From a virus: 56,891 bases of DNA. This document shows, piece after piece, positions 1 to 56,891 of this stretch. A program made the translations under genes and the position numbers. The notes below the pieces were generated by a model that saw nothing but the letters and a program-made list of their open reading frames with translations, was not told where the DNA came from and searched no databases. The stretch spans positions 1 through 56,891 of the IMG/VR virus record IMGVR_UViG_3300024261_000036. One strand, written 5' to 3'. How positions within the stretch are numbered: the first letter of the stretch is position 1; every line of letters starts with the position of its first letter.

Positions 1-69
1 TTTCCTCAGCGCTTCCGGGGATGATATCCCCAAAAGACGCGAGGCCTCCGGTGCCTTGTGCCATGCCAT
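1..69 (-). CDS. N-terminal fragment of the metallophosphoesterase gene cut by the contig ends
   Basis: The ATG at 67-69 begins the same protein as the gene at 55646..56812 (MAWHKAPEASRLLGISSPEA). Only 23 codons are present before the window edge. Bases 23-148 are identical to 56766-56891. Bases 1-22 differ from the matching stretch at several places, yet every changed codon I translated is synonymous (for example TCA versus TCT, GAA versus GAG, CTG versus TTA, AGG versus CGC). This is therefore the broken end of a circular map and probably comes from a sister strain, rather than being a second gene. Confidence 0.85.
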   Translation of the reverse strand, partial: MAWHKAPEASRLLGISSPEALRK

Positions 70-148
70 ATCATGTATCCTCTGGGTTAATCACCGCAGA
101 CTCAATGACGTTCAAACATTGGGCAGGCGTGCGCTCCGGGAAAGACAG
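1..148. repeat. Left copy of the terminal direct repeat
   Basis: Bases 23-148 match 56766-56891 without a difference (126 bp). Bases 1-22 align to 56744-56765 with several mismatches. This is what an assembler leaves when a circular or circularly permuted molecule is written as a line, so the true genome is probably about 56.75 kb. A real terminal redundancy cannot be excluded from sequence alone. Confidence 0.9.
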
Positions 149-277
149 AGCCAGCTCCTTGCCCAAATGAGCCATCATGAACCGGGCGTCCACACTCGAA
201 TGGATAAAGAGCTGCACCCGCCAACCCTCACCGTCCTCTTCAGGCTCCACCCCAATGGGGCAAATCTTAACTATCAT
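71..277 (-). CDS. Small hypothetical protein, 68 aa
   Basis: I do not recognise this protein. It begins MIVKICPIGVEPEEDGEGW and is acidic and soluble, with no membrane segment. I chose the ATG at 275-277 because AGGTGA lies five bases before it; an earlier in-frame ATG at 302-304 lacks such a site. The gene stops one base before the metallophosphoesterase start at 69, so the two are almost certainly co-transcribed and translationally coupled. The reading VQLFIHSSVDARFMMAHLGK looks like a compact fold rather than low complexity. Function unknown. Confidence 0.6.
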   Translation of the reverse strand: MIVKICPIGVEPEEDGEGWRVQLFIHSSVDARFMMAHLGKELALSFPERTPAQCLNVIESAVINPEDT

Positions 278-490
278 ATCGTCACCTATGTCGCATTGCG
301 TCAACTGTCCGTCAGGCCGCTCAGGCGCAGCAAGCCCAGATTAACGAGCCAGGAACCCACATGCAAAAGCCGATATGAGAATTTGGTGTGTAATTTTTGT
401 GGGGGGTTATCCTATTCTGTCCAATCTGAATTTGGGGAAAGCTCCCCCCCCCCGGGGGGGGGGATGCGTTGCCGTTGCCGTTGCCGTTGC
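278..490. other. Gene-free gap with a C10G10 palindrome and GTTGCC repeats
   Basis: This gap lies between the GP88-like gene and the next gene of the same strand. It holds ten C followed by ten G (444-463), a small inverted repeat GGGGAAAGCTCCCC just before it, and four tandem GTTGCC units at 469-492 that run up to the stop codon of the GP88-like gene. I see no open frame with a ribosome site in it and no clear promoter. Confidence 0.6.
444..463. repeat. Perfect C10G10 palindrome
   Basis: Ten cytosines are followed directly by ten guanines, a 20-bp perfect palindrome made of two homopolymers. It could fold as a hairpin or promote a G-rich structure on either strand. It is non-coding. Tracts like this are also where sequencing and assembly err, so its exact length is uncertain. 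Confidence 0.8.
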
Positions 491-492
491 CT
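469..492. repeat. Four tandem GTTGCC units
   Basis: Four head-to-tail 6-bp units lie between the poly-C/poly-G palindrome and the stop codon of the GP88-like gene. The TTGCCGT word recurs at 2.6-3.1 kb, inside the repeat array and inside the 3' end of the TerS-like gene, so the two sites may share an origin. Confidence 0.75.
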
Positions 493-1390
493 AATTATTG
501 AAAAACGGGCTGTCGATTAGATCCTTATTGTTTGGTGTCGACTTCAATTTAAGCCAAACAATCGAATTAGGTTTGTCTATTGGTCTGATGTCGTGGGCGT
601 CTCCATCAACCGTTTGATAATTCCAGAAGCGGGCCGGTCTTTCCCGAATGCCGACAACCGCAACCGATCCGCCGTTTGCCATCACCTCTTTGCAAAGCGC
701 TGCATTGTAACCGCTAAACGAGTGCACTAGGTGGTAATTGCCGGGTGGATTTCGTCCGAAGACTTTTGTATAATCGTAGAAGCGGCGCATGGGTCTTCTC
801 GCCGAAGAAAAGTCAAGACCACAGTCGTTCCCTGAGTACATCTCAAAAAGCCAAGGGGCTACCAATTCGAACGGAATATCTGAGAGTACGTTCAGGCGAA
901 TAAACGTCTTCGGGTCCAGCTTATCGATGGCGTAGACAAGCAACCGCAAGAATGCTTCGGGGTCTGCTAGCAATGCAACTGATCGACAAATCTTAATTTG
1001 TTCGTTGTATTCCAAGACATTATGACCGGATCCGTTTAGACATGCCTTAATACAGTCTTTCGATGCTCCGACGCAGAAATTGACCGGTTCGTTTAGCCAG
1101 TGTCCAGCTGTCTTATGAGGTGAAAGTGCAAGGCCGATTGCTTTTTCCTCTTGTGTCCCGATTTTCTCGAGCTTGAAATTCTGGCTGAGCAATGCGCTAG
1201 CAAGCTTGGTCGAGCTCGAGTATTGCTTAATTGCCGGGAAAAATGGGAAGATCCGTTCGTATGCTTCTTCCAGGCTGATGGCCATCACACGTCTGCGAGT
1301 CGTGATAGGCAAGCGGGATGCTCGAAGGGCCTTTAAAGGCATTCCAATTACCGCCTCGAGATTGCTTAGGATTGATAGTGCTTTAGACAT
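491..1390 (-). CDS. GP88-family phage/plasmid protein
   Basis: This 299-residue protein matches from memory the pattern of the 'gene product 88' family found in phages and plasmids. A cysteine cluster (CVGASKDCIKACLNGSG, about residues 108-124) is followed by FIRLNVLSDIPFE, then RFYDYTKVFGR, then NYHLVHSFSG, and ends with a segment of the type DAHDIRPIDK. The family's biochemical role is not established. The conserved Cys, Asp and YDYTK motifs suggest an enzyme or metal-binding protein, which is inference. I took the ATG at 1388-1390, preceded by AAGAGAGAAACACC; a longer frame to 1480 would overlap the upstream gene. It is third in a minus-strand cluster. Confidence 0.75.
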   Translation of the reverse strand: MSKALSILSNLEAVIGMPLKALRASRLPITTRRRVMAISLEEAYERIFPFFPAIKQYSSSTKLASALLSQNFKLEKIGTQEEKAIGLALSPHKTAGHWLNEPVNFCVGASKDCIKACLNGSGHNVLEYNEQIKICRSVALLADPEAFLRLLVYAIDKLDPKTFIRLNVLSDIPFELVAPWLFEMYSGNDCGLDFSSARRPMRRFYDYTKVFGRNPPGNYHLVHSFSGYNAALCKEVMANGGSVAVVGIRERPARFWNYQTVDGDAHDIRPIDKPNSIVWLKLKSTPNNKDLIDSPFFNN

Positions 1391-1398
1391 GGTGTTTC

Positions 1399-1412
1399 TC
1401 TCTTTCGTGTGT
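1399..1412 (-). promoter_or_regulatory. Leader repeat copy A (ACACACGAAAGAGA) before the GP88-like gene
   Basis: On the minus strand the 14-mer ACACACGAAAGAGA stands just before the start codon of the GP88-like gene. The same 14-mer occurs at 2186-2199 before the 23-residue peptide. Its purine-rich end acts as the ribosome site. Conservation of the upstream half beyond what ribosome binding needs suggests a shared mRNA control element or a duplicated leader. Confidence 0.5.
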
Positions 1413-1424
1413 GTTTTTGTTGGG

Positions 1425-2111
1425 TTATCGGGTTTCGAAGATGCGGCAAAGGCCATTCTGGTCATGAAGCTGCGCATCAATGTCTTTATGGCTTAAGATT
1501 TTAGTGCCTTGGAAATTCTCTGCATACTGCGCAAGCCATTCAGGGCTGCGGACCACGGCGCAGACCGGAGGATTCTTCCGTGGGTCGTCCATCTGTTTCT
1601 TGATTTGACGGATTACTTCAGCGCGTTTTCCATTCTTCTTGGATTCTTGGCTCCAGACGTGGATGGGTGTTGCAAAAGTCGCGCAAAGGCCTTCGCCCGT
1701 CTTTGAATATTCCCCGTAACATAGATAGATCGGGGCCCATGTGAGGCTGAATTCGGATAGGATCGCATCTACGAACAAGCCTGTAAGGGCTTGTTTTACT
1801 TGTTCTTTTTCGGCCTTGCGTACGTATTCGCAGGATTCTTCAATTCCAAAATATCGGACTATTTCAGCGCCGGGGTTTTGGCCGTTAACGTATTGATTTA
1901 TCATAACTTTTCGCTCCTGCGCTTTTTTTGCGCAGACGATGCCCCATGATAATTCCTCGGCCAATTGGCTGATAGCGATGGCGTCACCGGGAACCATCCC
2001 TGCCAGATAGCTCGATACCAATGGGATGTTATGGCCAAGCGCAAGCTTGCGCGCCAAGCTCTGGTCTTTGCTGCCGCGAATTAAGCTTGATATTTTGAGA
2101 TAATTTTTCAT
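1425..2111 (-). CDS. Hypothetical protein, 228 aa
   Basis: I do not recognise this protein. It has no obvious signal peptide or membrane segment, and begins MKNYLKISSLIRGSKDQSLA. Its C-terminal half (APIYLCYGEYSKTGEGL through ICAVVRSPEW-like text) is well mixed, as in a folded enzyme or binding protein. The ATG at 2109-2111 follows GGGGGTGCGGT and overlaps the stop codon of the 23-residue peptide upstream (ATGA overlap), so translation is coupled. It lies 34 bases before the GP88-like gene in one transcription unit, suggesting a joint function with it. Confidence 0.7.
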   Translation of the reverse strand: MKNYLKISSLIRGSKDQSLARKLALGHNIPLVSSYLAGMVPGDAIAISQLAEELSWGIVCAKKAQERKVMINQYVNGQNPGAEIVRYFGIEESCEYVRKAEKEQVKQALTGLFVDAILSEFSLTWAPIYLCYGEYSKTGEGLCATFATPIHVWSQESKKNGKRAEVIRQIKKQMDDPRKNPPVCAVVRSPEWLAQYAENFQGTKILSHKDIDAQLHDQNGLCRIFETR

Positions 2112-2179
2112 ACCGCACCCCCGAAAATTGTCGCCACTGTTGCTGCCGCTAGGATTAGATCTAAGATATTTTGAAACAT
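2108..2179 (-). CDS. 23-residue hydrophobic peptide
   Basis: ATG at 2177-2179 opens a 23-codon frame reading MFQNILDLILAAATVATIFG then GAV. Nearly all residues after position 5 are hydrophobic or small, so this would be a single membrane helix. The stop codon overlaps the start of the 228-residue gene (ATGA), and an AAGAGA ribosome site precedes it within the repeated 14-mer leader. It may be a real small membrane protein or a leader whose translation couples to the next gene. Too short to judge by homology. Confidence 0.5.
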   Translation of the reverse strand: MFQNILDLILAAATVATIFGGAV

Positions 2180-2185
2180 GATTTT

Positions 2186-2199
2186 TCTCTTTCGTGTGT
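2186..2199 (-). promoter_or_regulatory. Leader repeat copy B (ACACACGAAAGAGA)
   Basis: Second copy of the 14-mer seen at 1399-1412, again directly before a start codon, here that of the 23-residue peptide. The two copies are about 790 bp apart on the same strand. Confidence 0.5.
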
Positions 2200-2228
2200 T
2201 GTGTTTTCTGCCTACGCAGGTCAAAAAG

Positions 2229-2311
2229 TGATCTGCGTCTTTAACAACACTACCATGTATTTATAAAAAAGTGCAAGGTCAATAAAGAAAGATCTGCATA
2301 AAAAGATCCGC
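2229..2311 (-). promoter_or_regulatory. Probable minus-strand promoter region with GATCTGC/GATCCGC sites
   Basis: Upstream of the minus-strand cluster that starts at 2179 the DNA turns AT-rich. It contains a TTGACC element (minus strand, near 2280) and several weak -10 candidates downstream. GATCTGC occurs at 2230-2236 and 2291-2297 and GATCCGC at 2305-2311. The same CAGATC word recurs at 3.6-3.75 kb. I infer a promoter with operator-like sites, but no single -10 element stands out. Confidence 0.35.
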
Positions 2312-2357
2312 ATCCCGGTTCAGCTGCGTCCCGGTTCAGCTGCGTCCCGGTTCAGGC
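2310..2357. repeat. Three tandem 16-bp units GCGTCCCGGTTCAGCT
   Basis: The units at 2310-2325, 2326-2341 and 2342-2357 are head to tail, with a G-to-A change in the first and the last two bases altered in the third. They open the larger repeat array and run straight into a 20-base hairpin. Confidence 0.85.
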
Positions 2358-2960
2358 GGTTCTTGAGAACCGCCCATTAATAGGTGTAGCGCGTTTTAGG
2401 CATGCACTACGCGGAACCGTTTAGGCGGTTCCGTCAAGTGCCTGTTATATATGGGGTTTTGCCATATGCGGTACCGCGTACCGCGTAAACCCTTGAAATA
2501 TAGGCGGTTCTGAATACGCAGAATCGCGTACATTTCTCAAAATCCAAAACAAAACCATTTCCGCTTACGCGGTTCCATCCGAAGGAATGGGAACCGCTGA
2601 GCGCCGACCAGTTCCAATAAATCAGATCGCCGTGCGGCAGATTGCCGTGCAGGTTAGGCGGTTCTGAAAAGCAGAACCGAAGCAGTTCCGCGTAACGACC
2701 CCCCACCCCCGCACCTACGCAGAACCGCATAGCGGAACGCCGGCCGGAATGGACGCGGAAGGAACGCGGAACCGCATAAGGGAGCGCCGACCCGGAACCG
2801 GCCCACGCGGAACCCAATAAGCGGAACAGCCATACGCAGATTGCCGTGCAGGCTTCAGCTTACGCAGAACTTTGAGTGAACACACAGATTGCCGTGTACG
2901 CAGAACATAACATATGACTCATATATTATTTTTCATGTCCCTCTTACGCGGAACATGCCC
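2350..2960. repeat. Array of short GCGGTTC / GAACCGC / TACGCRGAAC repeats
   Basis: About twenty imperfect copies of TAGGCGGTTCTG-like and TACGCAGAACCGC-like words are scattered in both orientations over some 600 bp, mixed with CAGATTGCCGTGCAGG words (for example near 2626-2652, 2836-2851, 2885-2897). An open frame at 2434-2817 (minus) is only a by-product of these repeats. The array abuts and partly enters the 3' end of the TerS-like gene. Terminase recognition sites in several headful phages lie in or next to the TerS gene and carry repeats, so a packaging site is a fair guess. A second replication origin or a recombination-prone filler is also possible. Confidence 0.7.
2355..2374. repeat. 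Perfect hairpin GGCGGTTCT-TG-AGAACCGCC
   Basis: Two 9-bp arms with a two-base loop. The arms contain the GCGGTTC core that is repeated in both directions through the following 550 bp. No T-run follows on either strand, so I do not call it a terminator. Confidence 0.75.
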
Positions 2961-3542
2961 CTACTCCCCATCCCCATTGCCGTCTGGATTGCCGTCCAGG
3001 TCCAGGTTGCCGTCCAGATTCCCGTGTGCGTTGCCGTGTGGTTCTATCTCCGCGTCTATAACTTCCGGCTCATCGTCTGCAGCCGAAAGCGCAGACTTCA
3101 AGCCGTCGGCCCAGGAGACCGCAACCTGCACCGGATTCTCTCCACCTTCGATGGTGGTGACGCTCTTCCTGGCCCAATTTTGATGATAGCTACGCTCCAA
3201 GAACCACGTGGCCGCACGCCAATCTTCTTTGTCTAACGCAGTAGATGCAACAGTCTCGACGAGACGCTGTTCTAGCTGTGCCCGTGCTTGAGAGACCTCC
3301 CTGTAAAGCTTGATGTATATCAGGGCATTAGAGGGCGTTGCTGCGCCATCAGCTAAGCCACTGTATTCTTTACCCTTATCGAGCCATAGGTGCAGCGTAG
3401 TCTCGTCAACATTCACCAGCTTAGCCGCCGTCGTCAAAAACAGCCCCCTCGACACAGCGTCAATGATTTTTCCCAGGGTATCTGGGGTCAGCGTAGACCT
3501 GTGTGCTATCGCCCGCTGTTTTTTGGCCAGGGAACTGGTCAC
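2961..3542 (-). CDS. Terminase small subunit-like HTH protein
   Basis: The 193-residue protein has an N-terminal helix-turn-helix (LTPDTLGKIIDAVSRG, then TAAKLVNVDETTLHLWLDKG, within about residues 18-58). A helical core ending DWRAATWFLERSYHQNWARK matches the general plan of phage small terminases, which bind the packaging site and feed DNA to TerL. The C-terminus is an acidic low-complexity tail of HGN and DGN units encoded by TTGCCGT repeats shared with the neighbouring array. I chose the GTG at 3542 because AGGA lies nine bases before it; a TTG at 3575 is also in frame but has no site. TerL is 5.8 kb away across the circle join. A transcription regulator is the main alternative. Confidence 0.6.
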   Translation of the reverse strand: MTSSLAKKQRAIAHRSTLTPDTLGKIIDAVSRGLFLTTAAKLVNVDETTLHLWLDKGKEYSGLADGAATPSNALIYIKLYREVSQARAQLEQRLVETVASTALDKEDWRAATWFLERSYHQNWARKSVTTIEGGENPVQVAVSWADGLKSALSAADDEPEVIDAEIEPHGNAHGNLDGNLDLDGNPDGNGDGE

Positions 3543-3846
3543 TTGATATATTCCTGTCACTGATTGTTTGTTCAATTGTTGTCATGTGGAGATCATTTCG
3601 TCAACTTCGGTGTCCTGCGACATGCCGATTTGTGCAGATCTACCCATGTCAAGCTACGTTGTGTAACCCAATAACTATGCACTGTTTTTTAAATAACAGA
3701 TCCCTGTGTTTTATTTGGTGATCTGAGCAGATCTATGCAAGTGGCCAACAACCCTGGGGAATATCCCATCGCCAGCGTGGGTGTATAAGGAACAGGGCTC
3801 CATCCTATATATTTCAGCGACTTGTAAAATAGTTTTGGTTTTGTGC
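3543..3846. promoter_or_regulatory. Control region between the TerS-like gene and the plus-strand operon
   Basis: About 300 bp without a gene. GATC sites at 3591, 3637, 3699, 3720 and 3730 (and 3877 just beyond) are far denser than chance. Several lie in the word CAGATC. The pair at 3720-3733 forms GATCTG-AG-CAGATC. This looks like an operator cluster between divergent transcription units. I see no gene or tRNA here. Confidence 0.5.
3720..3733. promoter_or_regulatory. Operator-like inverted repeat GATCTG-AG-CAGATC
   Basis: Two 6-bp arms are exact inverse complements with a two-base centre. Half-sites recur at 3635-3640 (CAGATC), 3697-3702 (CAGATC), 2230-2236 and 2291-2297. A dimeric repressor or a methylation-sensitive switch are both possible; the binding protein is not identified. 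Confidence 0.45.
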
Positions 3847-3875
3847 TTGCACTGCGTGGTGTTTTCAGGCCTAAT
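3847..3875 (+). promoter_or_regulatory. Candidate sigma70-type promoter for the early plus-strand operon
   Basis: TTGCAC at 3847-3852 is separated by 17 bases from CCTAAT at 3870-3875. A start would fall near 3882, ten bases before the AGGAGGTGAGAC ribosome site. A GATC site at 3877-3880 sits between the -10 element and the start. Position and spacing fit; the -10 element is only a four-of-six match. Confidence 0.45.
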
Positions 3876-4198
3876 CGATCTCAGAACACAGGAGGTGAGA
3901 CATGAATGACTGAAGAGGATGCCGGAGGACGCCCCCCTCTGTCCGGCTGCTCACACGCGGGAGATACGCGCCCTTCAATGCGATGCGCCCGGACCCCAGG
4001 CATCCCGGCTGGGGATTTGGCGTGACAGATAGGAGCGAATCATATGTGACAGCAAGGCGAAAGCGCCACCAACGCCTGCAACAACGCGGGACATTACTCC
4101 CCTCAGTGACGCCCAAATACGGCTAGAGGACGACGAGACCGCTCCCAGGCTAATGCGGCTGGGCTTGATACGTGTAACCCCTGACCCCGGAGGACATC
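3876..4198 (+). other. Leader of the early operon with start-stop minigenes
   Basis: A perfect ribosome site (AGGAGGTGAGAC, ending 3901) is followed by ATG AAT GAC TGA (3902-3913), a three-codon frame. A second site (AGGAG, 4031-4035) precedes ATG TGA (4044-4049). Short frames at 3919-4032 (37 codons) and 4046-4126 (26 codons, GTG start) exist, but neither resembles a protein I know. The rest of the leader is GC-rich and could fold. The first convincing gene starts at 4199. Confidence 0.45.
3902..3913 (+). CDS. Three-codon minigene Met-Asn-Asp
   Basis: ATG AAT GAC TGA sits 1 base after the strongest ribosome site in the region. Phage minigenes such as lambda bar can tie up peptidyl-tRNA, and short leaders can attenuate or couple downstream translation. 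Either role is inference. It may also be the remnant of a longer gene lost by a frameshift. Confidence 0.3.
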   Translation: MND

Positions 4199-4747
4199 AT
4201 GAGACTCACAGACGACCGACTCGCCACAACCGAGTACTCCCGCGACCTGGACGAGAACATCCACGTTCGCTCGTTCACCCTCGCTGCCAAAACTGAGGAT
4301 CTGCTCAGTGCGCTCCAATTCGCGATCTGCGGCGAGTACGCGTTTGTGTATCCGAGTGACGAGTCCGGCGAGAGCGAGATCGGGTTCAGCCAGTGCTGGG
4401 ACGAGTCCGAGCGCGGCTGGGAGACCACCATATTCGTCACTGCCCCACGTGACGAGATCAAACGCGCTGTGCGCGACCTGCGCCGTGTCTACCGGCACAT
4501 ATCAGCGACGATCCGCATCGACCTATGGACAGCCCCTGAGAGCGCCAAGAACGGTCTGCTCGCGGGCGACTGGGTCACGTGTGGCGACTACGTGCGCGGA
4601 CCAAACGTGCCGCCGATGATCGCCAAAGTGGCCGGATGGCGCGGACAAACGATGCAGGTGATCCACGCAGACATCGACACTGGACGATTCGACGACGAAC
4701 AATACGCGACCCTACGACGAGGACTATCGGTCACTCGCGCAGATTGA
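4199..4747 (+). CDS. Hypothetical protein, 182 aa
   Basis: First clear gene of the plus-strand early operon, with GGAGG six bases before its ATG. I do not recognise it. It is rich in Asp, Glu and Arg, carries no membrane segment, and includes SQCWDESERGWETTIFV and DLRRVYRHISATIRIDLW (about residues 64-104). The C-terminal part (LLAGDWVTCGDYVRG) has a beta-rich look. GC content and Arg/Asp-rich composition differ from the A-rich genes after 8.6 kb, suggesting a separate origin for this block. Confidence 0.65.
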   Translation: MRLTDDRLATTEYSRDLDENIHVRSFTLAAKTEDLLSALQFAICGEYAFVYPSDESGESEIGFSQCWDESERGWETTIFVTAPRDEIKRAVRDLRRVYRHISATIRIDLWTAPESAKNGLLAGDWVTCGDYVRGPNVPPMIAKVAGWRGQTMQVIHADIDTGRFDDEQYATLRRGLSVTRAD

Positions 4748-4764
4748 GAAACTGAACCACCACC

Positions 4765-4777
4765 GAGGCATTGCCTC
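4765..4777. repeat. Palindrome GAGGCATTGCCTC, copy 1
   Basis: Perfect 13-bp palindrome with a single central T, fourteen bases before the ATG at 4791. The same palindrome followed by AC occurs at 5150-5162 before the gene at 5179. In mRNA each copy would form a small hairpin just upstream of the ribosome site. Confidence 0.7.
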
Positions 4778-4790
4778 ACAGGGAGACGAC

Positions 4791-5126
4791 ATGAAAAAGA
4801 TGCAAATCAGAGACAGGCAGGTCGACGTTTTCCAAAAGTCAGACATCCAGAACCTGGCCGAGCGTGGTATTTTCGAGCTGGCAGCTCACTACTGGTGCGC
4901 TGACTGGGAGGACGACGGGTCGCCCGCTCACGGGACTTGCGTTGCTGGAAACGGTCTCGCTGTCTGGTATTGTGCACCGCGCAAGCGCAGCCCCCGACTT
5001 CTGATCGTCGTGCAGCCCCCGCACAACGCAACGGGATGCGAGCCCCATCACGAGGGGACCCTCGCGTGGCTCAGGGAGCGCCTCGGAACTGAGGACGTCT
5101 GCTACTGTCCGGGAAACGTGGACTAG
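4791..5126 (+). CDS. Hypothetical protein, 111 aa
   Basis: Unknown protein beginning MKKMQIRDRQVDVFQKSD. It has several Cys and His residues (HYWCADWEDDGSPAHGTC, later CAPRKR and CEPHHEG) that could bind a metal, though no standard zinc-finger spacing is visible. GGGAGACGAC precedes the ATG, and a GAGGCATTGCCTC palindrome lies just upstream. Its position between other small unknown genes of an early operon suggests a host-takeover or DNA-metabolism accessory, which is only inference. Confidence 0.6.
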   Translation: MKKMQIRDRQVDVFQKSDIQNLAERGIFELAAHYWCADWEDDGSPAHGTCVAGNGLAVWYCAPRKRSPRLLIVVQPPHNATGCEPHHEGTLAWLRERLGTEDVCYCPGNVD

Positions 5127-5149
5127 AGCCGGGAAACGAAACACAAACA

Positions 5150-5162
5150 GAGGCATTGCCTC
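5150..5162. repeat. Palindrome GAGGCATTGCCTC, copy 2
   Basis: Second copy of the 13-bp palindrome, sixteen bases before the ATG at 5179, with the same position relative to the ribosome site as copy 1. It points to a shared post-transcriptional signal or to a duplicated intergenic segment. Confidence 0.7.
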
Positions 5163-5178
5163 ACGCACAGGAGATATT

Positions 5179-5373
5179 ATGACCACCAACAGCAAACCGC
5201 GACCGGGCGCGATTGATCACGTCAGATTCGAAAAAATCAACAACCGATGGGTTGCAATGATTTTCGTCGATCCAGCCACATGCGTGTCGTGGCAAACAGT
5301 CGGAACGCTGCGCGACTGCGAACTGATCGCCCGCACCCAACTCTCAGAAATCCCAACATTTTTCACCAACTAG
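5179..5373 (+). CDS. Small hypothetical protein, 64 aa
   Basis: Unknown small protein, soluble and mixed in composition, with the core segment RWVAMIFVDPATCVSWQTV. The ATG follows ACAGGAGATATT, a good ribosome site. It is followed eleven bases later by the next gene of the operon. No family recognised. Confidence 0.55.
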   Translation: MTTNSKPRPGAIDHVRFEKINNRWVAMIFVDPATCVSWQTVGTLRDCELIARTQLSEIPTFFTN

Positions 5374-5384
5374 CAGGAGACGAC

Positions 5385-5891
5385 ATGACCAAATTCAACA
5401 CATATTCCGAGGCTCTGACCCACGTTCAAAACTCGTTTTCTGCCGATTTCGAGTGGGGCGGCCTCGCTAACGCGGAGGGATTCGCCAGTTATCTGTTTTC
5501 ATGGCCAGGCGGTTTGTCGGACTACCTGCGCTACGTAGGCGAAAACCCTGCGGACTACGGTCTGCCCGAGCCCGCCCCCGAGCGTTCCCCTGCTCGATAT
5601 GAGCTGACTGACTTTGATATCGATCAAGCCGAGATCCAGCTCGCGGTTCACGATGTGGCGAACAATGAGTATAGCTGGCTGCACGTCAGCAGTGCCGGCT
5701 ATGTCGATTCCCTGGACCCGTTCGGCAGTCGCGACGAGGTGAGCAACGATCACAGATTCGTGGGCGCTGCCCGTGTGGCTGCTGTCGAGTGGTTTTGCTC
5801 TGAGTTCGCAGACGAGATTGATGGGGAGGGCGACATTTTAGCGCTGTCTCTTGCGAAGAAAAATTATCTTTGTGGAAGGGACCCGTCATGA
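5385..5891 (+). CDS. Hypothetical acidic protein, 168 aa
   Basis: Acidic, soluble, unrecognised protein. The ATG at 5385 follows CAGGAGACGAC; a longer in-frame start at 5247 would lie inside the preceding gene and has no ribosome site. The mid-part reads YELTDFDIDQAEIQLAVHD and the C-terminal part AARVAAVEWFCSEFADEID. The stop codon overlaps the next start (TCATGA at 5886-5891), so translation is coupled. Confidence 0.6.
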   Translation: MTKFNTYSEALTHVQNSFSADFEWGGLANAEGFASYLFSWPGGLSDYLRYVGENPADYGLPEPAPERSPARYELTDFDIDQAEIQLAVHDVANNEYSWLHVSSAGYVDSLDPFGSRDEVSNDHRFVGAARVAAVEWFCSEFADEIDGEGDILALSLAKKNYLCGRDPS

Positions 5892-6223
5892 CTCGCGAAT
5901 CAGTCAACATAGAGCTGCCAGACTCAAACCGCGAATTGGAATGGGACGATCATTTGGGCGAGGGCGTCCTGCGGTCATGGGAAGTGGAGAAATTCCCCAA
6001 GCCGGAGCCGGGATCAGATCTTCTTGTCGAGTGGTTTTTTGACGATGAAGACCTGCATTATTCCTGCATCGAAGACGCGTGTCCGCGCCTGGCTGAAGCG
6101 CTCGCGGAATCTCGCAGCGGTGCAAAAGTTTGCGGCAGGCTGCTGGAGTTCAAAATTGTCCCCGCAGAGGATGGCAAGTCGCTAAGGGTTGAAACTTTAC
6201 ATGCAATTTGGGTGGAGGGATAG
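5888..6223 (+). CDS. Hypothetical acidic protein, 111 aa
   Basis: Unrecognised protein of the early operon. ATG at 5888 follows GGAAGGGACCCGTC and overlaps the stop of the gene before. It contains two Cys residues in context CIEDACPRLAEAL and a segment VCGRLLEFKIVPAEDG. It ends three bases before the SNF2-like helicase gene, so it might be a helicase partner; this rests only on position. Confidence 0.6.
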   Translation: MTRESVNIELPDSNRELEWDDHLGEGVLRSWEVEKFPKPEPGSDLLVEWFFDDEDLHYSCIEDACPRLAEALAESRSGAKVCGRLLEFKIVPAEDGKSLRVETLHAIWVEG

Positions 6224-6226
6224 ATC

Positions 6227-8236
6227 ATGGAAAAGGATAAGATCATCATCGACAATGCGGGCGAGTCTGTTTTTGCGTATGCTTCCGGCTACTTGGATGG
6301 AACCTTTTGGGATTTTCGGGACGCATGTGTGGAAGCTGGCGCGGCGTGGAACAGGGAGCGCGGTGCCGATAGTCGGTATGTGATCGCTGCAGTGGATGGC
6401 CCTGCGCTGGTACAGGTGCTCCAAGATGCCGGGTTCGATGTCCAGGTGACACCAACGGCTGCTGATATTATGAAAATCTCCTCACGGGCATCTGACGCTG
6501 CGTCAGAGCGATTGATCGACAGCACGCAGGCGCACATTGAATCACTGGGGCTGCCTTTTTACGGCTACCAGGAAAATGGAGTATCGTTTTTGCGTGCCCG
6601 GATGCGTGCGCTGTTGGCCGATGATATGGGTTTAGGCAAATCGATCCAAGCGCTGGGCGCGTTGGACCCGGCTGCGATGGCAGTAGTGGTTTGCCCTGCC
6701 GGGATCAAGGAATCCTGGCGCGGCCAAGTCACAAAGTGGAGACCGGACCTTGAGCCGGTGGTGCTCAGCGGGCGCGGTTCATTCCGCTGGCCCGATGCAG
6801 GCGAAGTCATCATTGTCAATCCTGAGATTTTACCTGAGACCCCAGCCATTGCCATGCAGGGTCGCCCCCAGTTTGAAATGCTCGGGAATACAGGTGCGCG
6901 GCGAAAGACAGTGATCATCGCTGATGAGGCCCATTATTTTAAGGGCTCGGCCAAGAAGGTCGCCCGCGTGCGTCGGTTCAGGGCATTGGTGAAAGAAGCA
7001 ACCGGTGCCGATGGCAGGGTCTGGCTGCTGACTGGAACGCCGATGAAAAACCGCCCCAATGAACTATGGAACCTGCTCCAATCTGCTGGCCTGGCCAAAG
7101 AGGCGTATGGTAGCTGGCACAAATTTCTGAGTGCGTTCAATGCGGAGCAGGGCCGGTTCGGAATCGAATGGGGCGAGCCCACAAAAGAAGCCGCTGCCGG
7201 GTTGGAGCGCGTTTCGCTGCGCCGCTGCAAGGGTGATGTCCTGCCTGACCTGCCTAGCAAAAGGATCGAAGACGTATCCGTTGCCGTAGGTAGTATGAGG
7301 ATATGCGATAAGGTGATGGAAGAGATCCCCGAGGGGTTCGACCTGACCAGAGCTGATTTCGATGCGCTCAAAAGCGTGCTTGCATTCGACAAAATATCAG
7401 CCGCCCGCGCTGCGCTGGCAAAAGCTAAGATCCCCGCCCTAGTGGAGCATGTCATTGGCTATGAGGAAGCCGAGACCCCGCTGGTGGTGTTCTCAGCCCA
7501 TCGTGCTCCCATCGATGCCCTTGGAGAGCGTGATGGCTGGGCAGTGGTCACTGGCGATACTCCAAGCGAAGAGCGTGGCCGCATCCAAGAGCGGTTTCAG
7601 GCTGGTGAACTCAAAGGTATCGCCGGTACCTATGGCGCGATGGGGACCGGGGTAACCCTGACCGCAGCCGCTGATATGATCCTCTGCGACCTGCCATGGA
7701 CCCCGGCTGACCTCAATCAGGCTATGGACCGGATCCACCGTATCGGCCAAGAGAGCAGCTGCCTCTATAAGATACTGCACGCTTCCCACAACCTAGACGC
7801 GCTGGTCAACAATCTGATCATTGAAAAGAGCGGTCTCATTGATGAGGTCATCGACGCGACCAACGATGCATCAAACGATGGTAAGACCCTGTCCGTGGAC
7901 GCTGAAAAGCGCACTGATGAATTGCTGGAAACGGTGGACATTGCCGTGGCCCCAGAACCGGAGCCGGACGAAGAATACGCCGATCCCAGGGTCAAGGGTT
8001 ATACAGAGCTGACCGAGGCGCAGATATCTTGGGTGTTCAAGGGCCTGGCTGTTCTTTCCGCAGAGTGTGACGGCGCAGTCCAAAAGGATTTCGCGGGATT
8101 CAGTCGCATCGATGCATACTTTGGATATGACCTCGCGAAGCAATCAGCAGCAGGGTCATTGACACCACCACAGATTGAGCATGCAGCAGAGCTGCTAAAG
8201 AAATACCACAGACAAATCGGGAAGTTCCCAGCATAG
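6227..8236 (+). CDS. SNF2-family (SF2) DNA-dependent ATPase/helicase
   Basis: A 669-residue protein with all main SNF2 motifs: Walker A ADDMGLGKS (131-139), DEAH box IIADEAH (230-236), motif III LLTGTP (267-272), the C-terminal lobe motif GTGVTLTAAADMI (473-485), and motif VI DRIHRIGQ (501-508). The compact helicase core resembles the SMARCAL1/HepA-like phage enzymes that remodel or anneal DNA. An N-terminal domain of about 100 residues and a C-terminal extension of about 140 residues lie outside the core. GGAGGGATAGATC precedes the ATG. In a phage it probably serves replication fork or recombination work, or displaces host proteins. Confidence 0.93.
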   Translation: MEKDKIIIDNAGESVFAYASGYLDGTFWDFRDACVEAGAAWNRERGADSRYVIAAVDGPALVQVLQDAGFDVQVTPTAADIMKISSRASDAASERLIDSTQAHIESLGLPFYGYQENGVSFLRARMRALLADDMGLGKSIQALGALDPAAMAVVVCPAGIKESWRGQVTKWRPDLEPVVLSGRGSFRWPDAGEVIIVNPEILPETPAIAMQGRPQFEMLGNTGARRKTVIIADEAHYFKGSAKKVARVRRFRALVKEATGADGRVWLLTGTPMKNRPNELWNLLQSAGLAKEAYGSWHKFLSAFNAEQGRFGIEWGEPTKEAAAGLERVSLRRCKGDVLPDLPSKRIEDVSVAVGSMRICDKVMEEIPEGFDLTRADFDALKSVLAFDKISAARAALAKAKIPALVEHVIGYEEAETPLVVFSAHRAPIDALGERDGWAVVTGDTPSEERGRIQERFQAGELKGIAGTYGAMGTGVTLTAAADMILCDLPWTPADLNQAMDRIHRIGQESSCLYKILHASHNLDALVNNLIIEKSGLIDEVIDATNDASNDGKTLSVDAEKRTDELLETVDIAVAPEPEPDEEYADPRVKGYTELTEAQISWVFKGLAVLSAECDGAVQKDFAGFSRIDAYFGYDLAKQSAAGSLTPPQIEHAAELLKKYHRQIGKFPA

Positions 8237-8245
8237 GAGAGAGAC

Positions 8246-8599
8246 ATGGAAGAACACTACACATCGGACACCGACTACGTGGTTGAAATGCTCATTGAGC
8301 ACACGCGGGGGGGGAGAAAAACAGAGGCAGTCGAGTTCTTCTGCGACCTAGAGGGAGAGGTCATGCCGTTCGATTGCCCAGAAGACGCCCACCGTCATGC
8401 CCTGGGATATCTGCACGCGGCAGATTTGCTGGGCAAGCGATCACCGCTGACCTGTCACTCGTTCGTGAAATCCCGACTGCTCATGTTCAAGGTGCTCAAG
8501 CGTGAAAAGTCATATGTCTGCGCCGCTGCAGACGACTTCTGGGACGAGGTTGACTGTGAGGTGACCGTTGAAAGGATGGTGCATTGTGACAACGCCTAG
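8246..8599 (+). CDS. Hypothetical protein, 117 aa
   Basis: Unknown soluble protein with several Cys/His residues (FFCDLEG, DCPEDAHRHALGYLH). The ATG follows AGGAGAGAGAC ten bases after the helicase stop. A run of eight G (8307-8314) falls in codons for Arg-Gly-Gly-Arg; a one-base slip there would truncate the protein, so this is a possible phase-variable or error-prone spot. The frame overlaps the GTG of the next small gene by 14 bases. Confidence 0.6.
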   Translation: MEEHYTSDTDYVVEMLIEHTRGGRKTEAVEFFCDLEGEVMPFDCPEDAHRHALGYLHAADLLGKRSPLTCHSFVKSRLLMFKVLKREKSYVCAAADDFWDEVDCEVTVERMVHCDNA

Positions 8600-8729
8600 G
8601 CTGAACAGCATCAAGAAACAAAACATCGAGAGAGAAATTGCCATGCAGCAGATAGCGCTGATCATGGCGACTCTAAAGATAAAACAAAAAACCAAGGAGC
8701 TGGAAATGCTCCAGAAAGAGAGGCGATAA
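8586..8729 (+). CDS. Small helical protein, 47 aa (GTG start)
   Basis: A GTG at 8586 inside the end of the previous gene opens 47 codons of Lys/Gln/Glu-rich, probably helical sequence (EIAMQQIALIMATLKIKQ). AAAGGA lies nine bases upstream. Its stop codon overlaps the next start (TAATG). Tight coupling on both sides is the main support; no family recognised. Confidence 0.5.
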   Translation: MTTPRLNSIKKQNIEREIAMQQIALIMATLKIKQKTKELEMLQKERR

Positions 8730-9001
8730 TGGGTATCAAACTACACAATGCAGGGATGGCGGACTATTTGGACGAACCGTCCAATTCGGTTGCAGAACCA
8801 CCATATGACACAGAGAACTTTGATGGAGTCAGGGAGCGGCATGCGCATGCGCTGCAGTTCCTATCTTCAGAGATAAAGGACATGAAGGCGATGATGAAGA
8901 GGTTTTCATCGGGTCGCTGGAAAGCCTTAAACGATAGCATGCAGGATCAGGTGGACTTCGCTGAGAAGGTCATGGACATCCTGGGGTTTGAGGATGACTG
9001 A
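8729..9001 (+). CDS. Hypothetical protein, 90 aa
   Basis: Unknown small acidic protein, probably mostly helical in its second half (SSEIKDMKAMMKRFSSGRW). ATG overlaps the stop of the 47-residue gene. Its own end overlaps the next start by eight bases. From here on the DNA is visibly A/G-rich and lower in GC than the 4-8 kb block. Confidence 0.6.
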   Translation: MGIKLHNAGMADYLDEPSNSVAEPPYDTENFDGVRERHAHALQFLSSEIKDMKAMMKRFSSGRWKALNDSMQDQVDFAEKVMDILGFEDD

Positions 9002-9650
9002 TAGGCACAGCAAACGACATCCAACCATAGAGTTTGCCGTGCCCCACCCTAAGGACAATCTATCAAAGAGGCACAAAGAGGGACCGTTTCTCCCGCTATA
9101 CCGGGAGGAGCGTCCCATGTGCATAGGCGATTGCATACCACCATGGGATAGAAAGTCCGCAGTCTATGCGCTGATGGGTGGAAACAAGCACGACATCTAC
9201 AGGGTCTGCTCCCCATTCATGGAGCACCAAAAAAGAAACATAGATCGTCTAGTAGGAACGGTTTACCCGAAAGATGACGATGGGAATTACATCAAAGACG
9301 AACACGGTAATCGCGTAGCCGAAGAGGGTATTCCCCCTTGGATATACGACCCAAACGACAAGGACAACTGCTTTGAGGGCATACAGCTCGTCAAACTGTA
9401 CCGAATACGATCTGCCGGACCGCAGGGAGTCGCCATGGTTAAGTGGTATTCCCGCGACACAAAGGTGTACCGACTGATGGCAGAGGATGGAAGCCTTCTG
9501 GAGATGAAAACAGACAACGACCGCTACTGGTTCAGAGAAAGGGATAGAAATGACCGGGACCAAGAAGAAGAAAAAGAAGAGCAGATACAAGAAAAAGAGA
9601 CTGACCAAGAAAGACCGCATGGCAATGAGGGAGAAAAGGAAGGAGAATGA
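8994..9650 (+). CDS. Hypothetical protein with acidic tail, 218 aa
   Basis: Unrecognised protein. The central part includes PPWDRKSAVYALMGGNKHD and VKWYSRDTKVYRLMAEDG. The last 34 residues are almost all Glu, Asp, Gln, Lys and Arg (QEEEKEEQIQEKETDQE), and lie in a 101-base overlap with the next gene. I took ATG 8994; a TTG at 8988 is also possible. No membrane segment is seen. Confidence 0.6.
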   Translation: MTDRHSKRHPTIEFAVPHPKDNLSKRHKEGPFLPLYREERPMCIGDCIPPWDRKSAVYALMGGNKHDIYRVCSPFMEHQKRNIDRLVGTVYPKDDDGNYIKDEHGNRVAEEGIPPWIYDPNDKDNCFEGIQLVKLYRIRSAGPQGVAMVKWYSRDTKVYRLMAEDGSLLEMKTDNDRYWFRERDRNDRDQEEEKEEQIQEKETDQERPHGNEGEKEGE

Positions 9651-10617
9651 AAGGAAACGCATCCAAAAGGCACTCGATAAGACCATCGAGGCGATGGCAC
9701 CATCAAACATAGTGGTGTCATTCGAGCAGGTGGCTGGTAAGAAGAAGGAACCGTATCAGGAAATCAAGAAATTCTTTACCAAGCACTGCAGCCAGAGGGT
9801 CGCCCCAAAAAGCAAGAACAGAGACGATAGAGCATATGCATTCGACACCATGCGTAGCGCCATTGAGAACGTATTCAATGGGGTGAGTGTATCCAAGAAC
9901 ACCTTCTTTATCCCAGGCTCAGACAAAGCCAATGCAGCAGTGACGGACATGGTCGGTGGCCTGCAAACATGGGACGTTTTTGTGAACAGGTGCAGCATAG
10001 GGGAGTCAAGACAATATGAAAACAAACTGATCGATACCATCAAGGATGCCAAGATGGAGTTCAGGAACCGGGTAGCGAACCAGCCGGTCAGTGGTGAGTA
10101 CGCATCTATCGTTGGGACCAGATGGGTGTCAGACAAGATACGCTACCTTCGCAGGCTGTGTGACGCGATGGGATCGAGACGTGCCCACGATGCCCTAGCA
10201 GGGCTATGTAAGAGCAGGGACGAGTACGCCGCGAACGGAGGATGCAATCTGCCGATGTACTGTGAGATACAAAAGACGCTGGCTGAATCATTCGATATGC
10301 GATGGCAGGAGGAACAGGTAGCTCGGTGGGTAAACTGGCGCGGCGGAGATGCTGACATCCTCAAGATGAAGACTGGGACCGTGGCGCAGGAGAGAATCGA
10401 GAGACGCGCTCTGAAGCTCCTGGATGGCATGAGGGCGTACCTGGAAGACCCCACAGAGGACAACCTGTATGAAGTGAACAAGCAGAAGATGCGCGTGTTG
10501 ACATGCGCAGATTCTTCAATCCTGCCCAACTATGGGACGAAACAAAAGCACCCACACAAGTTTGAAGATGAGGAGATGTGGATGTTTTTCCCCGAAGGGG
10601 ACGAGCCTAACCCTTAG
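9550..10617 (+). CDS. Hypothetical protein with basic N-terminus, 355 aa
   Basis: Unrecognised protein. Residues 1-45 are strongly basic (KKKKKKSRYKKKRLTKK), as in a nucleic-acid-binding or DNA-packing tail. The remaining 300 residues look globular and helical (FDTMRSAIENVFNGVSVSKN, WVSDKIRYLRRLCDAMGSR). The ATG at 9550 follows GAGAAAGGGATAGAA, a good ribosome site, although it lies 101 bases inside the previous gene. It ends convergently with the methylase gene, overlapping it by 11 bases. Confidence 0.65.
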   Translation: MTGTKKKKKKSRYKKKRLTKKDRMAMREKRKENERKRIQKALDKTIEAMAPSNIVVSFEQVAGKKKEPYQEIKKFFTKHCSQRVAPKSKNRDDRAYAFDTMRSAIENVFNGVSVSKNTFFIPGSDKANAAVTDMVGGLQTWDVFVNRCSIGESRQYENKLIDTIKDAKMEFRNRVANQPVSGEYASIVGTRWVSDKIRYLRRLCDAMGSRRAHDALAGLCKSRDEYAANGGCNLPMYCEIQKTLAESFDMRWQEEQVARWVNWRGGDADILKMKTGTVAQERIERRALKLLDGMRAYLEDPTEDNLYEVNKQKMRVLTCADSSILPNYGTKQKHPHKFEDEEMWMFFPEGDEPNP

Positions 10618-11086
10618 CGTCCATGGTGCTGTAGGTCTGCTCACCCTTCTTAGAGGCATCGAAGACCACCAGCATGCTCGGGGATGGAGCGGGATTCCCC
10701 GGTGTGCCGGTGGCAGGGTCGAGAAACTTCAGGCGACCCTTGACAAACACAATCTCCGTGGACCTCGCACCATAGAGATGAAAAGCTTTCGTATCAGTTC
10801 TAGCAAAAGTCAAAAGAACAGAGCTATTGCCTCGCACCATTTCATCATAAGCTTTTTCATACCAGTTTATGATGTCTGAATATGGCGGGTTGCACCATGT
10901 CCAGGTCTCCCATGGCTTTTTGAGGCCATCATCTGATTCAGTATAAAAGCGCTCGCACTTCGTATTGGAGTACGATGCGCATGCATCCAGGTTAAACCGG
11001 AACCGAGCGTTCACCCTATCAAAGAACACGTGAGGAGTAGCCCACGTATCCGTACCGGTGGAGAAGTGGATGCCGCCGAGAGTCAT
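10607..11086 (-). CDS. dam: Phage DNA N6-adenine methyltransferase (Dam-type)
   Basis: A 159-residue protein of the small phage Dam family: WATPHVFFDRVNARFRFNLD (15-34), catalytic NPPY motif in WCNPPYS (64-70), then LLTFARTDTKAF and IVFVKGRLKFL. It transfers a methyl group from S-adenosylmethionine to adenine in DNA, typically protecting phage DNA from restriction or altering regulation. No restriction partner is nearby. It is last in the minus-strand replication cluster, and its ATG overlaps the stop of the zinc-ribbon gene upstream. Target sequence cannot be read from the protein. Confidence 0.88.
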   Translation of the reverse strand: MTLGGIHFSTGTDTWATPHVFFDRVNARFRFNLDACASYSNTKCERFYTESDDGLKKPWETWTWCNPPYSDIINWYEKAYDEMVRGNSSVLLTFARTDTKAFHLYGARSTEIVFVKGRLKFLDPATGTPGNPAPSPSMLVVFDASKKGEQTYSTMDAKG

Positions 11087-11283
11087 TTGGACTGAATCCA
11101 GACATCACCAAACTGACAGTCACATGTACGCCGAAACTCTTCAGATATGCTCTTTGGCATAACGGTCCCGTCTGTTTGCCTTCGGAGTACAACCCTGCAG
11201 GCTTTTGCGGTATACCATCCCCGGTTTAAGCACTTGGGGCAGTTCGGTGCATACTGTATATGGTTGTCAGTCAATTTTGCCAT
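11083..11283 (-). CDS. Small zinc-ribbon protein, 66 aa
   Basis: Two cysteine pairs stand in CPKCLNRGW (15-23) and CDCQFG (about 54-59), the spacing of a small zinc ribbon of DnaJ-like type. AAGAGAGATGA precedes the ATG. It overlaps both neighbours by a few bases and lies in the replication cluster, so a DNA- or protein-binding role is likely. Exact role unknown. Confidence 0.65.
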   Translation of the reverse strand: MAKLTDNHIQYAPNCPKCLNRGWYTAKACRVVLRRQTDGTVMPKSISEEFRRTCDCQFGDVWIQSK

Positions 11284-11492
11284 TCATCTCTCTTTTCACA
11301 TGCGTAAAAATGGTTGTCCCCATTTAAATCCATGGGAAAATCATTATCATCATTATCTACGCACCATACAAGTCGAGCACCACACTTTGAGCAGTTTAGA
11401 TTCTTGCCGGTGAGCCATTCAACGAGTGTAACCATGCGAACATGCATGTCTTCAATGAACTCATCAATCGATACCTGTCTGTCGTTGTCCAT
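11271..11492 (-). CDS. Small CxxC protein, 73 aa
   Basis: An N-terminal helical part (SIDEFIEDMHVRMVTLVEWL) is followed by CSKCGARLVWC (34-44) and YACEKR near the C-terminus, giving a likely zinc site. GAGGGCTACCC precedes the ATG. It overlaps the end of the helicase-loader gene by 29 bases. Function unknown; position suggests replication or regulation. Confidence 0.6.
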   Translation of the reverse strand: MDNDRQVSIDEFIEDMHVRMVTLVEWLTGKNLNCSKCGARLVWCVDNDDNDFPMDLNGDNHFYACEKRDEWQN

Positions 11493-12315
11493 GGGTAGCC
11501 CTCATGCTCATCTTTTCGTCGGAAATCACCCATCCGCTCCCCCCTGATTCTTTCAAATGAAGCATTCTGTCCAGCATATCGTTACCGAAGACCGAATCGA
11601 AGCGTTTTTTATCGACGCATCTCGTCGTAAGTATGGTCCCACGGTAGTGGTCTGCTCTTTCACAACAAATCATCAGAACATTCCGCACACTCATGGCTGA
11701 ATCGCCAGCCGAGCTGAGAGACAGGACCTCATCGAGCGTGACGATGCCGGGGAGATCAATGATTTCCCTAATCTGAGCCTTTCCCTCCTCGGTAGACGAT
11801 ATCATCGACCATTCGCTACGCTGCACAAATCTTCCACGAGTTCGGTATGATGCCCATGCGCCGCATACCGTTTTACCGCTTCCATTGTGTCCAGCTAGGC
11901 ATAGAAGTCCTTTGTTCTCTGCATCAAAATACTTCCGGGTAGCGATTGTGAGGGACGTATCTCCGGGGAGCTTTGGGTCAGGGTCATTGGGGGACACTCC
12001 GATTACAACCGCAGCAGATGCCGGGAGACCAGACCTCCTGCATCGATTACGAAGCCTCTCCTTCTTGTTTTCTTCTTCCATCTTCTGCTGCTCTGGATCG
12101 ATCAGTTCCTCGCCTTCAATGCGTCGAAATGACTCCTGACAGCTATCGCACATGCAGTTCTCGGTGCCGATATTAAACCTGAACGCATGGGAAACAATGT
12201 TGTCACAGTGGTAACATTTTACATTTTGCTCAAAGCCAAAGTCGAGCTTGTTTGGTGATCTCTGCGTGTGCGGTTGCCTCTTCCTCAGTTCTTCTATGTG
12301 TTTACTTTTGTCCAT
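11464..12315 (-). CDS. DnaC-like AAA+ helicase loader
   Basis: The 283-residue protein has an N-terminal cysteine cluster (C34, C37, C54, C56, C59) as in zinc-bearing primosomal proteins. It is followed by an AAA+ ATPase core with Walker A GHNGSGKT (142-149) and Walker B GIVTLDE (190-196), then the Arg-containing TTRCVDKKRF region. Such proteins load the replicative helicase at the origin. It follows directly on the initiator gene (14-base overlap) with GGGAGGATTATC before its ATG, in the same order as lambda O then P. No phage helicase of the DnaB type is seen, so it probably recruits the host helicase. Confidence 0.85.
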   Translation of the reverse strand: MDKSKHIEELRKRQPHTQRSPNKLDFGFEQNVKCYHCDNIVSHAFRFNIGTENCMCDSCQESFRRIEGEELIDPEQQKMEEENKKERLRNRCRRSGLPASAAVVIGVSPNDPDPKLPGDTSLTIATRKYFDAENKGLLCLAGHNGSGKTVCGAWASYRTRGRFVQRSEWSMISSTEEGKAQIREIIDLPGIVTLDEVLSLSSAGDSAMSVRNVLMICCERADHYRGTILTTRCVDKKRFDSVFGNDMLDRMLHLKESGGSGWVISDEKMSMRATHGQRQTGID

Positions 12316-13561
12316 GATAATCCTCCCAGTCCTTTCTTGTTGCGAATCCTTCGTCTCTCCACGGTCCCCATGAGCCTGCGTCCGCCTGAGATGTGCCCTC
12401 AGAATACATCATCAGCCACTTCTCAAAATGCTTCGCCAAATACGACCAACCGCTAAACTTTCTGCGCTCCACCCAGGTGTCGGTGGCCATTCCGCGAATG
12501 GCCTTGCAGACATCGGACGGAGTATATCCATCAGTCAAAACGATCTGTTTGGCCATTTTTTTAACGGACTGTGATTCAGGCTTAAGCTTCGTGCCAAAGC
12601 AGTCACCGTGAACGGATACGAAGGCAGATAACACATCGTAGTGTTTCGAAGAAGTGCTCCTGGGCCACTCATCGCAGGAGCCAGACTCAACCTCAGCGAC
12701 ACTGGCCGAGTACCGCTTGGAATCCTTTTCTTTTTTTTGTGTCTTTTTTTTCTTTTTGTTTAAACAGTTTAGATTAGAATTAGAAGAATTCTTAATTGGA
12801 TCAATTAAATTAATTCTAGATGAATCAATTAAGAATTCTTTATTACTCTTATTTAAATTATAATTATAATTAATTAAATTAGAATATTCAAATTTAGATA
12901 CAGCAGATTTGGACCCGGCCGAATCGCCATCATCCGCCTTAACATCCTGATTTACATAACCTTCCACCGGAAACCCCCCTTCACCGTCCGCGTAGACGTC
13001 TACATTTTTTGCCTGTAGACGTCTACATGACTCATCGCGTTGTTCTTTGTTTTCAGTGGGTTGCGCGATGTAGACGTCTACATTTGGCTCGTGTAGACGT
13101 CTACATTTCGGGCCTTCTCCATGTGTGTCCTGAGTGTTTTCGGTGCCTTGCGATGTTGAGCCCTGCTCATTTTTGTCAGAAACACCGACGACTTTCCGCC
13201 TATATCGTTTCTGTCTTTCGGCTTTCCTCTTTCTTTTCTTGGGGATAGACCCAGTCCAATCGTCCCAGCCGACAACTTCGACCGTTTCGGAATCCACCAA
13301 TCGCAGCAAACCAGCATCAATCATCCGGCGAACCACATCAGCTTTGGGCTTGAGGCTTCCTGAGAGCCCCTCTGAGGCGATTTCAGCCATCCGGGTATAT
13401 CCCAGGGTACCAGAGGGGTGTTTATCAAGCACACAGGCCCACACAGAGACCAGCCAGCCAACGGTCTGGTGGATGTTTTTCCGCCCCCTAAATGCCTGAC
13501 TCAGTGCGTCAATCCGCTCGTCTTTGAAGATTTCACCTGACACCAATACGACGCTTCTCAT
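12302..13561 (-). CDS. Replication initiator protein (lambda O/DnaD-like organisation) containing the origin
   Basis: 419 residues. The N-terminal 110 form a winged-helix-like domain (MAEIASEGLSGSLKPKADV, VVRRMIDAGLLRLVDSETVE) of phage replication initiators. Residues about 140-290 are low complexity: two CRRL-x-x-x-NVDVY-type repeats encoded by the palindromic iterons, then an Asn/Lys/Ser-rich stretch encoded by the AT-rich DNA. The C-terminal part (YDVLSAFVSVHGDC to AKHFEKWLMMYSEG) resembles DnaD/O-like C-terminal domains. It would bind the repeats in its own gene and hand the origin to the loader encoded next. The start ATG follows GGCGGTGA. Confidence 0.8.
   Translation of the reverse strand: MRSVVLVSGEIFKDERIDALSQAFRGRKNIHQTVGWLVSVWACVLDKHPSGTLGYTRMAEIASEGLSGSLKPKADVVRRMIDAGLLRLVDSETVEVVGWDDWTGSIPKKRKRKAERQKRYRRKVVGVSDKNEQGSTSQGTENTQDTHGEGPKCRRLHEPNVDVYIAQPTENKEQRDESCRRLQAKNVDVYADGEGGFPVEGYVNQDVKADDGDSAGSKSAVSKFEYSNLINYNYNLNKSNKEFLIDSSRINLIDPIKNSSNSNLNCLNKKKKKTQKKEKDSKRYSASVAEVESGSCDEWPRSTSSKHYDVLSAFVSVHGDCFGTKLKPESQSVKKMAKQIVLTDGYTPSDVCKAIRGMATDTWVERRKFSGWSYLAKHFEKWLMMYSEGTSQADAGSWGPWRDEGFATRKDWEDYHGQK
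12720..12900. other. AT-rich candidate DNA unwinding element
   Basis: Within the initiator gene, about 180 bp are almost pure A/T, with tracts of T and A and TTAATTAA-type words, directly downstream (in coding sense) of the iterons. A 15-bp inverted repeat (arms 12783-12797 and 12825-12839) is embedded. Lambda-type origins have the same order: iterons first, then an AT-rich segment that melts. Confidence 0.7.
12783..12839. repeat. 15-bp inverted repeat in the AT-rich region
   Basis: AAGAATTCTTAATTG (12783-12797) and CAATTAAGAATTCTT (12825-12839) are exact inverse complements with a 27-bp AT-rich spacer. They could extrude as a cruciform in supercoiled DNA near the melting point of the origin. 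Confidence 0.8.
12992..13104. other. Replication origin iterons: four GTAGACGTCTAC palindromes
   Basis: The 12-bp palindrome GTAGACGTCTAC occurs exactly at 12992-13003, 13015-13026, 13070-13081 and 13093-13104; three copies extend to the 14-mer TGTAGACGTCTACA. Spacing is regular: 23 bp within each pair and 78 bp from pair to pair, about two helical turns within a pair. They lie in the initiator gene next to the AT-rich element, so they are probably the initiator's binding sites. This reading combines direct sequence and the lambda model; binding itself is inferred. Confidence 0.8.
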
Positions 13562-13653
13562 CTTTTTTCACCGCCCACAGTTTTTGCTATTGACTTAGCG
13601 ATTGCAACGTGACAGCTTTGCCGTCAAAAGTCAACACAGAAAGGATAAACATT
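13562..13653. promoter_or_regulatory. Divergent promoter region between the replication and recombination operons
   Basis: About 90 bp separate two divergent genes. A TTGACT element is present on the plus strand near 13590, but no good -10 follows at 17 bases. The region must hold promoters for at least one direction. No operator repeat stands out. Confidence 0.4.
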
Positions 13654-14631
13654 ATGCTGAAGAGAGAAATGGGGATCGGCGGCACAGACATAGCAGCGAT
13701 CATGGGAGTCCACAAATACAAAACAGCTCATGACGTATTTATGGACAAGACGGGGCGCTCTGCGCCTCTCGCCATGAACGAGGCTATGTATTGGGGGTTG
13801 AAGAAAGAACCCATCATTGCAGACAGATATCAGGAAGACCACCCAGAGATCACTCTGGTTAGAGATCTCGGGATAATGAAAAGCCCCAAGCATGATTGGT
13901 GGCTGGGTTCCCCGGATGGACAAATCGAAAAGGGCGGAAACGTCATCAGGGGTCTGGAGATCAAAACGGGCTCTGTCTACCGAAAGAAGGAATGGGGTGA
14001 CGAAGGAACCGACCATATCCCTCGCGAGTACCTGATGCAGTGTATGTGGTATATGCCCCTTCTTGGCGTGAATGAGATGCACGTTGCCGTTTTGCTTGGG
14101 CAAAGGGACTACACAGAGTTTGTGGTGAAAAGAGACAACGACCTTCTCACCATGATGTACGAATCTGGCAAAGACTTCTGGGAAAACTATGTAAAGAAGG
14201 ACATGCCGCCTCCGACTGATGGAAGCGATGCGTGTAAGGATTACATGTCTGAGAAATATCCCGAGGCATCTGACGATATGCTGGACCCGGATGATGGCAT
14301 CCATGATCTGGCCGCTCGTTATAACGGTATTAAAACACAAATAGGGCTCCTGGAGGAAGAGCAGGAGAAGCTCAAGAACATTTTCAAGAAGGAGATTGGG
14401 GAGAAGAAGGGATTCACTTGTGACGATTGGCGTGTGACCTGGACAAATCGGAAGTCAAACAAGAAAACCGACTGGGTCAGCGTGGAGGGACACTTTGTTA
14501 GGACGCTTGAAAAGTCTGGTGTCGACGTAGAAGAGGCCCAGAGCATTGTTCAGAAGATCATTAAGTATCACACCACCGGGGGCGTAAGGTCTGAAAAGCG
14601 GGCATTTACTTTTAGATGGAAGGGAGAATGA
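13654..14631 (+). CDS. YqaJ/lambda-exonuclease-family recombination nuclease
   Basis: 325 residues with the motifs of the PD-(D/E)xK phage exonucleases: GIGGTDIAAIMG (7-18), GSPDG (85-89, catalytic Asp 88) and LEIKTG (101-106, Glu and Lys), then a YLMQCMWYM segment with the conserved Gln. It degrades one strand of dsDNA from ends to give a 3' overhang for the annealing protein encoded next. I chose ATG 13654 (AAAGGATAAACATT before it); a GTG at 13609 lacks a ribosome site. A C-terminal helical stretch (LEEEQEKLKNIFKKEIGEKK) is predicted coiled coil. Confidence 0.88.
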   Translation: MLKREMGIGGTDIAAIMGVHKYKTAHDVFMDKTGRSAPLAMNEAMYWGLKKEPIIADRYQEDHPEITLVRDLGIMKSPKHDWWLGSPDGQIEKGGNVIRGLEIKTGSVYRKKEWGDEGTDHIPREYLMQCMWYMPLLGVNEMHVAVLLGQRDYTEFVVKRDNDLLTMMYESGKDFWENYVKKDMPPPTDGSDACKDYMSEKYPEASDDMLDPDDGIHDLAARYNGIKTQIGLLEEEQEKLKNIFKKEIGEKKGFTCDDWRVTWTNRKSNKKTDWVSVEGHFVRTLEKSGVDVEEAQSIVQKIIKYHTTGGVRSEKRAFTFRWKGE

Positions 14632-14632
14632 G

Positions 14633-15352
14633 ATGAGTAAAGAAAACACAGGGGAAAGCGGAGAGATCGTGGAAAAGGCCATTCAGAAAAAAGACACCAG
14701 GGAAAAGTCCATTCAGAAAAAGGAGGACATGTTGGTCAACGGGACCGGCATCCAAATCACATCAATGAACGAGTTGCAGCGTTTTTGCAAGATGGCTGCG
14801 GCTGCTAAGGTTTTTAAGTCCACTACCGATTTAGCCAAGGCGTGCATGATTGCCCAGTACGGGATGGAGATGGGCGTATCTCCGGCGACCGCACTGCAAA
14901 ACATGCATATGATCGAGGGACGTGTGTGCATTGGAGCTGGCCTCATGGCTGGCCTAGTTAAAAGGACCGGCAAGTACAGTTATAAGATGACTGAGCACAC
15001 CAGAGAGGGATGCACCCTGGTCTTCATCGAGAAGGACGTTGGGGAGCTGGGCGTGTCGTGCTTCGACCGCGAAGACGCGATGGCCGCAGGCCTTCTGAAT
15101 AAGCACAACTGGAAGAAGTGGCCCAAGGCCATGTTCTACAGTCGGGCGCTATCCATGGGAGCACGCATGTTCTGTGCTGACATGTTCGTGGGCGCTGCAG
15201 TCCACACCCCGGAGGAAATATCCGGGGGAGAATACATCGACCATGCATTCGCAGAAGCATGGGGCATGGAGTCACCTGAGCAAAACACTAAAGAAGTATT
15301 CAGCGTAGCTGAAGATTTGAAAGAAGAACTTAAAAGAAAGGCAACGAGATGA
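14633..15352 (+). CDS. RecT-like single-strand annealing protein
   Basis: 239 residues, one base after the exonuclease gene. The core reads CMIAQYGMEMGVSPATAL, GRVCIGAGLMAGLVKR and WPKAMFYSRALSMGARMFC (about 163-181), the pattern of phage RecT-type annealing proteins. The protein coats single strands left by the exonuclease and anneals them to complementary DNA. The N-terminus has two near-identical short charged segments (AIQKKDTREK, SIQKKED). Pairing with a YqaJ nuclease strongly supports the call. Confidence 0.75.
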   Translation: MSKENTGESGEIVEKAIQKKDTREKSIQKKEDMLVNGTGIQITSMNELQRFCKMAAAAKVFKSTTDLAKACMIAQYGMEMGVSPATALQNMHMIEGRVCIGAGLMAGLVKRTGKYSYKMTEHTREGCTLVFIEKDVGELGVSCFDREDAMAAGLLNKHNWKKWPKAMFYSRALSMGARMFCADMFVGAAVHTPEEISGGEYIDHAFAEAWGMESPEQNTKEVFSVAEDLKEELKRKATR

Positions 15353-15729
15353 TGAGCTTATTAAAGAAGGACAAAATCGACTGGGCGAAGGCAAAAATAC
15401 AGTGCATGCATTATGTTTCCGCACAGTCTCAGACACATGCGATCGACATGAACTACATCTGCTTTGAGGAGGAAGGTCCAGACGGAAAACAAAGACCAGA
15501 AGTAATCAAGAAGCTTGCTGCTGTCGCATTGGCTTTCGGCGTCGCGCGATTCATTTCAGAGACCGAATCCGACCGGCCTTTTCTTAAGGACCTCGTGGAG
15601 GATATCATTATGGGCAAGTCTACAGGCGACGGACCATTCACGACCCAAGAGTATCGAGAGATAGCACAAATCCTTGAGGCAAAAGATTTCGACAACCTAT
15701 TCAGTAACGAGAGCGGAGAAATCCATTGA
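15349..15729 (+). CDS. Hypothetical protein, 126 aa
   Basis: Unknown, mostly helical acidic protein starting at tandem ATG codons that overlap the stop of the annealing-protein gene; AAAGGCAACGAG precedes the first. Segments such as PEVIKKLAAVALAFGVARFI suggest a compact helical domain. It is embedded between the annealing protein and the RuvC-like nuclease, so a recombination accessory is plausible. Confidence 0.6.
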   Translation: MMSLLKKDKIDWAKAKIQCMHYVSAQSQTHAIDMNYICFEEEGPDGKQRPEVIKKLAAVALAFGVARFISETESDRPFLKDLVEDIIMGKSTGDGPFTTQEYREIAQILEAKDFDNLFSNESGEIH

Positions 15730-16316
15730 TAACCATTGGAGTTGATCCTGGAACAACGTCTACCGGGGTTGCAATATTTAAAGAAAGAACAGCAAATTAT
15801 GACGAACTTTTATTTTCGACACAAGGAAACCCGACGGAAGTCATTGATGAGGCAATCGACATCGTCAGATCGGAAGGGGAACAAACAAAGATTGTCGCTG
15901 TTGAGAGCTTGTATCCAGGTCCAGGGCGGGCTGGGCCAAAGAGCATCTACACGCTCGGAGCGTCTACAGGTTTCATCATCGGTACTCTCAAACACGCTGG
16001 GGTCTACGACGAAAACACCTGGTTATGGCGACCATACCCGGTCACATGGAGGAAGCATATCGTCGTGCCGATGGGAGGGAAAGAAACGACTTTGAACGCA
16101 AAGAGCAGGGAGCAGGCTGCAGACATGGCGATTCAGTTCGCCCAGGCTGTAGCCCAGGACGCGATGCTCGGTCCAAGAGGAGGACCGCAAATAGATAGGG
16201 CGATGGCAATCTGTATCGGAGTGAGTGCGCAGATTGAATATACGAAGTGCAGGGCGAAGGCGACGGGAGTAGAAGGATGGATGAAGATTTCAAGTGGCTC
16301 AAAGTTGACAAAATAA
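15726..16316 (+). CDS. RuvC-like Holliday junction resolvase
   Basis: 196 residues with an RNase H fold signature: IGVDPGTTSTGVAIF (4-18, catalytic Asp 7), KIVAVESLYPG (Glu 60) and GGPQIDRAMAICIG with Asp 157. These acidic residues bind two metal ions that cut branched DNA. TTG is the likely start, overlapping the preceding stop (TTGA), with GGAG eight bases before it. In a phage it would resolve recombination intermediates before packaging. Confidence 0.85.
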   Translation: MITIGVDPGTTSTGVAIFKERTANYDELLFSTQGNPTEVIDEAIDIVRSEGEQTKIVAVESLYPGPGRAGPKSIYTLGASTGFIIGTLKHAGVYDENTWLWRPYPVTWRKHIVVPMGGKETTLNAKSREQAADMAIQFAQAVAQDAMLGPRGGPQIDRAMAICIGVSAQIEYTKCRAKATGVEGWMKISSGSKLTK

Positions 16317-16507
16317 CATACGAAGACTTCCTGCAGGTATCGATATCTTCGGTACCACCGGGAGCATTGACATCTGCAGAGGTGGTAAGTCCGCTGGACG
16401 TCCACCCGGAAAAAGAAAGGAAGGAGAGAACGGCATGCCTAGATTCGATCATAGAGACGTCCAGTTGCGCTATCAGGATGGCGGAGAGACAGAGATTAAG
16501 AACATGA
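16277..16507 (+). CDS. Small hypothetical protein, 76 aa
   Basis: Unknown protein starting MDEDFKWLKVDKITYEDF. GGGAG lies seven bases before the ATG at 16277. It overlaps the end of the RuvC-like gene by 40 bases and the next gene by 73 bases. Such a long overlap makes the real extent uncertain; the first 50 codons look protein-like, the tail less so. Confidence 0.45.
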   Translation: MDEDFKWLKVDKITYEDFLQVSISSVPPGALTSAEVVSPLDVHPEKERKERTACLDSIIETSSCAIRMAERQRLRT

Positions 16508-16794
16508 TAAAAGAGGGATACACCATATATATCCTAAAGGAGGCAATGAGAAAATTAACGATGAAGAGCCCTGTCGAGGGAAGAAGAATGGAAATGATTC
16601 TTCGCAAGCATGGGGTGATAAGCGACACCAGAGGGCCAAGCAAGCCTGACCACGGAGACAGAAGACTGTATTCCGTGCAGAGGGCTGGGACGACGAATTA
16701 CATTCGGCTTCCCGTTGACCTCTTAGGTGTAGACCATAAGCAGCTCGTTGAAGCTGAGTTCAAAGAAGATAGAATAACAATCAAAAACGTATAG
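16435..16794 (+). CDS. AbrB-like (swapped-hairpin) DNA-binding protein
   Basis: 119 residues. The C-terminal 45 residues (YSVQRAGTTNYIRLPVDLLG and the part after VDHKQLVEAEFKEDRIT) have the beta-loop-beta pattern of AbrB/SpoVT-type domains. The N-terminal part is helical and basic (EAMRKLTMKSPVEGRRMEM). GGAGAGAACGGC precedes the ATG. It may be a transcription regulator of the phage; targets are unknown. Confidence 0.55.
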   Translation: MPRFDHRDVQLRYQDGGETEIKNMIKEGYTIYILKEAMRKLTMKSPVEGRRMEMILRKHGVISDTRGPSKPDHGDRRLYSVQRAGTTNYIRLPVDLLGVDHKQLVEAEFKEDRITIKNV

Positions 16795-16805
16795 GAGAGA
16801 AACAT

Positions 16806-17195
16806 ATGTCAGCACGTATCAGTATTCACGGAAACCTAGGAAAAGACCCAGAGTTGAAAGAAACAAAAAGCGGGAAGAAGATGGCCAAGTTTTCTGTGGC
16901 AGTCAATCGTCGCGCCAAAGTGGGAGACAGTTATGAGAACGTCACGGACTGGTTCAACATCACTTGCTGGGACAAGCATGCCGAGCTGGTGAATAATCAC
17001 TTCTGGAAGGGAAAGGAGATCATTCTTCACGGCACGCTACAAAACAACAACTACGAGAAAGATGGGCAGAAAGTGTATCAAGACGCCATCTCGGTTAGAG
17101 ATATCGAGTTCTGCGGCTCGAAGGGTGAAGACCCGAGAAAGCAGGAATCATCCTCATCCGAATCCTCTGGAGGAGGAGAGGAGCTTCCGTTTTGA
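16806..17195 (+). CDS. ssb: Single-stranded DNA-binding protein
   Basis: 129 residues with an OB fold: ISIHGNLGKDPELKETKSG, KMAKFSVAVNRR, NVTDWFNITCWDKHAELV, GKEIILHGTLQNNNYE. A Ser-rich linker leads to the acidic-hydrophobic tip GGGEELPF, which in bacterial SSBs recruits partner proteins. Length and layout are typical. GAGAGAAACAT precedes the ATG. It lies between recombination and nucleotide genes. Confidence 0.92.
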   Translation: MSARISIHGNLGKDPELKETKSGKKMAKFSVAVNRRAKVGDSYENVTDWFNITCWDKHAELVNNHFWKGKEIILHGTLQNNNYEKDGQKVYQDAISVRDIEFCGSKGEDPRKQESSSSESSGGGEELPF

Positions 17196-17629
17196 TCACA
17201 TATACTGTGAAGATAAAAGAGATGACCGCTGGGGCAAAGCTCCCAGAGTTTAAAACCAGTGGGGCATCTTGCATGGATGTCTATGCGGCGAAGTCGGTGA
17301 GCGTTGGAAGCATGAAGACGGTGATTATTCCATGTGGTTTCGCAGTTGAAATACCACCCGGTATGGAAGGGCAGCTCAGACCTCGGTCTGGGCTTTCCCT
17401 TTCCGGGCTGATGGTTTCGTTTGGAACGATTGACTCTGACTATCGTGGAGAAGTCGGCGCGATTGCAACAAACCTTACTGACGACCTTAGACGAGTCATC
17501 AAGGGCGACCGCATTGCACAGCTTGCCTTATGCAACGCCAGGACACCATACGCACGTTTTAGTGTAGTAAAACACCTGTCCCATACATCTCGCGGCGAAG
17601 GCGGGTTTGGGTCAACGGGGAAAAGCTGA
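17192..17629 (+). CDS. dut: dUTP diphosphatase (dUTPase)
   Basis: 145 residues with all five trimeric dUTPase motifs: ASCMDVYA (25-32), RPRSGLS, GTIDSDYRGE, KGDRIAQL and RGEGGFGSTG at the C-terminus. It hydrolyses dUTP to dUMP, keeping uracil out of phage DNA and supplying dTMP precursors. The TTG at 17192 overlaps the stop of ssb and follows AGGAGGAGAGGAG; a later ATG at 17222 would still keep motif 1. Confidence 0.93.
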   Translation: MITYTVKIKEMTAGAKLPEFKTSGASCMDVYAAKSVSVGSMKTVIIPCGFAVEIPPGMEGQLRPRSGLSLSGLMVSFGTIDSDYRGEVGAIATNLTDDLRRVIKGDRIAQLALCNARTPYARFSVVKHLSHTSRGEGGFGSTGKS

Positions 17630-17826
17630 TGGCTAAAAAATGGCAGGGAGACGGGTCGTTCTGTAGATGGATTATATCGAAGCAGTACGCCCAGTTCGAC
17701 AATGGCAAAATAAAGCCGTTCCTAACCGAGGCCCAGGTTATTTATATGTGGGAGGCGTGGAAGGGAGGGGCCGATGACGAAAAGCGAGAGGAAAGAGCAA
17801 GAGGAAACAGGGCCGATGCTGTTTGA
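17629..17826 (+). CDS. Small hypothetical protein, 65 aa
   Basis: Unknown basic protein, ATG overlapping the dUTPase stop, with GGGGAAAAGCTG before it. Reads FCRWIISKQYAQFDNGKIKP then a Trp-rich helix. The last 17 codons overlap the next gene. No family recognised. Confidence 0.55.
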   Translation: MAKKWQGDGSFCRWIISKQYAQFDNGKIKPFLTEAQVIYMWEAWKGGADDEKREERARGNRADAV

Positions 17827-18046
17827 CGTCGAAGTAGACAGCATGTTCAGGCGCAACAGTCCTTACAGCGTTATCACCATTGAGTGCGGAAGCTGGATGT
17901 CTCTTTGCGAATACATCGTAAATGAGAGACCGACAACGAAACAGGCAACAGACTTCTCTGACTATGCAAAAAGCAGCCCTCGCTTTAAGTGCCTGCAGAC
18001 CGGCGAGGGTGTCATCAGAGTGGAGATTAGGAGAGACAATGTTTGA
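17774..18046 (+). CDS. Hypothetical protein, 90 aa
   Basis: Unknown protein whose ATG follows a strong GGAAGGGAGGGG site inside the previous gene (53-base overlap). The segment YSVITIECGSWMSLCEYIV looks like a folded domain. The end overlaps the next start by eight bases. Confidence 0.55.
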   Translation: MTKSERKEQEETGPMLFDVEVDSMFRRNSPYSVITIECGSWMSLCEYIVNERPTTKQATDFSDYAKSSPRFKCLQTGEGVIRVEIRRDNV

Positions 18047-18275
18047 GAATTTTGAGAAAAAGCTCCGAGTGGAGTACCTCGCAAATGGCATCTGGAAGCA
18101 GGACCACTTCAGATGCACCTTTGTCGAGTTCATGCAGCGATTGAACGAGTTGAAAGCGACCAGGGCAAAGATAGACCTTCCGCACCCGCGCACGGGAAAG
18201 TGGATGCATTACATATTATTCAAAGGGTCAAACGGAAAATGGTCAGTAAAGGTGAGGGAAGAGAAAATAAAATAA
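18039..18275 (+). CDS. Hypothetical protein, 78 aa
   Basis: Unknown, basic protein starting MFENFEKKLRVEYLANG. I took ATG 18039 because TAGGAGAGACA stands directly before it; the longer frame from 17922 would lie mostly inside the previous gene. It ends 14 bases before the helicase gene. Confidence 0.55.
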   Translation: MFENFEKKLRVEYLANGIWKQDHFRCTFVEFMQRLNELKATRAKIDLPHPRTGKWMHYILFKGSNGKWSVKVREEKIK

Positions 18276-18289
18276 AGAGGACAAAACAC

Positions 18290-20107
18290 ATGGCAAACAA
18301 ACAGCAGATGGCGCTGCCGGGATTCACAGACGGCAGCCCTGAAAGAAAAGAGAGAGAGACAATGACAAAAAACAAAGAGAGCGAGTTCAGAACCACCGAT
18401 GCCCATGAGGCGATATTCCACGACATCGTTAACAGGCAAATAAATGTTCAGGTCAGGGCAGTCGCTGGCTCCGGCAAGTCAACCACGGTTATCGAAGCCA
18501 TTAGGAGGCAGGTCGCCAAGGAGCCGAGTAGAAAAATCCTCGTGACGGCATTCAACAAGGACATCGTAACCGAACTGGAGAAGAAGGCGAAAAAGGCAGG
18601 CATAAACACAACAAACATTACGTTCAAAACGATGAACGGCCTGGGCACAAAGCCAGCGCTGGACTGGATGGACAGATGCGGAGCAAAGCGTCCACCATGG
18701 AAAGGAGGATGCACCCAATACGGTGTCTACGCTGAAATGCTTGGAGACGTGTACAGCGACCCAGTGCTAAAAAGTCTGTCCTTGGATGTTCTGTCGAAGG
18801 TCCATGGCACATTTGTTTGGAACCACCCGGAAGAACTATTATCCGATGGCCGTAGGGACGAAATCATTACAGAGATAATCTACACAATGCACAACTACGG
18901 GATCCATGTGCCGGAAACTGATGAGTTGCCAAACCAGCTTGCCAGTGAGATGGATATGGCATCAAGAGTTTTAGATGTAATCAAGCTTAGGATTTCCCGA
19001 CTGTTCAAAGAAGGGGAACACGGTTACAGCAAGTATCCAAAGTACAGCTTTGACGAGCAGATTACATTCCCCCTTATGTTTAATCTGCCCATAGGGAAAT
19101 ACGACCTCGTGATAGTGGACGAGGCGCAGGATTTAAACAGACCAAAGCAGCATCTCCTACGCACACTCGCAATGGACGGCGCACAAATAGTGGCAGTGGG
19201 AGATCCCCACCAAGCCATCTACGCATTCGCTGGTGCCGACTACAGGTCCATGGACACCATGAAGGAAATGTTTGAAATGAAAATCCACGGCTTGCCGCTT
19301 TCGTATCGAATACCAAGAAGCGTGCAGGCGGAAGCAGCCAGGCTTGTCCCTCATATAGAGTGCCTAGAGGACGCTCCAGAAGGAGAGGTGATCCGGTATT
19401 TCGTGGAGAAGGATGATGAGGGCTACTTCTCGTCACACCTTAAGTCGTGTGCCGAGTCGGGGAAATACGATGATGCGATGATTGTTGGGCGATTTAACGC
19501 GCAGCTCATGCGACTGTCGTCGAAGATGCTTAGGGCTCAGGCTAGATTTATATATGTTGGCAGAGACATCGGAAAGCCAATCAGAACGCTTATAAATGAC
19601 ATAAACGCCATACAACACTGCAGCGGGAAGATCGCCGGGGAAAGGGGGCTCCTAGCTTTGATCTGCGAGCACTCCAACAGCATGAAGTCATCGATAGAGA
19701 AGAAGGCGAAAAAGCGCGGCACGGACCCAGGCAGGGAGCTGGACAACCTGCGGGACACAATCGAAAGTGTCGAGATAATTTCCCGGTCAGCGATGGAGGA
19801 TGGTGTCAGTCGCATATCGGACATTGTCGGAGGATTTGAGGGTAAAACTAGGATACCAGGATATATAGACAAGTTTATCCCCGTTCCTAAAAAAGGTGCC
19901 CCGCATGAAAAGGGCGTGTTCAGGATTTCCACCATACACAAGGCCAAGGGTCTTGAGGCAGATACCGTCATCGTGTGGGGGCATAATCTTATGCCGTCCG
20001 AATGGGCGACCCAGGACTGGGAGATGATGCAGGAGAAAAACATGGAGTATGTCGCGGTAACAAGGGCCAAGAGCACGCTGGAACTCGTCAGCATAGAGAA
20101 ATGGTAG
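18290..20107 (+). CDS. UvrD/Rep-type SF1 DNA helicase
   Basis: 605 residues with SF1A motifs: Walker A AVAGSGKSTT (57-66), DEAQD box VDEAQD (276-281), GDPHQAIYAFAGAD (304-317), ISTIHKAKGLEADTVIVWG and YVAVTRAKSTLEL near the C-terminus. It translocates 3' to 5' on single strands and unwinds DNA in replication, repair or recombination. AGAGGACAAAACAC precedes ATG 18290; a second start at 18362 with GAGAGAGACA is possible and would drop a short tail (KQQMALPGFTDG) that resembles a clamp-binding peptide. It is the second helicase in the genome beside the SNF2 type. Confidence 0.92.
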   Translation: MANKQQMALPGFTDGSPERKERETMTKNKESEFRTTDAHEAIFHDIVNRQINVQVRAVAGSGKSTTVIEAIRRQVAKEPSRKILVTAFNKDIVTELEKKAKKAGINTTNITFKTMNGLGTKPALDWMDRCGAKRPPWKGGCTQYGVYAEMLGDVYSDPVLKSLSLDVLSKVHGTFVWNHPEELLSDGRRDEIITEIIYTMHNYGIHVPETDELPNQLASEMDMASRVLDVIKLRISRLFKEGEHGYSKYPKYSFDEQITFPLMFNLPIGKYDLVIVDEAQDLNRPKQHLLRTLAMDGAQIVAVGDPHQAIYAFAGADYRSMDTMKEMFEMKIHGLPLSYRIPRSVQAEAARLVPHIECLEDAPEGEVIRYFVEKDDEGYFSSHLKSCAESGKYDDAMIVGRFNAQLMRLSSKMLRAQARFIYVGRDIGKPIRTLINDINAIQHCSGKIAGERGLLALICEHSNSMKSSIEKKAKKRGTDPGRELDNLRDTIESVEIISRSAMEDGVSRISDIVGGFEGKTRIPGYIDKFIPVPKKGAPHEKGVFRISTIHKAKGLEADTVIVWGHNLMPSEWATQDWEMMQEKNMEYVAVTRAKSTLELVSIEKW

Positions 20108-20142
20108 AAGGAATTTAAACGTAACGAGAAAGGACGCTTGAC

Positions 20143-20514
20143 ATGGAGACCGAGGAAGACAAAAGAGCAGTGTGGTCAACGAGAGAGAAGAACCTTGCGA
20201 AGGGCGTCATGCACTTCCCGGAGCTGGTCAAGGCCATCACCGGCAACCCAGACGAAAGCGAGGAACCGAAAAACAAGGCCCTGGAAGCCATGAACAAGGA
20301 ACTCAGAGACTTCATCTATGAGGTCTCCGCATTCCTGAACGAATACCCTGAAGACCCGCTACGGGCTCTCTACCATGTCGCCGTAAAGAGGGAGTCCGTA
20401 CTGCATGCGGTGTTTGTTGAGTCAGTGAGAGAGAAGAAAGAGAAAAAACAAAGCGAAGCGATGATGCGGTTTGACTCTGAACAGGCAATCATCGACTTCG
20501 TGAAAGCAAAATAA
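20143..20514 (+). CDS. Hypothetical helical protein, 123 aa
   Basis: Unknown acidic, mainly helical protein (ELRDFIYEVSAFLNEYPED, VREKKEKKQSEAMMRF). AAAGGACGCTTGAC precedes the ATG. It is placed between the helicase and the HNH-type gene. No family recognised. Confidence 0.6.
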   Translation: METEEDKRAVWSTREKNLAKGVMHFPELVKAITGNPDESEEPKNKALEAMNKELRDFIYEVSAFLNEYPEDPLRALYHVAVKRESVLHAVFVESVREKKEKKQSEAMMRFDSEQAIIDFVKAK

Positions 20515-20533
20515 CATTCACCAAGGGGAAAGC

Positions 20534-21052
20534 ATGAAAACAAAGGAATGCTCAAAGTGCAACGCGAACAAACCACACGCTGACTTCCACAAAAAGAAGG
20601 CAGCGACGGACGGTCTAAGTTCCTGGTGCAAGCCGTGTAAACATGAGAAGGATACTGCGAGAAGAAGAGAACGTGCGGCAAGAATGACCGACGAAGAAAG
20701 AGAGCTTCACAACAAGAAGAAGAGAGCCCACGGGAAGCTCGACAGAGCGGTTAAGCGTGGGGAAATAGACAAGCCAGAAAAGTGTGAGAAGTGTAACAAG
20801 AAACACGTATCACGAGAGATCCATGGTCATCACCATGATTACGACAAGCCACTTGACGTCGAGTGGATTTGCCGGACGTGTCACCTGAATGAACACGGTG
20901 GCGCACAAACATTAAACTGTAAAATCTGCAATAAGAAATTCACAAGGCAGCGGGGACAGGACAACAAGTTTTGTTCGCATGCCTGTTACTACGTCACATT
21001 ACGCAGTGACTACAAAAAAGGAGGTAAAGCTACGGAGCAAAAACCCAACTGA
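20534..21052 (+). CDS. HNH-like zinc-binding protein, putative homing-type nuclease
   Basis: 172 residues with three cysteine modules: N-terminal CSKCNANKPHADFHKK then CKPC, a central CEKCNKKHV followed by EIHGHHHDYDKPLDVEWIC and CHLNEH (about residues 95-120), and a C-terminal CKICNKKFTRQRG then FCSHACY. The central HHHDY-x-CRTCH pattern is that of phage HNH-type nucleases. GGGGAAAGC precedes the ATG. It could be a free-standing homing endonuclease at the end of the operon, convergent with the amidase gene, or a packaging-associated HNH protein. Confidence 0.7.
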   Translation: MKTKECSKCNANKPHADFHKKKAATDGLSSWCKPCKHEKDTARRRERAARMTDEERELHNKKKRAHGKLDRAVKRGEIDKPEKCEKCNKKHVSREIHGHHHDYDKPLDVEWICRTCHLNEHGGAQTLNCKICNKKFTRQRGQDNKFCSHACYYVTLRSDYKKGGKATEQKPN

Positions 21053-21064
21053 GCCACATACGTG

Positions 21065-21652
21065 CTAAAATCTGCCATCTCTCGTAATGTTTTTGATGGC
21101 AGTCGATGCCCAGGAATGAACCTCCGCCACCGGAAAGTTTGGTCCTGGGCATTGTTTTGGTTTCTTACTCCGCATCGCCAAGATGTCGTCGTGTCCGTAG
21201 ACTCCGCATATCTCCGTGTGATTCATCCACAAGTCCCGGCAGAGGTATTTCGTCTTCAATATTTGAGCAGCCGTCGGCTTCGAACGACGAAAATCCCCAA
21301 AGCATGCAACCCCAACAGAAGAGCTATTGCTTCCGGCGCAGTGGGCACCTTTGGCATCTTCTGGAAGATACTGGTACACGTTTCCCTTACGCCCCACGAT
21401 GTAGTGGTAGGGTACATATGCGCGGCTCTTGTATTTTTCCGGCACACCATACTTCCTCCAGTCCCGAATCGCGTCCAGTCGGTCCTCCAGGTTCCCAATG
21501 GTGACCGTGGCTACGCCCTCTGGATCCTCGGTAAAGAACTCCATCACATCGTCCACGACAAGACCTATTTTGATCCTGTGGATGATGATGCTGGTTGTTG
21601 ATTTTCGAACGGGACGGTCAAGACCTTCGGGGATCCGTTCGATCACGCTCAT
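21065..21652 (-). CDS. Endolysin: N-acetylmuramoyl-L-alanine amidase
   Basis: 195 residues of the Amidase_2/PGRP fold: SIIIHR (zinc His 25), PYHYIVGRKGNVYQ (81-94), AHCAGSNSSSVGVACFGDF (103-121), GHDDI (153-157) and KQCPGPNFP (167-174), with the zinc-binding His and Cys positions present. It cuts the bond between muramic acid and the stem peptide to lyse the host. No separate cell-wall-binding domain is visible. ATG 21652 follows GGAAGGCTGATGAA and overlaps the preceding stop. It is the last gene of the late operon. Confidence 0.9.
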   Translation of the reverse strand: MSVIERIPEGLDRPVRKSTTSIIIHRIKIGLVVDDVMEFFTEDPEGVATVTIGNLEDRLDAIRDWRKYGVPEKYKSRAYVPYHYIVGRKGNVYQYLPEDAKGAHCAGSNSSSVGVACFGDFRRSKPTAAQILKTKYLCRDLWMNHTEICGVYGHDDILAMRSKKPKQCPGPNFPVAEVHSWASTAIKNITRDGRF

Positions 21653-21870
21653 TTCATCAGCCTTCCGAGTGCCGCAGCCCATGGCATTTTTGCCGCTGCT
21701 GTCTGGCCCAAGGTGATGAGTCCGGCAGCTATCACGGATGTGGGTAGCTCCACTTTGACATCGGGTACACTGAATGCGCCCAAGACCTTTACACCCTTGA
21801 TTTCAAGTTCAAGGTTTCCGTCTCGATCTGCATCGCCAACACGTCCACTTCCCCAACTAATCAAGTCCAT
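21649..21870 (-). CDS. Small hypothetical protein beside the lysis genes, 73 aa
   Basis: Unknown protein. The second half (ELPTSVIAAGLITLGQTAAA) is moderately hydrophobic and could touch a membrane. GAGGGAGAGTGAC precedes the ATG. Its stop overlaps the amidase start, so it is probably a lysis or late structural accessory. Confidence 0.55.
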   Translation of the reverse strand: MDLISWGSGRVGDADRDGNLELEIKGVKVLGAFSVPDVKVELPTSVIAAGLITLGQTAAAKMPWAAALGRLMK

Positions 21871-21907
21871 GTCACTCTCCCTCTGTTTTCATTGGCGAGC
21901 ATTTTTT

Positions 21908-22177
21908 TTATTCGCTCGTCTGTTGTTGAATCCTTTTTACCCTGGCTTCGGCTTTTCTTTTCATCTTTTTTGAAAGCTTTTTGCCACGGATCTCTTCGAT
22001 CTTCTTTACGCATTCTTCCACGTCCTCGATAACATGGGCAACATCCTCTGCCGCCTCAAGCGTCTTCGTCAAATCAAACTTCCCAGTCTGAACCCTGGCC
22101 ACAATAACCGGCGTTATGGCAAACACTAAGGCCACAATCACCCCAAGAATATCGACTGCTATTTCCACGTATTCCAT
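21908..22177 (-). CDS. Holin-like membrane protein, 89 aa
   Basis: One N-terminal membrane helix (ILGVIVALVFAITPVIVA, about 10-27) is followed by a highly charged, probably coiled-coil tail (EDVEECVKKIEEIRGKKLSK). A small membrane protein with a charged tail just upstream of the endolysin fits a holin. A single helix also fits some phage membrane-anchoring proteins. TGGAG precedes the ATG. Confidence 0.6.
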   Translation of the reverse strand: MEYVEIAVDILGVIVALVFAITPVIVARVQTGKFDLTKTLEAAEDVAHVIEDVEECVKKIEEIRGKKLSKKMKRKAEARVKRIQQQTSE

Positions 22178-22179
22178 GA

Positions 22180-22773
22180 TTACTCCACAACGTCCGCGCC
22201 AATGGAAAAGTTCCCACTGAGCCCTGTCGGCGTTTTTCTGTCCCCTTGATAAGTCGAATGCGTGATGCCTGCCTCGTCCACAAACCCCGTGTAACCTACG
22301 GTGATGGTTTCTGCTGTCGCATCAAAGTCCGTGATGACTACGAGAAGATTATTCTGCGGAAACCCACTGCTCAAGTCGATGACCTGGCCTAGGCTTATCT
22401 CTGTAAAATCAATCCCCGTCCCAGTCAAAACCCCGCTTCCTGCGGTCACGGCGAATGTCCCTGCCGAGGTCGCGAGAGTTCCCTTGCGAGTCACATCTAG
22501 ATCCCAATAATATTGACCAGGGGTGACATTGATTGTGTCTGCCACGAACAACTTAATGAGCGATTCCCCGCTGGCTGGGACTGTTATCTGGAGCTGGTCT
22601 GGATAGTACGACTGCTTAAATATGATGGACCGGCTGTTGTCGTCATAGACGCTACCCTTAACTGCAAAGCGCAACACAGCCTCGGTGATGTCAACCGGCG
22701 TTGTCCCGTCGCTCTCGTATATCGTAACGCTGAAGTTACGCGAGTCCCCTCGGACGATGCTAATGTCTGTCAT
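22180..22773 (-). CDS. Baseplate/fibre-associated protein (BppU-like N-terminus)
   Basis: 197 residues. The opening (MTDISIVRGDSRNFSVTIYE, then AVLRFAVKGSVYDD) resembles the N-terminal beta domain of phage baseplate upper proteins and similar tail proteins. The C-terminal half is Thr/Gly-rich beta sequence. ATG 22773 overlaps the preceding stop (TAATGA). It is one of a run of late tail genes. Confidence 0.5.
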   Translation of the reverse strand: MTDISIVRGDSRNFSVTIYESDGTTPVDITEAVLRFAVKGSVYDDNSRSIIFKQSYYPDQLQITVPASGESLIKLFVADTINVTPGQYYWDLDVTRKGTLATSAGTFAVTAGSGVLTGTGIDFTEISLGQVIDLSSGFPQNNLLVVITDFDATAETITVGYTGFVDEAGITHSTYQGDRKTPTGLSGNFSIGADVVE

Positions 22774-22970
22774 TATCCTAACCCTTCCAGCCATGTCTTC
22801 ATCAGGGCCATGTCGGTTTTAATCTCTGCCAGGTCTGCCTCGGTCAAGTCTGGTGTGTCACCAATCTCCAACGCTTGAACTTGATCTATCCAGGCCAGCA
22901 TGCTGCCCCTCCCCTGGCCAGAATAAGGCAGATAGATCTTTGCGGTAGAAAAAGACTTTGCGTACTTCAT
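22773..22970 (-). CDS. Small tail-region protein, 65 aa
   Basis: Unknown, acidic and probably helical (DLTEADLAEIKTDMALMKTW). GAGGAG precedes the ATG. It lies between two fibre genes with overlaps at both ends, as chaperones or adaptors of fibres often do. Confidence 0.55.
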   Translation of the reverse strand: MKYAKSFSTAKIYLPYSGQGRGSMLAWIDQVQALEIGDTPDLTEADLAEIKTDMALMKTWLEGLG

Positions 22971-22972
22971 TT

Positions 22973-24433
22973 CTAGCTCCTCACCACGGTCCCAAGACCG
23001 TCTGGAGATGTAAAGTCGTTCTGGGGTAGCGCGGCATATGTTGATGTCCCTGCGTTACCAACCTGCACGTCGGCAGCAGACGTTAGCGACCCGCTAACTG
23101 TTCCAAGCCCAGTTGCTGTAACCCGAGAGGCCAGATCCCATGCAGTGCCAGAGACAGATCCCGTTATCGAGCCAGCGCCAAAACCCTTGATGAACGAACT
23201 GGAACCCTCTTCGCAACGAAGAAAGCTAGTGTAGGTTCCCGCGACAGTCATGGCGACAGTAATCTCCACTCTCGATTCTCCGTTGCCAAAATTCCATACC
23301 CTAATGCACTCCGTTGAGGCCGCCGTGTCGAAGTCGATAGGGTCTGCCGTCTTCATGTAGCCTGCGGGATTAACCGTAACACGCTCGCTAACCTTCGAGC
23401 TGGTTAATAGCATCGTTCCACTGGCGGCAGTCGCTCTCGTTAGATTTCCACCAATAAACGAGTTGGGGCTGTCTTCAAGGTTTTGGTTGTTGACCTCCCC
23501 CGAGGCAAGAAATGCAGATGAGTTGTAAAAGTTGAACAGAAGTGCATTTGTCAATCCGTCCAGGTTGCAATCCCACATCTCTACGCTTTCCCAGATTTCA
23601 AAACTTGCAGCCGCCACGTTCTCAAACTTTATTCCTGCAAACTTTATTGTTACGCCCCGCCCCGAGGCACCGATGATGCTCTGGCTCCCCTGTGTTTGAA
23701 AGACGGTGCTGATGGGATAAATCTCTATGTCGGCAAGACCAATATAGAAGTCAAACGCTGTAATAATATTTATCGTAGGACTGGACGGGCTGGCGACCGG
23801 TACGGACCCAAGACCAAACTCAAAGGCAAAAAACGGAGAACCGGCTGTGCTGTCAAGCATCCAGTGCGAGCCGTCGGTGATAGGATCGGTGAACCCATTA
23901 CTTGTCACAGCATATTGGGCTGCCGTTCCCGGTATGAGGGCTCGCGTCGATGTCGTTGGTATCACCGCAGTTGGCGTTTGATTGATGTTGCCGCCAAACA
24001 TTATGCCCAGTCCGGCCGGGCCAGCCTGCACACTCGTAAGCGCTGGCACGTCGTAGGGGCCATTGTCAAGAGCGTGAAAAACAACATCACCTTCCTGCCC
24101 GTCAACTAGTCCATCAATACATCGTTGAGGGGTACGGAAAGGATTCCCGATGGTTCCATCGCCAGTTTCGTCATCCCCAGTCAGGGCGAAGTAGATATCG
24201 GACGCAGTGTTTTCGGTATAGGATACTGCATCCCATCCAGCGGCCGTTCTCTGGTATGTAACCCCGTTAGCCTGAACGTGAACCAGGCACCCAGTCTTGT
24301 CGAAGTCAGAACCATCAATAGCGTTTCGCCCTGCGATGTCGGCGACAACCCGATACCCGCCGCGAAGGGCGGTATCATCAAGCGATGCGACGCCAACGGC
24401 AGCATTGATTAGTTCTCCTGCAAATGTGGGCAT
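22973..24433 (-). CDS. Tail fibre/spike protein, 486 aa
   Basis: The segment IYFALTGDDETGDGTIGNPF (about 80-99) is the common entry motif of phage beta-helix spikes. It is followed by Ser/Gly/Thr/Asn-rich beta sequence to the end. The N-terminal 70 residues would attach to the tail. Such proteins bind or degrade surface glycans. TAGGAGATTGCT precedes the ATG. No catalytic residues can be assigned by eye. Confidence 0.65.
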   Translation of the reverse strand: MPTFAGELINAAVGVASLDDTALRGGYRVVADIAGRNAIDGSDFDKTGCLVHVQANGVTYQRTAAGWDAVSYTENTASDIYFALTGDDETGDGTIGNPFRTPQRCIDGLVDGQEGDVVFHALDNGPYDVPALTSVQAGPAGLGIMFGGNINQTPTAVIPTTSTRALIPGTAAQYAVTSNGFTDPITDGSHWMLDSTAGSPFFAFEFGLGSVPVASPSSPTINIITAFDFYIGLADIEIYPISTVFQTQGSQSIIGASGRGVTIKFAGIKFENVAAASFEIWESVEMWDCNLDGLTNALLFNFYNSSAFLASGEVNNQNLEDSPNSFIGGNLTRATAASGTMLLTSSKVSERVTVNPAGYMKTADPIDFDTAASTECIRVWNFGNGESRVEITVAMTVAGTYTSFLRCEEGSSSFIKGFGAGSITGSVSGTAWDLASRVTATGLGTVSGSLTSAADVQVGNAGTSTYAALPQNDFTSPDGLGTVVRS

Positions 24434-24442
24434 AGCAATCTC

Positions 24443-25210
24443 CTACGGCGTAACAGTAAAGGCCAGTGGCCCGGTGATAGTTGTGTCAATAAGGTTGTCT
24501 GAACGTGCAACCCGATAGTTCTGGATATTCCCAAACGCATTCGTCACGGAAAGTCCCACCTGGACCTCGGTCATATCGCCAGGACCAAAAGAGCCAATCT
24601 CAAAGTTGGTGGGTAGCAAAGGTCCATACGGGTCGGGATATGCGTGAATAATGTACTGGTTCACTGGTGCAATCGTCCCTGAATACGAAGCAGACGAAGA
24701 AAGGCTCTGCGTTACGAGGGCCTCAATATCCGCTTCGGTGTACGGTCCAGCGTTAGCGGTGATGCCCGTGAAAACCAATGGCCGCCAGGTGAATACAACC
24801 TGCCCCGTGTCTGGACTTCCAGCCTGACTTGCCGTCAGTGTGAATGTGACAGTTGCGTTGTTCACCGTCTTGGTGAATGTGCCGTCAGAGCTGAATGATG
24901 TTGGCGTAACGGTTACATCTTTCGCCGGGGTTCCGTCGTCGTCAGTCAGAACAGCGCTGTCGGGTGTGCGGTTGTATGCCGCACTAAATGATGGTGTCGC
25001 AGAAGACTGCCCCACCTCAAAGCTCGAACCAGACAAGGAAGAGAACGATGTAATATCGAAGGCTGGAGCTGCGCAATCTTCAATAATGGTCCCAACAAGG
25101 TTTGGGTCAGCAGCTATCACGCCAGATATTTGCTCCTGCACACAAATCTCCACCGTGACCGTCGTCGGGTCAGCAACCATTCCCCCCGTTATTATGCCAC
25201 TTATACTCAT
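24443..25210 (-). CDS. Tail fibre protein with Ig-like beta domains, 255 aa
   Basis: Beta-rich protein with the segments FEVGQSSATPSFSAAYNR and TFTKTVNNATVTFTLTA typical of Ig-like domains in phage fibres. ATG 25210 follows GAGGACGAT and overlaps the stop of the repetitive fibre gene. Probably a fibre tip or accessory. No enzyme motif. Confidence 0.6.
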   Translation of the reverse strand: MSISGIITGGMVADPTTVTVEICVQEQISGVIAADPNLVGTIIEDCAAPAFDITSFSSLSGSSFEVGQSSATPSFSAAYNRTPDSAVLTDDDGTPAKDVTVTPTSFSSDGTFTKTVNNATVTFTLTASQAGSPDTGQVVFTWRPLVFTGITANAGPYTEADIEALVTQSLSSSASYSGTIAPVNQYIIHAYPDPYGPLLPTNFEIGSFGPGDMTEVQVGLSVTNAFGNIQNYRVARSDNLIDTTITGPLAFTVTP

Positions 25211-27609
25211 ATCGTCCTCAGCAGTGTTTCCCATTTGGCCGCGTCTATCTGGACAGCCGACATGGTAACGGTTATGAGTTCGCCCTCTCCAACTCCTCCC
25301 GGCGTGGAAGCGTTGGCGGTGGCAGCATCTGGAAAGATGCGTCTACGCAAAGTCAAAGGTCTATTATTTGCGTCGTAGGTCAAAGCGTCATCCCTGACAT
25401 TACCACCTGCGTTACCAAATGCGGCAGCAAGTGCTTGACCCGCTGTTCCTGTTGCGAGATGACCAGCAAGAGACTCGTCGAAAATGGCATCGACACCAGC
25501 CGCGTCAATACTCATCGCGTCTCCCGGCGTTGCCCTGGTCGAGACAGCCGCGTCAAGATTGGTGGCGATTGTTGGCTGCATGGCTGCGGTGTCTGCAAGA
25601 ACATCTTGCAGTTCACCGGCCGCAGTTGCGGCGGTTGCCCCAGTAACGCCGAGTGCTTGACGAATCTGTTCTTTTTCTCCTGCGGTCCAATCCGTATCTG
25701 AATCTGACTCCCAAAGACCAGCGCCGTGGGTGCCAGAAAGCTCAGTGTCGATGGCTGTGCGTTCTCCGGCTGTAAGCGTCATCGCATCACCTGGGTCTGC
25801 TGTTCCACGACTGGAAACAGTAGCGTCCAAGTTTGTGGCGACCACCGGCTGCATTGCACTCGTATCTGCCTCGATGTCATCGAGATGCGTATCCACAGAC
25901 CCTGCTGCCGGAGCACCTGCCGTTGGCGAAAGCTTCATCGCGTCACGCACTTGTTGCTGAGTTAGACCAGCTCCGCCGCCAGTCCATGCGCCTGCGCCGT
26001 GTGTCGCGGTAAGCTCTACATCGACCGCTGCGGTTGCTGCTGGCGTAAGCCCCATATTATCCCCGGCAACCGCAAAGCCAGTGGCCGTCTGATAAGACCC
26101 TGCCCCATGACTCGCCGTGACCAAAGCATCCACATCTGCGGCAGTGTGACTGCTCCGCGTAGATATTGCTGCATCGATGTCCGCACCTGGAAAAGGTGTG
26201 GCATCAGACAAAATATCTGCCTGGGCCAATGTGGATCGGGAACTAACAGTTGCGTCAAGGTTTGAGATGCTTGCACCAGCAAACGGTGTTGCATCAGAAA
26301 GGATATCTGCCTGGGTCAAAGTAGACCGAGAACTAATGGTCGCATCGACATTAGCTGTGACAAGCGGCTCGATGGCTGCCGTATCAGCCAAGACATCTTG
26401 AAGTTCACCGGCTGCGGTGGCCAAGGTGGCACCCGTGATGCCCAACGCCTGCCTCATTTGGCTTCGCTCCGAGACTGTCCAGTCAACGCCTGCTCCACTG
26501 GATGCGTCATTCAGGGCCTCGCCAACACTGCCAACGCCAAGGTGACCTGCAATAGGCTCATCCCATACGGCATCAACACCCGCAGCGGTGAGACCCATGT
26601 TGTCTCCAGCCACTGCGAATCCAGTAGCCGTAATGTATGAACCAACGCCATGACTAGCTGTAACCAGGGCATCCACGTCTGCGGCTGTGTGACTTGACCT
26701 GCTGGAGATCGCCGCGTCGATATCTGCCCCAGGAAATGGCGTTGCATCAGATAAAATATCTGCTTGGACCAGCGTAGACCTGGAGCTTACGGTGGCGTTC
26801 AGGTTCGTGGACACCAGCGGCTCCATCGCCGCAGTATCCGCAAGGACATCCTGAAGTTCGCCCGCAGCAGTCGCAGCCGTGAGACCCGTAACACCTAGCG
26901 CTTGACGAATCTGTTGCTTCTCTGCGCCAGTCCAGTCTGTTGCGCTTGCAGACTCCCAGTTTCCAGCGCCGTGAGTTCCACTGAGTTGGGCATCAATAGC
27001 TGTTCTCTCGCCTGCGGTCAGTGTCATTGCGTCACCGGGATTGGCAGTGCCTCGACTTGAAATAGTCGCGTCTATGCTTGCTCCAGCGAATGGAGTAGCA
27101 TCACTTAAAATGTCAGCCTGAGTCAATGTTGAGCGAGAGCTAACAGTTGCATCAAGATTGGGTATCAATGCTCCCGCGAACGGAGTAGCATCGCTTAGGA
27201 TGTCCGCCTGCGTAAGAGTAGACCTGCTGCTGATGGTGGCGTCTAGGTTGGTGCCAACAATGCTGCCTGCCGAGCCAGCACCAAAAGCGCCAGGAAGGGC
27301 TTCTGCCCAAACATCGTCCTGCACGGCGTTCGTTACCCGCATATGTTCAGAGACACGCTCGATGTTTCCGACCAGCGTCGTATGCAGCGCGTCGCTATAT
27401 GTAATGTAGATAATCGAATATCCGCCGATGGCAGGAGCAGTAAACGTACCTTGATAAAGGCCATCTGCAACATGGGAAAGGTTCACCGGGCTTGCAACGA
27501 TGGCAACACCAGCACTATCGTATATTTCAGCCTGCGGAAACCTTGTGGTGTCCCCATCTGCCAAAACAAGCTCCAGTAAAACTGTATCGCCTGTGATTAC
27601 TTCAATCAT
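25207..27609 (-). CDS. Repetitive tail fibre protein, 800 aa
   Basis: The N-terminal 90 residues form a beta domain (VLLELVLADGDTTRFPQ). The rest is repeats: five copies of SSRSTL-x-QADILSDATPF and three copies of IRQALGVTG-type text followed by AATAAGELQDVLADTAA, mixed with TAGERTAIDAQLSGTHGAG. Repeats of this kind form long trimeric shafts. The C-terminal 70 residues (LTYDANNRPLTLRRRIFPD) are unlike the repeats and may be the tip. GTGGAGGAAGCG precedes ATG 27609. Copies differ enough to align uniquely, so the repeat number is probably real. Confidence 0.75.
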   Translation of the reverse strand: MIEVITGDTVLLELVLADGDTTRFPQAEIYDSAGVAIVASPVNLSHVADGLYQGTFTAPAIGGYSIIYITYSDALHTTLVGNIERVSEHMRVTNAVQDDVWAEALPGAFGAGSAGSIVGTNLDATISSRSTLTQADILSDATPFAGALIPNLDATVSSRSTLTQADILSDATPFAGASIDATISSRGTANPGDAMTLTAGERTAIDAQLSGTHGAGNWESASATDWTGAEKQQIRQALGVTGLTAATAAGELQDVLADTAAMEPLVSTNLNATVSSRSTLVQADILSDATPFPGADIDAAISSRSSHTAADVDALVTASHGVGSYITATGFAVAGDNMGLTAAGVDAVWDEPIAGHLGVGSVGEALNDASSGAGVDWTVSERSQMRQALGITGATLATAAGELQDVLADTAAIEPLVTANVDATISSRSTLTQADILSDATPFAGASISNLDATVSSRSTLAQADILSDATPFPGADIDAAISTRSSHTAADVDALVTASHGAGSYQTATGFAVAGDNMGLTPAATAAVDVELTATHGAGAWTGGGAGLTQQQVRDAMKLSPTAGAPAAGSVDTHLDDIEADTSAMQPVVATNLDATVSSRGTADPGDAMTLTAGERTAIDTELSGTHGAGLWESDSDTDWTAGEKEQIRQALGVTGATAATAAGELQDVLADTAAMQPTIATNLDAAVSTRATPGDAMSIDAAGVDAIFDESLAGHLATGTAGQALAAAFGNAGGNVRDDALTYDANNRPLTLRRRIFPDAATANASTPGGVGEGELITVTMSAVQIDAAKWETLLRTI

Positions 27610-27636
27610 CGCTTCCTCCACTAATAATCTCTACGC

Positions 27637-27798
27637 TCATGACGGTTCTTCTGGGTTTGACGCAACGACTGACGCATGAACGTATTCTTCCGATGCTGTA
27701 TGGTCCGGGTTGGCCTCCAGATGGGCATCCATTCCTGCATAGTTGTCGATGTCGAAAGTCTCTCCGCACGAGCAAATAAAAAGCATCCTTGTAGCCAT
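27637..27798 (-). CDS. Small zinc-finger-like protein, 53 aa
   Basis: Reads MLFICSCGETFDIDNYAG then HLEANPDH, giving a Cys-x-Cys and His-x6-His spacing close to a C2H2 finger. GAGGTCGTAAAA precedes ATG 27798, which overlaps the stop of the fibre gene upstream. Unusual among fibre genes. It may regulate expression or be an accessory of neighbouring genes. Function unknown. Confidence 0.55.
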   Translation of the reverse strand: MATRMLFICSCGETFDIDNYAGMDAHLEANPDHTASEEYVHASVVASNPEEPS

Positions 27799-27800
27799 TT

Positions 27801-29282
27801 TTACGACCTCACAAATTCTAGGGTTAACCACATCCTGTTGCCCTGGCCGATTGCCGTTCCGTTTGTACCAGTTGACTGGCATCTCAGGCGAACGACATCA
27901 GAGGCGGCAAGCTGGACCAAAAACGCAGCGCTGCTGTTGGCAGTGTCGTCAATGGTGTTACGAGAATAAGAGGACGACCTAGAAGGAACGATTTCGACCG
28001 TATTGTTCTCCACCCATCCATCAACGGTTCTTCGAGCATTTGCATTCGTGTCAAACATTATGGAGTATGAAATTCGGTAAACGCCAGCCGTGTTGATCGT
28101 TACATTCTCGCCTGACCGAGTGTAGCTTGAGTCCTGAAAGTCGTTAGCGTTCAGAACCACCGTTGTTGCCGTTGTGTTGATAGTTAGATTGCCGGTCTGT
28201 CGGTACTGAGATACGTTCGGGGTGAAGCCGTCTATAGAAATGTTGGCCACCCCGCTTCCTGCGTCCGTTACGGTGACCGCATCGCCAACAAAGTCAAGGT
28301 TTGTATGAGGGCCACCCGCAACAACTGAACCCTCATCCTCGACAATAATACTGCTGCCGGACCCTGCTGGGCCTTGTGGACCCGTCGCTCCTGCTGCCCC
28401 GTTCGCTCCCACCGTTTGGATGCTTAGGCGAAGGCTGTTGGCAAGCGTGTTTACCTGATCGCTGCCATCAACAACCTGACCCCTAATGCGAATCACGTCG
28501 GAGGCGTTCAGCTCCAAGATGGCAAACCCGGAATTTCCACCCTCTTCTTCGCCTGAGTCGTGAAACCACCTAGATCTAGTTCCGCCAACCTCGGCAAAAC
28601 CACCGCCCGTGTCTAGCTCCACCCAGAACCCAACAGTTGCGTCGTTATTACTTGTCTCGCTTGAAGAACACCCGAAATCGATACGATATGTACCATTCGC
28701 GTTAATGGTAAGCTCGGAAGATCCGCTTAGGGTGAAAGCCGCATTCGTTATTCTTGCCGTGTTGAAAGGGAGGGTGCTAGCCGACGTGGTAATCCCGGCA
28801 TAAGAAACAGAATTATAATAGTTTGCGAAAGCAGCTTCTGGCAGGTCAACCCATGAAAGCCCCGAGGGCTGAACGCTGTTTGCCGTCAGAACCTGCCTTG
28901 TTGACCCCACCGGAAATCTCGCAACAGTGTCCGCAGCCGTTGCAACAATCAGGTCACCCTTTGCGTCCACAATGGTGTCCAAGATTCCATCAACAGACGT
29001 GGTTTGCAGAGATGCCGTTTCGCCTGGGTTCCGAATCGACGCCAGGGCGACGTTCATATCGACCAAAACCACTGTCCCAGAATGAGAACCTGTCAGCGTT
29101 ATGGTTAGAGCATTTCGTGGATCTGCCGACGAAAGCTCAATGACATCAATCAAGTCTGTTCGAGATACACCGTCAACCAGGACCATGGCTCCAAGTTGCA
29201 CACGGTCAAGATTATGTGTAATCGGTATCGACGAGGACGACGAGAATGTTTGAGCAAAAAGTTCTTTCCATGCACCAGCCAT
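27801..29282 (-). CDS. Tail fibre protein with collagen-like segment, 493 aa
   Basis: An N-terminal beta domain leads to DAKGDLIVATAADTVARFPV (about 108-127), a motif frequent in phage fibres. It is followed by a C1q/TNF-like beta domain, a collagen-like stretch GAAGATGPQGPAGSG (about 296-310), and a second beta domain. Probably a trimeric receptor-binding fibre. Start overlaps the stop of the spike gene upstream (TAATG). Confidence 0.7.
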   Translation of the reverse strand: MAGAWKELFAQTFSSSSSIPITHNLDRVQLGAMVLVDGVSRTDLIDVIELSSADPRNALTITLTGSHSGTVVLVDMNVALASIRNPGETASLQTTSVDGILDTIVDAKGDLIVATAADTVARFPVGSTRQVLTANSVQPSGLSWVDLPEAAFANYYNSVSYAGITTSASTLPFNTARITNAAFTLSGSSELTINANGTYRIDFGCSSSETSNNDATVGFWVELDTGGGFAEVGGTRSRWFHDSGEEEGGNSGFAILELNASDVIRIRGQVVDGSDQVNTLANSLRLSIQTVGANGAAGATGPQGPAGSGSSIIVEDEGSVVAGGPHTNLDFVGDAVTVTDAGSGVANISIDGFTPNVSQYRQTGNLTINTTATTVVLNANDFQDSSYTRSGENVTINTAGVYRISYSIMFDTNANARRTVDGWVENNTVEIVPSRSSSYSRNTIDDTANSSAAFLVQLAASDVVRLRCQSTGTNGTAIGQGNRMWLTLEFVRS

Positions 29283-31429
29283 TACAACGCTCCTCCAAGG
29301 CTAAACTTTATTCCGTTAACGACAAGGGCGATAATGATCACATCCTGGTTTGGCGTCCCATCGTCGGTCAGTTCGACACGGACAAACAAAACGTCGCCTT
29401 CGTAATATGATGACGCATCGAATGCGGCGAACTCCTGGTCAATCGCGTAGTCATCATATGTTGCGGGAAGGACCGCCCCCGCAGGCACTAGGTTCTGGGC
29501 GTCAAACTCTGCGATACCAGTCGTTAAGACATCCGTGTTTGCCAGTATTCTTGGGGTTGGATCGATACCGCCTGCTGGGTCTGCCACCAGATTCCCAGCG
29601 ACCTCTGCCGTGTAGACAGACATCGTAAGCTCCGGCGCAACAGTGATAGGGGTTGACCCATCAACCTTGTAGACGACGGACATGTCCAAGGGATGGGCCG
29701 TGCAGATGCCTTCAGGGATTGCGAATTGGAAGTAAATCGCATCACCCGTTTGATTGAGCCTGCTGTTCGGCATTGGGTGTGTCCAACCTGTCGGAGTCCC
29801 TCCAGACCCAACGTCAACATTGGCCAAAACAACCCCGCCGCTTTCACCGAAAACATTTCCACTGGCAGAAAGGGTTCCGCGCCACTTCGCAAGACCGGAT
29901 GCTGTTTTTCGCCCTCTCCTATTTATTTGTGAAGTGGAAGGCGTCAGCCAGGTCCGCTCAAATGTGGGAAGCACAGATGGGGCAGAAATGATTTCGACGC
30001 ATGACCAATATGCCGTTACTGCATCCACTGACGTGGTTGCCCACGTTGAATCATCGTCAATGCCGTAATGCAGCTCCTCCTCAGAGGATGCGCGAAGAAA
30101 CACATCATTCGCATATCGGTATGATTCTTCTTCGCTTACGGCTTCGACGCCGACATTCTCCCACGCGGCTCCATTCCAAATCTTAAACTCGTAAGACCCA
30201 CCCACCCCAGCGGCGCTTTGGGCTATTTGAAGTCCCCAGTGCTTAATCACTGAAGCTGTATCCTGTCGCAATGACCCGAAATATATCCTGTGTCCTGCGG
30301 CAGTTCCCTGAAACGTGATCGTTGACCCAGAAATACTCGAAGCGTCTGCCGTAACATCCACGAGGCCACCAGTGCCTGTGGCGTTCGAGGTGACGACTTT
30401 TATCCCGTCCGCATATGGCGAACCGCTTCCAGCGTACACGCTAGATCCCTTTTCTGGGAATCCAAAAACGGAGTCAACACCGAATGTCCTTTGTTGCGAA
30501 AAGCTGGTGTCATTTTGCTCTCGGAAGAAACTCAAGCCAAAGTCAGAGTTCAGCATCGCAGGGGGAAAGTTGTAAGCCGTTTCATGATTTGCAGTAATGC
30601 GAACAACTGTACCGGTGCCGAGAAGGGCTGGGTCAGCCAGTACGGCAAACGCCGACTGGTCCATCTTCCCACCGAGGACAGAAAGGTTTATCCCATCGCT
30701 GACTATGTGAATACTGTTTGACAGGTCAAGGGTATTGATTCCGAATATCAAAGTTGTCGAGGTGCCATCGCAGTAGACGCCATCGGTAACATTCGGTGAT
30801 CCGACGTTAAAGTCGGCAATCTGAAACCTGCCAGCCGATTCCCCTCTCACAACAGCGTCAATCGTTCCAGGACCGGGAGGAACATGTATCGACTCAACTG
30901 CAATAACGCCGCTTTCGGTGACCATACACGAACGCAGGCCGCCAGTGTCAAAACGTATCTCAGCTCCGATAATCTTGCCGCCGCCTATTTTTCGCAGCCC
31001 GTTCCCTTGGCCCACAGCCCCATCGCCGTGAAACTGGCAGTTGTATATCGATGATGCACTAGAAACGCCACCATCAAACAAGACACCCGATAATCCCAGG
31101 GTGTCCGGGCAGTCAACAGCAAATCCCTCAATCTGCGAGTCTGCCGAAAGGGTTACAATGTCCGCAACAGCCGATACGTCTCCGATGCGCGTAACCTGGT
31201 ATCCGCCAGAGCTTTTTAGGGTTGTCCCAGCCGGCACAGTGAGCCCAGACTCAGCGTAGGTACCTGGATATACTAAGATCTCATCACCAGACACAGCAAC
31301 AGCCAAAGCTGCGCCAACCGTCAAAAACGGGTGCAGAGGGTCGCCAGACGTACCGCTGGCATCATTGCCGTTGACGGCGTCTACCCAGACGACGTTTCCG
31401 GTTCTTTGTAGCAGTCCTGCTGTGGGCAT
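29282..31429 (-). CDS. Beta-helix tail spike, 715 aa
   Basis: The N-terminus (VVWVDAVNGNDASGTSGDP then PFLTVGAAL) and following VYPGTYAESGLTVPAGTTL are the entry of a right-handed parallel beta-helix as in polysaccharide-degrading spikes. Thr/Ser/Gly/Val-rich rungs continue to about residue 300. The C-terminal half carries other beta domains. GGAGG precedes the ATG. A host-glycan receptor or depolymerase role is likely; catalytic residues are not assigned. Confidence 0.7.
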   Translation of the reverse strand: MPTAGLLQRTGNVVWVDAVNGNDASGTSGDPLHPFLTVGAALAVAVSGDEILVYPGTYAESGLTVPAGTTLKSSGGYQVTRIGDVSAVADIVTLSADSQIEGFAVDCPDTLGLSGVLFDGGVSSASSIYNCQFHGDGAVGQGNGLRKIGGGKIIGAEIRFDTGGLRSCMVTESGVIAVESIHVPPGPGTIDAVVRGESAGRFQIADFNVGSPNVTDGVYCDGTSTTLIFGINTLDLSNSIHIVSDGINLSVLGGKMDQSAFAVLADPALLGTGTVVRITANHETAYNFPPAMLNSDFGLSFFREQNDTSFSQQRTFGVDSVFGFPEKGSSVYAGSGSPYADGIKVVTSNATGTGGLVDVTADASSISGSTITFQGTAAGHRIYFGSLRQDTASVIKHWGLQIAQSAAGVGGSYEFKIWNGAAWENVGVEAVSEEESYRYANDVFLRASSEEELHYGIDDDSTWATTSVDAVTAYWSCVEIISAPSVLPTFERTWLTPSTSQINRRGRKTASGLAKWRGTLSASGNVFGESGGVVLANVDVGSGGTPTGWTHPMPNSRLNQTGDAIYFQFAIPEGICTAHPLDMSVVYKVDGSTPITVAPELTMSVYTAEVAGNLVADPAGGIDPTPRILANTDVLTTGIAEFDAQNLVPAGAVLPATYDDYAIDQEFAAFDASSYYEGDVLFVRVELTDDGTPNQDVIIIALVVNGIKFSLGGAL

Positions 31430-31476
31430 CTAATCCTCCAAAAATAATCTATCAAATCGAAAGGTGAATCCTTAAA

Positions 31477-34400
31477 TTAATCTAAAAGCCGTTGTTTTAC
31501 GGTGAGTGATGAATAGGCGCTAGTTAGCGCTGCAATCCCAGTATATCTATCTACTGGATTAATCGTAGAGCCTGGCAGCTTTAAGTCGGCAGCAGCAATT
31601 GTGTCTGGATTCGTGCTGAAAGCGACGGATATTTTCTCCCCGTAGGAAAAGTGTGCCTGGGTATAAATTTTAGCCATGGCTTGAACTTGGGCGCTGAACC
31701 CTGCTGAAATGGTGGAGGTTCTCAGGTTTAAAGTTTCAGTCGCTATGAGCCGAGGCGATCCAGTTCCTAAGTAGTATCCCGTCGTGTGGTCATATTCCGC
31801 ATCAGCATAAATATACATAACGAGCGGGACTGTGTCTCCCGGCAATGCTCCCGTGGGAGCCCCCAACGGGATTGCCACTTCGAAGGCGCACGTTGCCGCC
31901 ACCTCATATATGCCGCTTTCCCCGACCTCAAAATAACTGCCGCTAAACGGACCTCCGGCCACCCCCTCATCTACGGCCACATTGTCTCCATAGTCGTAAA
32001 ACCCCGGAGACGGGGTGTCCACATTGTAGGCAATATTTTTTATGTTCGTGCCGTTTAACGGCAGCGGAGTAGTGAAAAGAGTACCGGTATTATAGCTGAC
32101 GTTGCAGGACCTAGCAGCCGGATAAACGGACACGTTGTCAACATATACACTGCCTGCAACGGCTCCCTTGGCCATGAAAAGCCTTGCGTACCTTGCATCA
32201 TTCGCAGGAGGACCAGTTTCAAGCGGAGCGAAGTACCCCCTCTGGGTTTCCCACTCAAGCGCAGCGGAGGCCGGTCCAGCCGCAAGCACTGTGGTGCCAA
32301 TTGAGGAACCGTCTCCATCAAGAAACTCAACACCGAGAATAAGCGTTGTGGATGTGTTGTCTGCCTGCCACGTGAATTCCACCGCATATGGCGAATTTGT
32401 GTACCCGTCGATAGGTATAAGATCCGATTCAATGCCATACCCAGGTGATGCGATTTCGATAGACAGGGCACCCGTCTTCGACACTGTTGAAGCCAGTATG
32501 TTCGTGTTGTCCCAAGTGTTTGTCGCACTCCAGCCAGTAGGCGGATTCAATCTTCCGTCGGCCCACGTCATAAAGGCGTTGTTTCGGACCTGCGTGAACT
32601 TGCCGCCAAGGTTCATCTGCGACTTGCTCAGGACAGATTGAAGAGACTGCAGCTTCTGGGACTTGGTTAATGCGGTACTTGCCTGCTGTGGGCTGTTTGC
32701 AGGTATTGGTGCCCCGCGTGATTCAAGCGTCATCCACCTGCGGACACCAAGGCTGGGCTGTCCACGAACGGACATGGTTGTTGTCGCCTCATCGGTAAAG
32801 TTGTGACTTACCTGGGAGACGGCAAGATATTGGTTGTCACTGTAAAGGTAGGCGTTTGACTGGAATCCAACGATGTCGTGTATGTCAAGGAACGGCAAGA
32901 GAGGAACGGTCACTGAGTGGTCAAACTCGGGCTCCGACAGATCCTGTATCATAGATGACGCCATTCGAGTCGCCTCGGTGCCCAGGTTGATGTTGCTTAC
33001 AGATTCCTCTTGCACCTCCATAAACCTACGCCCATACTTGGTGATTGAAGATAGGTTTTCAAGTTCTACGAATGCCGGCGTCCTCTCCGTTGCCTCCCCT
33101 GTGGATGGGTTTAACCCGGCATCTCCGTTGAGAGAATTGCCGGACAAGGTTATTCCTGACGGCAGCGTTATGGACGATATGTTCGCGTTCTGCTCCGCCA
33201 CCGTCTCTGCGCTATCATACGAAACCCTGACGACATTCCTCACGCGCTGCGAGGCAAGCTCGGCTTTCGATATAGACTTAATTTCGCTGGGAGAAAATAC
33301 GGCTGATAGAGTCACGGAGTCTCGCTCGGGTTCATAAAGCTGGAGACGGAATGATTCGCTGTCCTCGTCCCATTTGAACTTAACGTCGTGACCAAATTCT
33401 CCCGCAATCGTTCTGATGGCCACAAGAACGGGCTCACGCTTCTGAACCTTATAGTTAACGGCCCACGCCGCACCAGGGGGCGGGTCGTATATGACATCGC
33501 CAGGGCCTGCATAGGAACCTGTCTTTCCATTATCAACAGAGTTGTCAAAAACAATGCCATCAATAACATCATCAACAATGACGGCGGCACCGCCAGGGGT
33601 CGTGCCGTAGCCCACTTCATCCTCGATAAACGTATCGACCAGCAATCCGCCCTTGTCCCTGAAGTTGACCGTAATCTCCTCGGTCCCCCAATCTATCAGG
33701 TCTATGCGACCATCAAGCATGTACCAAAAATCGTCCCCGCTTGCATCCAGACCGAGGGGGACGGTGGCCGCAAATATCCTTATCTGCCTGTATACGTCAA
33801 GGAACCTCTCTACATTATAGGTGCTGTCGTCAGCAAGGTTGAGCTTCGTATCATTCTTGAGGTAGGCGAGAGACAGGTTCTCCTGCTCCCGCAAGAACTT
33901 GACAGAGCCCTGAACACACGCGTTGTCCGGGCTGTTCGACAAGTTAAGATTCGACACAAAGTCGAGACCGTCGAGCTGGGTGGCGTCGTAATACAGGCTA
34001 GTGGTCGCCGGAGATGGCTCAGGCTTCTCCACGGCAACCCTGACTTGACTGCTGGTGTGAAACGGAAGAAGGAGCCCTCTGCGGTAGTCTTCCTCTATTT
34101 CTGACGCGGTAAGCTGGCGGTCCCATAGATATATGCCAGCGACAGTTCCCGTGAAGGGCACAACCATTTGACCGCCACCGCTAGAAGTGTACTGGCCACC
34201 AACCTGCCAATAAGCGTTGGACCCACCTGTTGGGGTTTCGCCGTTGCCGCTAGGACCAGGATCCAATGGAACATCTTCTATATACCTACCATTAACATAC
34301 ATGGAGTATGATATTCTCGTGACAGGGAACGATGGGTTGGGCTTCCTCACCAGGCAAAGGTATATCCACCTGTCCAGCGGGAACTCATAGTTTCCTCGCC

Positions 34401-34905
34401 ACCTGCTTGAAACATTTGACCCGTGCTCGGAGTTTATTTCTATCTTCCCGCTGCTATTCAATATAGCAAACCTAAAAAGAATATTGTTGGCAGAACCCGT
34501 AAGTGCCGAATCTGAGGCGAAAGCCACGACGGATGAGAACGTGGAGATACTGCTGACCTTGAACCAAGCCCCAAAGGTGGCATCCTTAGTTGTTAGTACG
34601 GTTTGCGAATCTATATCCGTGGCAGCAGAATCACTCGACATCGCGTTCGTGGCACCTGAGCCGATAAATCTTCTTCCCATGCCAACGGGAGCATCAACAA
34701 TATATGGCAATAGCGGGTCCGTGACGAATACGCCGCCGTTGTGAGGCCCAAGGTTTTCACCAGCACTTCCCCATACGGATGGGGAATAGTCGCCCGTGGT
34801 CTCATCGAGAAACCATGCACGACTCAACGGCGGGTCAACACCTGAGGGGTCTACCCCTGTCCTAAAGCGCGGGTGAGCCCCTCTCTTTGTGCTTGGCAAC
34901 CTCAT
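31477..34905 (-). CDS. Tail hub/tip protein with LamG-like domain, 1142 aa
   Basis: Residues about 90-280 form a concanavalin-like LamG domain (ATFGAWFKVSSISTFSS, RISYSMYVNGRYI, GIYLWDRQLTASEIEEDYRR). The middle (VLVAIRTIAGEFGHDVKFKW, RVRNVVRVSYDS) is typical of baseplate hub proteins. The C-terminal third is beta-rich and contains carbohydrate-module-like sequence. It probably forms the tail tip that contacts the cell. TAGG precedes the ATG. Confidence 0.65.
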   Translation of the reverse strand: MRLPSTKRGAHPRFRTGVDPSGVDPPLSRAWFLDETTGDYSPSVWGSAGENLGPHNGGVFVTDPLLPYIVDAPVGMGRRFIGSGATNAMSSDSAATDIDSQTVLTTKDATFGAWFKVSSISTFSSVVAFASDSALTGSANNILFRFAILNSSGKIEINSEHGSNVSSRWRGNYEFPLDRWIYLCLVRKPNPSFPVTRISYSMYVNGRYIEDVPLDPGPSGNGETPTGGSNAYWQVGGQYTSSGGGQMVVPFTGTVAGIYLWDRQLTASEIEEDYRRGLLLPFHTSSQVRVAVEKPEPSPATTSLYYDATQLDGLDFVSNLNLSNSPDNACVQGSVKFLREQENLSLAYLKNDTKLNLADDSTYNVERFLDVYRQIRIFAATVPLGLDASGDDFWYMLDGRIDLIDWGTEEITVNFRDKGGLLVDTFIEDEVGYGTTPGGAAVIVDDVIDGIVFDNSVDNGKTGSYAGPGDVIYDPPPGAAWAVNYKVQKREPVLVAIRTIAGEFGHDVKFKWDEDSESFRLQLYEPERDSVTLSAVFSPSEIKSISKAELASQRVRNVVRVSYDSAETVAEQNANISSITLPSGITLSGNSLNGDAGLNPSTGEATERTPAFVELENLSSITKYGRRFMEVQEESVSNINLGTEATRMASSMIQDLSEPEFDHSVTVPLLPFLDIHDIVGFQSNAYLYSDNQYLAVSQVSHNFTDEATTTMSVRGQPSLGVRRWMTLESRGAPIPANSPQQASTALTKSQKLQSLQSVLSKSQMNLGGKFTQVRNNAFMTWADGRLNPPTGWSATNTWDNTNILASTVSKTGALSIEIASPGYGIESDLIPIDGYTNSPYAVEFTWQADNTSTTLILGVEFLDGDGSSIGTTVLAAGPASAALEWETQRGYFAPLETGPPANDARYARLFMAKGAVAGSVYVDNVSVYPAARSCNVSYNTGTLFTTPLPLNGTNIKNIAYNVDTPSPGFYDYGDNVAVDEGVAGGPFSGSYFEVGESGIYEVAATCAFEVAIPLGAPTGALPGDTVPLVMYIYADAEYDHTTGYYLGTGSPRLIATETLNLRTSTISAGFSAQVQAMAKIYTQAHFSYGEKISVAFSTNPDTIAAADLKLPGSTINPVDRYTGIAALTSAYSSLTVKQRLLD

Positions 34906-34913
34906 TAAACGGC

Positions 34914-35141
34914 CTACTCCTCAATCGGTGCAATAGTCACCATGGCGGTGGTGCATTTTATGTTTACAGTCATCTCTGAAGATTCCCCACGCTTCATGGA
35001 TGCCTTAAAGCCGGACACGGTCGGTGAATCCAATGAAATGGAAACAGCCTGCCCAATGAAGTTCGTTCCCGGCGATGGAACATCCAGGTCACCATCAACC
35101 TCAATGATAATTTTTCTAATCGGTTTGCGAATCGCTGACAT
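34914..35141 (-). CDS. Small tail protein, 75 aa
   Basis: Unknown beta-rich protein (KIIIEVDGDLDVPSPGTNF). GGAG precedes the ATG, and its stop overlaps the region before the hub gene. Its place between the second distal tail protein and the hub suggests a tail-tip part. Confidence 0.55.
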   Translation of the reverse strand: MSAIRKPIRKIIIEVDGDLDVPSPGTNFIGQAVSISLDSPTVSGFKASMKRGESSEMTVNIKCTTAMVTIAPIEE

Positions 35142-35150
35142 CTACGTCTC

Positions 35151-37370
35151 CTATCTAAAAATCCTTCTATTGTAACCCTTTGTGAAAACAGTTACAATCT
35201 CGTCTTCCTGTAACGCTCTTTTCCATAGCGCCACGCTCTTTATCTTTCCGTCGAATTCGTTTGTGGTGGAGTTCCCCTCTGCACCGATGGAATTAAACCT
35301 TACACCGCCACCGTCACCAGACGAGAAATAATCCTGACCTGGAGCTATCGTTGCATCATCAAGCAGCGACACGGTTGATTGGGGCAATGCTCCAAAGTTG
35401 CTGTAAACTTTTAAGCTCCCATTTAAAAGGTCTATTATCCCAGCCACAAAGTACCACTCTCCCGCGACATAAGTTGACCCGCTGGTTGTCAACTGCAATG
35501 CAGACGTTGGAGGAGGAGTGTCTCTTCCGCCAAAAGTGACGTTTCCGCCAACGTCAGTGGTGAGCCACAGCTTTCCTCCTGCTGTGGATGCTGGCAAATA
35601 AAACAACCCCATTCTTGCCACAACGTCCGCATTAAACCAGGCTGAAACAGTAGCCGCAGTGCTCCCCCCCAGGTCTGCGCTTATATTCCCAAGGGTGTCT
35701 TCGGTTATAAAAGAGTTGTCCGTACCTGCGAACTCATAACAAAGGCCAAAGGATGTGTCGTACACAAGAGACGGTGGATTCGCCCCATCTGGGATGTATG
35801 AATATCCGCCAACTGCATCGCCATGCTCGTCATTGTCCTGGTCTCTGATAAACTCGGGCTCAAGTATGAAGTTTGCGTCTGGCCTTGGGATGCCGCGTTC
35901 TCTTGGCTTCTTGACTTCCTGGAGCGTGAACTCCATGGACCGGTCATTGGTGGAATAGTTGCCACCATGCTGTACATATGGCTCCGATGTCACGTTGCCA
36001 ATGACTTGCTTCGGCGTCTGGCTTCCTATTACGTCGCCAGAAACAAGAAGTCGGGGCATCTTGGAGAATGCGCGTTCCGATGGAGTCAGAGGGCCGTAGC
36101 CATATCGCCCTTCGACTATGACGTCAGCAAGCTGCTGAGGGCTGAGGGCAGAGTGGTAGTTCCTGAAGTCATCTATCGCTCCGATGAAACCACTAACGGC
36201 GGCCCCAAAGACAATGTCTCTTGTAGCGAGAGCGACAGCATAGGCGAAGGTGCTCGACCCGGCCAACGCACCGTTTCGGTAAAGCTTCAGCGTAACGGTT
36301 GTCGGCACGTCAGCAGTGTAGACAAGCGCAAAGTGAACCCACTCCTCGTCAACACTGTTGTTTGGGTCCGCGATGCTTATGTCCGAGGCAGACACGCTTA
36401 CCCCGCGATTAAGCACCATCTGAGTCCCACTAAATGAAAATGACCAAGACGGGAAAACCGGAGCGCCTATCTGGCTGACCACATCCTGTGTGCCGCCCAG
36501 AGCCTCCGGTCTAACCCAAAAGCAAACAGTCTGGTCTATCTCATTGGACAACTGAGGCACGTCGGCACCAGCATAAGAAACAGTTTGGCTGGTCGAGAAG
36601 AAAAGAGAGCCCTCCCCGGACTTCTTCACCTGGCACCCAGAGGCCACATCAGTAACAAGCGCAGAGCTTGCGGCGCCCTGTTTCCCGCCGATGCGGTCCA
36701 CAAAATCCAATGGATAGTCGAATGGGCAATACATCACCATGTCGTTTGCAGATTGCCATTCGTAAACGCCCTGGATGAATGAAGCATCAGCGGCAAACGG
36801 CAGTATGACTAGATCGTCTATGTCGGGGACGATGGATGAGTCTATCGTTATAACGCCATTCTCTACAGATAAAACAAGGGGAAGCCCGACTCCAGCCTCT
36901 CCGTTTTCATATGTTTCGTTGGTTGTCGCGTCGTTGACTTCAGCGTAATGATACCAATCCAGGCCATCAAACGCCCAGAGCATAACTGTATATTTCGTGG
37001 TTGGCAAGCCAATGTCAAAAGACACGTCTGAAGTCATCTCGGCCCTGCCCGACCCAAACCTGCTGTCACCGGATTGGACACAGGATATGCTGGCTATGGT
37101 GCCCGAGGTTGGCCCCACCCCAGAGTCGCTCCACACGTCCTTGTCGAAGGAGAAGTGATGACCGCGCCCAGACACAAGCCCTTCCACCGTATCGGCCACT
37201 GAAGGGCTCTGAAACAGCATGTTGCCCGTCCAGGACCTTGGCAGCAGTCTTCGATTAATAAGCGCACGGTTAGTGAACGAACGGCCAGTGTTCCCAAACG
37301 GTGTGGACACCTCCGACATCCCGCCGTTGACAATGGGCACGTTCCAGCCATTGATCTTGAAAAAGCTCAT
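35151..37370 (-). CDS. Distal tail-like protein with two LamG-like domains, 739 aa
   Basis: The N-terminal 80 residues (KINGWNVPIVNGGMSEV then LVSGRGHHFSFDKDVWS) match the distal-tail type domain of the gene that follows it in the map. After it come two concanavalin/LamG-like domains (QTVCFWVRPEALGG, GAIDDFRNYHSALSPQQLAD at about 400; TVSAWFNADVVARMGLF, KIKSVALWKRALQEDEIV at about 720). It may add sugar-binding modules to the tail tip. GGAG precedes the ATG. Confidence 0.65.
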   Translation of the reverse strand: MSFFKINGWNVPIVNGGMSEVSTPFGNTGRSFTNRALINRRLLPRSWTGNMLFQSPSVADTVEGLVSGRGHHFSFDKDVWSDSGVGPTSGTIASISCVQSGDSRFGSGRAEMTSDVSFDIGLPTTKYTVMLWAFDGLDWYHYAEVNDATTNETYENGEAGVGLPLVLSVENGVITIDSSIVPDIDDLVILPFAADASFIQGVYEWQSANDMVMYCPFDYPLDFVDRIGGKQGAASSALVTDVASGCQVKKSGEGSLFFSTSQTVSYAGADVPQLSNEIDQTVCFWVRPEALGGTQDVVSQIGAPVFPSWSFSFSGTQMVLNRGVSVSASDISIADPNNSVDEEWVHFALVYTADVPTTVTLKLYRNGALAGSSTFAYAVALATRDIVFGAAVSGFIGAIDDFRNYHSALSPQQLADVIVEGRYGYGPLTPSERAFSKMPRLLVSGDVIGSQTPKQVIGNVTSEPYVQHGGNYSTNDRSMEFTLQEVKKPRERGIPRPDANFILEPEFIRDQDNDEHGDAVGGYSYIPDGANPPSLVYDTSFGLCYEFAGTDNSFITEDTLGNISADLGGSTAATVSAWFNADVVARMGLFYLPASTAGGKLWLTTDVGGNVTFGGRDTPPPTSALQLTTSGSTYVAGEWYFVAGIIDLLNGSLKVYSNFGALPQSTVSLLDDATIAPGQDYFSSGDGGGVRFNSIGAEGNSTTNEFDGKIKSVALWKRALQEDEIVTVFTKGYNRRIFR

Positions 37371-38344
37371 ATCGACTCCGGGTATCTGGTGTATTCACCT
37401 TCGCCATCCTGGATGACGCCTCCAGAGAGCCTTAAAACAGGAAGCCCAAACGGGGAGACAGGCGTCACCGCGTCAGGGTCGTTTTTGTACCCATCGAGAT
37501 ACTCGGTCAGCTTGAACGCAACGGTCTTGGCATTATTGGCCCCAGGCTTTTGCATATAAGCAATAGATGTGACCTCTCCAGTTACCGGCACACTTGGGTA
37601 TTCCGTTTGCTCGGAATAAGGAGAGACACTGAGCTGCGAGACAAAATAATCTGGCGCGACATAAGGCAGGATGAACATGTCCGAGATGATCGCGCTACCG
37701 CCATTTAAGTCCAGTGAAATATAAAGAATGCCATCAAGCACCCGGACCGACATCCCAAAACCAACAACATCCACGTACAATATGGTATTCATTGTTCCGG
37801 TCTCATATCGAGATTCATCGCCGTTGACATAGACGCTTCCATCGGACCTGAAAACAACCGGCACCATGTTTGCCGATCCATCATAAACAATGAACATTGC
37901 CGTCCACTTATCATCCTCTAGCTGACAGTCCCACGCGAAACAGTCTAAGGATGGGTCCGCATTAGGGGGGACAATCTCCAAAGACCCGCCCGACCAGTAA
38001 TCGCCGGTCGTATTGGTATAGCTGATGCCACCTGATCCATAATCGGTAGTTATCCCACGCGCATTGTATCCGGGAAGAGGTGAAAGCCCAGTCTGGGAGG
38101 TTGGCCCTTCTTTGAATGACCAATAATGCCCCTCTCCATTAATCATATTAATGAAGCCATCAGCCACATCAAAGTCCTGGAAGAGCGCAGTGGCCTCCCA
38201 GGTTCTTCGATATTCTCGTGATGAGGATCGAAGCTCCCCACGAAACGAGCGGTTAGCATCGTTTATCTTCTCAACGCCCCTGGTGCATTGGTTCATCACG
38301 ATTGGTATATTGATGGCGTTCAGCCAAAGAAAGGGTACTGCCAT
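37367..38344 (-). CDS. Distal tail-like protein, 325 aa
   Basis: The N-terminus (FLWLNAINIPIVMNQCTRG, then FINMINGEGHYWSFKEG) aligns with the next protein's N-terminal domain, so the pair is paralogous. It follows the tape measure, where the distal tail protein normally lies. ATG 38344 sits in a TGATG overlap with the tape measure stop and follows GAGGAAGCTG. Confidence 0.65.
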   Translation of the reverse strand: MAVPFLWLNAINIPIVMNQCTRGVEKINDANRSFRGELRSSSREYRRTWEATALFQDFDVADGFINMINGEGHYWSFKEGPTSQTGLSPLPGYNARGITTDYGSGGISYTNTTGDYWSGGSLEIVPPNADPSLDCFAWDCQLEDDKWTAMFIVYDGSANMVPVVFRSDGSVYVNGDESRYETGTMNTILYVDVVGFGMSVRVLDGILYISLDLNGGSAIISDMFILPYVAPDYFVSQLSVSPYSEQTEYPSVPVTGEVTSIAYMQKPGANNAKTVAFKLTEYLDGYKNDPDAVTPVSPFGLPVLRLSGGVIQDGEGEYTRYPESI

Positions 38345-41300
38345 CAGCTTCCTCTGCCTCCGCCGCCGTTCCACCAGTTAGACCCTGACTTGGTCGTGGG
38401 GAACGGGGTTCCACCTTGCGCCATGTGGTCCCTTGATGATTTCTCTGCAATCATATTAGCGAGCTGGTCTGGGTTGGTCGCATCATCTATTCTCATCTCT
38501 CCTATGTTGATGATCATATTATTGCCACCCATTAATGAGTCTGTCGCCATGCTTCTACCCATGAACGCGGAGCCCATGGGTCCTGCCCCACCGGGCATAG
38601 CGCCTGGATCGAGCATTTGACGTGTCAGGTCTGCGATGTCTTTAGCAGCGCCCTCGAACGTGGCCGCGACACCGTCCAGGACAGAACTCCACCTCTGTGG
38701 GTCCGTAGCTTCTGACAGTTTGCTCAGGATTTCGTCACCGGGGGATGAGCTGCTAGATAATGCACTGGCGAAAGCGCTGGACATCCTGCTGAAATACTCG
38801 CGACCGGAAAGATCGAGGATATTGCCTCCGCCGCCCGCCGAAACTCCGCCCACAGCGTCCATCGCCTTGAATCTATGAAGAGCGACCTTGAACCCTGAAG
38901 GGACGTTGGACAGGCTTTCACCGAACTCTTTCGCGTTTTTATCTTCGTCTGCCTGATCGGCAAGAGCGTTTGCCCTGGCGTCGGCCTCTGCCTCAGTCGA
39001 TTTAAGCAGGTCTCTCATTTTTTCATGCATCTTATCAAGGTCAGGCATCATGCCGTTGAGTCCATCAATAACAGATTGGTTTAACTCATCGAAGTCTGGT
39101 ACCAGGCCATCGGCTGCAGCTTCGGCGTCCTCTGCTGCGTTGTTTAGACCAGTAGTGACCGGTGAAAGGATGGCTGGGCCGGGGATCAACTCATCTATCT
39201 CCTTGAAGATGTTTGCCAGTCCGCGCATTAGCCATGCAATGACATTGACCACTCCCTGCGCAATGGTCTCCATCAGGTTGCCCATAAACTGGTGGATCGG
39301 ATTGCCAAATCCCCCAACAAGTATGCTCAATACGCCAGAGACAAAATACCCAATCCCAAGAAGCAGCATTCCGATTCCGACTGCCAGCATCTTGAATCCC
39401 TGGAAGAGCACACTGGAAAGTCCTGCACCGTTCGCGAACGATCCTGCAAGCGGCAGCATAATGTCCATCAAGTAATCAAACAGCCCAACAAGTGGCATTA
39501 CGGCTCCCCACAGCGGGTCAAGAGCCATGACGATCTTGTCAATAGACACGGAAAGCGCATCTTGCGCCCTTCCGCGTTGAGACACATAATCATCATCAGC
39601 GAACTTGGGGTCCTTAAACAGGAGGGCCGTAAAGAATCCACCGAGGGCAGCAGTGAGGATGCCGAGGCCACCTGTCAGGATCCCTGCAACGCCGAGGATA
39701 AACAAGGCAATGGCACCAAAGAGGAGTACCAGTGGCGGGATAATGACACTTGCGATGCCCGCGATTGCCAACACTACGGCAACGATGGTTGCGACAATAG
39801 CTGCGATAACAGCAAAGACTATGCTGACGATGGCAAGAGCCAGGAAGCCGATGGCCGCTATGACCGGTGCAAATATTACAACAAAAGCCAAGGCTGCGGC
39901 TATCATGATGGGAGCCACAATGCTTGTCACGAGCAGACCGACGCCTGCTATAACTGGTCCAAATATCATTGCGAAGGCTGTGGCTGCAGCCAAGGCGAAG
40001 GCAGCGACAATGGCAGCCACAACATGTAAAATGCCTACCACAATGGCAGCGGCAATGGTGACAATGGCACCGACAATAATGGCAGTGGTAGTAGCGACCG
40101 TGCCGACAATGGAGGAGACAATGGCACCGGCGACGGTCGCAATGGCACCGAGAATAGCAGCAGAAATCGCAGCAATGGCGGCAGAAGCAGCTATGACGGG
40201 GGCAAGTGCAGATCCGACTGGAAGGCTTGCTTGCCCGCCCATCCTTACCGCATCGGAAAGCCTTTGGTCCTCAACCACCTTGTCCATCTGGTCGGCCAAA
40301 GAGTCGGCCATCTTCTTGAACGCACCGGCAGTGTTATCGAATATAACCTTGGCGGCCTTTTTGGCCGCATTGACAATGGCCTTGGCGGCTTTGCTTGCCG
40401 CCTTGCCTAGGACCGGCACCATTTCGACAATTGCCCCGGCAAGTGCCCCGATAGCTGCGCCTATGAGGGGGGTAAACTCAGTGATGGCGTACCCGATGCC
40501 TCCGCCGATGACGGCTCCCCATCCGCCTACAGCAGACGTCAGGGCTGTGCCAACGGTGACCCCAAAAGTCACTGCCGGCCCCTGCATGGTTTTGGCCCAC
40601 GGTGCCAGCGCTGTTCCAATCGCACCGCCGATGCTGGCAAAAACCCCGGTAAAAGCTCCCGCTATTTTTCCGCTCGCTTTGGAGAGACCAGTTTTCAGCG
40701 CGCTGGCCATCCCCTCTTTGACGGGCTGCTCCATGCCCTTGAAGAACTTTGCCGACTTAAAGCTGCCGAATATCCCCTCGGATATCTTATCAAGGCTACC
40801 CTTAATCTCAACCTGCGGGTCTATTACCTTGATACTATCCCATTCAAGCGCAACCTCGTCTGCCCTCTTGGCTATATTGGCCATGACCTCTACTAGCTTG
40901 TTCTTTTCAAATTCAGTGCCGGTCGCGTCTACCTTTTCCTGAAGGTGCGCGAACGCCTTGGCAAGTTCCTCGGGTCTCTTGCTCACATCCTCTTTTGAGA
41001 GAACCTCGGCAAGCCCCTCAACCCTTAGACCTGCGAACGTCCCGGCGAGCTTCTTGGATTCTTTCCCCAGCTCATCCAGCCTCGCTTTATCCTCGGCGTT
41101 TACCTTGAGCCGCTCAAAGACCAGGCGAACCTTCTCGCTTTCCTTTTCACTTGGCTTCAGTGTCTTATCAAGATCGGTCTTTTCTATCTTGACTTCTATC
41201 TTTTTGATCTCAAGGCGTCGGAGTCCTTCGGATTTCTTCTCTAGATTGTCCCTGCCACCAGCAATGCCTTCAATGTCGCCCATGAGCTTGAGCATCTCCT

Positions 41301-44300
41301 GGCTGACCGGCGATCCCTCCATCCTGAGCTTTAAGTCGAGGGGCTTCCAGCTGTCCTTAAATGCGGCAAGGGATGCCGCGTATGCTCGCGTTGCTTCAGC
41401 TATTTTATTGCTGAGTTCCCCCAACTCGTCGCTCAGAGACTTGATCTTTTCTGCTAGGCCGCTCTCGTCTACTGGCGCGACGAAGTCTGGGACCTCCGCC
41501 TTCGTCTTGGCTTTTTCTTCCCCTCTGGCCGCTTTGTCTATCATCCTCCAGGCTATCCGCTCATTGGCCTCCGCCATGGCTGGGATGACGTCATTTTTCA
41601 CGTTTTCAAGAAGAGCGTCTCCTGACCTTTGAGCCGTCTGGCCTTCTAGGTCAAATATACTCCCATAATTTCTAAACTCCCCCTTGCCTTCAAGATTATC
41701 TGTCGCGAGATCGATAGCCCTGCTGCTCTGGAGCGACGCACCCGTAATATCCTTGGCGTAAGCTACCTTAATCTTTCTCTCGTTTAGTGCTACTTTGATC
41801 AGCTTGCTTGCTGTATCTAGCTGCGTCTTCGCCATTTTGTCGAAAGCTTTTTTCTGAGCCTTCGTCCGCGTCTTCTCACCCTTCGCCTGCTCCTTTGCCA
41901 ATTTTTTGGCCAGGCGCTCCTTGTTTTTTTCTGCGGCGATTACGGCGTCGTTAGCCTTTCTAATAATCTCAAGCTGCTTGCCGAGTGTAGCCTTGAGGCG
42001 CTTATCCATCCCCCCCGTGGTCAGGTCCCTGATCTTTTCCGCCGCCTCGGCATCACCCTTGGGCAGTTTCCCGAAAACATTATCCTCTGCTGCTTTCTGA
42101 ACCCTGCTGCTATCTACTGTTACGTCGATGGCGAGGTTTTTTGCATCCAGTAGGAAATCGTCAAGCTTCTTCTCAAGCGGCTCGAACACCCATGTTGCCA
42201 TGCTCGCTATAAACTGGAACAGGTTGATGAACATGTTCTTAATGCTGTCGGTCGACTCAGCGAAAGCGTTCTCAAAGGCACCTGCAATGTCGTAGGTTTT
42301 ACCCTCGACCTGTTCCATTATCGCGAGAGTACCAGCGAACGCTCCGACAAGAATGCCTCCAACGAGTATGCCTTTCGCGCCAAGTCCAACCATGGCCATC
42401 TTGCTCATCTTCGTCACATGGGATAGCTGCTGGAACCCAAGGCTAGCGATGGTTAACGACGCCGCAACGTCAAGGATCTTAACTGCGACAAACCCTATGC
42501 CTCCGCCGACTGCTCCAAATTTGGCAGCAGTCACCATGAAGTCTTTAATCCTGTCGTCGAGGTTCCTGGCTCCTACGGCAGCGTCCTCGAAGTCCTTAAC
42601 AAGCTTTTTCACTTCGGGGAGCAACTTGTCCCCAAGTGCCTTGGCGAACGTCTGGACGTTGCTCACGAGTTTGCTGATTGCGCCGCTCAAAGTGTTGAGC
42701 TGCCTCTCCTCGATGATGCTTGCCAGGTCTTCTTGCTTGGCTTTCTCTATGCCGGAGGACAGACTGACGAGAGACTGCGTGCCCTGGGCAACGAGAGCTG
42801 CCATCTTTGGCCCAGCCCTCTCCGCAAACACCTCGAACACGCGGCTAAGGAACAGTGCCTCCTGGCCTGACGCCTTCATCTTGTCTCGTTGAACTTCAAG
42901 GGCAGCGACAACCTTTAGAAAGCCATCCTTGCCGGCTATCATGTCGGAAGATATCCCAAGCTTGTCCATGGCAACTTTAGCCTTCTTGGACGGCTTAATC
43001 ATCGCAACCATGGCTCGCTTAAGACCGGTACCGGCTTCCGTGCCGCGCACACCCACGTTACCCAGAAGGCCAATGGTCGCAGCGAGGTCTTCGATTGGGA
43101 TATTGAGCTGCTTGGCAACCGGGCCGGCGATCTTCAGAGACTCGTTCAAGTCCGTTAGGCTGACGTTCGACGAAGTAAACGCACCGACAAGGACGTTGGC
43201 AGCATCCTTGGTTTTCTGGGCGAGGATTTCTGTGGCCCTGGTCCTAGACATAACCTTGCCGGTATCAGCCTCGAACTCCTCCATTATCTTGTCTGATGTT
43301 ATGCCGAACCCAGCCATCGCATTGGTGACAATGTTGGCGGAGTCAGCCATGGACAGATTGGCTGCTGTTGCAAGTTTGGCCACCGTGGGCATCGCTGCTA
43401 TAATGTCGCTGGCATTAAACCCGGCCATAGCCATGAAGTTCATGCCTTCGCCGACTGCTTTTGCCGTATGCTCTGTCTCGTTTGCTAGGTCTATGGCGGA
43501 CTTCGACATCCGAGAAAAGTTGCTCTCGAAGTCGTCGCCCGTGCCCGTTGTAACTGTCGCCGCACGGACCAGTGATGCCTCAAAGTCCTTGGACACCTTT
43601 GTTACAGCAACGATGGCAGCAGTGGATGCAATGCCCATGACGGCAAAGCCACGTGACAGGCTCCTAAGATGCTGGTTGACACCACTAAGGGCACCACTCA
43701 TCTCGGAGAGCCTCGCCCTCCTGGCGTTATGCATTGCCTGTTCCGCACGGTGGCTATTGCGAATCAGTGCCATGCGCTGCTTGAGCATGGCGCTTTTCTT
43801 GCGCTCCGCAGCCTTCGCGTCGGCAATGTCCTTCTTCTTCAGCGCTGCCGACTCTCTAGCCGCTTTCTTCTCTGCGGCCATCGTTTCGTTGAAGTGCTTC
43901 TTGGCTAGCGCTACCTGAAGCTTACGCGCCTTCTTTTCCACCGCCAGTCTTTCCGACTCAGCAGCTTTAAGGGCTTTTGTTTTCGCCTTCTCTGCGGCCT
44001 TGGCTATCTCGGCCTCGGCAGCCTTGGCCTTGCGAAACAACTTGTTGTTGCCATCTCGGATCTTCTTCTTCTTGTCCCTTGCATCTTTTATCAGCTTCAG
44101 GTCTTCGGCCAGGTCTCTCTTGACGATGGCTGCCTGCTCCGCCATGTGCCTCTTTTTGATGCCTTGGACATGCAGGAACGCCTTGACCTGCTTTCGCTGG
44201 ACCGCATCCAGCTTCTTCGCCGCATCGAGCTGCTCTTTAGTGCCCTTGTTGTACCACCTCGTAAGCTCTTTGACGGCATCCGTCTGCGCTGCCATAGATT

Positions 44301-44493
44301 TAGACGTAGCATCTATCTTTTTCTTTGTTTTCGATACTTTTGAGTCGGCCTTGCTGAACCCGGACGACATCTTCTCTATCGACTGGGTAACATGGGCCAT
44401 GCGTGAATCGATGGCGTCAAGCGTTTTGATAACCCGCTCAAGCGCCTTCAGGTTTGCCTTGGCGAGAATACTGATTTTTACATTATCAGTCAT
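38344..44493 (-). CDS. Tail tape measure protein, 2049 aa
   Basis: The longest gene. An N-terminal coiled-coil region rich in Lys, Ala and Glu (about 30-260) is followed by a TP901-type core (DFEASLVRAATVTTGTGDDF, MAMAGFNASDIIAAMPTVA). A long membrane-like block lies at about 1417-1623 and is made almost only of Ala, Ile, Val, Gly and Leu (AAISAAILGAIATVAGAIV). Length sets tail length: by the usual 1.5 Angstrom per residue it predicts a tail near 300 nm, which is an estimate. ATG 44493 follows GAGGGGGTCTCCG; a frame to 44544 is longer but less supported. Confidence 0.92.
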   Translation of the reverse strand: MTDNVKISILAKANLKALERVIKTLDAIDSRMAHVTQSIEKMSSGFSKADSKVSKTKKKIDATSKSMAAQTDAVKELTRWYNKGTKEQLDAAKKLDAVQRKQVKAFLHVQGIKKRHMAEQAAIVKRDLAEDLKLIKDARDKKKKIRDGNNKLFRKAKAAEAEIAKAAEKAKTKALKAAESERLAVEKKARKLQVALAKKHFNETMAAEKKAARESAALKKKDIADAKAAERKKSAMLKQRMALIRNSHRAEQAMHNARRARLSEMSGALSGVNQHLRSLSRGFAVMGIASTAAIVAVTKVSKDFEASLVRAATVTTGTGDDFESNFSRMSKSAIDLANETEHTAKAVGEGMNFMAMAGFNASDIIAAMPTVAKLATAANLSMADSANIVTNAMAGFGITSDKIMEEFEADTGKVMSRTRATEILAQKTKDAANVLVGAFTSSNVSLTDLNESLKIAGPVAKQLNIPIEDLAATIGLLGNVGVRGTEAGTGLKRAMVAMIKPSKKAKVAMDKLGISSDMIAGKDGFLKVVAALEVQRDKMKASGQEALFLSRVFEVFAERAGPKMAALVAQGTQSLVSLSSGIEKAKQEDLASIIEERQLNTLSGAISKLVSNVQTFAKALGDKLLPEVKKLVKDFEDAAVGARNLDDRIKDFMVTAAKFGAVGGGIGFVAVKILDVAASLTIASLGFQQLSHVTKMSKMAMVGLGAKGILVGGILVGAFAGTLAIMEQVEGKTYDIAGAFENAFAESTDSIKNMFINLFQFIASMATWVFEPLEKKLDDFLLDAKNLAIDVTVDSSRVQKAAEDNVFGKLPKGDAEAAEKIRDLTTGGMDKRLKATLGKQLEIIRKANDAVIAAEKNKERLAKKLAKEQAKGEKTRTKAQKKAFDKMAKTQLDTASKLIKVALNERKIKVAYAKDITGASLQSSRAIDLATDNLEGKGEFRNYGSIFDLEGQTAQRSGDALLENVKNDVIPAMAEANERIAWRMIDKAARGEEKAKTKAEVPDFVAPVDESGLAEKIKSLSDELGELSNKIAEATRAYAASLAAFKDSWKPLDLKLRMEGSPVSQEMLKLMGDIEGIAGGRDNLEKKSEGLRRLEIKKIEVKIEKTDLDKTLKPSEKESEKVRLVFERLKVNAEDKARLDELGKESKKLAGTFAGLRVEGLAEVLSKEDVSKRPEELAKAFAHLQEKVDATGTEFEKNKLVEVMANIAKRADEVALEWDSIKVIDPQVEIKGSLDKISEGIFGSFKSAKFFKGMEQPVKEGMASALKTGLSKASGKIAGAFTGVFASIGGAIGTALAPWAKTMQGPAVTFGVTVGTALTSAVGGWGAVIGGGIGYAITEFTPLIGAAIGALAGAIVEMVPVLGKAASKAAKAIVNAAKKAAKVIFDNTAGAFKKMADSLADQMDKVVEDQRLSDAVRMGGQASLPVGSALAPVIAASAAIAAISAAILGAIATVAGAIVSSIVGTVATTTAIIVGAIVTIAAAIVVGILHVVAAIVAAFALAAATAFAMIFGPVIAGVGLLVTSIVAPIMIAAALAFVVIFAPVIAAIGFLALAIVSIVFAVIAAIVATIVAVVLAIAGIASVIIPPLVLLFGAIALFILGVAGILTGGLGILTAALGGFFTALLFKDPKFADDDYVSQRGRAQDALSVSIDKIVMALDPLWGAVMPLVGLFDYLMDIMLPLAGSFANGAGLSSVLFQGFKMLAVGIGMLLLGIGYFVSGVLSILVGGFGNPIHQFMGNLMETIAQGVVNVIAWLMRGLANIFKEIDELIPGPAILSPVTTGLNNAAEDAEAAADGLVPDFDELNQSVIDGLNGMMPDLDKMHEKMRDLLKSTEAEADARANALADQADEDKNAKEFGESLSNVPSGFKVALHRFKAMDAVGGVSAGGGGNILDLSGREYFSRMSSAFASALSSSSSPGDEILSKLSEATDPQRWSSVLDGVAATFEGAAKDIADLTRQMLDPGAMPGGAGPMGSAFMGRSMATDSLMGGNNMIINIGEMRIDDATNPDQLANMIAEKSSRDHMAQGGTPFPTTKSGSNWWNGGGGRGS

Positions 44494-45372
44494 CGGAGAC
44501 CCCCTCATCAGGCAGGAAGTCTTCCAGCTCACGGTCCAGGACAATCAGGACTGAGTCATCTTCTTCCTCTACAGGAATGCCGATGTTGTCTTCTTCTTTT
44601 TCTTGACGCGCCCGCATCATTGCCTTGAAGTCTTCAAGGGACTTCTTCCCGGACTGTTTCTCAGCGAACCGAGACTGAACGTATGCATTGCTTTCGACAG
44701 ACTCGGTCTTCCGAAAGTTCCTGGGCAGCAAATCTCTGGGCTTAATCTTCTTCTTCACCCAACAGTTCATGAGGTTGGCGCACGTCCATGCCAGGAGTTC
44801 CATATCTCTCTTTGATTTTTCTTCGTGCGCTTCGACCATCACCCTGAACTCCTTCAACGTCAAGCCGGTCCCTATTTGGTCCGGCAAGCCCCAAAATTGC
44901 TCAGGATGAAGACCGATTTCGCAAGCTATCTTTACAAGCTCGTCGAAGTCGAATCGCTGGTGTCCTGGCCTGGGACGAAAGGGTTTTCGTCGTCGCCCTC
45001 GTCGTCATCGTCAGAGTATTGCTCGACGTTCATTGGCAAGCCATCACTGATTGTCTCAATGACAACCTGAAGAAGCTCGGTAAAGTCGCCTGAATCATCG
45101 ATCCATCGTGCCACCTTCGCGGTGGACAGCTTGGCTTCCTTGCCTTTTTTGCCGCTGAACTCATGCGCTACGCCGACCATGAGTGCTTCCATAAGGAAAC
45201 GAAGACCCATCTGCTCTTCATTCAAAATCTTCGTAATGCCACAACCAAAACGCCCCTCAAGCGCTGCTATTTCAGCAGTCCGAAAACGGAGCGTTCTAGT
45301 TTGACCACCAAGGCGAACCTTCGCGATTCCCCTTGGCTTGTTTTTCTCTTCTAATACTTTTTTCTTTCCCAT
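44486..45372 (-). CDS. Tail assembly chaperone GT fusion made by -1 frameshift
   Basis: Zero-frame codons from ATG 45372 run to the slippery sequence A AAC CCT TTC (44977-44986). A -1 shift after CCT continues as FRPRPGHQRFDFDELVKIAC and then EIGLHPEQFWGLPDQIGTG, in frame with the open frame ending at 44486, to give about 295 residues. The sequence GLHPEQFW fits the family signature of the downstream chaperone part. The product would hold the tape measure during tail assembly. The only alternative is a separate downstream gene from a start near 44887, which lacks this conserved segment. Confidence 0.85.
44932..45372 (-). CDS. Tail assembly chaperone G, 146 aa
   Basis: The unshifted product. 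It reads MGKKKVLEEKNKPRGIAKV, then TLRFRTAEIAALEGRFGCG, and resembles the GTA gp10-like tail chaperones. Its acidic tail after DDDDEGDDENPF is replaced in the fusion. GGAGG at the end of a hairpin precedes ATG 45372. A frame to 45456 is longer but runs through that hairpin. Confidence 0.75.
   Translation of the reverse strand: MGKKKVLEEKNKPRGIAKVRLGGQTRTLRFRTAEIAALEGRFGCGITKILNEEQMGLRFLMEALMVGVAHEFSGKKGKEAKLSTAKVARWIDDSGDFTELLQVVIETISDGLPMNVEQYSDDDDEGDDENPFVPGQDTSDSTSTSL
44977..44986 (-). promoter_or_regulatory. -1 frameshift slippery site AAACCCTTTC
   Basis: On the minus strand A AAC CCT and C CCT TTC are two overlapping heptamers of the form X XXY YYZ in the zero frame of the chaperone gene. 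Either permits both tRNAs to re-pair one base back. The -1 frame stays open for 164 codons afterwards. Confidence 0.85.
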
Positions 45373-45381
45373 CACTACCTC

Positions 45382-45398
45382 CAACAGGCCCCCTGTTG
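45382..45398 (-). repeat. Hairpin CAACAGG-GGG-CCTGTTG directly before the chaperone ribosome site
   Basis: Perfect 7-bp arms with a three-base loop; the 3' arm touches the GGAGG of the chaperone gene. The fold could partly hide the ribosome site and lower chaperone output relative to the tail tube gene. Confidence 0.65.
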
Positions 45399-45424
45399 AG
45401 AATATTACCAACACAGCAAGTTCC

Positions 45425-45457
45425 CATGGCCTGGTGCATGATAAGCACCAGACCATG
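45425..45457 (-). repeat. Strong 13-bp hairpin between tail tube and chaperone genes
   Basis: CATGGTCTGGTGC and GCACCAGGCCATG pair with one G-U, around a 7-base loop. No T-run follows, so it is not a classic terminator. It may protect the tail tube mRNA end or be a processing site, giving more tail tube than chaperone. Confidence 0.7.
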
Positions 45458-45469
45458 AAAACGCAATAC

Positions 45470-46042
45470 CTATACAGTTGTTGCTGCAGCGTTCGTTTCG
45501 TAATCCGTTCCGCTCAAACGAAGCGAGAAGTCAACAGACGTCGTATCGTCAAGAGGGCTGGATGGGCTAAAGCTTGTTGCGAAGCAGTCTCCCCAGATAA
45601 CCTTAACGAGACCAAGGGCAGTTGCGGTTCCATCTGGAATATACCAGAAGTGATACAGATAGCTGTTGAATGCACAGATGAGCATGTTTTCTTGGCAGGT
45701 GTCATCCTCATCATAACGCATGGCCACATCGGCTGTCTCATCGTGAAAGTTAGGGATGTATGTACGAGCTGTTCCATGCACTGGGTTCCCGGAGGCAGGG
45801 GCGCTGTTGTGAACTGTCGTCTCAAGCTCGTCAACATTGCCTGAAATAGAAACATCTACGAGTGATCCACAAACTTGAACGGCTCCCGCGAACGCAGCCA
45901 GCGGAGGAACTGCTGTCCAGGTTACATTCAGTGGGTTTGCGTTATCTACAGTAGCGGTTGCTCCCGCTGTTACACTCCCACCTGCACTCGCGGCATCGAA
46001 CCCCGCCCAAAATTCTCCTAAGCGTCCTGCTATTGCTGTCAT
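45470..46042 (-). CDS. Tail tube protein, 190 aa
   Basis: Beta-rich protein (VTWTAVPPLAAFAGAVQVCG, then CGSLVDVSISGNVDELETTV) followed by chaperones and tape measure, the standard place of the major tail protein. It would form stacked hexamer rings. ATG 46042 follows GAAGGAGATTTGAA. Assignment rests on place and composition. Confidence 0.7.
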   Translation of the reverse strand: MTAIAGRLGEFWAGFDAASAGGSVTAGATATVDNANPLNVTWTAVPPLAAFAGAVQVCGSLVDVSISGNVDELETTVHNSAPASGNPVHGTARTYIPNFHDETADVAMRYDEDDTCQENMLICAFNSYLYHFWYIPDGTATALGLVKVIWGDCFATSFSPSSPLDDTTSVDFSLRLSGTDYETNAAATTV

Positions 46043-46207
46043 TTCAAATCTCCTTCGGGGTCCTATCCCCATAGTTGTCTAAGGACAAAATCCCCTACTT
46101 AACGAAGATGGGGCGGCAGCAGAATGCTGCAATGACCGACAGGGGGGGACGGTCAACACCCCAAGTTTAACCTAGCAAAGCGAAAACCCACTTCCTAGGC
46201 AAAATGG
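46043..46207. other. Gap before the tail tube gene with an inverted repeat
   Basis: About 165 bp with no gene. GACCG (46133-46137) and CGGTC (46149-46153) flank a run of seven G. On the minus strand no clear promoter pair is visible, but this gap, unusual in a tightly packed operon, precedes the gene whose product is needed in most copies. Confidence 0.45.
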
Positions 46208-46939
46208 TTACGTGACGTTTACTGTCACAGATCCGAGTGCTTCCGAATTCGACTCGTACAGATTGTACAATATGCCGTTTACGGTAGCGGTTGAGGTTAA
46301 AGAAAAGGGTGTGCTAAAGGCCAATGTGCCGATATCGGCAAATGACTCCGGGAATGCATAGTACATCTTCTCTCCAGCCCCTGTAATAAGAGTGAAGGTC
46401 CTATAGCGAAACCCAGAGTATTCCCTGCTGGCCAGTGCCTCAATGAAGGCAGCGCCGCTGCTTCCAGTGGGGCCAATCCCAAAATAAACATATCTATTAA
46501 AGAACTCGTAAGTCAGGTTTACGTTGATGGACCAAAGGTGGTCTCCATCTTCATCCTGCCCCAGATAGTTGGGGGAACCATCGTTTATCTGGGAATCAAC
46601 ATAGGACGCACTGAATGTGTTTCTATTCAATGCGTCCACAATGGCGAATCCAAGGTTTCTGCCATCTTCAAACTTATATTGGTCTCTTCTTATGGATATC
46701 TGCACGTTTGGATACCTTAAAGCGTGCCACTGATACCCGGTGCCAGAAGAGTTTAAAAACGTCTGCGGCCTTCTGCCCTCAAGCTGAAGGCAGAAAACAG
46801 CGTTCCTGGGCATACCTCCGCCCTGCGATGCGCTCGCCGTGGGGCGCATGGGGCCAACAAACAGGTTATCTCCTGTTGTCAGTTGGGGCAGTGTCGCATT
46901 TAAATATGTGGCGACATCAATGTCTGGCTGAACGGTCAT
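46208..46939 (-). CDS. Tail terminator-like protein, 243 aa
   Basis: MTVQPDIDVATYLNATLPQL, then VFCLQLEGRRPQTFLNSSG and RYPNVQISIRRDQYKFEDG, the pattern of minor capsid/tail terminators that cap the tail tube. The C-terminal 80 residues look like an added beta domain. AAAGGATATGGCAGA precedes the ATG. Confidence 0.6.
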   Translation of the reverse strand: MTVQPDIDVATYLNATLPQLTTGDNLFVGPMRPTASASQGGGMPRNAVFCLQLEGRRPQTFLNSSGTGYQWHALRYPNVQISIRRDQYKFEDGRNLGFAIVDALNRNTFSASYVDSQINDGSPNYLGQDEDGDHLWSINVNLTYEFFNRYVYFGIGPTGSSGAAFIEALASREYSGFRYRTFTLITGAGEKMYYAFPESFADIGTLAFSTPFSLTSTATVNGILYNLYESNSEALGSVTVNVT

Positions 46940-46973
46940 TCTGCCATATCCTTTGTTCCATCATCGTAAGCAA

Positions 46974-47465
46974 TCAAAACGGAACCTCCTCTTCCTCGCC
47001 GCCGTGCCTGCTTTTGCTTCTATCTGCCAGGGGACCCGGAGATCCCTTCTTGTCTGCGAGTGTCGCTTTCACTGCCCCGCTCTCGGCTCGCTCAAGGACC
47101 CTGCTTTCTAGGCTTTTGTCGTAGGCGGGACCATGGAAAACGTAATCGAATGGCCTCTGCAGATAACGGCTAAGTTTTCCGTGATGGAAGGTATACCCCT
47201 TGACATTCTCGTGAACCTCCATCGCGTGCTCTTCGTCATAGGATATCTCGACGCGAATTGAGTCCAGCCCCTCCGTCACCTTGAGCTTTCCAGATGACCT
47301 CAGATCGCCAGATAGCACGGGAACATCTTCTTGGCTTTCCTCAAAAACCGTTACCGCGTCCTCATACACTTCGCTTTTAAGCGCGGATATGACCTTGGGG
47401 CCAAGGTTGGACATTTTGTCCATGAGATTGTTTAGGTCCTTTTTACCCACGTAAGACTTGGACAT
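46974..47465 (-). CDS. HK97 gp10-like tail component, 163 aa
   Basis: EDVPVLSGDLRSSGKLKV (about 46-63) and a following segment that ends YDEEHAMEVHE are the typical signature of HK97 gp10-type proteins, which act at the head-tail junction. AGGAGCCGGA precedes the ATG. The C-terminus is a charged tail (RHGGEEEEVPF). Confidence 0.8.
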   Translation of the reverse strand: MSKSYVGKKDLNNLMDKMSNLGPKVISALKSEVYEDAVTVFEESQEDVPVLSGDLRSSGKLKVTEGLDSIRVEISYDEEHAMEVHENVKGYTFHHGKLSRYLQRPFDYVFHGPAYDKSLESRVLERAESGAVKATLADKKGSPGPLADRSKSRHGGEEEEVPF

Positions 47466-47473
47466 TCCGGCTC

Positions 47474-47797
47474 CTAGAAATACAGATGGTAAATGACGAG
47501 ACTGCCATTTGGAGTTTGAGCTGTTTTGACGTTCATGGGCGTTAAGGATTCTTCATTGCTGGAGGTATCCTTGCCGGGCAGCCATACTCGGTCATAAAGA
47601 CCAACGGGCACGCCCGTAACAACCTGAGTCTCGCTTACTCTTTCCTCGCCGTTCTTATCCCGGATGACCTCCATGCTGGATTCGACTCTGGCCTTCAACG
47701 GACTGGTTGCTGCCGCATATTGCGGTTCACCAAAGTTGTTCCGGCCCGAATAGGCCTGGACCAATATCTCCTGGGTGAGCATTCCGGCAAATGACAT
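47474..47797 (-). CDS. Head-tail joining (head closure) protein, 107 aa
   Basis: Small beta-barrel-like protein (LTQEILVQAYSGRNNFGEP, PLKARVESSMEVIRD) of the SPP1 gp16-type stopper size, between connector and gp10-like gene. GGGGGCATA precedes the ATG, and it overlaps the connector stop by one base. Confidence 0.7.
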   Translation of the reverse strand: MSFAGMLTQEILVQAYSGRNNFGEPQYAAATSPLKARVESSMEVIRDKNGEERVSETQVVTGVPVGLYDRVWLPGKDTSSNEESLTPMNVKTAQTPNGSLVIYHLYF

Positions 47798-48489
47798 TAT
47801 GCCCCCGGAATGTGCCGATGCGGCACCAGCATTTGGATTACTTCTTGAGGGAAGGATGACGCGGGATAAAGATTGTGAAGGGTCGCCTCTCCGAGGCCAG
47901 TCTTTTCGTAGGTGACCTTATAGGACATTAGGTCTTCGCTCTTTACGGTCCGGTCCCTGCCGCGCATGCGGTAATCACTAGATACTGCAATGGTTGCTGC
48001 TCTTTCGATATCCGCTGGCAAGGTTGGGTTTGCGGACGCGGGCAAGTCGTAGCCGCCGTCATAGGTAACCTTGACAGAAGGCCACTCTTGACCCGAGATG
48101 GGGTCTGGTTTAATGGTTTGGGTTAGCGGGGCAGTCCATGGCCACCCTGCTGGATAATATAAAATGCCTGCGTTTGCGTTTTCGATGATGATTTCACTTA
48201 TATCAAACGGGTAGTATATAGCAGGCGTTGCTATTTGCATCAGCTCTACCGAGGTCACCGAGAGTACCGGAGTCCGGCTCACTCTAATCTTATAGTTGCC
48301 GTAGCCAGGTATTATCTCTTCGTGACCTGTGACCTTGCTGAGCGTGCGCTGAAGGAACACTTCTATCTGCGAGGACACAGCATTGATCAGCATCGTTAAA
48401 TATCTATCATTAGATACATCGGTGCTGGCGATGCCAAGCTCAAGCTTCACATCTTGCAATGTTGTAAGAGCGTTACTGGCTAGAGCCAT
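47797..48489 (-). CDS. Head-tail connector protein (HK97 gp6-like), 230 aa
   Basis: The N-terminus (LTTLQDVKLELGIAST then LINAVSSQIEVFLQRTL) is typical of the gp6-like adaptor that sits under the portal. The second half includes EWPSVKVTYDGGYDLPA and a DIERAATIAVSSDYRMRG helix. GAGGAG precedes the ATG. Confidence 0.8.
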   Translation of the reverse strand: MALASNALTTLQDVKLELGIASTDVSNDRYLTMLINAVSSQIEVFLQRTLSKVTGHEEIIPGYGNYKIRVSRTPVLSVTSVELMQIATPAIYYPFDISEIIIENANAGILYYPAGWPWTAPLTQTIKPDPISGQEWPSVKVTYDGGYDLPASANPTLPADIERAATIAVSSDYRMRGRDRTVKSEDLMSYKVTYEKTGLGEATLHNLYPASSFPQEVIQMLVPHRHIPGA

Positions 48490-48764
48490 CAGTCTCCTCT
48501 TTTCCTAGTCTTGGCCTTCTTCTTCTTTTTCTTTTTCACGACCGGCTTTTCCTCTTCCTCCGGCTCGGAAACGGGAGGAGATGGCACGATCACCGGCTCA
48601 GGACTAGCTGCCTTCACCACCGGGGGGGACTCAACTGCAGTCGTAAAGTATTGGGCAACGCCCGTTCTTACATATTTGTCTGCAATGCGCTGGTCGAAAC
48701 CAGCTTTGTCTCCCTCGTTGTAGGGTGAATAACATCTAATAAACTGAATCGTTACTCTTGCCAT
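48489..48764 (-). CDS. Small head-region protein with Lys-rich tail, 91 aa
   Basis: N-terminus ARVTIQFIRCYSPYNEGDKA followed by a short domain, a Pro/Glu-rich linker and a tail of lysines (VVKKKKKKKAKTRKRGD). A basic tail suits contact with packaged DNA. AAAAGGGG precedes ATG 48764. No named family. Confidence 0.6.
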   Translation of the reverse strand: MARVTIQFIRCYSPYNEGDKAGFDQRIADKYVRTGVAQYFTTAVESPPVVKAASPEPVIVPSPPVSEPEEEEKPVVKKKKKKKAKTRKRGD

Positions 48765-48784
48765 CTCCAAACCCCTTTTACCTG

Positions 48785-49279
48785 TTAAACAGGTTTCCGC
48801 ACGTTACCGGTGCTGATTGCTGCGCAGTGATAATCCACCGTGTCAGCAGCGCCACTGATCGTCCACAAAGCTTGAACACGAACATGTCGTCGCAAGCGAT
48901 GAAGAGGCACAGTGAACGCAAAACTACCAGCCTGTGTTGCGTTATCGAGAGAGATAACGGGGTTGGCGGGCAAGCCGTCAGCTCCGTCAGCAGCTCCCAT
49001 GAACACATCAGCAGCTACGTCAGCGAAAGCACCGGGAGTCCCAGTGCCATCATCGGCAGCATCCTGGAGCGTAAGGGCCAGGGTTGCAGTTTCAGCTACA
49101 GCAATCGTTCCAGCAGCATCACATTGGATGATAGCTGAGCCGAGTTGCTGGTCGCCAGCGGGAATGGTGTCAACAGAGGCACCATCAGCTTCGGGGTCGC
49201 CAGTGGCGAACCTTGCTTGTTGTAGCAGGTTCGATAAGACATAAGCCCCTGCGTCATGAATATTTGATACTCCAGACAT
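48785..49279 (-). CDS. Probable capsid decoration or head structural protein, 164 aa
   Basis: Ala/Gly/Asp-rich beta protein (AIIQCDAAGTIAVAETATL, GSFAFTVPLHRLRRHVRVQA) next to the major capsid gene. Such proteins usually decorate the capsid surface. AAGGAG precedes the ATG. Assignment rests on place and composition. Confidence 0.6.
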   Translation of the reverse strand: MSGVSNIHDAGAYVLSNLLQQARFATGDPEADGASVDTIPAGDQQLGSAIIQCDAAGTIAVAETATLALTLQDAADDGTGTPGAFADVAADVFMGAADGADGLPANPVISLDNATQAGSFAFTVPLHRLRRHVRVQALWTISGAADTVDYHCAAISTGNVRKPV

Positions 49280-49307
49280 ATTTTACTCCTTAAGGCTTAA
49301 GCCCGTG

Positions 49308-50546
49308 TTAGATGCCCCAATCGACGTCAGTGATGACTGCGATTTCGTTTCCTCGTTGACGTGCGCCAAAATCGTGCCGTGCGATTGCTCGGATCACAGT
49401 TTGGTCAGTGCTGATGCCGGATACAACTCCAGCGCCATCATTGAATGCGCCACCCTCGTAAACGCTGACTTGCAGGCTGCTGCTTTCAGCGATAACCAGG
49501 CTGCCAAAACTAGCGAAGTAAACTTCAGTTTGGTTTCCAGGGCCACCAAGGTTGGTCGGGATCTGAGTGGTGGTTTCGTAGCGAAAACCGAGCAAGTTGC
49601 CGCGAAGCATCTCGTCCCGATAAACGAACTGACCATTCACATCACGGATACGCATAAGACCAGACTTCGTTCGAGGAGTCATGATCCAACCCGCAGTGTC
49701 GAGAGGAATGTTGTTGTTTTCAAGTAACAGCATTGCGTTGAAAAGATCGTCAGTGATCTCATCAAGCGTTGCAGCTCCAGGGCCACCAGCAGCAGTACGT
49801 GCAAAGACGTTAGCAGCAGGAGCCCAGTTACGCATACCCTTTGGAGTATTGCCAGCACCCGTGTCACGGATAAAAGCAATATCTTCGCGGAGAGACATAG
49901 TGCGAACCATGTCGTTGCGTACCAATGAATCAACGCTGAAGGAAGAATCCGAAAGGAGGTCATTGGAAATCGGAACCAAGTTAACAAGCTTCTTGGCAGA
50001 CAAGGTGAGCTGACCGTATGAGGGCTGGCTCGGTGGAATGTTTTGAAGCTCTCCAATATAGCTAGCGGTGCTGGCGGTATCTTGGAAAGGCATCGTCAAC
50101 GAACCACGGTTCATGGGGATGCTTTGTGCTCCAAGGGAACGCACAACAGTCTTAGCACGAAGAAGAGGGATCAACTCGTTCATGAACTCTTCAGGAACAA
50201 GGGCACCACCAGCGGCGAAGACACTTTCGTTCAAGCTCTTTGCCATGTAGTCGTCGCCCCAGCCTTTTGCGATTTTAGCCGCACGCTCTGGGTCGCCTTT
50301 ACCGGCAGCCAAAAGACGAAGGTACCGAGCAGCCATCACACCTTTTTCATGGGTGCGAGTATGGATAGCGGCAGACTCTTCCTTGCCAACGAAAGCATTT
50401 GCATACTTACGCTCGACTCGTTCTTTGTTATTTTTAGCGAGGGTTTCTACTTCCTCTTTCAGGGACTTGAGCTGCGCGACAACATCAGTGTTGTCAACAG
50501 CCTCATCCACAATCGATTGCACATCATCTTTATTATCGATGCTCAT
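49308..50546 (-). CDS. Major capsid protein (HK97 fold)
   Basis: 412 residues. The N-terminal about 110 form a coiled-coil delta-domain (VVAQLKSLKEEVETLAKNNK), removed by the protease in such phages. The mature part begins near FAAGGALVPEEFMNELIPLL and contains KKLVNLVPISNDLLSDSSFS and FIRDTGAGNTPKGMRNWA, classic HK97 text. It follows the protease gene. GAGGAG precedes the ATG. Confidence 0.93.
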   Translation of the reverse strand: MSIDNKDDVQSIVDEAVDNTDVVAQLKSLKEEVETLAKNNKERVERKYANAFVGKEESAAIHTRTHEKGVMAARYLRLLAAGKGDPERAAKIAKGWGDDYMAKSLNESVFAAGGALVPEEFMNELIPLLRAKTVVRSLGAQSIPMNRGSLTMPFQDTASTASYIGELQNIPPSQPSYGQLTLSAKKLVNLVPISNDLLSDSSFSVDSLVRNDMVRTMSLREDIAFIRDTGAGNTPKGMRNWAPAANVFARTAAGGPGAATLDEITDDLFNAMLLLENNNIPLDTAGWIMTPRTKSGLMRIRDVNGQFVYRDEMLRGNLLGFRYETTTQIPTNLGGPGNQTEVYFASFGSLVIAESSSLQVSVYEGGAFNDGAGVVSGISTDQTVIRAIARHDFGARQRGNEIAVITDVDWGI

Positions 50547-51709
50547 CGGTCTACTCCTCTGCTGATCTCACCGACTAGGCTCTTCAGCTCTTGGGTTAAA
50601 GACAAGACTCTTCGCTCAAATGTAGCCTGCGCTAATCTTCGCAAATCGTCATCGTTTGTTTCTACCTCATCTTGCGAATCGGCTTCTTTTGCCTGACCTG
50701 CGTCAAGCGTAAGTTCTTTTTCTTTTTCTTCGTCGTCACGGTCGGCGGAGGACTCTGTCGCCTCCAGCAGCTCATTCGGGATCGGCTCTCCGTCGCGGCC
50801 AATGCTGGACGCCAGCTCCTCGGCATCTGCGGACCTTTCTTCTGCTTTCGCCTCGTGGGACTCTTCCACTGCGTCTTCCTCGTGGGTGAAATGCTCATGC
50901 GCATCTTCTACGATAGACTTCAACTGCGGGGCCCTCTCTTCGGCCTTCTCCTCGACTCTAAACATGTCGAGCTGAATGGATGAATCTTTATTCAGAATGA
51001 AAACCTTGGAGGACGAGTTCTTTCTGACTTCCTCAAGTAAGTGCCGGGGGAGGATCAAGGAACCCTCACCGTCAAGGATTTTCTCTGCCCATGTAACCAT
51101 CGGAGCCAGGTCAATCCCGGAGCTGCGGGCCTGGACCAAGCCTTCAGGGTTGCTTGGCACTGGAACCGCAGACCACTCCAAAAGCTTCTGGGACTTAAAG
51201 TCAACGGGGGAGAACCCCTCCCTCTCTCTGTTGATTTCGTATTCAACTGGCAAGAAACCTACTGACGCCCCATGAAGAAAACCATTTTTATAAAGACGTC
51301 CAACCATATTCCCAAAAGGATAAAGGTCTCTAGAGGGGAACTCGGCAACAGACATAAGGTGGACTGCATCTTCTCCCACGTTCTTTGAAACGGTTTCAGC
51401 AAGATAAGTAGCATTAGCCTTAGCCACAGGTGGAGCTGAAGAGTCATGTGCCCATAGGACGACAGGGTTTTTCTTGTATTCAGACAAGTCCCAGCCGCTT
51501 TGCTCAATCGTGTCGCCGTCGCGGTCAATGTGCCCCGTAGAGATGGTAAAGAAAAGCTTGACACCGTTCTCCTCGGCTTCGCCGTCCCCTTCGCCGTCAA
51601 CAGAGACTTCCATGAACTTGCGAACGCCGTCAGAAGACTCTATCTCCTTTTCGTACTGTTCCTCGTCGCTGGTGTCAAATTTCTTGCTCGTGATATCAAG
51701 CCACTTCAT
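50543..51709 (-). CDS. Prohead protease with long acidic extension
   Basis: 388 residues. The HK97-type serine protease core has STGHIDRDGDTIEQSGW (57-73), LWAHD with catalytic His 88, GASVGFLP with Ser 149, and SAVPVPSNP. Residues about 250-388 are a Glu/Asp/Ala/Ser-rich helical extension, unlike a bare protease, and could act as a scaffold. GAGGAG precedes the ATG. It overlaps portal and capsid genes. Confidence 0.9.
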   Translation of the reverse strand: MKWLDITSKKFDTSDEEQYEKEIESSDGVRKFMEVSVDGEGDGEAEENGVKLFFTISTGHIDRDGDTIEQSGWDLSEYKKNPVVLWAHDSSAPPVAKANATYLAETVSKNVGEDAVHLMSVAEFPSRDLYPFGNMVGRLYKNGFLHGASVGFLPVEYEINREREGFSPVDFKSQKLLEWSAVPVPSNPEGLVQARSSGIDLAPMVTWAEKILDGEGSLILPRHLLEEVRKNSSSKVFILNKDSSIQLDMFRVEEKAEERAPQLKSIVEDAHEHFTHEEDAVEESHEAKAEERSADAEELASSIGRDGEPIPNELLEATESSADRDDEEKEKELTLDAGQAKEADSQDEVETNDDDLRRLAQATFERRVLSLTQELKSLVGEISRGVDR

Positions 51710-53081
51710 AGCTCTCCTCCAGTTCGTCTTCGTTTTCGCCGTCCTGGACGTTGTCCTCGATGACTTCTTCGTCTTCTTCTTGGTCGGGCGACAGATCTGT
51801 TAGCTCTTCGGTCAATGCACCGTTAAGGGGTACCCAGTGGACCTCGCCCTCGTCGCCAGGGAGCGGGGCGTGTTCTGCCATCCCGCGTATCTCGTTTACC
51901 GTAAAAGCAAACGGGAAAGCTTTGGCAACGCCAAGGTTATGGTCTTTGTCTTCTGGGACTGGGTTTATGTATTCGATAAGTATGTCATCACCAAACATGG
52001 GCGCGAGGTACTTCTGCATCTCAGTTCGCCAGAACTCAAGACGCGGTACGATCACCCACTTGGTGAAAAGATAATCGGCACTCTCGATAGTGGCGCGGTT
52101 GCTGTTTTCGAGGATGCCGAGTATTTCGGGAGGAACACCAAAAGTGTTCACAATAATGTCCCGCTCGAACTCTCTGAACTGGACAAGTTGTTGGTCTGCA
52201 AATGTTTGCCCAAGCTGCGTCACCTGCATCTCGCCGGAGTGCCAGTGGGAACCATACGCTCGCTTGAACCCACGGTGGTTGTCTTCCCACGACTGCTTGG
52301 CTCCACGGAGCTGGTCTTCGGACGCACCCTTAACTCCCACAAGGAGGTCAGGTGTGGCCCGATTGTAGAACCAGGACTTCACATGCTTGGCTGCGAACTC
52401 GTCCGCATCCAGCTCGTCACCGAGAGACTGGCCGATACCTGTACCGCGACTATAGGGATTGCTTGGATCACAAACCTTGAGCCAGAGCATGTCGCCCTCT
52501 TCGACGATCATATCTGTGGTACCGTACTGTACTCGGTAATACGGGGTCTGTGCGCTGGGTATATCCACCACCCATGTTGGCGGAAGGTTCCACAGCTCCC
52601 TTGGGGTTCCGTTCTCATCTCTTTCAATGAGGAGGAACGTCTCACCTACAAGCTCAAGGTGCGTCTGGCACAAAATGCGTATCTGCCGGCCCGTCATCAT
52701 CGGGTTTCCATCGCAAAGCAGGTCGGACATGGGGCTATCCATGCCGATAAGCTGCGAATGCCCCTGGATGTAATCTTTTAAGATCTTTTGGCGGACCTCT
52801 GTGGATGGTGCGAGCTTCAGCCTGCGCTGAACTCCGGGCATAGATTGGTCCACAACCACCCACTGGGTTGACGCTGTAGCTGTTGCTATCCGATCAACAA
52901 CACTTCTGAGCCAGGGGAGCGTCTTATACGATGCTAAAAGCTCCGGGGTACCACGCTTTGGGGCAGTCCCATACTGAAGAACAGAAGACAGCAGACCATA
53001 CGCGGGATCGCTTGGTTCCGGGAGACCCTTTGGTGCCGGACTGGAGAATATGCTTTTCCATTTGTCAAGAAAACTCGCCAT
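51696..53081 (-). CDS. Portal protein
   Basis: 461 residues with HK97-type portal text: LPWLRSVVDRIATATASTQW, LWNLPPTWVVDIP, MLWLKVCDPSNPYSRGTGIG, NTFGVPPEILGILENSNRAT, LFTKWVIVPRLEFWRTE. The C-terminus is acidic. The 12-subunit ring would be the DNA gate. AGGTTGAATTC precedes the ATG. Confidence 0.93.
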   Translation of the reverse strand: MASFLDKWKSIFSSPAPKGLPEPSDPAYGLLSSVLQYGTAPKRGTPELLASYKTLPWLRSVVDRIATATASTQWVVVDQSMPGVQRRLKLAPSTEVRQKILKDYIQGHSQLIGMDSPMSDLLCDGNPMMTGRQIRILCQTHLELVGETFLLIERDENGTPRELWNLPPTWVVDIPSAQTPYYRVQYGTTDMIVEEGDMLWLKVCDPSNPYSRGTGIGQSLGDELDADEFAAKHVKSWFYNRATPDLLVGVKGASEDQLRGAKQSWEDNHRGFKRAYGSHWHSGEMQVTQLGQTFADQQLVQFREFERDIIVNTFGVPPEILGILENSNRATIESADYLFTKWVIVPRLEFWRTEMQKYLAPMFGDDILIEYINPVPEDKDHNLGVAKAFPFAFTVNEIRGMAEHAPLPGDEGEVHWVPLNGALTEELTDLSPDQEEDEEVIEDNVQDGENEDELEESYEVA

Positions 53082-53174
53082 GAATTCAACCTATAGATGA
53101 AAAACCCCAAATACAAGCAAAGAACAACACTGTTATTACTTTTGTCAGAACATTGTATAACGGTGGATGTCGTC

Positions 53175-54569
53175 CTACACAAAGAAAAACTCCTGCACGC
53201 CCTCGTCAGCCAGTGCCATGACCACGGCGTCTGCCTCATCTGGCGACTTAACCCCTCGTTTCTTCATATCTTCTTTCGATTCTATCTGGAGCAGCCCCCT
53301 TGAGTTTATCTTGAAGCGGATGGCCGTCAACTGCGCCAGCAGGGATTGTGAGCTGGGCATAAATACCCGGTAGTCGCCGTTGGGATCTAACTTCTTCCTC
53401 GCCGTGAAGTACCATTCAGCCCTCTTGTTAAGGTAACGCTCGTTCTCCGTGGCCCGCATTCCACCCCGCATTTCCACCACCACGTTCCCGAGTTGCTCCC
53501 TTAGCCGGTCGAACACCCCGGCTCCAAGTCCGTCTGCATCTACCCGTATTTCGTCCACATTCTGGAACGCCCCCTTGTCATTGAATGCCTTGATGATATG
53601 CCCCACTGTCTCCATAGTGTCTGCCTTTGGGGCGCGGACCACCTCCGTTATGCCGTCTTCACTTGCGAACGCGAACACCGTATGATCGGCTCCGAATCGG
53701 GCCACATCAACAGCCATAACCAGTCGCTTCTTGCTTCCCACCTTATTATTCTCGTAGCGGGACATCGCAGCCTCAGCCCAGGATAGCGGCACCACTACTG
53801 AATCCGCAGCCTCTGGGAAGTTGCCCATCACACGGCTCTGCCACATTGGGGTGCTTTCGTCCCACTCAGCCTTGCGCTCATCCACCCATTCCTTGGTGCA
53901 TAATCCAGGGATAAGAGACTTGCCAGCCTTGACATTGGGAACGTCATACGCGCTGATGTGGAACTTCGCGATGTTCTCACTATCTGTCTTAAACAGGTTG
54001 TAGAATGGGCCAGACGTTTCGGTGGGGTTGCCAATGCAGAGCAGCCGGTCGTGCTCACCTACGATAACACCCCGTGCCGCGTCCCAGATATCAGGCGCAA
54101 TGCCGGGTGCCTCATCGAAGATGGCGAGTATTCCCCCAGGGCTATGCCAACCTTGGAAGCTCGTGGGGTCATCCGTACTAAAACCCACGCATAACCATTC
54201 ATCGTCCACCACCAGCCGGGGCGCTTTTGGCAACAGCTCACCACCCAGCCCAGGTCCTCCGACTATCTGCTCCGCCCTCTTGTGGGACTTGCGTATCTCC
54301 TTCCATAGAAGGTCCGTAACCTGCCGACCCGTTGGTGCCGTCGTTATAACGGTGGAGAATGGTCTCGTATAAAGCCACCAAAGTGCGAGCTGGGCCGCAA
54401 GGAATGTCTTTCCGCTTCCATGACAACTGCGGACGGCTACGATGCGGTGGTCGTTTAGGCCGTTTGCGATTTGGATCTGCTTTTCCCAGAGCTTTGCGCC
54501 GAGGACGTGCTCGATAAAAAGCTCTGGTCTTTCCTGTAGTTCTACTACTTGCTTCCTGCTTAGATTCAT
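53175..54569 (-). CDS. Terminase large subunit (TerL)
   Basis: 464 residues. ATPase part: Walker A CHGSGKT (49-55), Walker B LAIFDEA (148-154), coupling motif GNPTETSGPFY (180-190). Nuclease part: MAVDVARFGADHTVFA (Asp 288), RVDADGLGAG, SPDEADAVVMAL near the C-terminus. It packs DNA into the prohead and cuts it. I chose ATG 54569 with TTTAGGA close before it; a longer frame to 54632 adds an unlikely extension. Confidence 0.93.
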   Translation of the reverse strand: MNLSRKQVVELQERPELFIEHVLGAKLWEKQIQIANGLNDHRIVAVRSCHGSGKTFLAAQLALWWLYTRPFSTVITTAPTGRQVTDLLWKEIRKSHKRAEQIVGGPGLGGELLPKAPRLVVDDEWLCVGFSTDDPTSFQGWHSPGGILAIFDEAPGIAPDIWDAARGVIVGEHDRLLCIGNPTETSGPFYNLFKTDSENIAKFHISAYDVPNVKAGKSLIPGLCTKEWVDERKAEWDESTPMWQSRVMGNFPEAADSVVVPLSWAEAAMSRYENNKVGSKKRLVMAVDVARFGADHTVFAFASEDGITEVVRAPKADTMETVGHIIKAFNDKGAFQNVDEIRVDADGLGAGVFDRLREQLGNVVVEMRGGMRATENERYLNKRAEWYFTARKKLDPNGDYRVFMPSSQSLLAQLTAIRFKINSRGLLQIESKEDMKKRGVKSPDEADAVVMALADEGVQEFFFV

Positions 54570-54625
54570 TCCTAAATTCCCCTGTCTTGATTTATGGACT
54601 GTTATAACTGTATAAGAACATATAT
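54570..54625. promoter_or_regulatory. Divergent promoter region between TerL and the small plus-strand genes
   Basis: AT-rich 56-bp region. On the plus strand TTGATT is followed 17-18 bases later by GTATAA/TATAAG near 54612, a fair promoter. The late operon promoter on the minus strand may also lie here but is not clear. Confidence 0.4.
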
Positions 54626-54868
54626 ATGCCATACGACAACAATGGTAAATGCATACACCTCTATAAACAAATGGGGCGTCATGATGATGGGAAAATATTC
54701 CGCTGCGAACACTGCGGAGTAGCGGTGAAAGCGAAGGAGAATAAGCCTATGTTTGACAGTGACATGCGGCTGCTGCGTGATGACGAGGCGATGGGCAATG
54801 ACGAAGAAAAAACCAGCATCGGAATGGGTGATAAAAAAGCACATCCCGGAGATCCTGAGGCTATATGA
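54626..54868 (+). CDS. Small CxxC protein, 80 aa
   Basis: Reads NGKCIHLYKQMGRHDDGKIF then RCEHCGVAVK, giving a possible Cys/His zinc site. Its ribosome site is weak (ATAAGAACATATAT), but the protein looks real. It overlaps the next gene by 71 bases in another frame. Function unknown. Confidence 0.55.
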   Translation: MPYDNNGKCIHLYKQMGRHDDGKIFRCEHCGVAVKAKENKPMFDSDMRLLRDDEAMGNDEEKTSIGMGDKKAHPGDPEAI

Positions 54869-55037
54869 GGAGAAAAAGGGCATATGCTCTATTGCTGTTC
54901 GCCTTGGCATTTCAGCTCGCCTGGTACGTTTCGTTCTTGACGGTCGTCCAGACCCAATTACAGGGGAGATTATAGATTATCATGGCTCTTGCGGGGCTTG
55001 CGACACTTTTTCTGTGGCAATGCGGCGTCATGATTGA
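54798..55037 (+). CDS. Small helix-turn-helix protein, 79 aa
   Basis: ATG 54798 follows GAGGCGATGGGCA. The core HIPEILRLYEEKKGICSIAV then RLGISARLVRFVLDGRPDP reads as a helix-turn-helix. Such a protein beside TerL could be a regulator of late genes or an alternative small terminase. Confidence 0.55.
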   Translation: MTKKKPASEWVIKKHIPEILRLYEEKKGICSIAVRLGISARLVRFVLDGRPDPITGEIIDYHGSCGACDTFSVAMRRHD

Positions 55038-55100
55038 TTTAATGGGGTGTATATTCGAAGTATCGTCGGGTGCGACCCGATAGCCAAAAGGAGACGGCTT

Positions 55101-55382
55101 GTGACACCATGGATATCTTTAGGAATAAGTAGCTGCGCAAGCCTGGTGTTTATCGGAATAGCCTGGGGAACGCTGAGGTCCGAGGTCAAGCAAAACGCAC
55201 TGCAACTGAAAGACACGACAGAAAGCATGAAAGAACAGATAGATGAAATCAAGCGCACCAAGACCTCCAACGAGAGGATGAACGCATTTGAAGACCGCAT
55301 CGACCGCTTCGAAGAAAGTCTCAATGAGAAGATTGATGAAATCAAAGAGTCTCTTAAAGATCTGCAGCGCAGGGGTTCCTGA
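55101..55382 (+). CDS. Membrane-anchored coiled-coil protein, 93 aa
   Basis: GTG 55101 follows AAAAGGAGACGGCTT. An N-terminal membrane helix (ISLGISSCASLVFIGIAWG) is followed by a charged coiled coil (EDRIDRFEESLNEKIDEIKE). A second lysis or host-membrane protein is possible. A longer frame from 55047 is less likely. Confidence 0.6.
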   Translation: MTPWISLGISSCASLVFIGIAWGTLRSEVKQNALQLKDTTESMKEQIDEIKRTKTSNERMNAFEDRIDRFEESLNEKIDEIKESLKDLQRRGS

Positions 55383-55517
55383 CACATTGTAAAGAAAATA
55401 GTGCGACATAAGTACAAAAAGTTGCAAATGATGGAAGTTGCATATATTGTAAAAGCAGTGGAGCATGTTTATTGTGGGTGACACTCGTTTTCATGCCTCT
55501 CTCTTTTCTGTGTTTGG
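55383..55517 (+). ncRNA. Possible small RNA before the terminator
   Basis: Gene-free stretch of about 135 bp. TTGCAA (55423-55428) and TATTGT (55446-55451), 17 bases apart, could start a transcript of about 90 nt ending at the terminator at 55518-55549. GTTGCAAAT/GTTGCATAT are near-direct repeats. Only positional evidence; it may just be the 3' end of the preceding gene's mRNA. Confidence 0.25.
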
Positions 55518-55549
55518 CCCCACCTGAGTTAATCGGGTGGGGTTTTTTT
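55518..55549 (+). terminator. Intrinsic terminator
   Basis: CCCCACC (55518-55524) pairs with GGTGGGG (55536-55542) around an 11-base loop, followed by seven T (55543-55549). It ends the small plus-strand unit and faces the convergent metallophosphoesterase gene. Confidence 0.88.
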
Positions 55550-55645
55550 ATTGCGGTGTTCTTGCTCCAGGTTTACGGTGTGCGCTCGCGCCCCTGGTCC
55601 GCATTAACTTAGGAGTGGGTTCTAGATTTACGCGGGCCATGGGCA

Positions 55646-56812
55646 TCAAGCATCTAGCTGCCCGATGCATCCTTTTTCCTCATCTATGATATAAGCCGAC
55701 AGCACACGCTTGCTGCCCACAAACCCCTTACGACTGTGCCAGCGGTCTGTCCCGGATAGACTCCCCATCTGGTACATCATCACACCTTTGTGTTCCTTGA
55801 CCTGCTGGTGGTGCAAATGCCCCGAGAAGACCATCCGGTGTTCTGCCTCACCCCATTCTTGCGCAGCCTCATACGCCATGATGCCTGGGATATCCGTACT
55901 CCTGGCGCTGTCACCATGGGTCACGCAAATCAGGCTATTGCCATAAGTCACGTACTGCCGCTCCGCAGGAGTCGTGGTTGTGGTCACGCCTTCCGTATCC
56001 TTATACATATGCGTCAGCAGAGTCATCAGCCCCAGACTGGATGTCCGGTCATGGTTACCCGGCATGAATATCAAGTTGATGCTAGGGCAAAAAGACCGCA
56101 GCATCTCCACGAAATCCACAAAGAGCTGGCAGCCTTCAGAGAAAATCTGCGCATAGCTGCCATCCGTATCCTGTGGCGTACCCGCAGTTGTGGTCCCGCC
56201 ATCCGTATCAATGTGGAACCAGTCTGAACCAACCCCAACATACATCACATCCGGCTGACCATACTTGGCAACCAAACTCAGCAGGTCATCCGTCCGCTGC
56301 ATCAGCAGCGTTCTTGCCTCATCCCGCGAATAGCCCGTGTTCGTCTCAACCGACCACCCGTATTTCCCATAATGAAAATCAGTCGGCGTACAGAAAACCG
56401 CAAATGGATCTTGGTCCTTCTTCAGCTTCAGCTTCGGGAGCCTGGGCGGTGCCTCTATCTGGATATCCTGTATCGGCAGCCGGTCACCCTCAATCGCACG
56501 GATATGCCTATATATCCAGCCCTCGATTATACGGGGCCGTCGCTTATCCGTCTTCAACACATAAACATCGCGGGGAGCATCATAGTAACCCTTGTCAGCC
56601 TTGTGCGCCTCGTTCCGCTCATCGTCTTCATGCAGAGCCTCGATGTCATCAAGGACAGACTCCCTCGCATTGTCATCTACATAGTACAGATAAGCCCCAT
56701 ACAAAGTGTCCCACTTGCGCTCAACCGTGCCCCTGCGCCCACGTTTGCGTAATGCCTCCGGGGAAGATATCCCCAAAAGACGCGAGGCCTCCGGTGCCTT
56801 GTGCCATGCCAT
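55646..56812 (-). CDS. Calcineurin-like metallophosphoesterase with HTH-like N-terminus, 388 aa
   Basis: Metal-binding motifs in order: TDFHYGK (Asp 145, His 147), GSDWFHID (Asp 197), PGNHD (Asn 253, His 254), THGD (His 299), SGHLHH (His 331, His 333). Residues 1-35 (SRLLGISSPEALRKRGRRGT) look like a MerR/winged-helix DNA-binding turn. Phage enzymes of this type may cleave nucleic acids or cyclic nucleotides; the substrate is not evident. GAGGATACATGAT precedes the ATG. It is last in the minus-strand cluster, continuing across the contig join from the 68-residue gene. Confidence 0.85.
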   Translation of the reverse strand: MAWHKAPEASRLLGISSPEALRKRGRRGTVERKWDTLYGAYLYYVDDNARESVLDDIEALHEDDERNEAHKADKGYYDAPRDVYVLKTDKRRPRIIEGWIYRHIRAIEGDRLPIQDIQIEAPPRLPKLKLKKDQDPFAVFCTPTDFHYGKYGWSVETNTGYSRDEARTLLMQRTDDLLSLVAKYGQPDVMYVGVGSDWFHIDTDGGTTTAGTPQDTDGSYAQIFSEGCQLFVDFVEMLRSFCPSINLIFMPGNHDRTSSLGLMTLLTHMYKDTEGVTTTTTPAERQYVTYGNSLICVTHGDSARSTDIPGIMAYEAAQEWGEAEHRMVFSGHLHHQQVKEHKGVMMYQMGSLSGTDRWHSRKGFVGSKRVLSAYIIDEEKGCIGQLDA

Positions 56813-56891
56813 ATCATGTATCCTCTGGGTTAATCACCGCAGACTCAATGACGTTCAAACATTGGGCAGGCGTGCGCTCCGGGAAAGACAG
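56766..56891. repeat. Right copy of the 126-bp terminal direct repeat
   Basis: Identical to 23-148. It closes the map into a circle and includes the start of the metallophosphoesterase gene and the end of the 68-residue gene. Confidence 0.95.

Follow-up and report, generated by a model that had tools for sequence, protein, structure and literature searches.

Here, we have analysed the 56,891-nucleotide IMG/VR record IMGVR_UViG_3300024261_000036 (hereafter the window) and describe what is, judged from its sequence, a lambda-type intragenic origin run by an initiator that falls outside Pfam's lambda-O family. It is very likely that this is the replication origin of the circularly assembled tailed phage represented by the record, and that it is built into the part of the initiator gene that encodes the protein's linker. 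An origin inside the initiator gene had been proposed in the original prediction and stands as the best reading of the locus, given the iterons, the A/T-rich tract, the gene order and a layout that is kept in relatives. The sites themselves, their non-chance nature, the tract, the order of the genes and the recurrence in relatives of the same layout around different iterons are all direct observations. As phage origins go, this one is of an ordinary kind, with good support and in a new setting. It extends the lambda layout, in a group of uncultured phages, to an initiator that does not belong to the lambda-O family. The comparative series that has come with it has greater value than this one site, and its most interesting point is an apparent joint exchange of the DNA-binding domain and the iterons.

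The initiator gene, its iterons and its A/T tract

The initiator gene (12302..13561, minus strand) encodes 419 amino acids, made up of an N-terminal DNA-binding domain (residues ~1-125), a linker encoded by the iterons and the A/T tract (~150-275) and a C-terminal domain (~300-419). The earlier identification of this gene as an initiator is supported by a match to PHROG 9474, 'replication initiation protein' (E=2.3e-8), in which residues 29-155 align with positions 26-151 of the profile and the C-terminal half of the profile is left unmatched. The N-terminal domain also aligns with L063, a Pseudomonadota prophage-like protein found via PHROG 9474 (shuffle z=9.3). Structure predictions for the N-terminal domains compared here were too uncertain to use (pLDDT 62 and 55) and matched nothing informative. 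No Pfam family was detected in the protein, and hence no PF04492 (Phage_rep_O, lambda O), a family which the same search found with an E-value of 3.5e-27 in a more distant phage described below, in agreement with the view that the iteron is unrelated to lambda's and the initiator is not lambda O. The 3' end of the gene is overlapped by 14 bp by an AAA+ helicase-loader-like gene (11464..12315, minus strand). Its own AAA match is weak, and the call of a DnaC-like loader is upheld via an ortholog in a related virus (33% identity over 239 aa) that matches the PHROG DnaC-like helicase loader (E=6e-9).

Four exact copies of GTAGACGTCTAC lie within the initiator gene at 12992, 13015, 13070 and 13093, spaced by 23, 55 and 23 bp as had been claimed. 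In coding order these are iteron 1 (13093..13104), iteron 2 (13070..13081), iteron 3 (13015..13026) and iteron 4 (12992..13003). All are perfect palindromes of 12-16 bp, the longest being the 16-bp palindrome at 13068-13083 around iteron 2, with two of the others extending to 14 bp. The rest of the 57-kb genome holds no exact copy. When up to two mismatches to GTAGACGTCTAC are allowed, one additional site appears in the window, and since shuffled sequence averages 0.93 such sites, four exact copies within 113 bp are far above chance.

Beyond the iterons in the coding direction is the A/T-rich tract (12720..12905, 82% A+T), a candidate unwinding element, as had been predicted. Its core at 12803-12902 reaches 88% A+T, compared with 69% in the next-best 100-bp window of the contig, which makes it the genome's only extreme tract of this kind. 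One correction to the earlier account is needed, in that the A/T core starts ~90 bp past the last iteron. Synonymous recodings of the same protein gave at most 78% A+T in the tract, and third-position GC is 0.17-0.20 here against 0.4-0.7 elsewhere in the initiator gene. Inside the tract lies a 15-bp inverted repeat of putative function (12784..12840, arms 12784-12798 and 12826-12840). The repeat, noted in the original prediction, is perfect and uncommon for a tract of this kind, being equalled by one of 300 first-order shuffles; a cruciform at this position is only a possibility.

Proposed mode of action and comparison with lambda

Given this arrangement, a plausible course of initiation can be set out. 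Dimers of the initiator would bind through the N-terminal domain, one dimer to each of the four GTAGACGTCTAC palindromes, and the bound array would wrap the DNA and strain the neighbouring A/T tract until it melted. The C-terminal domain would then hand over the AAA+ loader from the next, overlapping gene, and the loader would place a DnaB-type helicase on the single strands, after which theta replication would begin. This helicase would be drawn from the host, because the phage is without a DnaB of its own (a domain search of its genome found no DnaB_C domain). Iteron binding, melting, loader delivery and actual origin activity are, on our analysis, most likely what the locus provides for.

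In lambda, the O protein binds to four iterons situated in gene O itself, an A/T-rich tract is opened, and DnaB is brought in by a loader (PMC3349717, PMC7466680). Within gene O, the four lambda iterons, of 18 bp each, adjoin an A/T-rich sequence of 38 bp (PMC3349717); they are imperfect inverted repeats, and the minimal O site is a 19-bp imperfect inverted repeat (PMC7466680). The window resembles lambda ori, with its genes O and P, in that the origin lies midway along the initiator gene and comprises four dyad-symmetric iterons with an A/T tract downstream, and in that a helicase-loader gene comes next. Stx phages P27 and 933W share the lambda-type layout but have six iterons rather than four. 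There are also differences from lambda. The initiator of the window is not a PF04492 protein, its iterons are perfect 12-bp palindromes of unrelated sequence arranged in two pairs (23/55/23), and its A/T core stands ~90 bp away from the iterons whereas that of lambda adjoins them. The loaders differ as well, since that of the window is AAA+/DnaC-like and lambda P is not known to be.

Relatives and the apparent joint change of domain and sites

Direct searches of viral contigs and phage records with the initiator found no homologues, and a search with the large terminase subunit was used instead, which led to 80 related viral contigs. Two of these, G668 (IMGVR_UViG_3300008954_000065, 57.3 kb) and G666 (IMGVR_UViG_3300025770_000070), carry a homologous initiator C-terminal domain, 34% identical to that of the window. 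A profile of this domain revealed no further relatives among viral contigs or the other terminase relatives, and a loader profile none among ~650 bacterial genomes. G668 is colinear with the window across most of the structural half (71-92% DNA identity), and its early region is recognisable at the protein level only. There, the loader is 33% identical to that of the window, and in both relatives synteny extends to the genes for a YqaJ/RecE-like exonuclease and then a RecT-like annealing protein, recombination genes which in the window occupy 13609..15352 on the plus strand, divergent from the initiator.

Both relatives have, on the same strand and in this order, a 91-aa ORF with a basic tail, four iterons, an A/T tract, the C-terminal domain and the loader. 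The main departure from the window is that their initiator is split into this 91-aa N-terminal ORF and a 197-aa C-terminal ORF (L190:7236-8255 in G668; L191:7547-8566 in G666), with the iterons at and between the break and the in-frame stop of the 91-aa ORF sitting within the first iteron in both viruses. This arrangement suggests that binding to DNA and recruitment of the helicase can be tasks of two separate proteins. The four iterons, ~20 bp each, also differ from those of the window, being dyad-symmetric GTAAG-N7-CTTAC elements at a pitch of 31-32 bp in the same slot. Their GTAAG/CTTAC arms are intact in all eight copies, even though the two viruses differ at 8 of 116 bases. In G668 the motif occurs at the iteron array only, and it is absent from the window. 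An A/T tract follows ~110 bp past the iterons and is the strongest window of the region in each case (0.78 in G668 and 0.76 in G666). The original prediction had named relatives with an initiator and no palindromes as an outcome that would count against an origin. GTAGACGTCTAC is indeed absent from G668 and G666, but each of these viruses combines an N-terminal domain unlike that of the window with four iterons of its own at the corresponding position, and this favours an origin.

Alignment of the 91-aa ORF with the window's N-terminal domain is only marginal (z=2.8, p=0.018). Since the C-terminal domain and the loader keep 33-34% identity over the same comparison, the DNA-binding domain and the iterons have apparently changed much more than the rest, and have done so together. 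That relatives keep the layout but use other sites likewise points to a linked change in the initiator's DNA-binding part and the sequences it lands on. A true cassette swap may be one explanation for this, and fast co-divergence may be the other. If the DNA-binding domain and iterons form one cassette swapped as a unit, the A/T tract, C-terminal domain and loader would stay in place, the swap could turn a fused gene into a split one with the iteron giving the stop, and an unrelated phage of high GC content could have acquired or retained a GTAGACGTCTAC cassette of 23-bp pitch. We regard this proposal as a little short of probable.

Two further phages extend the comparison. G672 (L210), whose terminase is 43% identical to that of the window, is the phage with the PF04492 match mentioned above. 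It has in-gene iterons (about CAAGGGTTGWACAA), an A/T tract and a downstream DnaC-like loader in the same order as the window, but its initiator is a true PF04492 protein and its iterons are unrelated. The second was found by scanning 2.9 million viral contigs for an exact palindrome pair with a gap of 5-35 bp, which returned one further contig, L005 (L107, IMGVR_UViG_3300034149_000221), from an unrelated phage of 70% GC. The gap in this pair is exactly the 11 bp of the window, i.e. a 23-bp pitch. The full array (L107:11366-11533) has four copies at a pitch of 23/23/24, of which two are exact, one has one mismatch and one has two, and is located in the linker of a 341-aa initiator-like ORF. 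The peptides encoded by the palindrome pairs of the window and L005 are alike (RRRLQDNGVDVY and CRRLQAKNVDVY). The likeness thus covers the GTAGACGTCTAC site, its pitch and its position in a linker, whereas the GC content, the two degenerate copies, the lack of a local A/T tract and an N-terminal domain that does not align with that of the window (z=0.8) set L005 apart. The 341-aa protein has no family match, and it is its layout that marks it as a putative initiator. No homologue was found that has both the DNA-binding domain and the palindromes of the window. Together, the window, G668/G666, the lambda-O version in G672 and the same iteron in L005 represent a natural series for the co-change of initiator and binding site.

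Scans of the viral contigs with the half-site and inner half gave chance matches only, in tail, integrase and other genes. In bacterial genomes, no recurrent palindrome was present in the ORF examined at each locus with a PHROG 9474 match. A scan of bacterial genomes for paired TAGACGTCTA returned met-box-like sites, probable LacI-type operators, tandem repeats and other sites; most contexts were without annotation, and none was seen inside an initiator gene.

Other possible functions for the palindromes and the wider genome

An operator function for the palindromes, bound by the initiator or another repressor for the control of transcription rather than for replication, needs to be considered first. 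In two Rhodobacteraceae genomes (L033:6617-6659 and L037:5731-5773) the palindrome core occurs as paired ATGTAGACGTCTACAT with 31-bp spacing, between genes for a LacI-type regulator and an aminomethyltransferase-like protein, a pair that is probably an operator. The core can therefore serve as an operator, which keeps such a role as a minor rival, and autoregulation by origin-bound initiators is common. In the window, however, ~460-570 bp of coding sequence separate the sites from the start of the gene, which places them well away from the divergent promoter region at 13562-13608, and they lie beside the one extreme A/T tract of the genome. The same slot in relatives, moreover, keeps four different iterons and an A/T tract, and taken together these observations make an operator function improbable. 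The core AGACGTCT of the MetJ operator is also present. Met boxes are adjoining tandem 8-bp AGACGTCT boxes, and the spacing of 23/55/23 rather than 8 led us to reject this candidate.

A repeat in the protein, selected or duplicated, might also have produced the palindromes as a side effect, as the linker contains two copies of CRRL...NVDVY. The two 37-bp iteron pairs are 86% alike, so one pair may derive from the other by duplication. Several findings speak against the protein as the cause, however. GTAGACGTCTAC is read in two reading frames, twice as VDVY (iterons 2 and 4) and twice as (C)RRL (iterons 1 and 3), with all twelve bases identical while the spacers differ. With the amino acids fixed, the exact 12-mer is expected with a probability of ~1e-2 at each VDVY site and ~6e-4 at each CRRL site. 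When the initiator was recoded synonymously 5000 times, with the genome's own codon usage and the same protein kept, the 12-mer was not reproduced: 12-bp palindromes with at least three copies arose in none of the 5000 recodings and with two copies in five. It is thus the DNA that has been kept and not the peptide, and protein selection cannot explain the palindromes. The similar peptide encoded by the L005 pair, in an otherwise unalignable protein, points in the same direction. We therefore consider a protein repeat very unlikely as the source of the palindromes, and the suggestion that the NVDVY linker peptide is itself a by-product of them is borne out by the recoding control. Finally, palindrome arrays are typical of partition or centromere sites, but such a site, on a plasmid-like prophage, is scarcely credible here, as the phage genome has no match to the ParB_N domain (PF02195) and the gene hosting the palindromes is an initiator with its loader next.

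The record very probably represents a complete circular assembly of ~56.7 kb, because its ends form a terminal direct repeat (1-148 and 56744-56891; ~125 bases exact, with seven differences in total, at the outer end) and the sequence corresponding to the end junction is continuous in G668. Such a terminal direct repeat indicates a circular or circularly permuted assembly. Cumulative GC skew tracks gene direction and reaches its extremes near 21 and 54 kb, and four-fold sites gave no replichore signal, so that skew lends the origin no support. A scan of 12001-13700 detected no DnaA boxes. Among the products encoded are large terminase, portal, head and tape-measure proteins, as well as the YqaJ/RecE-like exonuclease, RecT-like protein, a Dam methylase, helicases, SSB, a Holliday-junction resolvase and a dUTPase.

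Two other repeat clusters were observed. Within the tape-measure gene (40041-40151) are four copies of CAATGGCACCGG at a spacing of 21/57/21, the sole other four-copy repeat cluster in the window. The relative G666 has eight copies of GCGGGCGGTTTGCA at an alternating pitch of 21 and 32 bp (L191:15118-15311), beside an A/T-rich stretch. The large terminase (53175-54632) finds its best match among named phage records in Caudoviricetes sp. vir525 (37% identity), a record assigned to Methanosarcinales hosts.
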